Shown here one piece after another: positions 1 to 64,000 of a DNA stretch of 64,000 nt (positions are counted from its first letter, which is position 1; every line of letters begins with the position of its first letter). Below the pieces are notes generated by a model. It worked only from the letters and a program-made list of their open reading frames with translations, made no database searches and had not been told where the DNA came from. The position numbers were made by a program, and so were the translations under genes. Source of the DNA: Persicaria tinctoria (taxonomy: Eukaryota > Streptophyta > Magnoliopsida > Caryophyllales > Polygonaceae); the NCBI GenBank assembly GCA_037127255.1, contig JBANSL010000012.1, forward strand, positions 32,913,115 through 32,977,114, read 5' to 3'.

Positions 1-1915
1 CTTCTCCTCCTCTCCCCTCTCCTACCCCTCCGGTGTCTCAGTCTAAGTCAGAGTCTTCATTCCCTCACTTTCTTCTTCCCCAGAGCTCTCCCGGTGCTCC
101 TGCCTCTCCCCCTCCACCACCACCACCACCTTCTACCACCAGACCGCACACCCACGGCGTCTCCGGTGTCTTCCGACCCCGTCAGATCGTATCCATGACC
201 ACCACACATCGCCCCGCCACACCTTCCCCTACATCCTCCCTCTTACCCATCCCGCATGGCCTGATGCTGCGGCCACAACCAATCAATTCCCCCAAACCGT
301 CTCCCCACCCTCGTCACTGGCGGAGGCCGCGGCCAATCAACATGCCCCCCAGCATTACCTTCTGCCCTTCCCGACCCCCAATCCCCCCTGCCTCCAGCAC
401 GGCCTCCCTTTCCCCCATTCTCACCTCCCACAAAACAACCCTCCTCGACCCGAATTGACAGACGGCTATGCTTGACGAGTACATGGCCCTTAACAAAGAA
501 TGGTACTTGCGTTATTGTCCCTCGCCCTCCTGAGGCGAACGTCATCCGCTGTATGTGGCTCTTCCATCACAAGTTCCGCTCTGATGGGAAGTTGGAGCGC
601 TACAAAGCCCGTCTTGTGGTCAACGGTCGCTCTCAGCAGACATGTATTGATTGTGATCAGACGTTCAGCCCCGTGGTCAAGCCTGCCACTGTCCGAGTGG
701 TATTGAGTTTAGCTCTGTCACGCAATTGGGCCATCCATCAGTTAGATGTCAAGAACGCTTTTCTGCATGGCCATCTGAATGAGACAGTCTACATGTTTCA
801 GCCGCCGAGGTTTGCTGATGCTGATCGTCCCAAGCACGTTTGTCTCCTGAAGCTCTCTTTGTATGGTCTGAAACAGGCTCCGTAGGCTTGGTTCCAGCGC
901 TTTGATTCTCATTTACTACGCTTGGGTTTCGTTGGCAGCAAATCAGATACATCTCTTTTCATCTATCGCAGAGGCTCAGACATGGCCTTCCTGTTACTAT
1001 ATGTCGACGACATCATTCTCACCGCCTCTTCTGATGCTCTTCAGATGTCTATTATTTCGCAGTTGAGTGTGGAGTTCGTCGTGTGTGATCTGGGTCAGTT
1101 GTCTTACTTCTTGGGAGTTGTTGTTCAGCGTCATGCGTCTGGCCTGTTTCTCTCAGAGTAAGTATGCTGCTAAGATTGTTGCTCTGTCCAAGATGGGTAA
1201 CTGTAATTCTGTCGCCACCGCTGTCGATACATCCAACAAGCTCAGTGCTCACTCAGGTCCTTTGGTTGATGATCTAACATTGTACAGGAGCATCGCCGGT
1301 ACACTTCGGTATCTTACCTTCACCAGGCCTGATATCGGTTACGCCGTTCAGCAGATCTGCTTGTTCATTCGGTACATCAGCGGCACCCTCGAGCTAGGCA
1401 CCACGATCACTCCTTCCTCTAACCTTGACCTTGTTTCTTACACTAATGTGGATTGGGGTTGTTGTCCTGACAAACATCGCTCCACGTCTGGTTACTGTGT
1501 CTTCCTCAATGACACCCTTGTGTCGTGGTCAACAAAGCGTCAATCTGTCGTGTCTCGCTCTAGCGCTGAGGCAGAGTACAGAGGTGTTGCCAACGTTGTC
1601 TCCGAGTGCTCTTGGCTCCGCAATCTCCTTCTTGAGCTCCGTTGCCCTCTTCAGAAGGCCACTCTAGTCTACACTGACAACATCTCCACCATCTATCTGG
1701 CTAGCAACCCAGTCCAGCATCAACGCACGAAGCACATTGAGCTCGATCTCCACTTCGTCCGGGATAAGGTTGCCATTGTACATGTCCGCGTTCTACATGT
1801 CCCGTCCTCCTATCATTACGCTGATATATTCACCAAGGATTTACCTCGAATGTTGTTCATTGATTTTCGGTCCAGTCTCACTGTACGGGCCCCTTCAGTT
1901 TCGAATGAGGGGGTT
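1..1915 (+). pseudogene. Copia retrotransposon pol remnant (RT and RNase H)
   Basis: Three frame segments together read as the 3' half of a Ty1/Copia polyprotein. From about 472 the frame gives reverse transcriptase: KARLVVNG, the block [11 protein letters not shown] and LYGLKQAP, then after a stop the catalytic motif YVDDIILT (about 990-1014) and QLSYFLGVVV. RNase H follows in another frame (STKRQSVVSRSSAEAEYRGV, then YTDNIS and HIELDLHFVRDKV). Breaks: an in-frame TAG at 883-885 inside the YGLKQAP-WFQRF junction, and a one-base frame change near 1150 (frame 1 ends at 1161, frame 2 resumes with SQSKYAA). The proline/serine-rich stretch before 470 resembles the spacer between integrase and RT but is out of frame. 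Nothing upstream is in the window. A dead copy; family assignment is firm. Confidence 0.93.
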
Positions 1916-1980
1916 TGATAGATTACATAAGTCTTATATTGTATAGTGGGTCTAAATGCCCAATACCTTTGTAACCTATG
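1904..1980 (+). mobile_element. Copia polypurine tract and truncated 3' LTR
   Basis: A purine run (GAATGAGGGGG) directly follows the pol remnant and is followed at 1916 by TGATAGATTAC, as expected for a polypurine tract and the TG start of a 3' LTR. Only about 65 bp of LTR remain before the sequence runs into the TA microsatellite, so the LTR is cut by the next element. No second LTR copy is in the window, so its length cannot be given. Confidence 0.6.

Positions 1981-5774
<3,794 letters not shown>

Positions 5775-5838
<64 letters not shown>
5775..5838. repeat. (TA)n microsatellite
   Basis: About 60 bp of TA repeat immediately after the right TIR of element 2, matching the AT run on its left. 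Confidence 0.97.
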
Positions 5839-5841
<3 letters not shown>

Positions 5842-6467
5842 TATCAATAACAATAAATGAAAACCCTCAAGGAGGACTTTACATCAATTCTAATATTCTA
5901 CAATACACACATAGTTATTGATGAGATGTATGCCAAAGTTCATCCATTGACATCAATAGATACCAAACTTCCCTTCATTTACCACAGTCCTCCAATTGTG
6001 ATCCACAAGGTGATGTTAGAAGAGTGCTGAGAATATTGGATAATTAACAAAAACGGCATATAGGAATATGCAAATGGAATGTGCTGCTATAATATTCATG
6101 ATATGAAATAGGCTAAAATTTGTTTATTTTCTGAAGCATATTATACATTCCCAATTAGAACGAGAAACTCGATAGCTTCTATATGACCTCAAAAATGCAG
6201 CATGGGTAGTAGTTGTCCGTTTGGCATGATGTTAACACTTATGGATCTATTTCTTCAAATGAGTACGTATTTGATTACTCCTTATGTTCTGCTAAATTAA
6301 TTTCATCCAATATGTGTATATATAATATATGTAATCTAATATGTGTATATATAACTAGATTGTTTTCCTTATAAAATTGTACACATTACTTTTTTATATG
6401 CGTGTAAATATTCATATGTGCACATAGTACTAACTGGGTTATTTTTCTCGTAAATTGCTATACATAA
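5839..6467. other. AT-rich intergenic sequence
   Basis: No coding frame, RNA gene or repeat boundary that I recognise. Confidence 0.5.
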
Positions 6468-6469
6468 TA

Positions 6470-6695
6470 CTCATTCCATTAATTAAAACTTGATGTTTTA
6501 CTATTTATGCATGTTGTTTAGGTGTTAAAATATATATAGTAAAAATATTAACTTTTTTAACATTTTTTTTAGCAATTTCATGCTTATGAATTTATAAAAA
6601 CAAATGTAAAAAAAAGTTGATATTTTATATAGTTTATATTATTCTAAAACATCGTGCATGAATAGTAAATAACATGTTTTAATTAATAGATGGAG
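6470..6695. mobile_element. Stowaway-like MITE
   Basis: A 226 bp foldback. The left end CTCATTCCATTAATTAAAAC and the minus-strand right end CTCCATCTATTAATTAAAAC are inverted repeats, continuing inward through TTTACTATT and TGCATG. A TA dinucleotide abuts each end (6468-6469 and 6696-6697), the target duplication typical of Tc1/mariner-derived Stowaway MITEs. A partial relative (ATGTTTTAATTAATAG) lies at about 6925-6950. Confidence 0.75.
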
Positions 6696-6697
6696 TA

Positions 6698-7735
6698 GTA
6701 AAAATAATAATTGTATCATTATAAGAAATTGTAAGTATAATATTTTAAATTTTCATTAAGGTAATAAGAATGATGTATTTCAATTAAAAAAAAATGCAAA
6801 GAAGGGTAGTCTTTTAAAAAATGTATTAATCAAAATGAAAAAGAAATCCAAAACTATAAACTTCAAAAATCCTAATCATTACAATTAAAAAAAGATAGTT
6901 TATATCATTCTAAAAAAAACATGCACATGTTTTAATTAATAGATAGAGAAGTAAAAATAATATCATTATAAGAAACTGTAAGTATAGTATTTTGAAATTT
7001 TCATTAAGGTAATAAGAATGATATCTTTCGATTTAAAAAAATGTAAAGAAGGGTAGTATTTTTAAAATTTATTTAAAAACATAAAATATGGTTGATTTGA
7101 GAAAACTTTACAGTTACGGTTTGGGTATTTTAAGAAAAACAGATAAAATTGGGTGAAATTGATGTAATATGAAAATTTATAATTAATAAAACTAAAAGTT
7201 ACAATTTTGATAGTTAAATTAAAAACATAAAGTATTATTGATTTAATAAAACTTTAAAGTGGTAATTTGTGTATTTTAATTAAAAAAAAACATAAAGTTG
7301 GGTGAGATTGATTAAATATGAAATTTTATAATTTTGAAAAGACATAAAAGGAGATTGAAATAAAAAAAATTAATATTTTTAAATTCAAACTTTGGAGGAT
7401 AAAAAAGGCATTTTACAAATGAAGATGGAAATTACCTAAAAGGGTATAATACATCTAAGACAATAATACAATTTGCAATGACAGAATAGGTATTTTCATC
7501 CGAAAAAACAATAAACTAATTATTAGTGGGAAGTACTATTCATTTAGAAGTTCATATTATTATAAGGTTTAAGATATATGTCATCACCACAATGTCCACA
7601 TGAATCATTACGTTTTACCATTCATTTAAATCACTCCTTATATTCTACTAAATTAATTTCTTCGAATTTAGGTAATCTTGTGTCGTTTACATCTATCTAT
7701 CTTGACAGTTATTAATACTGTAACCAAAATAAAAA
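6698..7735. other. AT-rich intergenic sequence
   Basis: Very AT-rich with diffuse internal similarity (for example TTTTCATTAAGGTAATAAGAATGAT at about 6750 and 7000) and a partial Stowaway-like relative near 6900-6950. No gene seen. Confidence 0.4.
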
Positions 7736-9175
7736 CAGGTCATAGACACTGTAACCAAAATAAAAACAGGGTCATAGACACTGTAATAAAAATAAAAATA
7801 GGGTTATAGACACTGTAATGAAAATAAAAATAGGTTCATAGACAATGTAATCAAAATAAAAATAGGATCATAGACACTGTAATCAATATAAAAACATGGT
7901 CATAGACACTGTAACCAAAGAAAAACCCTAAAACAAGGGAAGTACAAACCATAAAGGGGCTAATGAGAAGCCAAAATACTTGTGGCGACAATTCTCCTCT
8001 AATAAATGAATGGGTAAAGAGGGTCATAGATGTTGTAATCAAAATAAAAATAGGGTCATAGACACTGTTACCATTATAAAAACAGGGTCATAGACACTGT
8101 CACCACTATAAAAAAAAAGAGTCATAGACATTGTAACCAAATGAAAACCCTTCCAATATATGAATGAGTAAGAGGGTCATACATAATGTAACCAAAATAA
8201 AAACAAGGTCATAGACATTGTCACCATTGTGAAAAAAAGGTCATAGACACTGTAATCAAAGGAAAACCTTAGGAAAAGGGAAGCACAAACCCTATAGGGA
8301 CTAATGAGAAGTCGATATTCATGTGGTGACAGTTCTCCTCTAATATATGAATGGGGAGGATGGACATAGACGTTGTAGCCATTGTTAAAATAGGGTCATA
8401 GACCCTGAATCACTATAAAGAAAAGGGGACAAAAACATTGTAGCCACTATTAAAATAAGGTCATAGACACTTGTAACCAAAAGAAAAACCCTATGATTAG
8501 GGAAGCACAAACCCTAAAGGGTCTAATGAGAAGCCAAAAGAACATGTGATGTACAGACTGTACAGTATATTTTAGGGTTTAGGGCTAAGTCTTTAGGGTT
8601 TAGGGCCAATGCCCTAAACCCTAAAATGTAAACTACAGTACGTTGTTAAGAGATGATTGCTGTCACCAAATGGAAAACCCTAGGACAAGGTAAGCACAAA
8701 CCCTAAAGGGGCTAATGAAAAGCCAAAAGACACTAGGTGAACAGTTGTCCTTCAATTAATGAATGGGTAAGACAGTCATAGACATTGTCACCACTATGAA
8801 AATAGGATAATAGACACTGTCACCACTATAAAAAAGATCATGGACACTGTCACTACTATGAAAAACCCTATAGACGTTGTAACCAAAATAAAAACAGGGT
8901 CATAGACACTGTCACTACTATGAAAAAAGGGTCAAAGACACTGTAATAAAAGGAAAACCCTACGACAAGGGAGGCACAAACTCTATAGGGGCTAATGAGA
9001 AGCCAAAATACATGTGGGGACAGCTAGTTCTCCTCTAATATATATTCGGGTAGGAGGGTCATAGACGATGTAACCAAAATAAAAACAGGGTCATAGACAT
9101 TGTTATCACTATAAAAATAGGGTCATAGACACTATCATCACAATAAAAACAAGGTCATAAACACTGTAATCACAC
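7736..9175. repeat. Tandem array on GGTCATAGACACTGTAA, with higher-order repeats
   Basis: The short unit (about 31-33 bp) contains GGTCATAGACACTGT followed by AACCAAAATAAAAA and recurs across the interval with point changes. A longer segment (GGAAAACCCTA, GGGAAGCACAAACCCTA, GGGGCTAATGAGAAGCC, TTCTCCTCTAATATATGAATG) recurs about six times, near 7920, 8260, 8480, 8660 and 8950, so the array has a higher-order period of a few hundred bases. Origin unknown; no coding frame runs through it. Confidence 0.85.
8571..8626. repeat. Interstitial telomere-like words
   Basis: Four plant telomere words TTTAGGG sit in one direction and then two CCCTAAA words in the other, giving a small foldback inside the tandem array. 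Too short to be a true interstitial telomere; it may be an expansion of the AAACCCTA segment of the surrounding repeat. Confidence 0.6.
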
Positions 9176-9177
9176 GG

Positions 9178-9420
9178 GCTATCACTACTCTTATCATTGT
9201 CACCACCGTTATCACTTCCACCACTCTTATTAGTGGGCACTGTCACCGCCCTTATCAGTGGTGACAGCTTCGTTTCAAGAGTTTTTTTTACGGGGTCACT
9301 GTCACCATTCTTATCAATGGTGACACGATTTTTTTTATGACAACTTCGTTTCAAGAGTTTTTTTTTACGGGGTCACTATCACCACCCTTATCAGTGATGT
9401 CACATGTGTGGTGACATGAA
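9178..9420. repeat. Short foldbacks around CTTATCA
   Basis: Several small inverted repeats have GTCACC/GGTGAC arms and a similar loop: GTGTCACCATT-type arms around CTTATC near 9300-9330, GTCACCGCC and GTGGTGAC near 9240-9268, and a weaker one near 9377-9400. TTTCAAGAGTTTTTTT recurs twice between them. Confidence 0.6.
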
Positions 9421-10700
<1,280 letters not shown>

Positions 10701-13700
10701 GGGTCTGTTTGGCAGGAGCGTTTTGGAGGGGTTAGCTAAAGCGTTTTGCATTTCCCTAGGAAAACGCTGTCCTTAGTTATGTTTGGCAGGTAACAGCGTT
10801 TCTTAAAACGCTTTGCGTTCATCTCCCTCAACCGCTTGGAAAGCTTTTGATCGGCCGCTCCCATCTGCAAGCTTTCGATGAAATTTGTAGAGCGTTCAAC
10901 ATGGAAAAAGACGGAATTATCCCTCTCTTTTCTTCAATTTCCGTCTTCACAGAAGAAGCTTTGGTCGACCGTATTCATTTCCGTCTTCGCAGAAGCTTTT
11001 GCAATCGATTCATGAAGCTCCTTCCATGAGAGTCTCACGTCGTCGAACTTCGATCTCGCGGTAAGGTTGTAATCGATTCGATTTCTCAGCTTGCTTTTGA
11101 AAATCACTTATGTCGATTTCCTTTTGTTGACAGAGGGTCTTCAGCAGGTTCCATTTCGCTTTCTCCATCAAGAACTTCCACTTTCACGTTCTTCAGGTAA
11201 TTTCGCTTTCTCCACCAAGCTTTTTCGCTCTCACGTTCTTCAAGTAATAGAGGTTGTTGGTCTCGATGCAATTTCGATTTGCATTAACTCTAAATTTTTA
11301 TTTACATAAAACCCTAACTTTTGATTTTCATGATCTGAAACTGATTTGAATTACTTAGTTAAGATTGAGTGTTGCTAAATAAACAAATTAGAATCAAATT
11401 GGGTTGTTGTAGCGAACTTTGATTTTCTAGAGGGGTGAACAGAAGGGTAAATTACATGTGTAATTCTCAATATTTTTCCATTATTTGGGGTTTTCTAGAG
11501 GGATGTTCAAAATCAAAGTATTGCTGAAAAACTTCCATTATTTGAAGTTTTTTAGAGGGATGAATCAAATTGGGTTTTTAGAGGGATGAACAGAAGGGTA
11601 AATTACACATGTAATTCTCAATATTTTTCCATGATTTGGGGTTTTCTTATGTGGCATGTGATGATTTATCCTCTTCTTTTTGAAACAGAAAAAAATTTAA
11701 GCTGTCATTAGTTTACTCATATTGAGCTGTCATTAGTTTACTTCTCAGCCTCGTCTAATCTCTTAAATGTGACTTGCTGTCATACTTATGCTGCTGCTTA
11801 GCGATCTTTGCAATCCTTCTCACACAAACATGAGATAGCTTAGCATGTTGATCTCTTAAATGGAACAAACTAACTAAACAGAGCACTAAAAACTGGTTGC
11901 ACAGAGATATTCATTCTATCATCCAGATTTATAGTCTCTCAAAATTTCCTGCCAAGCTACCAATTAAAACAATACATACAAACTGCTAGTTAGGAATACA
12001 TATATAAACTTGAATCTAGCAATATATAAGAGCTGCATCATGAACTAAAGTCCCTATATAATTATTTGAAAAAAAAAATTGATATAAAATTGTTTAAACT
12101 TTTCTATGTAAGGTCAATCGATCATCAACTAAAATAGAGGTTGATTAATCTCAGCAGTAAATTCCACACATACAAGCTTTGAATTAGACAACACATTTAT
12201 CATCATGATATAAGAGATGATATTTTTCCATGCAATTTATATACATCAGTTTTTTAATTAATTTCATTTTTTGGAGGGGAGGATAAACTTTCATCATATT
12301 TACACGCACAGTGCATAAACACAAGTGTTAATCAGAATGCTTTTTATTGCTTATAAGTTGTAAGGAATGGAAGTGCATTGTTGCTTTTCATTGTTTTTGT
12401 CTTTTGGTCAATTGTGACTTGTTATCAAATGTGACTTGCTGTCATACTTGTGCTGCTGCTATTTTTCCACTGTCATACTTGTTCTGCTGTTGCTCTTCAA
12501 ATTTTATCTATGCATCTCAATTTGTTAATTGGTATACCCAGATCTAGCCTCCCCCTTTCTTAGTTTCTTTGTTGCTTCTTTTCTGTTGATACTCTTCTCT
12601 CTCTACTCTGGAATTACCCATTTTGGTTCAATTTAGACCAGCCACTGCACTTTATCTTGCAATTTTGCTGCATCTTGGATTCTTGGGTTTAATTATATTC
12701 ATTTGAGTTGTTTCAAAACAATCCCCCTGATATCTGGTAATGAGCGGGTTTGTTTATTTCCAGTGTAAATTGGTTTTTTGTGCATAAGAGAAGGTAAGAA
12801 CCAAGTATTGTAGTTTTATTGTCATATCAATACTGGAAATGTATTGTGAACTCTGTTTAATGCATAGGACTTCTTTTTTATTGGAAAGATATTATTGGCA
12901 AAGTCTTTATTTCATTTATATAAATTTTATATTGCATTTACCACACAGGGTCATGGTGGAATTTCCTTATACTAGATGTCTTAATATTCCCCCAAAATTT
13001 GGTAGGATCAATTTGGATTTCACTTATTTTGAGTCTGGATTGATGTTGATGGGTTTTATTTAAGGGTGAATTTAGGTTAATTAGGCAAAGAGTTCGGTGA
13101 ATTACATGGTTGTACTTATTTGTTGTCTACTCGTTGATTAATTTTAAGCTTCATAGGGTTGGATGCATTTTGAGCAGTGTAGAGTGTTATTCAATTTGGT
13201 CATATGTAGATTTGTTTTTTTTAGTTATATGGAGATATGTCTTCTGTTTTGTTAAACTAGGTTCACAGAAGCCATATTTAACATAAATGATGCTAGAAAG
13301 GTGCAACTGAATTGACTATTTCACTTAGTTCTTTCAGTAGATTCATCATATGTTTTGTCTGCTCATTGATTAGTTTTATCTTCTTTATTTGGCACCAGGT
13401 TAGAGTAGGTGGACTGATTCATTGTTAGCTTACCATGTGACGAGGAACTATGATTGGTTGGAATCGCTCTGCAAATAACCATTGTTAGCTATTGTGTATC
13501 CATTTTTTTTTAACCCTGGATTAGCATAGGGGCCAGATAAACGGACAGAGCAGCTTCTACAATCATCTATGGAATTTGGTTTCATAGCTCGGCCTTGTTG
13601 CTGGGCTATAAAGTCATGTATTTTTTTTCTTTTTTAAAAGAACTTTATAGCCCGGGTCAAGTATGACTGTGTTGGAAAGTCATGCATCAAATAAAATGGG

Positions 13701-13914
13701 ATCATTGTTTTCTTTCATTAATTGATACCCATTTTGGTAATTTTACCATTTCATCTCCAAAAAGCTTGGATAATCACAAGTCATGCCAAACAAGATGTCC
13801 AATTTTAAGCTACATTATAATCTTAAGCTATATTAAAATTTCCATCTAGATTATAATCTTAAGCTAGATTATAATCTCAAGCTAGATTAAAAATTATGCG
13901 TGCCAAACATGCCC
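10701..13914. mobile_element. PIF/Harbinger-like TIR element, non-autonomous
   Basis: The left terminus GGGTCTGTTTGGCA (10701-10714) and the minus-strand right terminus GGGCATGTTTGGCA (13914 inward) differ at two positions. Both ends are flanked by TAA (10698-10700 and 13915-13917). A GGG...TGTTTGG terminus with a TAA/TTA 3-bp duplication is the hallmark of PIF/Harbinger and Tourist elements. The 3.2 kb body holds no transposase-like frame. Its left part (10830-11300) repeats CGTCTTC and GAAGCTTT words, and AAGGGTAAATTACA recurs at 11443 and 11596. Subterminal repeats include a second TGTTTGGCAGG at about 10780, and AAGCTAGATTATAATCT near the right end. Confidence 0.7.
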
Positions 13915-13917
13915 TAA

Positions 13918-14483
13918 GAGGTAAACCTTCTTATTTACAAGTGTCTTCATATCTTCAAGAGGATTTTAAATGCGAATCTGTTAATTTGAAATATAGCTAT
14001 ATAACTATTACACCTAGAAGATTTGTAAATAGTTAATTTGACGCTTAACAGGCAGCAGTACAAAAAATGCACAATATTAAAAAAAACACACAAATAAGTA
14101 AATAACGGAAGAGAGTGTCAATGGGGTAGAGAGTGGCCCAGTTGGTCACATGCTATGCATGCTGTGGCTGTACACTTTTTTTTTTTTTTGTGGGGTGTGG
14201 TACGTACACTATGAATATACTCTATTTAATTAATGTGTGCCCACACCCACATTCATGGATAGGATAATATGAACATGTGTTAAAAAAAATTAGGCTAGAT
14301 TTATATGGTTTGTAGATTAATTTTATATAAATGTGTTAGATAAAATGTGTTATAAAACTTAGAAATAAGATGATAATTTTTTTATTTTTTAAATTAATTA
14401 ATTGTTTGCATATGTAAATTATATATTTTCTAATTTCCTATCATAATTTAAATTTAAAAAAATAATAACAGTGAACTAATTTA
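13918..14483. other. AT-rich intergenic sequence
   Basis: Nothing supported here apart from homopolymer runs. Confidence 0.4.
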
Positions 14484-14485
14484 TA

Positions 14486-14962
14486 CTCCTTCCGTTAATT
14501 AAAACTTGACGTTTTACTATTCATGCACGCTTTTTGAGATGTTTAAAACTATATAAAATATTAACTTTTTAAATATATTTTTTAAATAATTTCATACTTG
14601 TTACTATTAGGTACTGTATGAATTTATAAAAATAAATTTTTAAAAAAGTTAATATTTCATATACTCCCTCCGTATTAAAATATTTGTTGTTTTAGTTTGG
14701 GCACGTTTTTTAAGAACGATAAAAACTATATAAAATATCAATGATTTTATTAATTTACAAAAATAATTTCATACTTAATATAATTATCTATAAAATTATG
14801 AAAAAAAATTAAAAAAATTAAATATTTTATAGATTTTTTCGCTTCTTAAAAAGCGTGTCAAAAATTAAAAAGACAAATATTTTAATATGGAGATAGTAGT
14901 TTTTATGATTATAAAAAAATCTGCATAAATAATAAATGACAAGTTTTAATTAATAGAGGGAG
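14486..14962. mobile_element. Stowaway-like MITE (outer)
   Basis: The left end CTCCTTCCGTTAATTAAAAC and the minus-strand right end CTCCCTCTATTAATTAAAAC are inverted repeats, with TA before the left end. It is a relative of the copy at 6470-6695 (shared TTTACTATT and CATGCA inside the TIR). It is interrupted by a second MITE. Confidence 0.7.
14664..14896. mobile_element. Stowaway-like MITE nested in another
   Basis: CTCCCTCCGTATTAAAATA on the left and, on the minus strand, CTATCTCCATATTAAAATA on the right; TA on each side (14662-14663 and 14897-14898). 233 bp, inserted into the outer MITE. Confidence 0.78.
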
Positions 14963-15349
14963 AATGTTTAAGTGGGCATTCAAACACAAGTTGCAGGGAC
15001 TGTACCCTAACTAACATTAGAAACGAGGGTAATATGAAATCTGTATCTCGTGTACATATAAAAATCATATGTAAACATGTGCTTAACTGATTTTATCTAT
15101 GCATCCCGGTACTAATGATGTACTACATATGACCAGTGACCACCAATCATTATCTACAACCGATAGTATTTTATTCTATATCTATATATATTTAGGGTGA
15201 TTATTAGGATGTTCTAATTTTTTGTCTTTATTAGGAAAATGACTCTTAAGTGCTTTGAATTAGCAAAATGTCAATCGCCTCCTGTGCCCTTGTGCCCTCC
15301 CTCCGTGCCCCCCTCCCGTTTCATCAGTTTTTTTTCACTTTTTTTTTCT

Positions 15350-15800
15350 TTCGCGTTGTTGAAACTCCAGTTTCAGCACATTCGGTTTCAGCAACCCTTG
15401 TCTCAGTTTTTTTTTCCGGCGTTGCTGAAACGGAATTGCTGAAACTCCTATTTCAGCAACCCCTGTTTCAGTTTTTTTTTACCATGTTGCTGAAACAGGG
15501 GTTTCAGCGCATTCGGTTTCAGCCACCCTTGTTTTAACCTTTTTTTTTCACTTTGCTGAAATGGAGTTGTTGAAACCAGATTTGCTTTTTTTTTTTATAA
15601 TCACCACCTCGACACTAAAGTTGCTGAAACTGAAGTGCTGAAACCGGAGTTCAGCACTTCGACGTGTTGTAATTGCTGAATTTTTTTTTGCGTCACCGCT
15701 TCGATGTCGGAGTTGCTGAAACCGGAGTTCATTTTTTTCCTTTTTTTTCGCGTCACCACTTCCGAAGTTACTGAAACCGGATTTTTTTTCAAAGAATGCT
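15350..15800. repeat. Foldback tract of GCTGAAAC / GTTTCAGC words
   Basis: GCTGAAAC and its complement GTTTCAGC alternate about twenty times in both orientations, separated by T-runs. Several adjacent pairs form hairpins (for example GAAACTCCAGTTTC and GCTGAAACAGGGGTTTCAGC). Some GCTGAAAC words also occur beyond the tract, at about 16493-16550. Confidence 0.8.
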
Positions 15801-16334
15801 GAAATGCTTAAAAAATTCAAAAAAAATGATGAAATGATGAAATGTGGATTCATCTCGGAGGTAATCCTCCTTCGAGATTCTCTACGGAAATATAAGAGAT
15901 TCTCTACGGTAAGTTTCAAGGTCAAGGATGCCATTAAATAAAGATTCTAGTAAGTAGTAAGAAGGTAGCACATTTAAACACACAAGTAAATCAATATTTC
16001 AATTGGAAACTGTTTGACATAAGAACAACCAAGAAGTTAACATATTGAAAGCCAGGTATATACTTGTTAGCTTAGGGGAAAGGTTAAGTTGACAATTATC
16101 ATTAAGCGTGTAGTGGCTATCAAACAAGAGCTAAAATATAGTAAACGAGACGGAGGACGACCCAAATTGCAATTCTACAACTACAACAATCATAACCAAT
16201 TTCAATAGTAAATCCAAGATGTTCATTCGGATCTTCTTGATAAAAAGAACTTTAATGTAAGGAAAACAACTACAAAACAGAACCAGAAAAGTAGTAACAG
16301 CAAGAAGAAGAAATCTGAAATAAACGTCGGTTAC

Positions 16335-16487
16335 CAGGAGCAAATTCAGATCGAAAGAAACGTCAACCCTGTTCTGAAGCAGAGCAACGGAGGAAGTGAA
16401 GACACCATGGAGAGCAGTGAGAGCAGATTCAACGAAATTAGAGCAAGCAACGCAGGTCATCCCGGAGACTCGGACTTGAATCCTCCT
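16335..16487 (-). pseudogene. Captured fragment of RAN1/HMA7-type Cu-ATPase (heavy-metal-binding domain)
   Basis: The minus strand reads an HMA domain start: IQVRVSGMTCVACSNFVESAL, followed by GVFTSSVALLQNRVDVSFD. GMTCxxC with ACSN, and SVALLQNRADV, are signatures of the N-terminal copper-binding domains of plant P1B-ATPases of the RAN1/HMA7 group, which load copper in the secretory pathway. Only about 51 residues match. The similarity stops where the DNA reads CTG|GTAACC, a good splice donor, so it is the end of an exon. The rest of the 248-residue open frame (16131-16877) matches nothing I know. The metal-binding Cys pair is intact, but there is no ATPase core, so it is a fragment. Confidence 0.8.
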
Positions 16488-17163
16488 AGAACTTGCTGAA
16501 ACGAAGATTATGCTGAACGGAGATCCAATCGCCTTCAGACTTGCTGAAACAGGGGAGGACGAACTTGCTAAAATAGAGATCCAAGGATATCTCCCTGGAG
16601 ATCCAGATCGAAAACGCGACGACTCGGATCTGTGGCGAAGACGGCGAGGTGCTCTTAGGATGAATAACTGAAACATTGAAGGCGAGGATGGTGCGGTGTT
16701 CTGAGCCACTAGAGGACGAGAAGATGGCGGAAAGAGGTGTTCAGAGACGTCGATTGAAATCTTTCTCTTCATCGGAGATGAGATCCGACGGGATGGGGCG
16801 GGAGGATCCTTCGATCTCGCGGCCTCCGCAAACCTCGCGGCCACCGATGTCTTCGGCGATCTGATCTCCGTTATCACCTCCGATGTCTACGGCAGGAGGA
16901 GGATGGGGAGGCGGTGGGGAGCATGGGAAGAAGGCGCGGGGGTGAGGGAGGGAGGGAGGCGGATCCATGGGTTCGGTTTGACGACGGTGAACAGAGGGAG
17001 GGGGGGGGCACGAAGAAAAGTGGTGGACTTTAAACTAATATGTAGAGGTCCGTGGACATTTGTTAAATTTGAGTCCAAAAAGTGGCTTGTTGGGCAAATT
17101 TTCTCTATATATTTCTTAAATTAGGATATTTAATGTTTATGTCTTATCTTCTCAATAATCACC

Positions 17164-18189
17164 TCCTCTTCACCCATCAAATTTTTTTGTCTTTTTTTAA
17201 TTATTTATTTACTTTAATTATTATGGTAAAGTGACCAGTGATCACCAATCATTAAGGTAAAGTTTTTACGATTTTTATCTTAACTTTTATTAATATAATA
17301 TATATTATTAATATTTTAGTTTTAAAAATTCACGTCATGATGCAGAAATTGTACTAGTTCATTATATATGAATACTATTTATATATTTATAAATATTTAA
17401 GGTTTACAATTACATCGCATCCCCTTATTTTTTAAGGTAACTAGAGGGATGCATTTTTTTAAGAATATTTTTTATGTTATTAATTTCACACACATACATA
17501 TATCCTTTAAAAACTATCCCTAAATGGCTTGATTTTAGGGAATGAATTAAATCACGTCGAGCTCGAAATCCCTCTTAAAAAGACTTAAAATAACTCCCGA
17601 ACTAAAGGGCTTGATTTCACAACTCCAAAAATCACGTATGGACTTGAAATCCCGCTCATTAGAGCCTATTAAATCCTATTAGGGCTTGATTGGTCCTTTC
17701 GACCTCCGTGGTGCGTTTTCGTTCGGGCGGCGTGCAGCTTTACTTAGGCGTGTCTAGGTGTTCTGTTTTTTCATTGTGGTTCTGGCAGTCGGGTTTGGTA
17801 CTGGCTGCGGTCGAGGTGGTGTGTACAAGGCGACTTCGTGATCGAGAAAGAGCTTTCGGGAGGTTTGTCTTCACTGCTCACATGGATTCCTGATGTATCG
17901 TTGACCAACGGTGCTATTTTTTAAGGGTGCTTGGCTTTGTCTGTAGTCTACGTCCCCAATGTGTTTAGATGTAGTTTGGCCAGATTCGTCTTCTGTAGAG
18001 TGTGTTTCTACTTATTTGTATTTTACCGTCTGCGAATTTATCGACCATCGAAATTCAGATATACCTAATTAAAAATAAATTTTCATGGATCACATTTGCA
18101 CCCATCAAAGTATTCCATTCTCATTTATTAACAAGTACACTTTTTTTTGTTGTGTGTTGCTATATACACCGCAAATCACAAGGTTAATA
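17164..18189. other. Intergenic sequence
   Basis: AT-rich to 17680, then a more GC-balanced stretch (17690-18000) of unknown origin, with no convincing frame. Confidence 0.4.
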
Positions 18190-18290
18190 TTGCACGTCCT
18201 TAAGGACGTGCAAGCCTTGTGTCTAATATTGCACGTCCTTAAGGACGTGCAAGCCTTTTAATCATGCACGTCCTTAAAGACGTGCATGAT
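18190..18290. repeat. Three clustered palindromes
   Basis: Two identical, perfect 24 bp palindromes (18190-18213 and 18229-18252; half-site TTGCACGTCCTT) are followed by a 30 bp palindrome (18261-18290; half-site ATCATGCACGTC) with one mismatched pair near its centre. Centres are 39 and 35 bp apart. All three share TGCACGTCCTTAA. The intervening sequence (AAGCCTT, TAATATT) also repeats. Confidence 0.95.
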
Positions 18291-18424
18291 TTGGGGTGTA
18301 TATAACCGGAACGTTTTTTTTTATCATCTACTAAATTTTATCTGCACTCAATTTTCAAAGGCATATACATTTTATTTTGTAAGTAACATGTGTAGTTTTC
18401 ACTTGTGTTACTGATATAATATAT

Positions 18425-18510
18425 AGAGAGGGGGAGGTGGATCAAATGTAAACAGCCCTTACCATATAAATTAGGAACACCTCTGAAGAATTTAAACAAA
18501 TAAAATCAAG
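18425..18510. mobile_element. Left-end remnant of the microsatellite-bounded TIR family
   Basis: GAGAGGGGGAGGTGGATCAA then ATGTAAACAGCCCTTA matches the left end of element 1 (2099). The family's inner sequence resumes right after the LTR retrotransposon, at 24501 (AGATTAATTAGGAATTTTCA), so the LTR element inserted into this terminus. Confidence 0.5.
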
Positions 18511-18515
18511 GTTGT

Positions 18516-18658
18516 TGTGATAATAGATAGAATAGAGAGGAGAAGAAGGAAATGAACTGATGTATTATTGGGGTCTTCAGGACCCTTTATATAGGATTTT
18601 ACACAGGGAACTAGGGTTTCTAGTGTTTATCCATTCCTAATATAATAATATTATAACA
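18516..18658 (-). repeat. 3' LTR (143 bp)
   Basis: On the minus strand it runs TGTTATAA...TATCACA. It contains a TATA box (TATATAAAGGG, 18583-18593) and, directly beside it, a foldback GGGTC-TTCAG-GACCC (18571-18585) with the same core as the internal array. Confidence 0.95.
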
Positions 18659-18659
18659 C

Positions 18660-18671
18660 TCCCCCTTGGAT
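18660..18671 (-). promoter_or_regulatory. Polypurine tract
   Basis: The minus strand reads TCCAAGGGGGAG immediately before the 3' LTR, where plus-strand DNA synthesis would be primed. Confidence 0.75.
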
Positions 18672-18689
18672 AAACATCCCTAATAATAC

Positions 18690-19215
18690 AAAAATGTCAT
18701 ATTAAAAACCCCGCCTAGAAAACCCAATGGGACCAAAACTAGGACCAAGGAAAAAATACAAATGACATGTGATACGCTTTGGTGATACTGCCTCGTTAAA
18801 AACCTTGTCAGGAAAACCTGGTGGGACAAAACCTGACCGAAGGGAAAAAGAGTGCAGTGCGTATATACTCCCCCTGAATTCAACGCCCTTCTTGCAGTCT
18901 TCTCATTTGAGTAAGCTCTTTCAACTTCTTGATGGTGCTGACTGTATGAGCTGCATAGTCGAGTCTCAACATTTTCTTTGACGTGTGTAAGTTGAGATGT
19001 CTTCATACATTATAATTGACTTCGAATGCTTGACTTCCATTTGCTGGCGTTGAGCTGCTTTCAATGCACAAACATAAGGTACTTCAGAACCTAGTGTGCT
19101 TTTCATTGTTGATCAGGGTGATCCGTTGTATTAAATGGTGCATAAGTTGCCTCGTTAAAAACCTTAACTTGGAAAAACCCAATGGGATAAAAACCAAGAT
19201 CAAGGAAAAGAGTAC
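18690..19215 (-). repeat. Copia-type 3' non-coding module, duplicated
   Basis: Plus-strand words TGCCTCGTTAAAAACCTT, CCTGGTGGGACAAAACC and GGGAAAAAGAGTGCAG (18785-18855) recur in altered form at 19147-19215 (TGCCTCGTTAAAAACCTT, CCCAATGGGATAAAAACC, GGAAAAGAGTACAAC). A third, weaker copy (ATTAAAAACCCCGCC, CCAATGGGACCAAAACTAGG) lies at 18700-18750. I recall this module from the 3' ends of plant Copia elements; the copies show local duplication. The 108-residue minus frame through it is not a known protein. Confidence 0.6.
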
Positions 19216-19249
19216 AACATTGTATGGTACTACGGGACCTAATGCAATG

Positions 19250-22200
19250 TCACCATTTTCACAATTATAGGTACTTCAGGTACTCTTATAAGGATCTTTA
19301 CCCAATTGCATGTGACGGGACTTTGATATTAATGCTTCAGGCATTTTCAATCGATCTTTTTCATTTATATGTGTATGCAAGTAACACGTCCGTCATTTAC
19401 ATTTAGATCCAAAATTATATTCACTTCTGGTGAATAGATTCTACCTATAACCTTTTATAGGTATTTGTGCAATCAACTTGGCTTTATATTTTATTTTGTA
19501 TGAACACCCACTTAAAGCTAATTGATGTTGCACTTTTCGGTGTTGGAACTACAGGTCCAATGTCATCATGCTTAAAGAATCCATCTTGGCACGACTTGCT
19601 TCTTTCTAGCTCTTTAATTTACTATGATTTCGATGTCGACATCCATTTGTTTATTTGATGATCATCATATTCTCATAGGCTCTTTCCACTTCTGGGGAAT
19701 CGTATACCAAGAGCCTAGTGATCTCCAACACTTCTGGTGTACTTGAGAACCACTTGATATTCATTGAGTTGGAGTTACTTCTGGAACTTCCAAATGAGCT
19801 AGTATATGTGACTTTGTCACTTTCTTGGCTTTTAGTAAATGCTTTCAATTGCATATTTGATAAACCTTATAATCATTTCATTTATTGAACTTCTGGTTCA
19901 CTTGTATTTATCCGCGGATATGAAATGATAGAGAAGTTGCTTCCGTGCAATCCCTTTCTCAATTGTCTCATTTCCTCTCCCCCTAAATACCGAGCATTTG
20001 ATCACCATTATAAGCTCTAGGTATTTGATATCAATAAGGACTCAAACCTCATGTATCATCCAACTTCTTTGTGGTCTAATTGTAGTTCATTTGGGGGAGG
20101 TATATCTCGGAACATATGCTGCTTATTCAAAACCTTTGAATGACATGCTCTCTTCTAGAGATAATTAGGGAGATGTTATTGTGTCAAATTCGAAATGCAA
20201 ACATGCATGGGCCCATTTGACCAGCGACTCTTCTGGGTCGCCGTGAGCTACCTTATGCTCAACAATGTTTTTGATAACATTCTCTACCTTATGTTTCATA
20301 TGACCAAAGTGTTGAGGCATCTGTAATCTTGGAATTACACTGGTCTATGTGATAATGTTCCGTAGTTGTCTCATTGAATCCACTCAAGAGACATTAGAGA
20401 CTTTGCATTTACTTTGAATTTAGATGGTCATATTTTCGATTTTGCCAAGATGATAGACCATATATGTTCGGTCACCCTTATTGAGGATCTTCGGGTCCTA
20501 GGGTCTTCTTGTCCCTTTTAGTGGGTGTGTATGTGAATGTCAATGATCCCGCCCATCATCGTTTCACATGAATGACCGAATGCCACAAAGAAAAACATTT
20601 TATCATTAACTAACTTCTGGTTAGTGACAAGTTTCAATGGGATAAATGAGTGTCAAATAAACAATATATATACATTCTCACTCTGTAAGACTTGCTTCTG
20701 GCTAGTCATCTGAGATATTGGTGTTCAATACCATGTCAATTCATACATATGTGTCATTGTTATTTCGGGTAACAAGATCAATGCTCTTCTAGGGCTATAT
20801 GGTATTCATCATGGTTTTCCATTCAAGATTGTTTGAGAAAAATTCAGGTTTTGAAAATTGATTGACACTTATAAAACCATAATATTCAACCATTGAACCT
20901 TGTATATGGTGATCTATTTAATTTAGATGCCATTGAATGAGTATTGTCAGAACTTTCGTTGGTGTCATACTTCAGGTATGAGTCATTTATAATGTTCTTC
21001 AGGACATTTAGAATTAACCGTATAACAGACCTAGCTATAAGCCACAACAATAACTTTGGTCAAGCGCTTAACCATAACCTCTTTCACACCCTCTACCGGA
21101 GGGGCATGCTTCAGGCAATGCTTAGAGGATAGTCAGGAAGTGGCCTTCTTAACCGGATCGTGTTATGTGGTTACTTCTATTTGTTGTATCAACCAAACAA
21201 AAATAGTTCTGAATATAATAAAACCCACATTCCATGTACTTCTTCAGGAGTACAAATAATAAGATTGGAATCATATACTCTTCTAGAGTTTATAAGAATC
21301 ATATCATTCACTCTTCTGGAGTTTAATAAAAATCCACCATCAGAGTCTTCAGGCTCTTAGGTTTGTGTTGAAAAACTTCACAATCTACGGGATTGTGGTA
21401 AACCTTTCTCCCAAATGTTCATTTGCCAAACAAAACTCCGCATTAGAAACTCATGGTAAGTAGTTTCTTCGGGAAACACTTTGAGCTTTGAATTACAATA
21501 AGTAAAATCATAATAATTTTATTCAATATAAAGCAATGAATAAAAAACAAATAAATAAATAAAATAAAATTGCATTTGTCCACTTCAGGTGGAGCCATGA
21601 GAAAAAAACTTGTCAGTTTATCATTTTCTTCAAGAAAGGATTTAATTCATAAAATGATTCATTTGTCAACTTCGAGTGACAATTAGTCTCAATTATGTAT
21701 ATTTCGATCATATACTCCAAAAGATTATAAGTTGCATTTCAAAAATATAGTAAGTTGTCATATAAACATTGACCATATTCTTCAAGAAATGGTATGATCG
21801 ATTATTACTCACTTCAGGGAGAAGACAACTTGTATACATTCACTTTAATTTCTACACTTCTGGGTATTTGTGCAACTTTAAAATAAAACTCATACACTTC
21901 TGGGTATGATTTTAAATAATCTTTATGAGGATATACAATATATCTCTTATCATTCACTTACTTCAGAAAATGAATATTGTCACTTCAGGGACAAATTTGT
22001 ATTGATGAGAGAGAGATATTTTATGAATTTCCTTTTCACATATTTCTTCAGGAGATTATTATCGTTACTGCATGAACGATTTATGAGCATAATGTTTTCA
22101 TCCTCTTCAGGGGATGATTTTATTTATTTCGAGAGATAATGATAAATAAATAAATAGTTGATATACATAGTAAAACTATAAAATCATAAATAGATAAATA

Positions 22201-24175
22201 AAATAAAATTGGCATATTGTCAACTTCTGGTGACAAGAAAATGAACATCTGCAAATACATGTTCGTCTACTTCTGGAGACTGGTGGAGAAACCATAATTT
22301 GCTTGTTTAGCTATAAAAATCGTCGGTCCAGGGACGATTATAAATTTTAAAATTTTATCTACTACGGGAGATAAATTTGATCATGGTATATAAGCTAAAA
22401 TATTTATCTTCTTCAGGAGATAAATAAGAATTTCATCTTCTTCAAGAGATGTGATACATAAATTGTGTTTATTTTATCTACTTCAGGAGATAAACTACCA
22501 CGTTTGGGATGATATGCAAATTTAACAATTTATATCTACTTCGGGAGATAATGTTTGTCTACTTCTGGAGACAAGAAAATAAAATACAAATTGAAATGAA
22601 TAATAAAACTGAAAATAAAAAAAATTCATCACTACGGGGATGATTTTCAATCGTTCACATCTACTTCAGGAGATGGTTCGTTCATCTACTTCGGGAGATG
22701 AAGATTAAACAAATATAATTTAAATAAATTAAACTAAATAACATACATAAAAGTAAATAAACATAAATAATAAATATAATTTCATTACTACAGGGATGAG
22801 ATTTATCATTTCATCGATTCGGGGATGAGATCGATCAATTTATCATTCATCTACTTCGGGAGATGCGCTCATTCATCTACTTCGGGAGATGCGTTTGTTC
22901 ATCCACTTTAAGGGATACGAGGAATTGATTTAATCGCTTCAGGGATTAAAATTAATTTATCCACTTCGGAGGATTTTACAAATCAAATTTGATTCAACAA
23001 ATTAGTATCGGAATTGAATGGGGTCATGATTAATAGTACATACGGACATAGAGATTGAATTCAGAAAACCACCGAACAACCTTTATAGTTTATACGACAC
23101 CAAATTGAAAGGGCAAAAACAAATTCCACATCGATAGTTCTTCTTCACAGAAACTATTCCGATAGAAATCACATGAAGGATAATTAAAAAAACATAGATT
23201 AATTAATTCATGCGGGGCGGAGCAGCGTAATTGCATTTGAATGAAGAAGAACCACATAAGCCAAATAACAATTCCGAGTAAAAAAAACACGAATAGCATT
23301 AGATCAAATTGAACCAAGGGTATATTTAATTGTGCAATAAAACGAAATTGTCTACGCATGATATCCTTTAACAAACCGATCATCAAATTGATTAAACAAA
23401 TGCATAATCAATGGAGACATGTGTAACAAATTCACCAGCAAATAATTAAAGTAACAAAACAATTGTGTAACCGAGGAGAATCGATACATGCAATTGGTGG
23501 ATCTGAAATCAGTATGCCGAGTTTAACGATTCAATTTGTTCCAAAATTGCAAATAGTGATCGGTCGAATTTCATGATATAACAAATATAACATAGGTGCA
23601 TTAAAAAAAATAACATCCACTTCGCAGGATATGGTAGAATGGTAGATTAATCCAAACAGGGATATTTGACTTATTCAATCACTTCAAGGATTGAGATTAG
23701 TTTAATTATCCGCTTCAGGGAAATTCAATTGATTCGATCACTTCAGGGATTGGAATTATTTTATCCGCTTCAGGGGATACTACAAATTCGATTGATTCGA
23801 TCACTCCAGGGATTGAAATTATTTTATCCGCTTCAGGGGATACTACAAATTCGATTGATTCGATCACTTCAGGGATTGAAATTATTTTATCCGGGGATAC
23901 TACAACTTCGATTGATTCAATCACCTCGGGGATTGAAATTATTTTATCCGCTCTAATTAAGGGATACTGCAACTTCGATTGATTCAATCACTTCAGGGAT
24001 TGAAATTATTTTATCCGCTCCAGGGGATACTACAACTTCGATTGTTTCAATCACTTCAGGGATTGAAATTATTTTATCCACTCCAAGGATACTACAACAT
24101 CGATTGATTCAATCACTTCAGGGATTGAAAATAATGTTAATTGATCCGCTCCCGGAGATACAATTCATCTTTTAG
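19250..24175. repeat. Array of short foldbacks with constant core TTC(A/T/G)G and variable complementary arms
   Basis: More than forty units can be read by eye. Each has a core of (A/T)CTTCAGG, CTTCTGG or CTTCGGG flanked by arms complementary to each other but different from unit to unit. Examples: TATTCAC/GTGAATA at 19418-19436; TGTACT/AGTACA at 21235-21254; CACAATC/GATTGTG at 21379-21397; TTGTCA/TGACAA at 22217-22236; AATCGTC/GACGATT at 22318-22339; TATTTATCT/AGATAAATA at 22401-22426; TTCATCT/AGATGAA at 22681-22702; TTTAATC/GATTAAA at 22929-22950. Between 23690 and 24150 two alternating units (arms TTCAATC and TATCC) are amplified in a tandem block of about 70 bp period. No coding frame spans the array. 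Confidence 0.92.
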
Positions 24176-24331
24176 GAATGATATATATCCAAAAAGGGTA
24201 TACAAAATAAAATTCAACGTACAAAGTGATGAAATATAAAAAAATTGATCGGAGGCAGTATGTAGATGAATGCATGCATATCAGTTAATTTGTATACCTT
24301 CTCGGTCTCGATCTTTTTACCTTTTCTCTTT

Positions 24332-24353
24332 AGAGTCACTCGTGCTGATAACG
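24332..24353 (-). promoter_or_regulatory. Putative primer-binding region
   Basis: The minus strand just inside the 5' LTR reads CGTTATCAGCACGAGTGACT. Its position fits a tRNA primer-binding site. It is not the common initiator-Met sequence (TGGTATCAGAGC), and I cannot name the tRNA. Confidence 0.5.
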
Positions 24354-24495
24354 TGTGATAATAGATAGAATAGAGAGGAGAAGAAGGAAATGAACTGATG
24401 TATTATTGGGGTCTTCAGGACCCTTTATATAGGATTTTACACAGGGAACTAGGTTTCTAGTGTTTATCCATTCCTAATATAATAATATTATAACA
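24354..24495 (-). repeat. 5' LTR (142 bp)
   Basis: Identical to the other LTR except for one missing G in GGGTTTC. It carries the same foldback (24409-24423) and TATA box. Confidence 0.95.
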
Positions 24496-24500
24496 GTTGT

Positions 24501-24781
24501 AGATTAATTAGGAATTTTCATTTTTTTCTTAAAAAAAAGTGGTGCCAACGTTTAGAATTGGTAAATGAGGATGCCGAGACCGGTTAGATACAAACCGGCC
24601 CCTCGTCTTTTCTTTTTTTTACTTTTTTTTTTGTCGACATTGTATTTGTTTAATCAGGTAGTTAAGAACTAGTTCATCACATGTGCATTGCACGGATATA
24701 TTAAAAGAATTAAATTAACAATTCGATAAAATAAATTATGTATAATTATAAAATAAAAACAAAATCAACTGTTAATATCTA
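24501..24781. other. Continuation of the interrupted TIR family end, then AT-rich sequence
   Basis: AGATTAATTAGGAATTTTCA and AAAGTGGTGCC continue the family sequence broken by the LTR insertion. The rest is AT-rich and unassigned. Confidence 0.4.
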
Positions 24782-25521
24782 TCTATACTATATATATAAA
24801 TTTGGGTGAAAGTCTATTAATTGCACCTATTAAATACTTACAAATAAATCTATACTATAGTATTTAATATTAGCTTAAGAAAATAGAAAGTTATTGTAGC
24901 TTATTTGTTATATCTATAGTTCCAATCCATCATAACAAGGGATCAAATCTCTATAATTACAACATTTTTCAAGTTTATAGTATATTTTTTATTTTATTTT
25001 TTTAAAACCTAAACGCACGCATTTCTAAAGAAATTATCATTTTTTTGCTTATATAGTTGAATTGCATGTAGAAGTGAGTAAGAACATAGTCAAATTAATA
25101 TATTTGTTGAATTTCAAAGATAAATTAAACATATTAAAACCTCTAGAGATAATACATTTCTAAAGCAATTGTCATTTTTATTTTGTTTATATAGTTGAAT
25201 TGCATGTAAAAGAGAGTAAAAAGATAAATAGAGCCAAGTTAATATATTTATCGAATTTCAAAGATAAATAAACATATTAAAACTTTTAGAGATAAAAATT
25301 ATTAGTTTTCAAATTAAAATGATAATATATTAATTAAAAATATATATTTAAAATAAGAAGAAAATAGAGTCAAGTTAATATCTCTCGAATTTCAAAAATA
25401 AATAAACATTTTAAAACTTTTATAGATAAAAATTATTAGTAATAAAATTACAATGATAATATATTAATTAAATATACATATTTAAAATAACTCCCGTGCT
25501 ACGCACGGGCATGCTCACTAG
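24782..25521 (+). mobile_element. Non-autonomous Helitron A
   Basis: It begins TCTATACTATATATATAAA after an A and ends with a 3' hairpin (CCCGTGC-TAC-GCACGGG, 25493-25509) followed by CATGCTCA and CTAG, then T. TC start, hairpin about 10 bp from the end, CTRR terminus and A/T insertion site are the Helitron hallmarks. 740 bp, no helicase. Two relatives follow directly. Confidence 0.88.
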
Positions 25522-25717
25522 TATATATATAAATTTGGGTGAAAGCCCATTAATTGCACCTATTAAATACTTACAAATAAATCTAATATATATTTAATAT
25601 TAACTTAAGAAAATAGAAAGTTATTGTAGCTTATTGGTTATAGGTATAGTTCCAATCCACCATGTCAAGGGATCAAATCCCTATAGTTACAACATTTTTC
25701 AAGTTTATAGTATATAT
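25522..25717 (+). mobile_element. Helitron B, 5' part
   Basis: It starts straight after the CTAG end of Helitron A and repeats that element's first 190 bp (AAATTTGGGTGAAAG, TTAATTGCACCTATTAAA, TTTTTCAAGTTTATAG), without the initial TCTATAC. Broken at its TATATA tract by the 5.7 kb TIR element; it resumes at 31459. Confidence 0.8.
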
Positions 25718-25859
25718 ATATATAGGTAAAGGTTCAAATGAAAATGGGGCTTAAAGTGAAAATTTGGCTTAAAGTGAAAATGGGTTTAATACTTTAATTG
25801 TATGTTTGGGCCGCTGTTTAATTAAAATCCCGAACGCGGATCCTTTGTAAGTGGCCCGA

Positions 25860-26280
25860 CCCGTTTTAAAAGAAACAAATCTTCTTCTTCGTTCATCCGG
25901 CTCCCTCTGAACTTCCGATGGCAGATTGAGTCCTCTCTCAATTTCTCATCTCTCTGTTCTCTCTCTTTCGGTCCTTGCGCAGCCGCTTCCTCCTCCATCT
26001 GCTGCTCCTTCCTTCGGTTTCGGTGGAGCTCCTTCCTCCTCTGCTACTCCTCCTTCCTTCGGGTTTAACGCATCTCACTTTCGATGTTGAATATGGATGT
26101 TCAAGAATCTCATTATTCAGGTTTTTGTTTTGAACTTTCAATTGAATTTTGGCCTTATATTATGATGTCTCTATTATTTTGCATCTTATTGCGCTTAATT
26201 TTTCGATTTTCGAATAGATTCTATAATTTTGATAGATTTAGGGTTTTCAATTTGGGGGAAATGTTAAAATTGATTTAGGG
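25860..26280 (+). other. Leader/first-exon-like captured block
   Basis: CT-rich leader-like sequence (TCTTCTTCTTCG, CTCTCTGTTCTCTCTC) passes into CATTATTCAG|GTTTTTG, a donor-like site, then a T-rich intron-like stretch. No protein recognised. Confidence 0.3.
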
Positions 26281-27500
26281 TTCTTCTCTTAAATGCTTTG
26301 ATTTTTAGCGTTGAATTAAACGTCTAATAATGCTGAATTTGCGGCTTTTTTGTGTCTCAGATGATCTAGTGATGATTTCTAATGGTATTGCTGGGTTGAA
26401 TTTGTGCTTAATTGATTGAATTGTTGATTGCTTTGCTTGTCTGATTATTGCAGTTTGTGTTATTGTTTTTTCCCTTTTGTAATGTGATGGTCGTGCGATC
26501 GATGTTGCTTCATTAATACTGATTTGGCTTGATTGGAATGGATGGGAAAGGTTGTAGCTTGAAATTGCTTTGATTGTCTTTCATTAGCGGATAAATTATG
26601 TTTTATGAAGATTTTATAATGGGATTTAGAATTGCACTCTGCTGAAAATGATATAAACTACTTTGAGGGAAATTTGTTGATAGGTGCACGTACTTTATTA
26701 CTTATTATGAGAAGAGTTAGAAGAAGATAGATATTTTTCATCTTAATAAAAAGAATTCAGAGTCAGGAACTGAGGAAGGGGATTCTCTTCTTAATGCATG
26801 AAAAGGGGTTCAAGAAATACACCTATAATTGCATCAATATGCGAGATGTGCCTTCCCTTCCGGTCAAATATGGTGTTAAAATTATCTCATTCTCAAAACT
26901 GTTAAACTAGGTAAATGAAGTTCTATTGCCATTTCCTGTGATTTATTATCATAGTCCCATTATTTGCGTGTTGATAATATGGCTATAAAAATGAACATGA
27001 CAAAGCACTTTATAAATATATAGGAGAAATGTGGGGATCATGAGCAAATTTATGTTTTGATTCATATATACTCTAAAATACAGTGTTTGATTACTAGACG
27101 GTTCTTCATGTTTATTCTTAGTGCCTTTCCTCTTATTGAATTGACTTAATTGAGACTTTGTGTGAAAATTCATTTTCTAGGGGGCTTGTAAAGTATTAGC
27201 TTGAAATATAAGTGCATATAGTATATACTAACATATTCAGAATTTTAATGTTCTAGCTGAAGAATTAATCAAAGGGGTCTGATGCATCTAATTGAGTGGC
27301 TTTGCTTATATTTAAAGAGGCAAATGAGTTAGCCATAGCTGAGTTATAATTCTGTATGAAACTTTTCTATGTACTTCCATTGTCCTGAGTTCCTTAGTTG
27401 CCTTACAGGTATGATTTTCTTGTTTGTTTTTTTGTTTGTTGGTACTCTAAGAAATCAGATGCACATAGTTTTAGCCTATTGCATTGCAAGGTGCGTAATC
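26281..27500. other. AT-rich interior of the TIR element
   Basis: No gene or repeat recognised; it has the look of intron sequence. Confidence 0.4.
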
Positions 27501-27570
27501 ATAGGTACTTTTGAGAACCTGTGGTCCGTCCTTGGAACCTAGGCAGAGCAAAATTCCTATCTACTATAAT

Positions 27571-28440
27571 GTGCAATTTTAGTTTGATAATGTGCATAAA
27601 TAAGGTGATAAAGTGCAAAAATAAAATGATGAAGTGCATGAATAATAATATGAAGTGCATGAATAAGATTATGAAGTGCATAATTAAGATTATAAAATGC
27701 ATAAATAAGATGATAAAGTGCAAGAATAAAATGATGAAGTGTGTGAATAATAATATGAAGTGCATGAATAAGAGTATGAAGTGCATAAATAAAATGATAA
27801 AATGCATGAATAATGCCCAAATAATATTATAAAGTGCACATTTTATAATTTGAAGTGCACAATTAATATTATAAAAGTGAAAGAATAATATTATAAAGTG
27901 CATAACTAATATCAATAAGTCTTTACTTCTACTTTTGATCAAATATAAAGTGAATAAATAACATTATAAAATGTAATATAATGTGCAATTTTAGTTTGAT
28001 AAAGTGCATAAATAAGGTGATAAAGTGCACGAATAAAATGATGAAGTGTATGAATAATAATATGAAGTGCGTGAATAAGATTATGAAGTGCACAATTAAG
28101 ATTATAAAATGCATAAATAAGATGATAAAGTGCAAGAATAAAATGATTAAGGGTATGAATAATAATATGAAGTGTATGAATAAGAGTATGAAGTGCACAA
28201 TTAAGATTATGAAGTGCATAAATAAAATGATAAAATGCACGAATAATGCCCAAATAATATTATAAAGTGCACATTTTATAATTTGAAGTGCACAATTAAT
28301 ATTATAAAACTGCAAGAATAATATTATAAAGTGCATAACTAATATCAATAAGTCTTTACTTCTACTTTTGATCAAATATAAAGTGAATAAATAAGATTAT
28401 AAAATGTATAAATAAAACTATAAATTGCATGAATAACACT
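27571..28440. repeat. 21-nt tandem array on GTGCA, duplicated as a 412 bp block
   Basis: Units such as GTGCATAAATAAGGTGATAA(A) and GTGCATGAATAAGATTATGA(A) follow at a strict 21 bp step. The whole block starting GTGCAATTTTAGTTTGATAA recurs 412 bp later (27571 and 27983). As 21 is divisible by three, long open frames appear on both strands (NKxxKCxNKMMKCMNN-type); these are artefacts. Confidence 0.9.
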
Positions 28441-28454
28441 CCAAATTGCATGAA

Positions 28455-28535
28455 TAGATCTAGGTGGAGTCGAACCACCAACCTCCTGAACAACAATTTG
28501 TCCAGACGCTCTTTCCAATTTGAGCTTATAGATCT
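28455..28535 (-). other. tRNA-like cloverleaf
   Basis: Minus strand, 81 nt: acceptor arm AGATCTA/TAGATCT (7 bp), D-arm GCTC/GAGC around AAATTGGAAA, anticodon-type arm CTGGAC/GTTCAG with an 8-nt loop, and T-arm GGTGG-TTCGACT-CCACC with an exact B box (GGTTCGACTCC). The anticodon loop is a base too long and lacks the usual purine after the anticodon, so I read a tRNA-derived, possibly Pol III-competent, pseudogene rather than a working tRNA. Confidence 0.65.
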
Positions 28536-28627
28536 TAGTCCTAGGATATGATTATAAAGTGCAAAAATAAGATTATAAAGTGCGGAAAAAACATTGTAAA
28601 GTGCATATATAATATGCCTTGGTCTTA

Positions 28628-28870
28628 CCTAACTAGATGCTGATTGTAGTGGTGGTTCTTGTCTTTCTTCTTAGCCACAGCCAGCTTTGCATTCCTTGCA
28701 GCAGTCTCCTGTACAGCAATGGTGCATTCAGTGTTCTTAATAGACTCTAACTGGATGCTAATTTGAACATTGAATGTGTTTACCGATATGTCCATATCTA
28801 ATGATGTTGGTGCTTCAATGGCGCATTCAGTGTTCTTAATAGACCCTAAATGTGAAGGCATCGCCAACAC
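28628..28870 (-). pseudogene. Exon-like fragment with internal repeat, unknown gene
   Basis: A minus-strand frame with balanced composition contains SIKNTECAI and, 39 residues later, SIKNTECTI; the DNA word GCATTCAGTGTTCTTAATAG also recurs (28723 and 28825). CAACACAGAATCTGCAGAAG and CACTGAATGCAGG beside it suggest shuffled exon ends. No family recognised. It lies between the tRNA-like element and the MED21 fragment. Confidence 0.35.
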
Positions 28871-29136
28871 AGAATCTGCAGAAGAACACTGAATGCAGGC
28901 AAAATTTTAACATCAGCTTCAAACAATCTAAATGTTGCTTCAAACAATCAACAATGCTTCCATGGTGCACTCAATCTAAATTTTGCTTCACATTTAGTCG
29001 GCCTCTCTGGATATTGCTAAATTTCTGCTTGTACATGAGCTATGTCATGTGTATTGTATAATTATAAAAAATTTTGGGGTTCCTTATTTGCTAACTAGAA
29101 TTGTTGTTTCGATTTCAGAAACTCAAGTAATTGAAG

Positions 29137-29330
29137 ATGGATATCATTTCTCAATTGCAAGAGCAGGTGAACACCATTGCTAATCTAGCATTTAATACCT
29201 TTGGAACAATGCAAAGGGACTCCAAACCCGTTTGACTCGCTTCAAATTACCCAGAACCACCGCCTGCTACTGCTGCTAATCCAGCTAATCTGGCTGAGGA
29301 GACTCTCTCCAAATTACCCAGAACCACCGC
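29137..29330 (+). pseudogene. MED21: Captured MED21 (Mediator subunit 21) N-terminal fragment
   Basis: ATG at 29137 opens MDIISQLQEQVNTI, then LAFNTFGTMQRD, the conserved start of plant Mediator subunit 21, a coiled-coil protein of the Mediator middle module that bridges transcription factors and RNA polymerase II. It is preceded by TTGTTTCGATTTCAG, a splice acceptor, so a 5' UTR intron end was captured too. A TGA at 29233-29235 sits where the family has a codon before the LSPNYPEPPP motif; NYPEPPPATAANPA follows in the same frame, and then a second, frame-shifted copy of AATTACCCAGAACCACCGCC (29303-29322). The rest of the gene is absent. Confidence 0.85.
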
Positions 29331-29436
29331 CTGCTGTTGCACATTATAATCTTATAAATGCATCTTATACCCTTAATTATGCACTTTATAATCCTTAAAA
29401 TGAAAATGACTCTTAAAGAAATGCAGTAAGACATGA

Positions 29437-29583
29437 CTACCTCAGTCTCATAGAAATAAAAGGGCCATCTTTTGCCATTATTTGAATTAACTTCTCAGAG
29501 AACGGGGTTTCATCCTCCAAAATAAGCAACTTGAATTGGCCCTCACTGCTCCTCAAGAGCAAGGGGAAGTTATTAAGAATAAC
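29437..29583 (-). pseudogene. Exon-like fragment, unknown gene
   Basis: After an acceptor-like TTAATCAG the minus strand reads 48 residues to a stop: VILNNFPLLLRSSEGQFKLL then ILEDETPFSEKLIQIMAKDG. Composition is that of real protein and the frame ends in a stop, but I cannot name the family. Probably another captured exon. Confidence 0.35.
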
Positions 29584-29589
29584 CTGATT

Positions 29590-31019
29590 AAGAAGTAAAG
29601 CAATCAATCAGTGAAGGAAACAAGCCATGGCTTTGTTAAACCAAACATTCAACTACTCAACTAACAAATAAGACTAGCTAGTGTGTCTAAGCCTGGGAGG
29701 AACACAACTAACAAGAACACACCACTCCAATCTAAATCAATAAGAAATGTCGAAAATAACAACAGACAAAGACTTTCACTTTAAATGAGCCATTGCTGAG
29801 TGCCAAATGGCAACAATAAAGCATCAGTATTAGAATAATCTGGGGACAGAAGTGGAACTAAAAGAACTTGTTTCTGATGAGTTTTGCAATAGAGCTTCCC
29901 TGGAATCTCACCTAATGTGCATCAACTAGTTAATTATTTGTGTATCCCATTTACAACTGGTCATTATTTCTGTTGAGTTTTTCCATTTACAATTGAATTT
30001 CTTGCAGCACAGTTCTGGATTCCATACATAATAACAAGATCATAAACAAAAGCAGCAAGCGAATCTGAATATATCAGTGTAAAAAAGGCACATGGCAACA
30101 AAATCAACATTTGAATTTACACTTAATTTTCATGGCTAAAACAACCAAAAGGCTCATCTTGGTGTTTTGATAGACATAGACTTGTATACAATCAATAGCT
30201 ACTGATTCTTCTAAGAAAAAATAGCCCGCCGTTTTTCATGTTGCATCTGTTGGGAAATTTGCAACCATTATGTTCAAATTTCTCAAATTCTTTGGTTGAA
30301 TTCAACATTTTCATCCTGAATCGCGATCCACTACCATAACAACAGCCACCTATACCACATCTTGTAGGACCTAAATAAAATTGACTTTACATTTTTTCTG
30401 CATTTTCCTCAATTGTATAACTTAAAACTGAAGAGTACTAATGAGAAGTATTTTTCTCTTTAATTAGCCTATAAATAATATCCATTTACACTTTATAGGT
30501 ATATTTGTATTGGTTCTGCCGATACAAGTAGCTCAACAAAGAAAATACCATTTGAGACTAATTTATCTTTACAAGAGATGGATTTTTATTCATCAATCAA
30601 CTGTGGGCATGAAAACTAGTAGATGATCGCCTAGAAACTTGCCATTGTTTAAACTTTCCTAGAATTCTTCATCATATGGTTCAAATGGATACGATACCTA
30701 AAATTTGTGGCAAAATAATAAGCTAATTTAAGTTGAAATTAGGAGGAAGGAGATACTTGTTTGGTGAAGGAGATGATAGGGCGAAGCTGATGGTAGCAGA
30801 CAGATCTAAGAGTGACGAACAAGGCCCGAGACTTGTAAGATTTCCCAAATCTCTATGATTAGGTTGCAAAACAATAAGCTAATTTAAGTTGAAATCTATC
30901 AAAAACCCTAAAATTGGAAATCTATCAAAAACCCTAAAATTGGAGAAATCTATCAAAAACCCTAAAATTGGAGAAATCCCAAATCGAAGTACAACAATGA
31001 AGAATAATTAAACATTTAA
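29590..31019. other. Interior of the TIR element, unassigned
   Basis: No gene recognised. ATCAAAAACCCTAAAATTGG repeats three times at 30896-30972. Confidence 0.4.
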
Positions 31020-31458
31020 ACTTACAGGCGTTGCAGGAGAGATGTCGACGACTCCGGCGTTGCAGGTGGCTCGATAGGAGCTAGCGACTCAAGCGAAAGA
31101 GAAAACGAGCGGGAGATTCGCGCGCAGGAGAAGAACCAGCAGGTCGTGCGCAAGGTTCTTCACTCTGGTGAGCGAGTTGATGATGCGACCGAGATCTGCT
31201 TCCATTAGGCCGTGAACACCTATGGAGCCATGGCAGAAGGTAGAATTAAGGAGAAGAAGGGAGAGCAACGGTGGAGCTATGGAAGCGAGTTGCTTTTCAT
31301 TGGGTTGTGTTTTTGGTCCACCCCGTTTTTTTTTTCCGGTTCAACGCGGGTCGGTTTTTTAATGGCAAACCCACGCCCGCTTATCTTGAATCCCTCATTT
31401 TCACTTTAAGCATAATTTTCATCTTAAGCCCCTTTTTCACTTTAAACTCACCCTATAT

Positions 31459-31716
31459 ATATAAACCTAAACGCAAGCATTTCAAAAGCAATTATCATTT
31501 TTTTTTTTGCTTATATAGTTGAATTGCATGTAGAAGTGAGTAAGAAGAGAGTCAAATTAATATATTTGTCGAATTTTAAAGATAAATTAAACATATTAAA
31601 ACTTATAAAGACAATGCATTTCTAAAGCAATTGTCATTTTTATTTTTTTTAATTATATAGTTAAATTGCATGTAAAAGTAAGTAAAAAGATAAATAGAGC
31701 CAGGTTAATATATCTA
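31459..31716 (+). mobile_element. Helitron B, 3' part (truncated)
   Basis: AAACCTAAACGCAAGCATTT, TTGCTTATATAGTTGAATTG and CATGTAGAAGTGAGTAAGAA continue Helitron B after the TIR insertion, matching Helitron A from about 25008. It stops at GAGCCAGGTTAATATA, where Helitron C starts. Confidence 0.78.
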
Positions 31717-32586
31717 TCTATACTATATAGATAGATTTGGATGAAAGCCCATTAATTGCACCTATTAAATACTTACAAATAAATCTAATATATATTTAAT
31801 ATTAACTTAAGAAAATAGAAAGTTATTGTAGCTTATTGGTTATAGGTATAGTTCCAATCCACCATGCCAAGGGATCAAATCTCTATAGTTACAACATTTT
31901 TCAAGTTTATAGTATATTTTTTTTAAAAAAAAACCTAAATGCAAGCATTTCTAAAACAATTATCATTTTTTTTGCTTATATAGTTGAATTGCATGTAGAA
32001 GTGAGTAAGAAGAGAGTCAAATTAATATATTTGTCGAATTTTAAAGATAAATTAAACATAATAAAACTTTTAGAGATAATGCATTTCTAAAGCAATTGTT
32101 ATTTTTGTTTTGCTTATATAGTTGAATTGCATGTAAAAGTAAGTAAAAAGATAAATAGAGCCAAGTTAATATATTTATCGAATTTCAAAGATAAATAAAC
32201 ATATTAATACTTTTAGAGATAAAAATCATTAGTAATCAAATTAAAATGATAATATATTAATTAAAAATATATATTTAAAACATGTCCTCTATAAGTATAA
32301 CATTTTTCAAGTTCATACTATATTTTTTTATTTGTTTTAAACCTAAACACATGCATTTCTAAAGCAATTATCATTTTTCTTGCTTATATTGTATGTTGAA
32401 TTGCATGTAGAAGTGAGTAAGAAGAAAATTAGAGTCAAGTTAATATCTCTCGAATTTCAAAAATAAATAAACATATTAAAACTTTTACAAATAAAAATTA
32501 TTAGTAATAAAATTACAATGATAATATATTAATGAAATATACATATTTAAAATAAGTCTCGTGCATAGCACGGACATGCTCACTAA
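31717..32586 (+). mobile_element. Non-autonomous Helitron C
   Basis: Starts TCTATACTATATAGATAG after an A; ends with the hairpin CGTGC-ATA-GCACG (32560-32572), then GACATGCTCA and CTAA before T. Same family as A and B, with an internal repeat of the TTTCAAGTT...GAATTGCATGTAGAAG segment. No helicase. Confidence 0.88.
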
Positions 32587-33452
32587 TTACAAAAAATATT
32601 TGACTGAAAGGCAACATAAATAAAGTCATAAAGTTACATTATTATGTAAAATTTAGAATTAAAAAAAACTGAAAAATAATTAAACTTGTAGAATGAGTCT
32701 TGAATGCAATGATATGAGTCCATCCATAAAAAAGAATGGAACAATGAAAAACCCTGCATAAAAATAAAAAAGAACAATAGATTAGATGAGAGATTATAAC
32801 AAACAAATAACAATTAATAATAGAAAAAGATGAGTATAAAGGAAGAAAAGAAATGAGAAAATGGCACCCAATATACCATTTTATCTCACCCTTTGCAAAA
32901 ATATCACCTCCTCCTCTAAAATGTGGCAAATGTCAAAAAGTGTATTTATTTTGCAAATCTAACAGGTCACCTTGACCTTTTTTTATGGGTTTAAAAGTTT
33001 TGGGCGGGCTTTTGAAATTTTGGAAATATTTGGGCGGGATTTAAGGGATTAGGAAAGGAGAGAGAGAGAGAGATATCTGCAGACGGAGAGAGAGAAGGGA
33101 GATGAAGCACTTGAGGGCGACTAATGCGGGAGAGGAGGGCGTCGCTGGCGGAGTGGGCGGCGGAGGAGTGGTGACAGAGGAGGACGAGGTCAGAGAGGAA
33201 GTCGGGAGGGGGGGAGGTAGTGGGGTCGTGGCTGGTGGCCCTGAGGACGGCGAGGTGGAGGGCGGAGGTGCTGCGGCGAGGGGATAGGAGGGTGGCGGTG
33301 GCTCTGGCGACGGAGATTTTGTCTTTGAGGGTCGCTCAATTGAACAACGAGACGAGATATGAGATCTGATTTAGGTGATTCAAGGGTAGGGTCACTCGAT
33401 TGAACAACAAGACGAGATATGGGATCTGATTTAGGGGATTCAAGGGTATTGG
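32587..33452. other. Intergenic sequence with a GC-rich patch and a short tandem duplication
   Basis: AT-rich to 33050, then a G-rich patch (33061-33300) whose Gly-rich open frame I do not accept as a gene. A unit of about 65 bp (ACAACGAGACGAGATATGAG, ATCTGATTTAGGTGATTCAA) occurs twice at 33333-33448. Confidence 0.5.
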
Positions 33453-33460
33453 GTTAGGGG

Positions 33461-34012
33461 TAGGACTGTGCATAACCGTGTATCTGACACGACACGACAC
33501 GACACGACAAAAAACACGACACGATAAGGGGGAAAGTGCCGATACGAACACGACACGATAACTACCGTGTATCCGACACGATAACACGACACGGTTTCGT
33601 GTCGGATACCCGTATAACACGACACGACACGATTAGTACAAAAAACACAAAAAAAAAATTGAAAACGAATGTGAAAATAAAATGGGCTGGGATTCGAACC
33701 CGGGTCCTGAGGTTCCCCAAGAAACAGAGGCAGGAGAGCTACCAACTGGGCTACCGGTGCTTTGTGTTACCTTAGGACAATTGTAATATTTGTATTATAA
33801 CCATATATTAATATTTAAAAAAAAATTCTTATCGTGTCGTGTCGGATACCCGATAAGGGGAAAATGCCGACACGAACACGACACGATTATAGTCGTGTTT
33901 TACCGTTTCGTGTCATAATCGTGTCGTATCGATATCGTTTCGTGTTTTTTCGTATCGTTTTGTTGCGGTTTCGTGTCGTGTCAACCGTGCCGTATATTTC
34001 TGCACAACCCTA
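33461..34012. mobile_element. hAT-like MITE with ACACGAC subterminal repeats
   Basis: TAGGACTGTGCA at the left and TAGGGTTGTGCA on the minus strand at the right, flanked by an exact 8-bp duplication GTTAGGGG (33453-33460 and 34013-34020). TAGGGYTG ends and 8-bp duplications define hAT elements. Both subterminal regions are packed with GACACGACACG words in inverted orientation, the usual layout for transposase-binding sites. 552 bp; the centre carries a tRNA-like Pol III unit. Confidence 0.9.
33676..33765 (-). other. tRNA-derived Pol III unit inside a hAT MITE
   Basis: Minus strand: A box TAGCCCAGTTGG and B box GGTTCGAATCC both fit the tRNA internal promoter consensus exactly, 41 nt apart, and the transcript would run into TTTT at about 33680. 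The acceptor ends do not pair, so this is a tRNA-derived (SINE-head-like) unit and not a tRNA. Confidence 0.7.
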
Positions 34013-34020
34013 GTTAGGGG

Positions 34021-35202
34021 TAACCTGACATGTTTCAAGGGCTCTCCCGAATTTCTTTTCCCCCCAGAGAGTCCATGGGGATTCAAGGGTATTGGGATCG
34101 ACGGTAGCTCTCCCAATTTGTCCTTGAGGGTGCCCCGGTGGATCTAGAATTAGGAGAATTCATTTATTCTCTAACGAACAGCAACAATGGCTACTGCTTC
34201 TCCCTTTATTAATTGCCACACCACTTGGCTGCTGGGTCTCCTTCAATGTGTTAAAAAGCAAATTAAAGAGAAGGTGAACATCCGAATAGCATCGTATCTA
34301 GGCACTGAACTTGTGGACAAAACATCGGTTTTATTGGCTAGACAACAGTAGTTATTGGCTAGTAAGCGTAAATTGCATACATTCGGGGTTCGCATCTCAG
34401 ACAACCAAAACGGACAACCAGATACTGTAACGGACGTACATATATGCAAAATAACAAAAACCAACCTTCAGTAACTCAAAGAATGTCGTCTAACCTAGCT
34501 ATCCTTGAGGTGGGAAGTTCCTGAGGTAGACGAGATCCAGCAGGGGTTAGTCTTATATTGGCTAAGAGATCGTAGTCAGTGGCTAGGCAACAGTAGTTAC
34601 TGGCTAGTAAGCGTAAATCGTAACTTTTTCTTTTCTTTTTTAGGCCAAGTGAAACCATGTATAGGGTTGTATGGATTTTTTTTTGTTTCAACACCTAGCG
34701 TAAATCGTAATTTTTTTGTCCACGTCGGCAACTTTACCTTTTATCTCCGGAGCAACGATTGTCGGTTCTGCCCAGGTTTTCTGGTTTATCTTGCCAGTTG
34801 TGTGGATTTCTTTGCCAGCTGAATTCTTGTATTTGCCATCCAAATTGAGATCAAGATGCGATATAGACCAAACTTTACTTCGAAATATTTTTTCCATAAA
34901 CATATACAAAGTGGGTATCTATAGATAGATAAAATTAAATTAAGTTCAAAAATAAGTTTATTTTTTAATTTTGACAAATAAAAATGGCTGAAATTTGGTT
35001 TAAAACAATTAAATGGATCTCTTTCTCTCCCCTCTCTCTCTCCCCCTCTAGCCTTTACCTTCCACCGGCTGTGAAGGTGCCCAATTTAATTGCAAAAATG
35101 ACATTATGTCATTCCTTTGCCAATTTTTTGGGTCTTGGTCATTTTTGCAAAGTGGTCCAACAATTGGTATATCCATGCAAAACATCCAAAAGAAATACCA
35201 GC
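34021..35202. other. Intergenic sequence
   Basis: A short frame from ATG at 34188 (MATASPFINCHTTWLLGLLQ) and a captured-looking stretch at 34600-34850 are visible, but neither is recognisable. TATTGGCTAG / AACAGTAGTTA words repeat at 34335-34365 and 34558-34610. Confidence 0.4.
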
Positions 35203-35409
35203 TTAGTGTAAATTATGGAAAATTTCCTCATAGACAACATTAGTTGTTTTGTTTATGGATTGCCCATCTATGTCACAAATTAAAATCTTCAACCCCTTCC
35301 TTGATGTCACTCTAGATATTGCAACATAGAGTTGACCATGTGTAAAAACAGGGCGTAGAAGATACAAACCGATATATGAAAGTGATTGTTCTTGGCTCTT
35401 GTTGATTGT
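35203..35409 (-). pseudogene. Helitron RepHel helicase, C-terminal exon
   Basis: The minus strand gives 68 residues to a TAA: TINKSQEQSLSYIGLYLLRP, then HGQLYVAISRVTSRKGLKIL and NVVYEEIF. These are the last motifs of the PIF1-type helicase of Helitrons (motif V INKSQGQS and the QLYVAxSRV motif VI). It is preceded by TTCCTTGTTTTAG, a likely splice acceptor, so it is the final exon. The rest of the helicase and the Rep domain are missing. It is not inside the three non-autonomous Helitrons, so it marks a separate decayed element. Confidence 0.85.
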
Positions 35410-35638
35410 CTAAAACAAGGAATACACACATTGAAAACCTATGATTTATTTGGCAAGCTATTTGGAATACAAGAAATTACCTCATTTTCAAAAATAAAAA
35501 AATACTTCAACACGCAAATTTAGTACATCAAATCATCAACAATATAAACAATTGGAAAAATGTAGAAAGAGAACCTCCATAAAATAGTCTATAAGAAAAG
35601 GCAGGAAGACCAAATAGGTTAAACCAGAGGGAGCTATC

Positions 35639-35950
35639 TACAAAATAAATGTAGATGGGTCGGTTAAATCCACGGGCATTTGCCAAGTGGGGGGAGTCAT
35701 CAAAGACTCCAAAAACAATGTTATTGATATTTTCTATCAGGAAACTAGGAAAGGTTCGGTGTTACAGACAGATGCTAATGCAATCTGTTTGGATTTGCAA
35801 CAGGTGACTCTGAAAGGGCTTCGGAAAATCGTTGTTGATGGAAACAATCAAGTTCTAATCAAGACAATAAAGGAAGAAGCCAACATTAAGTGGGAAATCA
35901 TGCTTCAAGTGGAGAAGATTAAAGAGATGGCTAAGCATTCGACTATATAG
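35639..35950 (+). pseudogene. RNase H-like domain fragment (LINE type)
   Basis: The frame reads KINVDGSVKSTGICQVGGVI, KDSKNNVIDIFYQE, then TDANAICLDLQ and KIVVDGNNQVLIKTI. The order VDGS, GGVI.D, A-E-like helix and V-D-GN-V matches plant RNase H-like (RVT_3) domains at the end of LINEs. The usual A-E acidic residue of the second motif is replaced (DANA), and the frame ends at a TAG (35948-35950) before the last catalytic Asp. Fragment only. Confidence 0.7.
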
Positions 35951-36119
35951 AATTTCAACATTGCTTCAGAGAAGCAAATAGAATTACTTATTATATAAAG
36001 ACATGGAATCATATGTAATAGATTGACTATCCCTTATAATAGGGAACTATATTCTATCATTCTTGAGGATGATCAAGGAGGGATTATACGCACAACGTAG
36101 AACCTTCCTAAGTTTTGCC

Positions 36120-36310
36120 CACTATTAAAAAAAAAAAGCTAACGAGGTCTTCAATCATATGGGCCCCACCCATTTGTTTTTTTTTAAACTAAAAATTGTA
36201 ATTAATCTAAACCCTTGATTTATTGGAACTCTATGACCAAGATTTGTTCCTAGTTTACATCATACGGAGTGTTTACGCAGGAGTCAACCCCTATAGACAC
36301 ACACACACAA
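36120..36310. mobile_element. Right-end remnant of the microsatellite-bounded TIR family
   Basis: On the minus strand: CGTAAACACTCCG, TTAGGAACAAATCTTGG, AAATCAAGGGTTTAGATTAA, and GGGTGGGGCCC, matching in order the unit at 18425-18510 plus 24501-24550. It may be the far end of that same element, with everything between nested inside. Confidence 0.4.
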
Positions 36311-36510
36311 GTCTTGTTTAATCATTGCCTTTCACTGTTTTTTAGGTCAACCTCCGTTACGTCTGACATTCTCTATAGCAAGATGTGACAATTTTGCTAT
36401 AAAAAAAATGTTAAACATAGTAGAGGTCAATCTAAGAAGAAGTGTGATGCGGGACCATCCAAGACACCTTCGGACACACCTATACTTGGGGATGGACCTA
36501 GGATTCTAGC

Positions 36511-38392
36511 TCACGAGAATGATGTCATGCTCAAGAGGAAGAAGAAGGCTCCACCATGGGAGAAGGTGCAAAGGTGGAAGCTTGAAGTTTTTTAGATTCG
36601 TTCAACATTTGACTGCTTTTCGACGTCTCAGTAAAATGAGTCGTACGGAGTCAATATTAATCGGATTGGATTGTGCCATACTTTGTCGGAACGAGGACGA
36701 AAAGATCTACGACCTTGCTGTTGAAGGTTTTTCCAAATTCGACATGGAGCTTGGACGAAAATCACCATCTTTGCAAGTTGTCACTGTTTTGACGGACGTG
36801 CGGTCCATGTGCGCGGGCGTGCGGCTCAGACGCGCTGGCGTGCAGTAGGTCACTGGCCACCGATTTCACATGTGCCGAATTTGGGCTTCTTTTATTGTTA
36901 TTTTTAGAGACCTTTAATTAATTTCTTTTATTTATTATTTTTATTAGAAATCAGCCTTTTAGGTTATAAGAAGGCCGTCTCAGTAAAATGAGTCGTACGG
37001 AGTCAATATTAATTTCTCTTTTTGTGTGAAACACATAGAGCGTAAGTCAATCGATTCGAAGCGTTGCTCATCGATTGCAAACTGGTTCTTGATCTTGCTT
37101 GGTTTGCTTTGAGTTCATCAACCTCGCGAGAGCTTGGTAATCCTCGTAATCACAAGTCCTCTCTTTGTGCCTCCAAGTTGTCCGCTTGGTTGTGTAAGGT
37201 TGTAGAGGCGAGCTTTGTAGTCGTTGATACTTGATTCCTACCCTCTTAGGAGGCTTGGGGTCTTTATCTCGTTCTATCTTAGTTCGAATCACCCAATCTA
37301 TCGGTCTTTCATTGATTTTGTCAAGTCTTCTATTGCTGCATTTTTTAGTCTTTGTTCTTGTTTTTGAGTCTTTTCTTCCGTTCTTGTCTTTGAGTCTTGA
37401 TTGTCGAAGATCGGGCCATCCTACGGTTAACCCCGTATTAAATTGGTATCAGAACTCACGAGAATGATGTCACCCTTAAGAGGAAGAAGAAGGCTCCATC
37501 ATGGGAGAAGGTACAAAGGTGGAAGTCTGACGTTTTTTAGATTCGTTCAGCATTTGACAGCTTTTCGACGTCTCAGTAAAATGAGTCGTACGGAGTCAAT
37601 ATTAATCGGATTGGATCGTGCCATACTTTCTCGGAACGAGGACGAAAAGATATACAACCGTGCTGTTGAAGGTTTTTCCAGATTCGACATGGAGATTGGC
37701 CGAAAATCACCATCTTTGCAAGCTTTAACTGTTTTGACAGGCGTGTAGTCCAAGTGCGCGAGTGTGCGGGTAGGTGCGCGGGCGTGCAGCAGGTCGCTGG
37801 CCATCGATTTCACATGTGCCGAATTTGGGCTTCTTTTATTGTTATTTTTAGAGACCTTTAATTAATTCCTTTTATTTATTATTTTTATTATAAATCAGCC
37901 TTTTAGGGTTATAAGAAGACCAATCACCATTGTTGAACATTCATGTACAATTTTTATGAAAATTCTCTCTTCTCGTGTGAAACACAAGAGTGCAAGTCAA
38001 TCGATTCGAAGCGTTGCTCATCGATTGCAAATTGGTTATAGATCTTGCTCGGTTTGCTTTGAGTTCATCAACCTCGCGAGATCTTGGTGATCCTGGTAAC
38101 CACAAGTCCCCTCCTTGTGCCTCCAAGTTGTTCGCTTGGTTGTGTAAGGTTGTAGAGGCGGGATTTGTAGTCGTTGATACTTGGTTCCTACCCTCTTAGA
38201 AGGCATGTGGTCTTTATGTCGTTCTATCTTAGTTCGAATCACCCAATCTATCGGTCTTTCATTGATTTTGTCGAGTCTTCTATTGCTGCGTTTTTTAGTC
38301 TTTGTTCTTGTTCTTGAGTCTTTGCTTCCGTTCTTGTCTTTGAGTCTTGATTGTCGAAGATCGGGTCATCCTATGGCTAACCCCGTATTAAA
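36511..38392 (+). repeat. Tandem direct duplication of about 0.93 kb, LTR-like
   Basis: Copy 1 (36511-37442) and copy 2 (37455-38392) both start CTCACGAGAATGATGTCA and end AACCCCGTATTAAA. They are joined by TTGGTATCAGAA, which resembles the start of an initiator-tRNA primer-binding site. Copy 1 carries an internal rearrangement: GTCTCAGTAAAATGAGTCGT recurs at 36626 and 36977. Each copy encodes an open stretch (FFRFVQHLTAFRRLSKMSRT, then AILSRNEDEKIY) of unknown identity. Two LTR copies joined by an internal primer-site remnant is one reading; simple tandem duplication is the other. Confidence 0.65.
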
Positions 38393-38504
38393 GTGGAAGG
38401 ATGTGACTAACCAAGACTTGATCGTCTTAAACCTACAGGAGAGTATGGTTTGAGAAAGGACACTTGGAAGGAGCGCTATCTAGGTTAAGGAGAGTTAGTT
38501 AGGG

Positions 38505-38659
38505 TGTGTTAGTTGAGATTGTGTATTCTGTTATAGGATAGAATCTTTTGTATTTATCTCTTGTTAAGATTTTATTCTGAGTCTAGAACTCTCCTCTATT
38601 GTAATATATATACGTATAATCAATACAGAGAAAAGCATCTCCTTCTTCAAAGCTTTACA
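38505..38659 (+). mobile_element. Copia-type 5' LTR with primer-binding site
   Basis: TGTGTTAGTTGAGA starts and CTTTACA ends a block of about 155 bp. It is followed at once by TGGTATCAGCC (38660), an initiator-Met tRNA primer-binding site, and 36 bp later by the gag ATG. No 3' partner in the window. Confidence 0.7.
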
Positions 38660-38695
38660 TGGTATCAGCCTAATATCTCGATCCTCACGATCAAG

Positions 38696-39370
38696 ATGTC
38701 ACAACAACCTACCTCGCCCACCCAACTCCTGTTCTCGGCATCTTCTGATGGAAGTACTCCTCACTTTCATCTGCCGAATTTTGCAATCCGTCTGGACCGC
38801 AACAACTACTCGTTGTGGCGCACCACAGTCCGCTCTGCCCTAGAGGCGTTTGATCTCGCCTCTTTCCTTACCCAATCAGCCCCTCCCCCAGCCACGATTC
38901 CGGCGTCTGCAGAGGATGTTCTCTCCGCCCCTGGCATCTCAGCAGCTTCTGTACTGGCTGCTTTCAATGTTGAATCCCAGTCATCCCCATCGGCTTCCCC
39001 ACAAATCCCGAATCCAAAGTACCTAGCCTGGGTGCGGAAGGATCGTCTGGTGCTTTTGTGGATCCGTTCGACCCTCACCACGCCCATCCTTGGGTATGTC
39101 GCTCGTGCCACAACCACTGCCGAAGCCTGGGACATCCTTGCTCGGATGTTTGCTGCTCAAACCCGTGCTCGCCAGATGCATCTGAGGCATCAATTGCAAA
39201 CCCTTACTAAAGGTAACCTGTCTGTTCTTGACTATGTGTAACAGAAGCGTGCGATTGCTGACGAACTCGCCGAGAGCCTTTGTGTCATATCCGATTCGGA
39301 TCTGGTCACCTTCATCCTCTTCGGCCTAGGGCCGGACCTCAACCACCCAAACTGGAAAACAGAAGCAGTC
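38696..39370 (+). pseudogene. Copia gag fragment
   Basis: From ATG 38696 (MSQQPTSPTQLLFSASSDGS) the frame reads NFAIRLDRNNYSLWRTTVRS, WDILARMFAAQTRARQMHLR and LTKGNLSVLDYV, the N-terminal Copia gag domain (UBN2/gag_2-like): a nucleocapsid precursor that binds element RNA. A TAA at 39239-39241 replaces the codon before QKRAIADELAE. The same frame continues through LVTFILFGLGPDLNHPN, after which the sequence turns into something unrelated near 39360. Protease, integrase and RT are absent. Confidence 0.85.
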
Positions 39371-39847
39371 AGGGGAAGATGAGATGGCGGGGCGGCAAGC
39401 GACTGCAACTCATGCCACCGAAGGAGCCGTATCTCCTCGAAACGAAAGTTGGCGGATTTATACTGAAGTTGAGGGCAAACGATGAAGACCACCGAGCACC
39501 ACCCGGAAGCAGTGGCGCCACCAAAACAGCACACCGATAGTGGGATTTAGAGATCGAAGATGATGAACAGTAACCGAAGCTCTGGATTGAGATATGAGAT
39601 TAGAAGCCCAAATTGAACAAAGGGAGGATGAAAGCGGGAAGAAAGCCCCAGGATCACCAAAAGCCCCAAATAAAATTTTGATTTTATCGACAAATACACA
39701 AGGGATTATGAATTATTTATGCCTAGAAGACGGATCGATCCACATTCATAGATCGAGGGCCTGATACATCCATGAGCCACCATATTGGAGATGGTTCGGC
39801 CGCCTTTCCTACGCTCCTTCACTTGTCTCATTCCGTGATTATGGTTG
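39371..39847. other. Unassigned sequence downstream of the Copia fragment
   Basis: No gene recognised. Confidence 0.4.
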
Positions 39848-39848
39848 T

Positions 39849-40283
39849 AGAGGTGGCAATCGGGCGGGTCGGATCGGGTTCGGGTTCGGTTATTCGGGTT
39901 ATTCGGGTTTTGGGTCATTCGGTTTTCGGGTAATGTCTAATAATTTTGTCATTCGGTTGGGTCGGGTTCGGGTTTCGGTTGTATCGGGTTTCGGTTATTC
40001 GGGTTTCGGTTATCTCGGGTTTCAGTCATTTCTATATTCATTTAAAAAAAATTACTAGAATGTATCTTAAAGTTCGGGTTATTTCGGGTTTCGGTTATAA
40101 CCGGTTCGGGCCTTCATGGGTTTCGGTTGAATCGGGTTCGGTTCATTCGGATTTGGGTGAGTTTCGGTTATCGGTTATTCGGATTTCGGGTCCAAATGGG
40201 TCGGGTTGAGTCGGTGTTCAGAACAATCGGTTTCGGGTCGACTGGGTCGGGTTTTCAGGTTCGGTTCGGGTTTTGCCAGCTCT
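39849..40283. mobile_element. hAT-like MITE with TCGGGTT words
   Basis: AGAGGTGGCAA at the left and AGAGCTGGCAA on the minus strand at the right. The body is almost entirely TCGGGTTTCGGTTATTCGGG-type words. GGTTGT lies outside both ends, but an exact 8-bp duplication cannot be set. The Gly/Phe-rich frames are repeat artefacts. Confidence 0.7.
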
Positions 40284-41957
40284 GGTTGTTGTTGAACAAA
40301 AGTTCATTCTGTTTTTTTTTTTTTTCCTCCCTTACTCTAGAATTCTAGAGAGAGGTCAAAGCAATGGCCACGTGATTTATTTGCAAGAACACACATTCAT
40401 ATATCATTTATCATTCATGTTTTGTGTCTATGTTTATGTTCTTGAGTCCTTTATTTATCTTCTGACGATCAAGAGGCCGACGAATCGGCAGAAGGACAAG
40501 CCGCCAAAATACAACAAACTAAAGCACACAAAATAGTACAGATGAAAGAAAAACCCAAACAACCCGAAGAAGTCGTCCGCCAGCACCATTAGAGGAGTCG
40601 AGGGAGATCCAGGGCGAGCCACAAATGTCGGGAACACAGGAGAGTCGACGACTCACACGGTGTCACGATGCCGAGAAGGCGAAGAACAGTAACCCACCAT
40701 CGAAAAAGGCGAACCTGGGGAAGTGCGGATCACTGACGTTGCCCCCACCCAGATGAGGGATCTTCGAAGACCACAAACACATCCACAATCTTCTCGATCA
40801 TACAGGAAGCCCGATACGGCAACTCAACTCGGAACTAAATGCCACCACGCCATAGCAACAACCCGACACCAAAAGGAAGAACAAAAACGGGCCAATAAAG
40901 AAAGATCGAACATCCAACAAAAATTGTGTGCAGAGCTCTAGATAACAGATAGTGTCTTAGGAGATCAATTTATTCCGATTTCAATTTGGGTTTTCGTAGA
41001 CCTCGCGGGGTTTAATCAACCCTTTTGGGATTTTAATCAGAACCTTTCGGGAATTTATTCAAACCCTTCCAGGAGGTTTGTCAAAATTTTATTTTATTTT
41101 ATTATATATAAAAAATATATATTTTAGGTTTGGTGTGCAAGCCTATCCAAACTATGCACACAGATTAGTGTGCACGACAAGGAGAGAGGACAAGCACGCC
41201 AAGAGGGCAGCACGCAGCAGGCCCGACGGCAAGCGGCCGAAAACTTACAAATGGCCGAAAACTTTCAAACACCTTTGCCGGAAATGGACCGCGTCCGGGA
41301 AGGGAGAGTAGACCGAGAACAAGTTCATAAGCGGCCGGAGCCAGGTTTGGGCGGCCGAAGCCAGGGTGAGCGGTCGGAGCTGGAGATTAGAACTCCCTCT
41401 CTCTAGATCTTTTAGAGAGAGGAGAGAGTGTTTTAGCCATCGCAAGTTGATTGTTGTCAGTTTTATTGTCTTTTGCATGGTTGTGTGCGGGTGATAACGT
41501 GGGTTCTCCCTTTACGCCACTATTGGATTACTTTGGAAACACCCCCTTGACCCCTATATGTTGAGGGAAGTGTGTGTGCATCCAACCCTTCAGACCATGC
41601 TCTAAGCGAGATATATAAACTAGAAATGTTGTTGTTGTTGTTGTGTCTCGTCCCGTGCACGGGAATATGTTAACACAACATTATAAAATTACATCTATTC
41701 TCTATAAAACAAAATATTTTAAAAATATGGTAAAAATAATAACTATCAAAGTGCGTGAGAATTATAAAATAAAAACTAACCTAGATATAAACAGTTGATT
41801 CTACCAAAAAAATAATATAGATATAAATAAAATAACATCTATCAAATAATTAATTTTGATATAAATAATTCTTTTCACCGAAAAAATAAGCTACATATAA
41901 ATAAAATAATACATATCAAATATTTATATATTAATGTTTTTGGTAATTAAGCATAAC
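40284..41957. other. Unassigned sequence, possible LINE tail
   Basis: No coding region recognised. (GTT)n at 41627-41642 after a 3'-UTR-like stretch could be the tail of a LINE or SINE. A 14 bp palindrome TCCCGTGCACGGGA lies at 41650-41664. Confidence 0.35.
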
Positions 41958-42408
41958 TAAAAGTGGCAATCGGGTTGTTCGGGTATACCCATTCAGGTTG
42001 GGTCATATATAGGGTATATTGTATGTTCGGTCGGATTCGGATCGGGTTTCAGGTTGGATCAAGTCAGGTCACATTTAGTTTTATTATAATTTTTTTAATT
42101 TATCTTAATTATTGACTACTTCGTATTAAACATAATTTATTTAGGTATATTATATCACATTATATGTAACTCACAGTATTTGAACATTTAAAAACAAGAT
42201 AATCAAATTAATTATAAGAATGAGTCGGGTCTTGTATGAGTCGATGGGTCGGATCGAGTTTGTCTATGTTCGTGTTCATTCGGGTATTGGGTTGATCAAA
42301 ATGGTTCTGACTCAATTTCGAGTTCGAGTTGTGCATGATATTAGATTTTCGAGTTTCGACCGGGTCTGGGTTCGGATGAGTCAGATTGGGTCACATTTTG
42401 CCAGGTCT
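41958..42408. mobile_element. hAT-like MITE, relative of the 39849 copy
   Basis: Left AGTGGCAATCGGGTTG and minus-strand right AGACCTGGCAAAATG termini. Flanks AAGCATAAC (41949-41957) and AAGTATAAC (42409-42417) are a near-exact target duplication. Interior words TCGGGT, GGGTCGGAT. Confidence 0.65.
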
Positions 42409-42516
42409 AAGTATAACAATGAAATAGTTTTTGATTAATATTTTTTGTCAATTGACTAAAATATATAGATAGATTGTGTCTTATAATAACTTTTTATTTG
42501 AATAGGTAAATACAAT

Positions 42517-43375
42517 CAGTGTTCTAAATATATCGGCCGATATATCAGGGATATTTAGAATCTATTACGATATCGGTATATCGAGTAAAAATATCGATCA
42601 ACGTGATATATCGGGTCAATATCGGCGGTTAATATCGGTGATATATCGGGGATATTTAGAATTGCCAACTTTTATAAGGCAACTTTAGCCTTTATGATCC
42701 GATATATAAGGTCAATATTGACGATATATCGGGGATATTTAGAGCATCCACAATGGGGTGTCTTAACCCCAAAAATAAGGAACTAATTAATAAAAAATTG
42801 AAGAAGAGGGGGGAGGGGTTTAGGAATGATTTGATGAGTTTTCTACTAAGAAACCTTTAAACACCAAGAAAGAGAAAGAAAAAGGAGAGGAGGTGGGCCA
42901 ACATGAGGAGGGACTGAGGGAGTGAGAGGAAAAAAATAGGTTGGTCCCGATAAAATAAAATAAAATAGGGTTTTAAAGAGTTTTAGGGATGTGGGTGAAA
43001 AATTGTATTGGGTTTTTAAGGAGAGAGAAATATAAAAAGTAAAGTTAAGGAACCCGGAGGGGTTTCACGAATGCAGATAGGAACCCGAAGGGGTTTCACG
43101 AATGCGGATGCTTTTAGAATTGTCAACTTTGATAAGGTAACTTTAGCCTTTATGAATGAAATTGTTTTTATTTTGTCAAGTTTATTTGGTAATTTTGTAA
43201 TTTAAATATTCATTTTTCATGTGTGTTTTTAATTTTTGAAGTATAAATATAATATTTATAATTAAAAATTAGCGAAACTGATAAATTTGATATATCCTTT
43301 TTACTCATAACCGATACGATATATCATTTTTACTCATAATTGATATGGCCCCGATACCCGATATTTAGAACCTTG
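42517..43375. mobile_element. MITE-like foldback with TATCGG words, interrupted
   Basis: CAGTGTTCTAAATATATCGG at the left and CAAGGTTCTAAATATCGGG on the minus strand at the right; the subterminal sequence is dense in GATATATCGGG. A smaller element (42744-43112) is inserted in it, and host sequence matches across the insertion (TTTAGAATTG). Confidence 0.65.
42744..43112. mobile_element. Small TIR element nested in the TATCGG MITE
   Basis: AGCATCCACAATGGGG at the left and AGCATCCGCATTCGTG on the minus strand at the right, flanked by TTTAG on both sides (42739-42743 and 43113-43117). GGAACCCG and GGGGTTTCACGAATGC repeat near its right end. Confidence 0.65.
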
Positions 43376-43424
43376 AACATAGTATATAGATATGTGTAAT
43401 GAAAATTACAAAAAGAGAATCAGG

Positions 43425-43847
43425 TAGGGCTGTTACTTGAGCCGAGTAGCTCGAGCTCGGCTCGAAAAAAGCTCGACTCAGGCTCGCTCGAATTAAATAT
43501 GAACCAAGCTTGAGCAGAATTCTAAGCTCAAGCTCGGCTCGATTAGCTCGTATAGATCATTTTATGGGTGAAATTACAGTTCTCCCCTATGTTTTATTTA
43601 ACCCCATGTAAATAAGTTTTATTTATCCCTTTGTAAATAGGGCGTATATCTCGTTTCGTAGGTGAAATTACAGTTCTGTCCCTAGGTTTTATTTAACCTC
43701 TTCTTCTAAAGAGTTTGTCATCCGTTTTGCCTTTTGGACTCCATTCAATTTGAATCACATATCTACATTTTGTGAGTAGCTCGAGATCGACTCGGCTCGA
43801 GAAAATGAGGCTCGAGCTCGAGCTTGTTAGCTCGTATATCAGCCCTA
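43425..43847. mobile_element. hAT-like MITE with AGCTCG words
   Basis: TAGGGCTG and its exact complement CAGCCCTA form the ends, with an exact 8-bp duplication GAATCAGG (43417-43424 and 43848-43855). Subterminal regions carry GCTCGAGCTCGGCTCG words in both orientations. 423 bp, no coding capacity. GGTGAAATTACAGTTCT repeats inside (43567 and 43661). Confidence 0.92.
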
Positions 43848-44203
43848 GAATCAGGTCACTAAGCACCCAAAACGAACTTGTAGTGAGATAACCCCAAGTT
43901 TCACCCAAGTCCCCATTCACCTCCACCTCCTAGTAGCCTCCTACCCCACTAAGGGCATGTCTTCTAAAACTCTTTTTTAAGAGGTGGGTGAAATGGGGTG
44001 GAGGTATGAGAAAATCTCCTACCTTTGTGAGAGGATGTAGCGGATATGGAGGAGGTGGACCTCTTTAATGAAGGTGGAGGTGGTGCTGGAGAGGAGGGGA
44101 GAAAACAATCCCTAAACTCCTCCACTTTTACATTTATTTATTTATTTTTTAACATGAAAGAATTTGTTTTATGCAAAACAAACTAGTCAAGAACATCATT
44201 TCA

Positions 44204-44500
44204 AATGATACTACAAAGAACTGCATCTGTAGGGATAGAAGAGCCAGATAAATCAATCCCGATGTGAGATAGACGGTCAACAGCTCGGTTGCCATGCCTA
44301 TAGATATGAGAGATCTCAAATTTAGAAAATTGCCTTAAGGCACACACAGAGTCGAATAAGAGCATCTCTATATCATCAAAGCAAGAAGCGTCCGCAATAA
44401 GACTTTTTATAATCTTGAGATTATCGCCTTCAATACAGATATGCGTAATGTTGTGTTCCACTGCTTTAAGAACACCCTTCCACAAACCAAAACATTCAGA
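44204..44500 (-). pseudogene. RNase H-like domain fragment (LINE type)
   Basis: The minus frame reads SECFGLWKGVLKAVEHNITH, ICIEGDNLKIIKSL, then ISHIYRHGNRAVDRLSHIGI. AExxGLxxGL, VEGDS and REGNRxAD are the hallmarks of plant RVT_3 RNase H domains. The first Asp motif is missing. AAAACATTCAGATCCAATAA is duplicated next to it (44488 and 44527), and it lies only about 120 bp upstream of the YlmG2-like start codon, in opposite orientation. Confidence 0.75.
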
Positions 44501-44623
44501 TCCAATAACGAAATGAGGAGAGACCAAAACATTCAGATCCAATAACGAAACGAGGAGAGGTACCAAAGGAAATGAGTTATTGACGGCGTTAAACGCAGCG
44601 GTTCGATCTTAAAACACAAAGAG

Positions 44624-47600
44624 ATGAGTCGCTGCATCCAAACGAAAACTCTTATCCGTTATCCTCGTCGAACCCCATCGGGCATCAGTTACGCCCTCAC
44701 TCTCCCACCTCTCCTCGCCCGTCCTTGTGGAGAAGACAACGAAATGGTCTCTCCGTCCTCGGCCGAGAAGTCCAAGATTCCGACTGGAAGCTCCGGTGGC
44801 GTCTTTGTCGCCCCGCCATTTATTCATTCACCTTTGTTCATCCACCAATTCTTCAAGCCCCACAAGATTGCGGACGCCGCCTCCACCCTTGTTCGTAAGA
44901 TTGACACTTCAGTCGCTGTGAATGTGGAGAAATGCCTCCGATTGGCTCACCAACTCGCATCTCAGAACCCACTCTTTCAGAAATTCTCTTCTATCACTTC
45001 GGAATTCAATGCTTTCTGTCAGGTAGGTACTGCGTTCTCTCGGTCTATTGTTGCTTGAATCGCGATTTTTTTTCCTCTTTAACAGTCAGTGTCTTTTTTT
45101 TCCCAATTGCAATCAGCTTACTAGCTTAGGTTTAGTGATAAGTAAGTAAGTGCTTGCATTGGAGCTACGGCATAGCGGTTTCAGGCTCTAAGAGGCTGTG
45201 ATTGGGAGAGAGGATTTCTGTACTTCGGCTCATTGAGAGAAATTTGATATCTTATCACATACATTTTGAAAGCTTTACAACTACTAAATTTATGTCGGAA
45301 TTGTGACTTTTGGAATCCCGATTGGCTATTGGTTTCCATTGCATAATGCAAACTGTGAGATATGGATGGGACCTGGAATTTCCTAGCTGAAGTCTGACAT
45401 TGTCAGTTATTCCACTGGACCACCAGTGAATTCCATGTCAGTGCAGCCGTAGCCATAGGTAATGTTCTGTTGTGAAATAGTACCCAGAAGAACTTAAGAA
45501 ATTTTGGTTTTATGGTTGCTATGAATTATAATTGTGGTTGAGGTCACTTCTGATAGAAACAAACATAATTAAGGCAACCTGGAGCCATTTTGTGTCAGGA
45601 TTTCTATGTATTATTATGTACATGTGCTTAATTTTTATGACTACAGAGGAGGGTGTCCGGGAAAGATTTCCTTATTTTGAACCCCATATCTGACATGGGG
45701 AATGAAATGAGGGGCATGAAACTGATTTTTCATCGAATAAGAGAAGAAGAGGACGAGATTATAAATTATAAATATAATTAATGAATAATACAAATTCGTA
45801 AGTGGACTAGATTTGTTTCCTTCCCCTTCCATAGTGTTCAACCAAGCGGGGGCTATATGGGTTTGGATTAATTACAACTAATACTGTTTTCGAGAAGATT
45901 TGGTTGAGAAAACAGGTATCTTTAAAAAATGGACAGTACCTTACAGTTCTGTAGAGGTGCTCTGGGTCTGCTTTTAACTGCTTCTGCATTGGCCTGAAGT
46001 GATCATACTTCATTAGATATTTAAGTTTAGCTTATTGCATTATAGCATTTTTTTTAATCTTCTTTTTATATAGATAATGACCAAGAAACAAAATCAGACA
46101 CTCGTAATGAACTGGCCATAAATCATCAATGAAAATATTATTTCACCAGTTCGATGGTGTTAGGTACTATGGAAACTCTCTAATTACTATCATTACTAAT
46201 GAGCCTACAATAAAATGAGGGAATGATGGGGTGGAATGGAGGGAGGAAGCAAAGAAGAGGAAACATGACAACCCTATAGAAGATCAATCTGGAAAATTTG
46301 TTCAATTTTCCTTCAAGCTGTTGGGTAAATTAGAAAATAATAATAATAATATCTTTAGAACACAATACCCGTACATGTCATTTGTAAAAGTATCAACAAA
46401 ATTAATTCCATGTGTTTGTTCTGTTCTAGATGAAAGTTTTTCAATGGGAAGGATAATGCTTGCCTAAGAAGGTGATGCTGGATCCATGAGCCTATTTTCC
46501 AAGAGTTTCAAATATTACATAGTTGTTAGAAAAGTAGATTAGCCCAATTAGGACATAGGTGATCATATAAAAAATTTCAGATGTTAAATTTCTTCTCCTT
46601 TTTCTTCTGTAGGATATTCTTTTTCGAATGTGTCTTGTATTTTCTGTTAATGAGACATTACCTTCACTTTTGCATGTTAATTGTGTTTGTGAAATGATCA
46701 TTACTGACAGATGCAACACAGAAACTGCAAGAACTTGAATTCTCTTTCTACTCACAACTTTGCTGCTGTTCTTCCTGGCGATTCAGTTGCTGGAATTGTG
46801 GTTACAAATGGAATACTCAATTTCCTGAATATATACAATACTCTGTTGGTTGTCAGGCTTGTTTTGACCTGGTTTCCCAATGCTCCACCAGCTGTCGTAA
46901 GCCCCCTCAGGTATGTAAATGAAAACACTCTCTTTTGGAACGAGTGTGAATGTGTGTGCTTCTGCTTGTTTATCAATTTTCGAGCTTATCTGTATCAGGA
47001 AATCAAAATCCTTCAATTGGCCTTTTCTTAACAAATTACTGCTGTATCCTTGGAAATGCTTTCCAGTCTAGCTGAAATAAACATCCTCAATGTTTTAGTT
47101 GAAATGTTAGCTACAAGTTAGTTGTGGGAATGCTTGTTGGCTGGCCTGCATCCAATAAGCTGAAGCTGCAAATTTGCTGTAAGCTGAGTAAGATGTAATC
47201 AATGAGTGTCGAGTAATGCTTTCAGGAAAGCTTTTCAAAGCAGTGTGGGAGAGCTTTTCGCGGCTTTCAAGGAAACAACTTTGAAAAAAAACTGAGTTCA
47301 ATTTGTCTTGCCAAAGAAGATTTTACCTATTTACTATCCGCAAAGATTAACAATTCAATAAATTCAAGATTTTCGTCAACAGTTTCATCTAGATTTTAAA
47401 TTTAAGCTCGATTAAATCTTGACATGCCAAACATACCCTAATGTCCATAGAGTTGTTTATATTTCTGCTCAGTCCGTGCTAATCTTTCAATGTCTGATTT
47501 CTTGTGTTCTTTGCGAAGTTTTATTTACATATATTTATCTAATTTAATTTCATGGGTCTCTCCAATATTTATATTTTGATCACTGTGTATTTCAGCACCT

Positions 47601-47863
47601 TGTGTGACCCCTACTTGAACATATTTCGTGGAATCATACCACCACTAGGAGGGACCTTGGATTTGTCTCCCATTTTAGCATTCCTTATTTTGAACGCGTT
47701 TACAAGCGCTGCTGCAGCTCTTCCTGCTGAACTTCCACCAGCAGGAGCATCTCGACAAGCTTCATCGAAAGCAGGGATCTTTGATCTCACCTCTTCACAG
47801 AAGAAATGGATGTCAAGACTGCATAATAGTATCAGGCCAAAGGACTCCAGTGATCCCAAGTGA
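44624..47863 (+). CDS. YLMG2: YGGT-family plastid protein, YlmG2-like (three exons)
   Basis: Exons 44624-45022, 46711-46910 and 47596-47863 join in frame through GT-AG introns (CAG|GTAGGT, GACAG|ATG, CTCAG|GTATGT, TTCAG|CACC) to 288 residues ending at TGA. YGGT proteins are the plant relatives of cyanobacterial YlmG; they act in plastid membranes and are linked to nucleoid distribution and thylakoid function. Residues 1-60 are Ser/Arg/Pro-rich with few acids, as for a transit peptide. A membrane span lies at about 158-187 (SVAGIVVTNGILNFLNIYNT, then RLVLTWFP), followed by DPYLNIFRGIIPPLGG (204-219) and a second span (LSPILAFLILNAFTS, 224-238). FAAVLPGDSVAG fits YlmG2 better than YlmG1. The first ATG of the frame is taken; Met41 is an alternative. 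All exons are open. The only complete host gene here. Confidence 0.9.
45023..46710 (+). other. Intron 1 of the YlmG2-like gene
   Basis: 1688 bp, AT-rich, GT...AG. No transposon end or coding frame stands out. Confidence 0.85.
46911..47595 (+). other. Intron 2 of the YlmG2-like gene, with a PIF-like terminus
   Basis: 685 bp. TGCCAAACATACCC (47425-47438) followed by TAA is a PIF/Harbinger-type right end like the one at 13901-13917, with a similar inner sequence (CTCGATTAAATCTTGACA). No matching left end was found, so the intron may carry an old fragment. Confidence 0.7.
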
Positions 47864-48411
47864 TTCTTGCCTTTTCCCTTCCCTGTACTTATTTTCACGA
47901 AATATGTTCATGAAAAACTCCAATTGCAACCTGTAATTTTTGTACGGCAGTTATCACACTCATCTTAATTTCGCAGCGTATGATCAAACAAACACCCTCT
48001 TGACTTATTCGAGATAAAAGATGCGTGTATCTTGATCCGTGTATCTTGATCCCAACCCTGCATCATTGTGGAATATACTAGGATGTTATTGTTGTTATTA
48101 TCAAACAAATGGGCCCTTTACGGTGGCTCAAGGTCTAGCATCCACAAAGTTGTAAAATACCGATCCCCGGATACCCAAAATATCTACGAGCTATGATGAT
48201 CCTACAATCTCCTCGTCGATTTTTGCAACCTAATTTATATCCTAAGGATATAGGTTAGAAACACCAAATAATAGTCTTTATAACATATGTCCTTAAACCT
48301 AGGTTAAAAAAAAACTAAATTTGGAAAGAGTTTTTATCAAAATGGGAAAAAAGTGTGAATCTTAGGAATTTTTTTTTTTCAAAAGCTAAAATGAAAAATA
48401 CTTTAAATTAA
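47864..48411 (+). other. 3' UTR and downstream intergenic sequence
   Basis: Sequence after the stop is AT-rich without a clear AATAAA. The rest is intergenic. Confidence 0.4.
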
Positions 48412-48660
48412 GAGCATCTTTCCCCGTAGGCCATAATGGTTAGCGGAAATAGCCTACCAAAAGAGAATATTTTATGAAATATTATCTTTTGGCCTATTGT
48501 GTAGTTTGGTTGTTCCCACCGTAGGCCAATTTTGGCAGGCTAATTTTCTATAAATACTCATAAAATTTAGAACTTTCACATCTCATTTCCGTCACTCGAT
48601 TCTATTGTTATCATTTCGATTTGAAGAGAGTAATGTGGATCTACCAGAATATTAAATGTG
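48412..48660. mobile_element. Possible left end of a large TIR element
   Basis: AAGAGCATCTTTCCCCGTAG then GCCATAATGG, with subterminal GTAGGCCAATTTTGGC at 48523, resembles the minus strand of 56220-56300 (AAGAGCCTTAGGGCAACTCC, GTAAGCCAAAATATGG, TTTGGCC). If paired, the element spans about 7.9 kb and contains the Gypsy-like element. No target duplication could be set. Confidence 0.35.
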
Positions 48661-49227
48661 ACCATGATTCAATAGTTGCTTGTTGCATTTTATATTTGTT
48701 TTTTCTTCTTTAGTACTTTAAGCGACTTAATATTTATTTTTTATATTCACGCACCCACACCCACCTCGAGCCACCTCCGGACACCAGCGACTAGCTGCCC
48801 TCGAGCCCACCTCGGTGCGCACCCCCCGAGCCCTGGCTTGGCCTGGTTCGAGCCGCCCCGACGAGCCCAGACGTGGCCGGCCTGCTCGAAGCTCCCACCA
48901 GCGCGCAGCTTCGTTGTCGGCCTACCACGCCGCCCACGAGCCACCTCCGGCCACCAGCCACCACCTGCTCGAACCCCCTCCCTCTGCCACACCCCCCGAG
49001 ACCGGAACCCACATGGTTCAAGCCCAGCCGAGCTCACACCGAGCCCATCTCCCCCATAAGTGTTGTTCGACATTTTTGGCTCGGAATACCTTCGAAATCC
49101 CGATTTTGCTCCTTGTTTCAACTCGAATTTGGTATGATTTCTATCTCTAAACTTGTTTATTACAATTATTTAGATTGTTTGAATGATTTAGGTTGAGATT
49201 GAAAACCTAGGGTTTGATTTAGGAGCG
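48661..49227. other. GC-rich block of unknown origin
   Basis: 48750-49060 is markedly GC-rich and open in several frames on both strands, with internal repeats (GAGCCACCTCCGG, CACCAGC at 48769 and 48939). No frame resembles a known protein. Confidence 0.4.
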
Positions 49228-49706
49228 GAATTTGGGGCTTTTTGCCAAAAGCTAAATTGATTGAAATTGATGATATGGTTGTGTTGTTGGGTTGATTTTG
49301 AGCTAATTTCATGTTCATATAATTGTCAAATTGTTTATAGATCATTAGCTAATTGGATTTTAGAATTTTATAGTGCGATATGCTTTAGAATTTGGGGCTT
49401 TTTTCCAAAAGCCAAATTGATTGAAATTGATGATATGGTTGTGTTGTTGGGTTGATTTTGAGCTAATTTCATGTTCGTATCATTTTCAAATTGTTTATGG
49501 ATCATGAGCTAATTGAATTTTAGAATTTTATATTGCGATATGTTTTAAAATTTGGGGCTTTTTGCCAAAAGCAAAATTGACTGAAATTGATGATATGGTT
49601 GTGTTGTTGAGTTGATTTGGAGCTAATTTCATCTTCATAGCATTGTCAAATTGTTTATGGATCATGATCTAATTGGATTTTAGAATTTTATTGCGATATG
49701 CTTTAG
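49228..49706. repeat. 160 bp tandem repeat, three copies
   Basis: GAATTTGGGGCTTTTTGCCA, GAAATTGATGATATGGTTGT, ATTGTTTATGGATCATGAGC recurs at about 49228, 49388 and 49548 with a few differences. Confidence 0.9.
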
Positions 49707-49748
49707 GTCGATTAGGTTCTTCTATTTTAGCATGAAAATCATAATTTA

Positions 49749-49816
49749 GCCTATTAGCTCAATTGGTAGAGCAATGTGCGTTTGCACAAAGATGTGGGTT
49801 CAAATCCCACATAGGT
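49749..49816 (+). other. tRNA-like structure
   Basis: Plus strand: D-arm GCTC/GAGC around AATTGGTA, T-arm GTGGG-TTCAAAT-CCCAC, outer pairing CCTAT/ATAGG; near-perfect A box (TAGCTCAATTGG) and B box (GGTTCAAATCC). The anticodon arm folds as TGTGC/GCACA with a 4-nt loop, wrong for a tRNA. Probably a Pol III-competent tRNA-derived sequence. Confidence 0.6.
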
Positions 49817-49854
49817 TACATAATAGACAAGAGCGCAAAAATCGCAAATTGTTA

Positions 49855-50345
49855 ATCATGCACATTATAATCTTAGTTATGCACAATTGTATACTACTTC
49901 TGCACAATCCTATCTTACTTTTGCACAATTGTATTATTAGATATGCACAACATAATGTTACATTTGCAAAACATAGTGTTATATTTGCACAACTTAAAGT
50001 TGTATTTTGCACAATATAATGTTATATTCGCACAACATAATATTATATGTGCACAACGTAACATTATATTATTAGATATGCACAACATAATGTTACATTT
50101 GCAAAACATAGTGTTATATTTGCACAACTTAAAGTTACATTTGCACAATATAATGTTATATTCGCACAAGATAATATTATATGTGCACAACGTAACATTA
50201 TATTATTAGATATGCACAATATAATGTTACATTTGCAAAATATAGTGTTATATTTGCACAACTTAAAGTTATATTTGCACAATATAATGTTATATATGCA
50301 TTATATCATCTTATTTGTGCACATTATCATTTTATTATTGCACTT
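49855..50345. repeat. 21-nt tandem array on TGCAC, with a higher-order repeat
   Basis: Units such as TGCACAACATAATGTTACAT(T) follow at a 21-22 bp step, and a block of about 130 bp recurs nearly three times (ATTATTAGATATGCACAA at about 49931, 50068, 50202). Unit sequence is the complement of the 27571-28440 array (AAAGTGCA / TTGCAC), consistent with the same element family in the other orientation. Confidence 0.88.
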
Positions 50346-50398
50346 TATAATCTTATTCATGAACGGGAACACAAAAAAAGCAACAATAAATAGCTTAT

Positions 50399-50464
50399 GC
50401 GGGATTCTGAACTCGAACCTTTATGCATGGGCACATCACTATACCATTTTTTGAGCTAATAGGC
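50399..50464 (-). other. Degenerate tRNA-like structure
   Basis: The minus strand begins GCCTATTAGCTCAA, like the copy at 49749, and has AAGGTTCGAGTTC as a weak B box. It lies inverted relative to the first copy, on the other side of the 21-nt array. Confidence 0.4.
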
Positions 50465-50819
50465 TTTTAATGGCACATGTTGCATTAAAGAAAATTTTTG
50501 GTATGACACATTATGAAAATGCACATTTATAAATAATAACATTTATTGTATTATTTGTTCACTTTATATTTTGTAATCTCATCTTTTTCCCTTTTTAAAA
50601 TAAAGACAAAAAGTGTGATGTAACATTCTTGTTGTATTTTTTTAATACTATAGTTGCACCTAACAATATTATTTCAAATAAAAATTACGGGCTAAAATAT
50701 GTAATTTTCATAATTGAAATAAGGGCAATATTCGTAAGAATGGAAAGTTTGGGGGGGGGGGCGTGTGAAATTTATCCCATAATTAGGGTCATTTAACTAT
50801 TTTCTCATTTACTAATAAA

Positions 50820-50924
50820 ATTAGGCCCATTTACACCAAAATTAGGCCCATTTACATCCAAATTAGACTATTTTCACTTTAAGAGGGATTTTCATCTTAA
50901 GCCACATTTTCATTTGAACCTTTA

Positions 50925-50930
<6 letters not shown>
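50820..50930. mobile_element. Right terminus of a second element of the 25.7-31.5 kb TIR family
   Basis: On the minus strand: TAGGTAAAGGTTCAAATGAA then AATGTGGCTTAAGATGAAAA, closely matching the left end at 25720. Together with the array and tRNA-like structures this defines a second copy; its left end was not found. Confidence 0.7.

Positions 50931-51004
<74 letters not shown>
50927..51004. repeat. (TA)n microsatellite
   Basis: About 75 bp of pure TA repeat between the TIR family terminus and the Gypsy-like LTR element. Confidence 0.97.
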
Positions 51005-51006
<2 letters not shown>

Positions 51007-51016
51007 CTTTGGCCTT

Positions 51017-51650
51017 TGAAGATGCCCGAAATATAAAATGATATTCCCAAATATCATAAATAGAACCTTATAAACATGAAAAGTGGGCGAATGCCGGTCA
51101 ATATAGAAACTCATGACGTACGCGGACGATAAACCGTCTACGAATCTCACAAGCAAGGCATGTGACACTTGGCATCCATGCCTCCCTCCCATATGTCACA
51201 AGGCATGTGACACTTGGCATCCATGCCTCCCTCCCATATGTCACAAGGCATGTGACACTTGACATCCATGCCTCCCTCCCACATGTCACGAGGCAAGTGA
51301 CACTTGGCGACGAGTTAACTTGCATGAAGGTGTGCTTGTACTATAAATAAGAAGGTGTAGCATAATTTGAAGGGGTCGGAAACTGGAATCTCAGAAGGCT
51401 TAGGCCGGATTCCCTGGCCATGAGCCCCCCTTTTTCAAGCGGGATTAGTCTCGGCTAGACCGACGTTCGATGGAGCCCCACCGGGAGGACGGTTGTCCGC
51501 GGGTGGCTTGAGCTCGGATCGGCACAGGTTCGGGTACGCCGACGGTAATTTTGTCGCGCGTCTCAGGTAAGCCCGATCGTCTGAGCTCGCCAGCGTGCAA
51601 CTTGATCCCGGAATCCGCCGACAAGGGATTCTTCAAAATGGGTTTCGTCA
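51017..51650 (+). repeat. 5' LTR
   Basis: 634 bp, with a TATA-like box (ACTATAAATAAG, about 51340) and three or four copies of a 47 bp repeat (ACATGTCA/ATATGTCA-type, CACTTGGCATCCATGCCTCC) at 51158-51310. Confidence 0.9.
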
Positions 51651-51670
51651 TTGGCGTCGTTTGTGGGAAC
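51651..51670 (+). promoter_or_regulatory. Primer-binding site
   Basis: TTGGCGTCGTTTGTGGGAAC begins right after the LTR end and matches the position and style of plant Gypsy primer-binding sites. Confidence 0.65.
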
Positions 51671-52199
51671 ACTCTCACGCTAAGAGGTAACAAACAATCC
51701 ATTTAAACTCCGATCGGTTGGGAATTTCTCTCTTAATTCCGTTTGCGATCGATTGACTTAGTAAGGTTTCAATTGGAGATATGTGTGTTTTTATGTTGGT
51801 GCATGCTTATTCATCTTTGTTTCCAAACTTCAAGTTGTAATGGTGGAAACAAAGCCTGATATTGATTATACCTTCACAACGATCTAAAGATTTACTTTCA
51901 AGGCTGACTTGCATGTTGTTCCGTTTGTATATGTACAATTTTCGTAAAGAAGTCGGCCACATTATAAGTATAAATTTATGACTTCTATATACAATTAGGC
52001 ATATAGTAGTTTGTCATTGGATCATGCATTGATAATACAGTTTGCGATGTGAATGACATGATCTGAGGCATACGTAAATATGTGTTCATATGTCGGCCGC
52101 GATGAGTGTGTTCATATGTTGGTGCATGCATATTCATCCTTATTTTCAGGCTTAGATTGTAATGGTAGAATCGAGCCCATCCGGTAAATTGCACACATC
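51671..52199 (+). other. Internal leader of the Gypsy-like element
   Basis: AT-rich untranslated-type sequence. TTCATATGT, TGGTGCATGC and TTATTCATC recur at about 51790 and 52110. No frame. Confidence 0.5.
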
Positions 52200-52204
52200 A
52201 TGTA

Positions 52205-53290
52205 TTTTATTAAGTCCCAGGACGCAGAAGCTTGCTCCGCGTCGGGCATCCGGTGGACGCATGGAGTTCCCGGACTACACTTTAAGTACCAGGACGCAGG
52301 AGCTTGCTCCGCGTCGGGCATCCGGTGGACGCATTGAGCTCCCAGACTACACTTTAAGTCCTAGGACGCAGGAGCTTGCTCCGCGTCGGGCATCCGGTGG
52401 ACGCATGGAGCTCCCGGACTACACTTTAAGTCCCAGGACGCAGGAGCTTGCTCCGCGTCGGGCATCCGGTGGACGCATGGAGCTCCCGGACTACACTTTA
52501 AGTCCCAGGACGCAGGAGCTTGCTCCGCGTCGGGCATCCGGTGGACGCATTGATCTCCCGGACTACACTTTAAGTCCCAGGACGCAGGAGCTTGCTCCGC
52601 GTCGGGCATCCGGTGGACGCATGGTGCTCCCGGACTACACTTTAAGTCCCAGGACGCAGGAGCTTGCTCCGCGTCGGGCATCCGGTGGACGCATGGAGCT
52701 CCCGGACTACACTTTAAGTCCCAGGACGCAGGAGCTTGCTCCACGTCGGGCATCCGGTGGACGCATAGAGCTCCCGGACTACACTTTAAGTCCCAGGACG
52801 CAGGAGCTTGCTCCGCGTCGGGCATCCGGTGGACGCATGGAGCTCCCGGACTACACTTTAAGTCCAAGGACGCAGGAGCTTGCTCCGCGTCGGGCATCCG
52901 GTGGACGCATGGAGCTCTCAGACTACACTTTAAGTCCCAGGACGCAGGAGCTTGCTCCGCGTCGGGCATCCGGTGGACGCATGGAGCTCTTGGACTACAC
53001 TTTAAGTCCCAGGACGCAGGAGCTTGCTCCGCGTCGGGCATCCGGTGGACGCATGGAGCTCCCGGACTACACTTTAAGTCCCAGGACGCAGGAGCTTGCT
53101 CCGCGTCGGGCATCCGGTGGACGCATGAAGATCCCGGACTACACTTTAAGTCACAGGACGCGGGAGCTTGCTCCGCGTCGGGCATCTGGTGGACGCATTG
53201 AGCTCCCGGACTACACTTTTAGTCCCAGGACGCTGGAGCTTGCTCCGCGACGGGCATCTGGTTGACGCATTGAGCTCCCGGACTATACTT
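52205..53290. repeat. 72 bp satellite array, about 15 copies
   Basis: The unit is GGACGCAGGAGCTTGCTCCG, CGTCGGGCATCCGGTGGACG, CATGGAGCTCCCGGACTACA, CTTTAAGTCCCA. Copies are nearly identical in the middle and drift at the right. 72 bp is 24 codons, so both strands stay open: a 367-residue plus-strand frame (repeat DYTLSPRTQELAPRRASGGR) and a 274-residue minus-strand frame. Confidence 0.95.
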
Positions 53291-54030
53291 TGTCTTTAAG
53301 TCCCAGGACGCAGGATCTTGCTCCGCGTCGGGCATCCGGTCGTAGGGCAAGCCTCCCGGATCAGATATTTTATTAAGCCCCTTAACGCGTGATCTCGCTC
53401 CGCGTCGGGCATCCGGTCGTAGAGCTAGCCTCCCGGATCAGATATTTTATTAAGCCCCTTAAACGCGTGATCTCGCTCCGCGTCGGGCATCCGGTCGTAG
53501 AGCAAGCCTCCCGGATCAGATATTTTATTAAGCTCCTTAACGCGTGATCTCGCTCCGCGTCGGGCATCCGGTCGTAGAGCAAGCCTCCCGGATCAGATAT
53601 TTTATTAAGCCCCTTAACGCGTGATCTCGCTCCGCGTCGGGCATCCGGTCGTAGAGCAAGCCTCCCGGATCAGAAATTTTATTAAGCCCCTTAACGCGTG
53701 ATCTCGCTCCGCGTCGGGCATCCGGTCGTAGAGCAAGCCTCCCGGATCAGATATATTATTAAGCCCCTTAACGCGTGATCTCGCTCCGCGTCGGGCATCC
53801 GGTCGTAGAGCAAGGCTCCCGGATCAGATATTTTATTAAGCCCCTTAACGCGTGATCTCGCTCCGCGTCGGGCATCTGGTCGTAGAGCTAGCCTCCCGGA
53901 TCAGATATTCTATTAAGCCCCTTAACGCGTGATCTCGCTCCGCGTCGGGCATCCGGTCGTAGAGAAAGCCTCCTGGATCAGATATTTTATTAAGCCCCTT
54001 AACGCGTGATATCGCTCCGCGTCGGGCATC
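53291..54030. repeat. 77 bp satellite array, about nine copies
   Basis: The unit GTCGTAGAGCAAGCCTCCCG, GATCAGATATTTTATTAAGC, CCCTTAACGCGTGATCTCGC ends in TCCGCGTCGGGCATCCG, a core shared with the preceding 72 bp array. Confidence 0.93.
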
Positions 54031-54033
54031 CAA

Positions 54034-54106
54034 TCGTCTGAGCTCGCCAGCGTGCAACTTGATCCCAGAATCCGCCGACAAGGGATTCTTCAAAAACGGG
54101 TTTCGT
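54034..54106 (+). repeat. Stray copy of the LTR 3' end between satellite arrays
   Basis: ATCGTCTGAGCTCGCCAGCG, TGCAACTTGATCCCAGAATC, CGACAAGGGATTC and GGGTTTCGTCA equal the last 75 bp of the LTRs (51576-51650 and 56079-56153), followed by CTGGCATCCGG. An LTR end has been copied into the array. Confidence 0.9.
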
Positions 54107-54430
54107 CACTGGCATCCGGTCGTAGCATGAGCCTCCCGGATCGAATATTATATAAGTCCTAGGACGCTGGAGCTTGCTCCGCGTCGGGCATCCGGTCGTA
54201 GCATGAGCCTCCCGGATCGAATATTATATAAGTCCCAGTACGCTGGAGCTTGCTCCACGTCGGGCATCTGGTCGTAGCATGAGCCTCCCGGATCGAATAT
54301 TATATAAGTCCCAGGACGCTGGAGCTTGCTCCGCATCGGGCATCCGGTCGTAGCATGACCCTCCCGGATCGAATATTATATAGGTCCCAGGACGATGGAG
54401 CTTGATCCGCGACGGGCATCTGGTCATAGA
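54107..54430. repeat. 76 bp satellite array, four copies
   Basis: The unit GCATCCGGTCGTAGCATGAG, CCTCCCGGATCGAATATTAT, ATAAGTCCCAGGACGCTGGA mixes features of the 77 bp and 72 bp units. Confidence 0.9.
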
Positions 54431-54449
54431 ACTTGTCTCCCAGATAGGA

Positions 54450-55390
54450 AATATAAACGAAGTCCCTCTCGAGTGACAGAGGGCCTCCGCAGGTAGCTTT
54501 ATAAGCTCGCGGAGATAACTCTTAAACGAGTATAAACGAAGTCCCTCTCAAGTCACAGAGGGCCTCTGCTGGTAGCTTTGTAAGCTCGCGGAGATAACTC
54601 TTAAACGAGTATAAACGAAGTCCCTCTCAAATGACAGAGGGCCTCCGCTGGTAGCTTTGAAAGCTCGCGGAGATAACTCTTAAACGAGTATAAACGAAGT
54701 CCCTCTCTAGTGATAGAGGGCCTCCGCTGGTAGCTTTGTAAGCTCGCGGAGATAACTCTTAAACGAGTATAAATGAAGTCCCTCTCAAGTGACAGAGGGC
54801 CTCCGCTGGTAGCTTTGTAATCTCGCGGAGATAACTCTTAAACGAATATAAACGAAGTCCCTCTCAAGTGACAGAGGGCCTCCGCTGGTAGCTTTGAAAG
54901 CTCGCGGAGATAACTCTTAAACGAGTATAAACGAAGTCCCTTTCTAGTGATAGAGGGCCTCCGCAGGTAGCTTTGTAAGCTCGCGGAGATAACTCTTAAA
55001 CGAGTATAAACGAAGTCCCTCTCAAGTGACAGAGGGCCTCCGCTGGTAGCTTTGAAAGCTCGCGGAGATAACTCTTAAACGAGTATAAACGAAGTCCCTC
55101 TCTAGTGATAGAGGGCCTCCGCTGGTAGCTTTGTAAGCTCGCGGATATAACTCTTAAACGAGTATAAACGAAGTCCCTCTCAAGTGACAGAGGGCCTCCG
55201 CTAGTAGCATTGAAAGCTCGCGGAGATAACTCTTAAACGAGTATAAACGAAGTCCCTCTCTAGTGATAGAGGGCCTCCGCTGGTAGCTTTGAAAGCTCGC
55301 GGAGATAACTCTTAAACGAGTATAACTTAAGTCCCTCTCGAGTGACAGAGGGCCTCCGTTGGTAACTTTGTAAGATCACGGAAATAAAAC
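54450..55390. repeat. 78 bp satellite array, about 12 copies
   Basis: The unit AACGAAGTCCCTCTCAAGTG, ACAGAGGGCCTCCGCTGGTA, GCTTTGTAAGCTCGCGGAGA, TAACTCTTAAACGAGTAT. Each copy holds three possible stems: CCCTCT/AGAGGG, CTCCGC/GCGGAG, and CTCTTAAACGAG. Alternating units (CAAGTGACAG, then TAGTGATAG) suggest a dimeric higher-order repeat over part of the array. Confidence 0.93.
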
Positions 55391-55493
55391 TAAGCCCCTC
55401 TCGAACGGGGAATATGAATGAGAAACGCGTGCATATGATGCATCATTATCGAACCCCAGTTTAGTCGCGACTTAACTGAAATTCGAGGAGCTG

Positions 55494-56153
55494 TGATGAT
55501 GCCCGAAATATAAAATGATATTCACAAATATCATAAATAAATAAGGTTCCCCGCTATATAAATAGAACCTTATAAACATGAAAAGTGGGCGAATGCCGGT
55601 CAATATAGAAACTCATGACATACGCGGATGATAAACCGTCTACGACTCTGACAAGCAAGGCATGTGACACTTGGCATCCATGCCTCCCTCCCATATGTCA
55701 CAAGGCATGTGACACTTGGCATCCATGCCTCCCTCCCATATGTCACAAGGCATTTGACACTTGGCATCCATGCCTCCCTCCCACATGTCACGAGGCAAGT
55801 GACACTTGGCGACGAGTTAACTTGCATGAAGGTGTGCTTGTACTATAAATAAGAAGGTGTAGCATAATTTGAAGGGGTCGGAAACTGGAATCTCAGAAGG
55901 CTTAGGCCGGATTCCCTGGCCATGAGCCCCCCTTTTTCAAGCGGGATTAGTCTCGGCTAGACCGACGTTCGATGGAGCCCCACCGGGAGGACGGTTGTCC
56001 GCGGGTAGCTTGAGCTCGGATCGGCACAGGTTCGGGTACGCCGACGGTAATTTTGTCGCGCGTCTCAGGTAAGCCCGATCGTCTGAGCTCGCCAGCGTGC
56101 AACTTGATCCCGGAATCCGCCGACAAGGGATTCTTCAAAAACGGGTTTCGTCA
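55494..56153 (+). repeat. 3' LTR
   Basis: 660 bp, very close to the 5' LTR, with the same TATA-like box and 47 bp repeats, plus a 26 bp segment missing from the 5' copy. Confidence 0.9.
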
Positions 56154-56158
56154 GCCAT

Positions 56159-56400
56159 CCAAAAGTGGAAGCCAAATTTGACATTTATTTTGGAATTAGG
56201 CCAACTTCAAAAAGGCTAAAACGGATTTTGGCCTAAGGTGAGAGTAAAATTTGGCCAAAACCCATATTTTGGCTTACTATGGGAGTTGCCCTAAGGCTCT
56301 TGATTTATGGCCTTGCGGTAGTTAAGAGGTTTATTTTTTTTTAAATCACAAATTTTAACTATTTTAATTTTAAAAAATTGCTTTCATTTTGTTTAGTTCA
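56159..56400. mobile_element. Possible right end of the large TIR element
   Basis: AAGGCTCTT and several GGCCAAA words; see the left end at 48412. Could instead be a solo fragment. Confidence 0.3.
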
Positions 56401-58606
56401 AAGGTAGACACTTAGGCCATTACAATATTGGGGGAGGGGGGATTCGAACTCGTGACCTATTGGTCGGCCGCGGCTTAGGACTTGGTCAACCTTTCACATC
56501 TCAGCGTTGATCACGGGCGCGGCTTCTAGGCCGCATGCGCGGATCACTTGTTCACAGCATTCTTCCAATCTTCTCCTTAGCTCTTTGCTCGACTCTTGTG
56601 ATCCCACTGTTACACTTCATGCCTCTCCCATCCAAGTTTCTCATATCTGAAATTAACCACAAATATGTGTAGATTCCGCTTCCATAACCACAATAATCAA
56701 ACTCACAAATTAATACTAACGAGGACATTATTTACACCTAAACTATGCTAGATAGGTCCTATAACACCTATATGAATGCATGCTATCAAATTCCCCCACA
56801 CTTAAACCTTTGCTTGTCCTCAAGCAATGAAAACAACATCATATCACCCCATAGACAAACCCTTCACGCATCCACCCCAACTGTTCCTTTAGAAATGAAA
56901 GGGAAGTAAACATCATAAATTGACAACATCATTGCACATATTTTGTAACCAATAAACTCAAGCAAACATGTCAATTCTGCACCTCACTAGGTATGTGTTT
57001 CACTCTCACTCATGTTTAGGGTTAACAATTTTACGATCAAAACTCAATCTTTGAAAGCTTATCTACAAGAGACTTGCACCAGTGTTCTAATTCTCCACGG
57101 CTGGTGACTCCACACAACAAAAATCATGAGGTCTTTCAATCAGGTTGTAATGGGGCCAAGGTAGAAAACATAAGGTATGGACATTTTTAGGCCATGTGGT
57201 GCTCATAATCCGGGAACTAAGGAAATCACCAAATTGCACACCACTACTCATCAACTCATACCATATCTCTACCATGTCATACAATCCCAATCTCAAGCAT
57301 ACAACTCTACAAGCATACTCAACTCTTTCCGTTATTTTTTTTTCCTTTTTTTTCTTGCTATATTAATTGATTTTCCTTGACTTTTACCCATAAGTGAATT
57401 TTATCCTCCTTAGGTCCAAGTAATAAGCACTAGTAAGAAACAACTAAACGTATCATAAACATACCTCAAATCACATCATCCATCACTGGAACCATCATCC
57501 ACAATATAGATATTCACCAACTATTCCTAAATTCCCGGATGGGGTCAGGCTATAATTGGACATGGATAAATTTTGTGGAGCTACAACAGAATAGGAAATC
57601 AAGCTCAAATGGGCTTCAAGCAATGGATAATATGTAAGGTGGGAATGAGTCAAATAGGGCTAATAAAGGTGCCTCAATCATGTGTTAGCCATGCGCAGAA
57701 ATAATAAAATGCAGCCTTGAAAAATATATCTAAATGCAAGTCAAAGAGGAAGCAATCAAAGAGAGTACACTCAACAAACAAGAGGACACATTATAGATTG
57801 TCCTAAAATAGGCCAAAATAGTCTCACGAGGTAATTTGTACAGAATCTCAATGTCACCCAAATCCAAGAGTCATATATGCTCAATCATCAATAAACCATG
57901 CTCACTAAAATATGAAAGTACTAAATCAAAGCTTCAACAATCCAAGTGAGTCATGGGGCATCATAAATCACAAATAAAATATAGAGGACAAGCGATCTTT
58001 CATGTGGGAAAATAAGACCTAAACTTAACTAATGCATGATTTTTTTTATACTATGAAATAAACATGCAATGAAATAATATGAAATAAACATGCAACGAAA
58101 ATAAACATGTTATCTAATGCAATTTAAAACCTAAATCCTAGCTAATAACCTCCCCACACTTAAGTCTTTCATTGTCCTCAATGAAGATAAAGACAAATAC
58201 AAGAATTAGCATGAAAGAGGAAAAGAAAAGGAAAACTCACAATGAAACTCATGGCGGTGGCGGGAAAAGCATAAACTACAACACAACTAAGGCACATTCG
58301 GCAGTTGCTGCAGGGGAAGGGCCGCGGGCGCGATAGGTAGGCAGCGGGCGCAGCTCCGTATGTATGCCAACCTTTCCTGATATTCTGAAGGCCGCGGGCG
58401 CGGTTCTTGGGCCGCGGACACGGCTCATTGTCCTTGCGTTCTTCTCTTACTTATTCTGAAATGTTAGTGTCTTGCCGAAAACACCCAAACTACCTACTAA
58501 TAAATAAATATTGCAATAAAAGCAAATTATGAATAAACCTACTTACCTCGGGTTGCCTCCCGAGCAGCGCCTTTGTTTTATGTCATTGGCTCGACTTATT
58601 CAAAGC
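56401..58606 (-). other. Non-coding part of a decayed Gypsy element
   Basis: CCCCCACACTTAAAC, CTTTGCTTGTCCTCAAGCAA (56793-56822), CCCCACACTTAAGTC (58152) and GGGTTGCCTCCCGAGCAGCG (58549-58568) are words I associate with the regions beside Athila/Tat-like Gypsy pol genes. No intact frame. A B-box-like GAGTTCGAATCCC lies on the minus strand at about 56440-56455. Confidence 0.45.
58315..58430. repeat. GC-rich double-box cassettes
   Basis: GGGCCGCGGGCGCGA...GGCAGCGGGCGCAGC (58318-58355) and GGCCGCGGGCGCGGTT...GGGCCGCGGACACGGCTC (58390-58426): two GC boxes of 14-16 bp separated by 5-7 bp, set in AT-rich DNA. Further pairs at about 56463-56545, 59630-59671 and 59699-59735. Confidence 0.8.
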
Positions 58607-60592
58607 TCAAATCTCAGGGTCTGGTTCCTTGAGAACCAACTTTTTAACTACATCCTTGTTATCCCTTCCAAGGTGGCCTACATTCCCTTTCATAAATGAA
58701 TCATGTATACCAAATAGACATTTGTCACTATGCGAGGTTAGCGTTAAAAGCTTAGGATTAGGTGACTGGGTGGACTTCCCAAAACAACCGTCTCTCTTCC
58801 CTGCATTTCCTTGTGTGTTAGCGTACAAGCTACAATCTTTAGGAACATCCTGAAACAATGACTCAATAACTCAATAACATCTGACAAACATAACGAATGA
58901 ACATCAGAAGTTTGCTTAATAACATCATCAATATTGTATGTCACTTTCTCCCCATCAAACTCCATTGTTAGAGAGACATCATAAACATCAATCTTAGTCA
59001 TAGAAGTTTTAAGAAATGGTCTACCTAACAAAATAGGGACCACAACATTGTCACATTTCATATCTAGAGCAAAGAAATCTGCAGGAAATATAAGCTCGTT
59101 GAGTTTAACCAAAACATCTTTAACTACCCCTCTTGGCTCACAGTGGAACAGTCAGCCAATTGAATAAGTGTCGTAGTGTCCTGCAATGGTCCTAATCCCA
59201 AAGAATTGTACAAGTAATAAGGCAAAACATTAATAGATGCACCTAAATCAAGCATAGCCCTATCAAATTTTAATGCACCTATCTCACATGGAATACTAAA
59301 TATGGCTGGATCACCACACTTGTAAGGAATTCTTCGTTGCAAAATAGCATACACGTTTGCACTTACCTTCACCTTCTTCTTTGCCTTTTATTTCTGTTTC
59401 CTCTTTATCGTACAAATTCCTTTTAGAAACTTAGCATAACGAGGAATAGACTTAATCAATTTGAGCGAAGGGATGTTTACCTCACACATACTGAAAGTGT
59501 CGAAGAGTTCTTTGTCATTCTTAGGTTTCCTTGTCTCACTTAATGCCTCGGGGAAGGGAGGAATGGGCTTGCTCGAGCTGAGTGGTGGAAAATCTAGATG
59601 AACATAATTGTCCTGTGTGCCAGCAAATGGGCCGCGGGCGCGGTTGAGGGGCCGCGAGGGCGGCTCAACGGAGTTGTCAACTTCTGCCTCTCTGTCATGA
59701 CCGCAGGCGCGGCTAAGAGGCCGCGGGCGCGGTCATTTGCCTGCAGATCTTCATCTTCTTCTTCCTGCGTACCCATGTGCCCTTCTTCATTATCTTGTGT
59801 TGTGCCAATAAGCTCCTTACCACTCCTCAATGTCATTGTGCTCACGTTCTTCTTTGGATTAACCACTGTTTGAGATGGTAGGTTGCCCGAATCACGTGCC
59901 TGGAGTTTGCTCATCGTTTGAGCCAATTAGCTCACTTGTTTCTCTAAGGTCTTGCTATGCTCAGCCTGCAACATAACCGTCTGCATGAGTTGCTTATTTT
60001 GCTCAACTAGCGCCTTTAATGGATCATCCGGTGTTGTGTTGCCTTGTGGGGGGTCCCTTTGCCTGTCAATGCTGTCATATTGCTATTGGGGTCTAAAATG
60101 GGGCCCTCCTTGTTGGTTGAGCGGGGGTTGTTGGTTCACATAACCATAGCCCTGTTGGTAGCCTGCATTATAATTATTAGCATTGAAATTATTAGAATTA
60201 GCATAATTACCAAACCTGGGTCTTTGTGGCACAAAACCTCCCACGACATTCAACTCAACACTTGGCTCTTGCAGAATTGGGCATGTGTCTGTAGGATGAT
60301 ATGGATCCGCGCCAATTCCACTTGCCTTAAGTTGCTATGGAGTTCCATGTAGCACACACCTTTTCATCATCTCCTTCAACTCCGCAACATCGCTATGTAA
60401 GGCGGAAGTTGATGAGTCAACTGCAAGCACCCCTCGAGCGTGTAGTCCCTTGCTGAATTGTCTAGAGCCCTCAACAAGCTCTGAAAACACCTCCCAAGCA
60501 GCAGTGGGTGTTTTGTTTAGGTTATTTTGTAACCCTTTTGGGACGTCTATTAAAGGGGTTTTTAGGAGAATTATTATTAACTGTTTTAGCAA
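58607..60592 (-). pseudogene. Gypsy gag-protease pseudogene
   Basis: Read on the minus strand: gag C-terminal part (AAWEVFSELVEGSRQFSKGL, VDSSTSALHSDVAELKEMMK at 60335-60592; DTCPILQEPSVELNVVGGF; YQQGYGYVNQQPPLNQQGG), then TMSKLQARDSGNLPSQTV and TLRSGKEL, then protease (FDRAMLDLGASINVLPYYLY at about 59200-59260 with the active-site D-L-G-A-S; FALDMKCDN, PILLGRPFLKTSMTKIDVYD at 58960-59050). This order is typical of Athila-like Gypsy elements. Breaks: stop codons around 60350, 60080 and 59930, and a frame change between 59124 and 59112. RT and integrase are not present. Confidence 0.85.
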
Positions 60593-61580
60593 TTGAAGAA
60601 CCCTAGAGGAGAGCTTTTGTGCTATGGCGAACTAAACTCCTCTTTCGTTTGATTAATTAGTTTGAAGCTTTCGATTTGATATTCCGTGAGATATTCTCTA
60701 CTCTATTTACTTTTGAGTAACCTTTATCTTCCATTGCCATTGCTTATGATTAAGTTTGTGTTCTATTGGATTGGCCACCTAATTGAATTTAATCTATCAC
60801 TAGATCTATAGGGACGCTAGTCGAAGAACTTAGATCGTAGTAGCAACTTGTGATCATCTAGGGCTAGTTGACTTGCTTGATTGCATGAAGATAAAGATAC
60901 AATTGGTTTATTGCTAGTTGCTTTATTTCAATTATTCCTATTGAATTACCTTGGTGCGCATTGCTATTGTTGAACTAAATCTGGATAGTTTCTAGATTAT
61001 TCATCAATAAGGGTGTTTAGAGTCTGGTTGACATATTCACTAATTGCAGGGAAGGAATTGAAAGTTATTGTCAAGGTACAATTGATTTTCACAATAGGCT
61101 GCTCAAGAATAATAGGTTTAGGGAATTTCAAGGATCGGAATCCAAATTGAGAGTGGATACTAATTAATCAAGCGTGTTTCTCACATATTGTTATCAATCA
61201 CCATCGTTGCATCTGATGTCCATGTTTTGTGCCATGTTTTATATTGACTTTTATATCGATTTCTGTATACATTTCATGCATCTGGGTTAGAATAGTATAG
61301 AATCTATGTAGTTTATGCTTATTTTCCAAATTATGGAGTCTACACTAGTTTATGTTTAATTTCGCAGAAATCGGACGCAATTTGGAGCCTAAAGGAAACT
61401 CATGGAGAAACTAAGTATTGTGCAGATGGAGAAAAGACCATATTTCGACATCCATCATTCTGAATCAAGCTTTGATGTCTTTATGAGATTTGTAGCCCTC
61501 GAAAAGAGCTTTCCAACGCATGCTCATATGCGTCAATCCGACGAACGAGGACTCGGGAAAGTGCGTTTCAAGAACTGAGC
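60593..61580. other. Probable Gypsy leader/LTR sequence
   Basis: No frames. GAACCCTAGAGGAGAGC and the TCTATCACTAGATCTATAGG region look like retrotransposon untranslated sequence. I could not define LTR ends. Confidence 0.35.
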
Positions 61581-61589
61581 AGAATGCTG

Positions 61590-61885
61590 AGAGCTGACAC
61601 AGCTACTCGACGTCGACCAGGTTCTACTCGAAGTCGACTACAACTGAAGAAGATTTGATCGAGGACAGAAGAAGAAGACAATCCGAGCACGAGCCGTACT
61701 CGACGTCGACCACACCGTACTCGACGTCAACCACATCTTACTCGAGGTCGACTAGAACTGGGCGGTTATCCGAGCTCGACGAATAGAAGCACTCGACAAG
61801 CTAAAGATTACCAGAAATCGAGTACACCCTACTCGACGTCGACTAGACTTGGTCGAAGTCGACTACCACCTGTGCCCGAAATCGA
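61590..61885. repeat. Double-box cassettes of the CTCGACGTCGAC type
   Basis: Pairs of 14-16 bp boxes such as ACTCGACGTCGACCA and ACTCGAAGTCGACTA, 5-7 bp apart, at about 61606-61644, 61694-61732, 61739-61785 and 61826-61866. Confidence 0.85.
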
Positions 61886-62700
61886 GCTAGTCCGAGTCTT
61901 GTTAAGGTTCTATCCTGAATCCGATGGAGATATTTTCGAGACGAGATTCCCAACACATGAAGATTTAGATATTTTTATCTTTTTATCTTTCTATTTATCC
62001 TAAGGGTGGAACATTCAATTACCCTAGGATTTATCTAGTTTTATCTTATTTAGATATATTTATTTCCAAGTAGAATTATATCTTCTATGATAGATAGAGA
62101 TATAGATAGAATTCCTTCCTTGATTAGGAAGGATTGGAAGCCTATAAATAAAGCCCATGAGGCTATTTTTTATTCATTCAATTCTAGAGAAGGAGAAGAG
62201 GTAGAGAGAGAGAGTGTGGAGGCCAAGAGGAGTTTGTGAAGCGAGAGCGGAATTGGCTTCCTTTGGTTGTAAGCTCTGTTTTGTTTAATTTAATGCAAGT
62301 GGTTTCTTTTCCATCAATGCTGTATGCGATTGCGATGAAGAGCGAGTAGTCCACCCATTTCTAGGGTCGGGGCGAGCCCGATGATAGCCATGCATGTTTG
62401 AGGTAAAGATCCGACCTTTATCATGTTTTGAGCATCTACTACCTGTTATGTGTTTATTACCCATTTAATGGAGATCCATGCTAACAACTTGAATTAATGA
62501 ACATAAAATCGGTAGATACAATTAGGGTTTCTTGAAAGAGTTTCTTAATTGTTGGAAAAAGCGAAAGCTTGATCATTCGATGCAATTTGCATAATTATCG
62601 TTATTTATCTTGCCTTATGCATGTTTGGTTATCGTTGTTGCAAACCCCGATCTTGGAAGTTCTTTTACATATTTTTATTTCGAATTCCGAAAAGATTTGT
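61886..62700. other. Unassigned retrotransposon-like sequence
   Basis: AT-rich; a possible promoter-to-leader stretch (CCTATAAATAAAGCC at about 62142, then GAGAGAGAGAGTG) fits an LTR. No gene. Confidence 0.35.
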
Positions 62701-62714
62701 CTTTTATTTTAGTT

Positions 62715-62962
62715 ACTGTTCCTACTCGACTTCGATCACCCCTTGGTCGATGTCGACCACTGATTTCTCGATCGAGCAAGATCGATGTTGCTTCTGTCTC
62801 TGCAAGAACCCGAAGTCGACTAGACCGTACTCGACGTCGAGTAAGCCTAGTCGACGTCGACCACCATCCAGAGTCTTCTGTTGCTCGGAATCGACTGTAC
62901 TGACCCCCGTCGACTACCACCTAGTCGAGGTCGAGTACCTCTGTAGTCGACAACCACTTGTG
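62715..62962. repeat. Second block of CTCGACGTCGAC-type cassettes
   Basis: CTCGACTTCGATCACC...GGTCGATGTCGACCAC, GAAGTCGACTAGACC...ACTCGACGTCGAGTA and similar boxes follow at short spacing, with GTAGTCGAC near the end. Same words as 61590-61885, about 1.1 kb away. Confidence 0.8.
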
Positions 62963-64000
62963 AGATTTTCCGCTGACACGCTTCCTTGAGGATCGATCTT
63001 GACTTCCCACTGCTACATTGGGAGGAAGTCTTGTAATCATTTGCGTGGGCACGAATCTAGTTTGATCTATTTTATTATATTTTAAACTCGATTTCCTCCT
63101 ACTAACAACATCCTTTGCTTATTTTTGTGTTACTTTGCATACTTCCAAAACCCTCTTTTCATATCTTCTCACTTTAGCATACAAATTGAGCATACGAATT
63201 GCACAAGTCTCTTTGGGTTCAACATGTACTTGCCAAGCTATACTAGTTAGGTTAGTTCAGAACTATTTGATAGGATTTAACGATTGCGAAAATATCTCTA
63301 TCAAAACCCTAACCGGATAAAGTCCGAAATCTCGGCTCCAGCGGCCATTGGAACACCAACAAGTTGATTACAGGCTTGGAAGATAGAGTAGAGAAGAAGG
63401 GTGAAGAAGTGTGCCTGGAATAGCTTAATCGAAGCCAATTTGTGGAGATTATCCTTGAAATCGCTCGAAATTGCCTGAAGAAGGAGACAGTGGATTTAGC
63501 TGCGTGAGGGAGGAAGGGCACGAGGGGAATAAGGAGAGGATGGGCACCAGGGGAAATCCTCTGGTTGAAGACTCGACAACCTTCCATCCCCAAGGTTGTA
63601 GAACCGGTGGTTTTAACTGCACCAGAACCGCCCACAACCTCCACCGGCGTCCCCTACAATCTGGTGCCAAACAGTGCGCGGAGCCGGTTGTATTTTCAAA
63701 CACGCCCTAAAAAGCTGAACAGAAAAGCCTCTTCCCATAGAAATAACCTATGTGAACAGCCCCAATAAATGTAAACAAAGTGCTAGCTAGCAACTAAGGA
63801 ACCCGACAACCTACAAGCCCTTCTGCAGCCCCAAACAGTAGCCAATCAAGCAGCCCTTTTCTGCAGGAGACCGAGCTCAAACAGCAGACGCAAACAACAA
63901 AAACATCCCTCAATCGCAGCTTCAAGCAGCAGCCAATCGAGCAGCCCAACTGACTCTGAAACAGACCCTAACCGACCCCCTTTACGAGCATCTGGAAGGT
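62963..64000. other. Unassigned sequence to the end of the window
   Basis: GGCTGACACGCTTCC and CATTTGCGTGGGCACGAATC look retrotransposon-derived. 63300-64000 has overlapping open frames on both strands without family resemblance. No gene supported. Confidence 0.4.

Follow-up and report, generated by a model that had tools for sequence, protein, structure and literature searches.

Loop-constant hairpins in a non-coding LTR retrotransposon of Persicaria tinctoria and in its coding relatives as candidate dispersed packaging signals

A half-tRNA-Ile primer site has been described for the Bianca lineage of Ty1/copia retrotransposons (PMC6317226). For single-stranded RNA viruses and for hepatitis B virus, many recognition sites across the genome are described as packaging signals, and in hepatitis B virus these are stem-loops with a common loop motif (PMC7612645, PMC7793301, and PMC3593212). 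The retroviral Gag packaging site of MMTV has a purine-rich loop and lies in the leader region near the primer site (PMC8096270). LARD and TRIM elements are briefly described as protein-less elements with LTRs, a primer site, and a polypurine tract, and their mobilisation is presumed to occur in trans.

The element analysed here lies in a window of 64,000 nucleotides from Persicaria tinctoria (contig JBANSL010000012.1, positions 32,913,115 to 32,977,114). It shares the half-tRNA-Ile primer site with Bianca, the motif CGTTATCAGCACGA being present in the window element and in loci of its relatives from groups A, B1, and C (L195, L197, L222, L199, and L200). It differs from Bianca in being non-coding, and the PMC6317226 passages mention no hairpin system. 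Like the viral packaging signals, its hairpins recur at many places along the genome and have a loop motif in common; here, however, the carrier is a plant LTR retrotransposon, the hairpins are amplified in a non-coding derivative, and their binding by a protein is putative. Leader position and a purine loop are features in common with the MMTV site. That site is a single leader structure, whereas tens of copies extend over the whole RNA in our case. From LARD and TRIM elements, compared by their brief descriptions, the window element is set apart by a hairpin-bearing body derived from gag-pol. Among the literature entries listed for packaging, stem-loops, the Bianca lineage, and LTR elements without coding capacity, none describes such hairpins.

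The element extends over 18516..24495 and its sense strand is the minus strand, on which all features listed below are read. A decayed body is enclosed by paired LTRs (5' LTR, 142 bp, 24354..24495; 3' LTR, 143 bp, 18516..18658), which show 0 substitutions over 142 positions and one gap. The 5-bp target duplication GTTGT surrounds the element (18511-18515 and 24496-24500). The primer site CGTTATCAGCACGAGT (24338..24353) is read as a half-tRNA primer site for tRNA-Ile, and we take it to be complementary to the anticodon region of that tRNA. A polypurine tract, CCAAGGGGGAG (18659..18669), adjoins the 3' LTR; GGGGGAG immediately preceding TGTTA is also found in L187-L189 of group A and in L191 and L192 of group B1. 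Paired LTRs, target duplication, primer site, and polypurine tract together identify an LTR retrotransposon. The sense of the element is placed on the minus strand by its primer site and its polypurine tract as well as by the pol homology, so the loop in the RNA reads CCNGAAG.

An expanded leader (21567..24160) holds 35 of the 60 loop cores of the body. Its part 23519-24160 aligns with the leader array of the group A locus L195 (71%), and it contains a 63-bp tandem array with two hairpins per unit (23706..24130; Tandem Repeats Finder and direct repeats). Decayed gag homology (21077..21566) was detected by blastn against L187 (65% over 21437-21566, 61% over 21077-21256), and decayed pol homology (19067..20930) is collinear with the pol of L187, pol being represented by decayed stretches only. 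The gag and pol parts jointly hold 25 of the 60 cores. A conserved 3' non-coding domain with CCTCGTTAAAAACC repeats (18659..19216), common to A and B1 elements, has zero cores. Intact gag and pol are absent from the window element, and its longest body frame among those listed (108 aa) has no Pfam match. The window element is a non-autonomous derivative of a Ty1/copia retrotransposon whose gag and pol have decayed, and it is of Bianca type by its primer site. The decayed gag-pol nature of the body had been missed in the first-pass annotation. The element was recently mobile: 0-2 LTR substitutions are seen in eight of nine other copies, and all nine have perfect 5-bp target duplications.

Neither plasmid and phage collections nor a protein search with a 108-aa antisense frame gave a match, relatives of the reverse transcriptase were not found in viral contigs, and a 16-mer of the 3' domain was not found in full-text literature. 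With Rfam 15 at gathering score, only two tRNAs were matched over the whole window, and nothing in the element. A 16-base word from the 3' domain occurs in viral contigs (40 stretches) and prokaryote genomes (at least 118 stretches); these are chance words, because blastn against the element gave no homology in 158 records. The passages of an enod40 paper (PMC10578108) concern a different matter.

Loop cores were scanned with the pattern C[TC][TA]CN[GA]G, ignoring the arms. The body has 60 cores, where the density of cores elsewhere in the window would predict 5.9. The mean perfect run between a unit's own arms is 4.52 bp, against 1.42 bp when the 3' arms are reassigned at random between units (no more than 1.9 in any of 2000 permutations) and 1.15 bp for background cores (59 of 60 scorable), so that the own-arm complementarity proposed in the first-pass annotation is well beyond the controls. 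Without the 63-bp tandem array, 51 cores have a mean of 4.43 bp (1.36 bp permuted). At least four Watson-Crick pairs are present in 48 of the 60 cores, some of these stems having one or two mismatches. Inverted repeats with any loop and arms of at least 6 are moderately increased (44 versus a shuffle mean of 25 and maximum of 35; 15 shuffles), and this excess sits in the constant-core class. All 14 foldbacks listed initially (12 in the body, two in the LTRs) were recovered at their coordinates with perfectly complementary arms. It had also been claimed that the arms differ in nearly every unit. Arms do pair with their own partners far above permutation, but members of local families and of the 63-bp tandem array have arms in common, so that these are not independent in every unit.

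Among the individual hairpins is a 9-bp leader hairpin with perfectly complementary arms, TATTTATCT/AGATAAATA (22401..22426). AATG-CTTCAGG-CATT (19331..19345, plus-strand letters) has the counterparts AATA..TATT in A and AATG..CATT in B1, and TGAA-CTTCTGG-TTCA (19886..19900, plus-strand letters) has CGAA/TTCG in A, which is a compensated pair. By the collinear alignment, ACTAAC-TTCTG-GTTAGT (20609..20625) presumably corresponds to CTAA-CCAGAAG-TTAG, found at 1875 in both L188 and L189.

On the sense strand, gag and pol of the coding relatives (groups A, B1, and B2) contain many short hairpins with a CCNGAAG loop and arms that vary from unit to unit but match each other. Over whole 5.75-kb stretches, sense versus antisense lax cores number 27-31 versus 5-9 in A (three loci), 34-36 versus 4-6 in B1 (three loci), and 14 versus 10-11 in C (two loci); the window element has 62 versus 3. 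In the intact pol frames of six A and B1 loci, strict cores number 16-18 (codon-preserving null: 4.2-6.1), and the count of stems of at least 4 bp was matched in 0 of 500 codon-preserving shuffles. The cores might be a side effect of protein motifs, pol encoding Pro-Glu as CCN GAA and passing these codons on to the dead copy, and several do encode Pro-Glu (IPEGF and GPEVP in L174 frames). Codon-preserving shuffles, however, yield 0.2-0.3 such stems where 6-8 are seen, and 35 of the 60 window-element cores are in the leader. As a sufficient cause this is refuted, and we give it next to no weight.

Gag frames of two B1 loci and one B2 locus have 2-5 stems of at least 3 bp (0 of 300 shuffles each), that of one A locus has 2 (1 of 300 shuffles), and those of two C loci have none. 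The leader array of one A locus comprises 13 cores, nine of them with at least 3 bp. Leader arrays are present in B1 loci as well, where they are dense between primer site and gag as in A. A second A leader stretch (L196) shows neither primer site nor array, and in about 1.1 kb preceding the B2 gag of L220 neither a core nor a primer site was seen. A copia-type gag with zinc knuckle is found in A and B1, and more weakly in C; an RVT_2 match was obtained in a relative which shares its LTR with the window element. The window element did not invent the hairpins. Group C, with the same genome, the same primer site, and few hairpins, is a natural near-negative control. An RG-rich Gag tract is missing from C, but as it is present in 119 of 120 Gag homologues among the matches listed, it is no specific mark of the elements with hairpins. 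Related Gag proteins occur in other angiosperms too, with 1280 homologues at E 1e-5. The comparison of Gag between the groups left out L219 and L221, which have no gag frame of at least 120 aa.

When coding hairpins of group A were aligned to the dead derivative, every pair was kept in 10 of 13 alignable hairpins versus 7 of 31 chance hairpins, and 42 of 49 versus 67 of 128 pairs were unchanged (Fisher P 0.0016 for hairpins and 3e-5 for pairs, with kinship not corrected for). In the non-coding family, diversity is 0.037 in stems and 0.066 in spacers, the stems lying below all 97 shifted masks, and 63 of 1404 pair cells are changed versus 188 of 1703 in the control, whose stems may overlap. These values leave out L181, taken as a duplicate since its 5' flank equals that of L186, and the partial copies L177 and L185. 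The whole core (0.064) is no more conserved than the spacers; only CTT (sense AAG) is. Because 0-2 LTR substitutions are found in eight of nine copies and in the window element, the divergence of the family arose mostly before insertion. Post-insertion cytosine-methylation decay was considered for the core variation and dropped because the LTR pairs are nearly identical. The non-coding family kept its stems while propagating.

Compensatory arm changes among copies, also raised in the first-pass annotation, do occur, but in small numbers: two pair types with compensated double changes in the non-coding family (control: one). Compensated cases among changed pairs are 3/7 from A to the window element (control 8/61), 2/4 from A to B1 (5/80), 3/9 from A to B2 (9/98), 4/14 from A to C (5/101), 4/14 from B1 to C (3/96), and 0/10 from B1 to B2 (3/84). 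The poorly alignable L201 and L210 were left out of the comparisons between groups and of the tree. Given this scarcity of compensated cases, the evidence consists in large part of stem conservation. Stems are conserved among the variants, but not to group C, against which stem change is as frequent as in the control (52% versus 50%). Selection on the hairpins is well supported: the excess over the codon null, the retention at aligned sites, and the low stem diversity bear out the initial suggestion of a recognised loop with selected structure.

Template switching or quasipalindrome correction could make or repair arms without functional selection, and perfect arms, local families, and evident tandem growth agree with such a mutational origin. 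It leaves unexplained, however, the recurring loop, the one-strand orientation, the codon-null excess, and the retention in the dead copy; it is largely refuted and very improbable. Snap-back of reverse transcriptase seeded by the LTR hairpin had been put forward as well. This is not borne out: aligned sites are inherited in collinear order, arrays expand by tandem duplication of the 63-bp two-hairpin unit, which is also found in a group A leader, and the scanned LTR stretches of A and B1 loci showed no paired core.

We give about an even chance to the hairpins being dispersed cis-acting RNA recognition sites, most likely for Gag-mediated packaging, which were amplified by a non-coding parasite. 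The many CCNGAAG-loop hairpins in gag and pol of the coding relatives (A, B1, B2), and the leader arrays of A and B1, would be recognised on genomic RNA, with the Gag of the autonomous relatives as the likeliest partner, and would serve as dispersed packaging or assembly signals. The window element is a derivative which lost the proteins, retained the hairpins, and has many more in its leader; its non-coding RNA with about 60 hairpins would be picked up for reverse transcription in trans. The protein-coding relatives probably move the non-coding element.

Instead of Gag packaging, the selected hairpins might be recognised by reverse transcriptase or integrase, or act in single-stranded cDNA (e.g., in pausing, strand transfer, or protection). 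Wobble counts on the plus strand do not distinguish RNA from cDNA (12 G-T versus 3 A-C in one count, several of them dubious; 13 versus 13 types in a second), and the pairing predicted for stems of the antisense strand roughly equals or exceeds that of the sense strand (sense/antisense 0.66/0.60 in the window element, 0.70/0.76 in L187, 0.64/0.84 in the L195 leader, 0.65/0.68 in L190). Sliding-window folding energies over 19200-23000 (z -6.5 on plus, -4.8 on minus) are not taken as evidence, because values of -4.1 and -2.5 were obtained in one of the control regions as well. The dense A and B1 arrays between primer site and gag, however, fit a packaging region better than a cDNA role, and strand transfer offers dispersed copies no obvious role; we consider the cDNA or enzyme reading unlikely, yet worth weighing. 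A constant loop on a variable stem is a usual design for protein recognition. As the non-coding element retained this design, a host RNA-binding protein might use the hairpins for export, stabilisation, localisation, or hiding of the RNA. That group C has few hairpins despite the same genome and primer site makes a host protein a rather doubtful candidate.

An RNA-structure code would here be overlaid on retrotransposon coding sequence. The hairpins are a candidate repeated and testable signal for trans recognition and mobilisation of non-coding LTR elements, present in likely helper and parasite. More tentatively, and at somewhat less than an even chance, a group of plant LTR retrotransposons may carry some 20 paired loop-constant hairpins over gag-pol and leader, a set which the parasite would have kept during gene decay and roughly doubled, parasite and helper competing by hairpin number. 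LTR retrotransposons would then have a dispersed packaging code, and the question of how LTR elements without proteins are selected to be mobilised would have a general answer.

The LTRs have a hairpin of their own, GGGTC-TTCAG-GACCC, beside the TATA box in the 3' LTR (18571..18585) and as a copy in the 5' LTR (24409..24423). It is unstable even among close LTR relatives, the stem being broken in L174 and the loop altered in L175.

The first-pass annotation had described short foldbacks with a nearly constant core (the loop) and arms (the stem halves) that differ between units, and all 14 foldbacks that it named were recovered at their positions with perfectly complementary arms. When the body of this non-coding LTR element (18516-24495) was scanned for the core sequence only, ignoring the arms, 60 cores were found, compared to 5.9 predicted from the rest of the window. 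The claimed complementarity also holds against controls: the perfect pair run between a core's own arms averages 4.52, versus 1.42 after random exchange of 3' arms between units (highest value over 2000 permutations, 1.9) and 1.15 for 59 scorable background cores. With the tandem array left out, the remaining 51 cores have a mean run of 4.43 (1.36 permuted). Because inverted repeats of any kind show only a modest rise in the element, it is the constant-core foldbacks which form the special class.

The LTRs of 143 bp (18516-18658) and 142 bp (24354-24495) differ by one gap and no substitutions, and are flanked by the target duplication GTTGT. Since the primer site (CGTTATCAGCACGAGT) and the polypurine tract (CCAAGGGGGAG) are on the minus strand, this is the sense strand and the RNA loop reads CCNGAAG. 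According to PMC6317226, the Bianca lineage of Ty1/copia has a half-tRNA-Ile primer site. The longest frame listed for the body has 108 aa, without a Pfam match. The element aligns collinearly with group A of its Ty1/copia relatives through the leader, gag, pol, and the 3' domain, at 61-86% identity in the main matches. Judged by these alignments, it is a gag-pol element that has decayed and whose long leader is filled with hairpins. This leader holds 35 of the 60 cores, and the 63-bp array (23706-24130) shares its 63-bp design with the leader array of group A locus L195. The 3' non-coding domain (18659-19216), whose matched parts share 71-90% identity with autonomous relatives, carries repeated CCTCGTTAAAAACC and AAAACC blocks without loop cores and is possibly a second cis signal.

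Relatives were collected from the Persicaria tinctoria genome (1.68 Gb; 708 LTR candidates, 40 of them scored, 20 stretches taken). Twelve of the 20 align to the element over >1 kb at ≥85% identity, of which nine were used for the counts, leaving out one likely duplicate and two partial ones. Copies L181 and L186 have their 5' flank in common and a body divergence of 1.3%, and probably go back to the duplication of a genomic segment, not to separate insertions. A locus sharing the LTR (L174/L175, 92%) carries a Ty1/copia reverse transcriptase (PF07727) whose frame is broken, and a genome search with it gave 28,232 candidates, of which 136 were scored. Body stretches were examined from groups A (three, ca. 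90% protein identity), B1 (three, 78%), and C (two, 65-67%); these were later supplemented by leaders and more pol segments, among them four B2 copies (74-75%). In the tree of 23 pol segments, the branch leading to C is long and has full support, and A groups with B1 against B2 and C (support 0.975); a clade of A, B1, and B2 depends on rooting at C.

Over whole stretches, lax cores in sense/antisense orientation number 31/9, 27/5, and 29/9 in A, 36/4, 34/6, and 34/6 in B1, 14/10 and 14/11 in C, and 62/3 in the window element. The A and B1 pol frames contain 16-18 strict cores versus 4.2-6.1 when synonymous codons were shuffled with the protein unchanged, and 6-8 stems of at least 4 bp versus 0.2-0.3, a stem count reached by none of 500 shuffles. 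In the 1.95-kb pol segments of the four B2 copies, stems exceed this codon null (0/300 shuffles) but cores alone do not (reached by 21-101 of 300). In six additional C segments, stems of at least 3 bp number 0-2. The few stems of C nevertheless lie above their tiny null in several cases, and one of them (GTC-CCTGAAG-GAC) coincides in position with an A/B hairpin and shows a compensated pair; on these grounds, the hairpin system may have older roots, followed by expansion in A and B. Stems of at least 3 bp in gag frames number 5 and 3 in B1, 2 in B2, 2 in A, and 0 and 0 in C. The L195 leader has 13 cores in its array, between primer site and gag, nine of them with at least 3 bp; the second A leader stretch (L196) has neither primer site nor array. 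Core arrays are present in B1 leaders, and the two C leaders have the same primer site as A and the window element, with one and zero cores.

Stems persist between coding and dead copies. From A to the window element (76% identity over aligned bases), 10 of 13 alignable hairpins keep all pairs versus 7 of 31 chance hairpins; the reverse direction gives 8/12 versus 11/53, and B1 to the window element 7/9 versus 5/32. Conservation of A and B1 stems relative to C is not beyond controls. Copies of the non-coding family differ less at stem sites than in spacers (0.037 versus 0.066; none of 97 shifted masks as low). The whole core (0.064) is close to spacers; only its first three plus-strand positions are conserved (0.020-0.032, others 0.067-0.138, spacer-like or more variable), which for this comparison places the loop constraint mainly in CTT (sense AAG). 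Eight of the nine other copies have at most two LTR substitutions (L186 has six) and all nine have perfect target duplications. Nearly all divergence is thus older than insertion, and its pattern reflects copies that managed to move. The compensatory arm changes that the annotation had proposed to look for do exist (AATG/CATT vs. AATA/TATT; TGAA/TTCA vs. CGAA/TTCG; ACA/TGT vs. ACG/CGT) but are few, with 0 of 10 changed pairs compensated between B1 and B2. For selection as read from sequence, stem retention and the codon null carry more weight than covariation.

Selection on an element without coding capacity can act only through cis functions, namely transcription, packaging, priming, reverse transcription, and integration. 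We consider it most likely that the hairpins serve as dispersed packaging signals with putative recognition by Gag. Tens of like sense-RNA loops, crowded from primer site to gag and distributed over the whole element genome, resemble such signals as described in PMC7612645 and PMC7793301, and binding of a purine loop by MMTV Gag is reported in PMC8096270. The Gag of A/B relatives would read the CCNGAAG loops, and the non-coding derivative, having roughly double their number of paired hairpins, would be favoured as a parasite; paired stems of at least 3 bp number 53 in the window body, 14 and 9 in the A pair L187 and L195, and 20-21 in B1 loci. An RG-rich tract occurs in the Gag of A, B1, and B2 but not in the two C Gags, which is a hint at best since 119 of 120 Gag homologues among the matches listed, many from named angiosperms, carry it. 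The hairpins might instead act at the cDNA stage, which we regard as unlikely; that a host protein reads them seems slightly less probable still.

Other repeats occur in the window. Just outside the element (18183-18292), three tandem copies of a 34-nt unit (two identical, one 82%) contain the palindrome TTGCACGTCCTTAAGGACGTGCAA, a foldback array of a different kind. Long tandem arrays with periods of 72, 77, 76, and 79 bp (52210-55387) are flanked by matching 45-bp repeat arrays (51154-51308 and 55656-55810), and two arrays (27585-28456 and 49880-50356) combine 21-bp periodicity with longer units. A tRNA-like gene at 49748-49819 (Rfam, 54 bits) has a two-base anticodon and no ARAGORN assignment, and a second Rfam tRNA match is located at 28455-28535.
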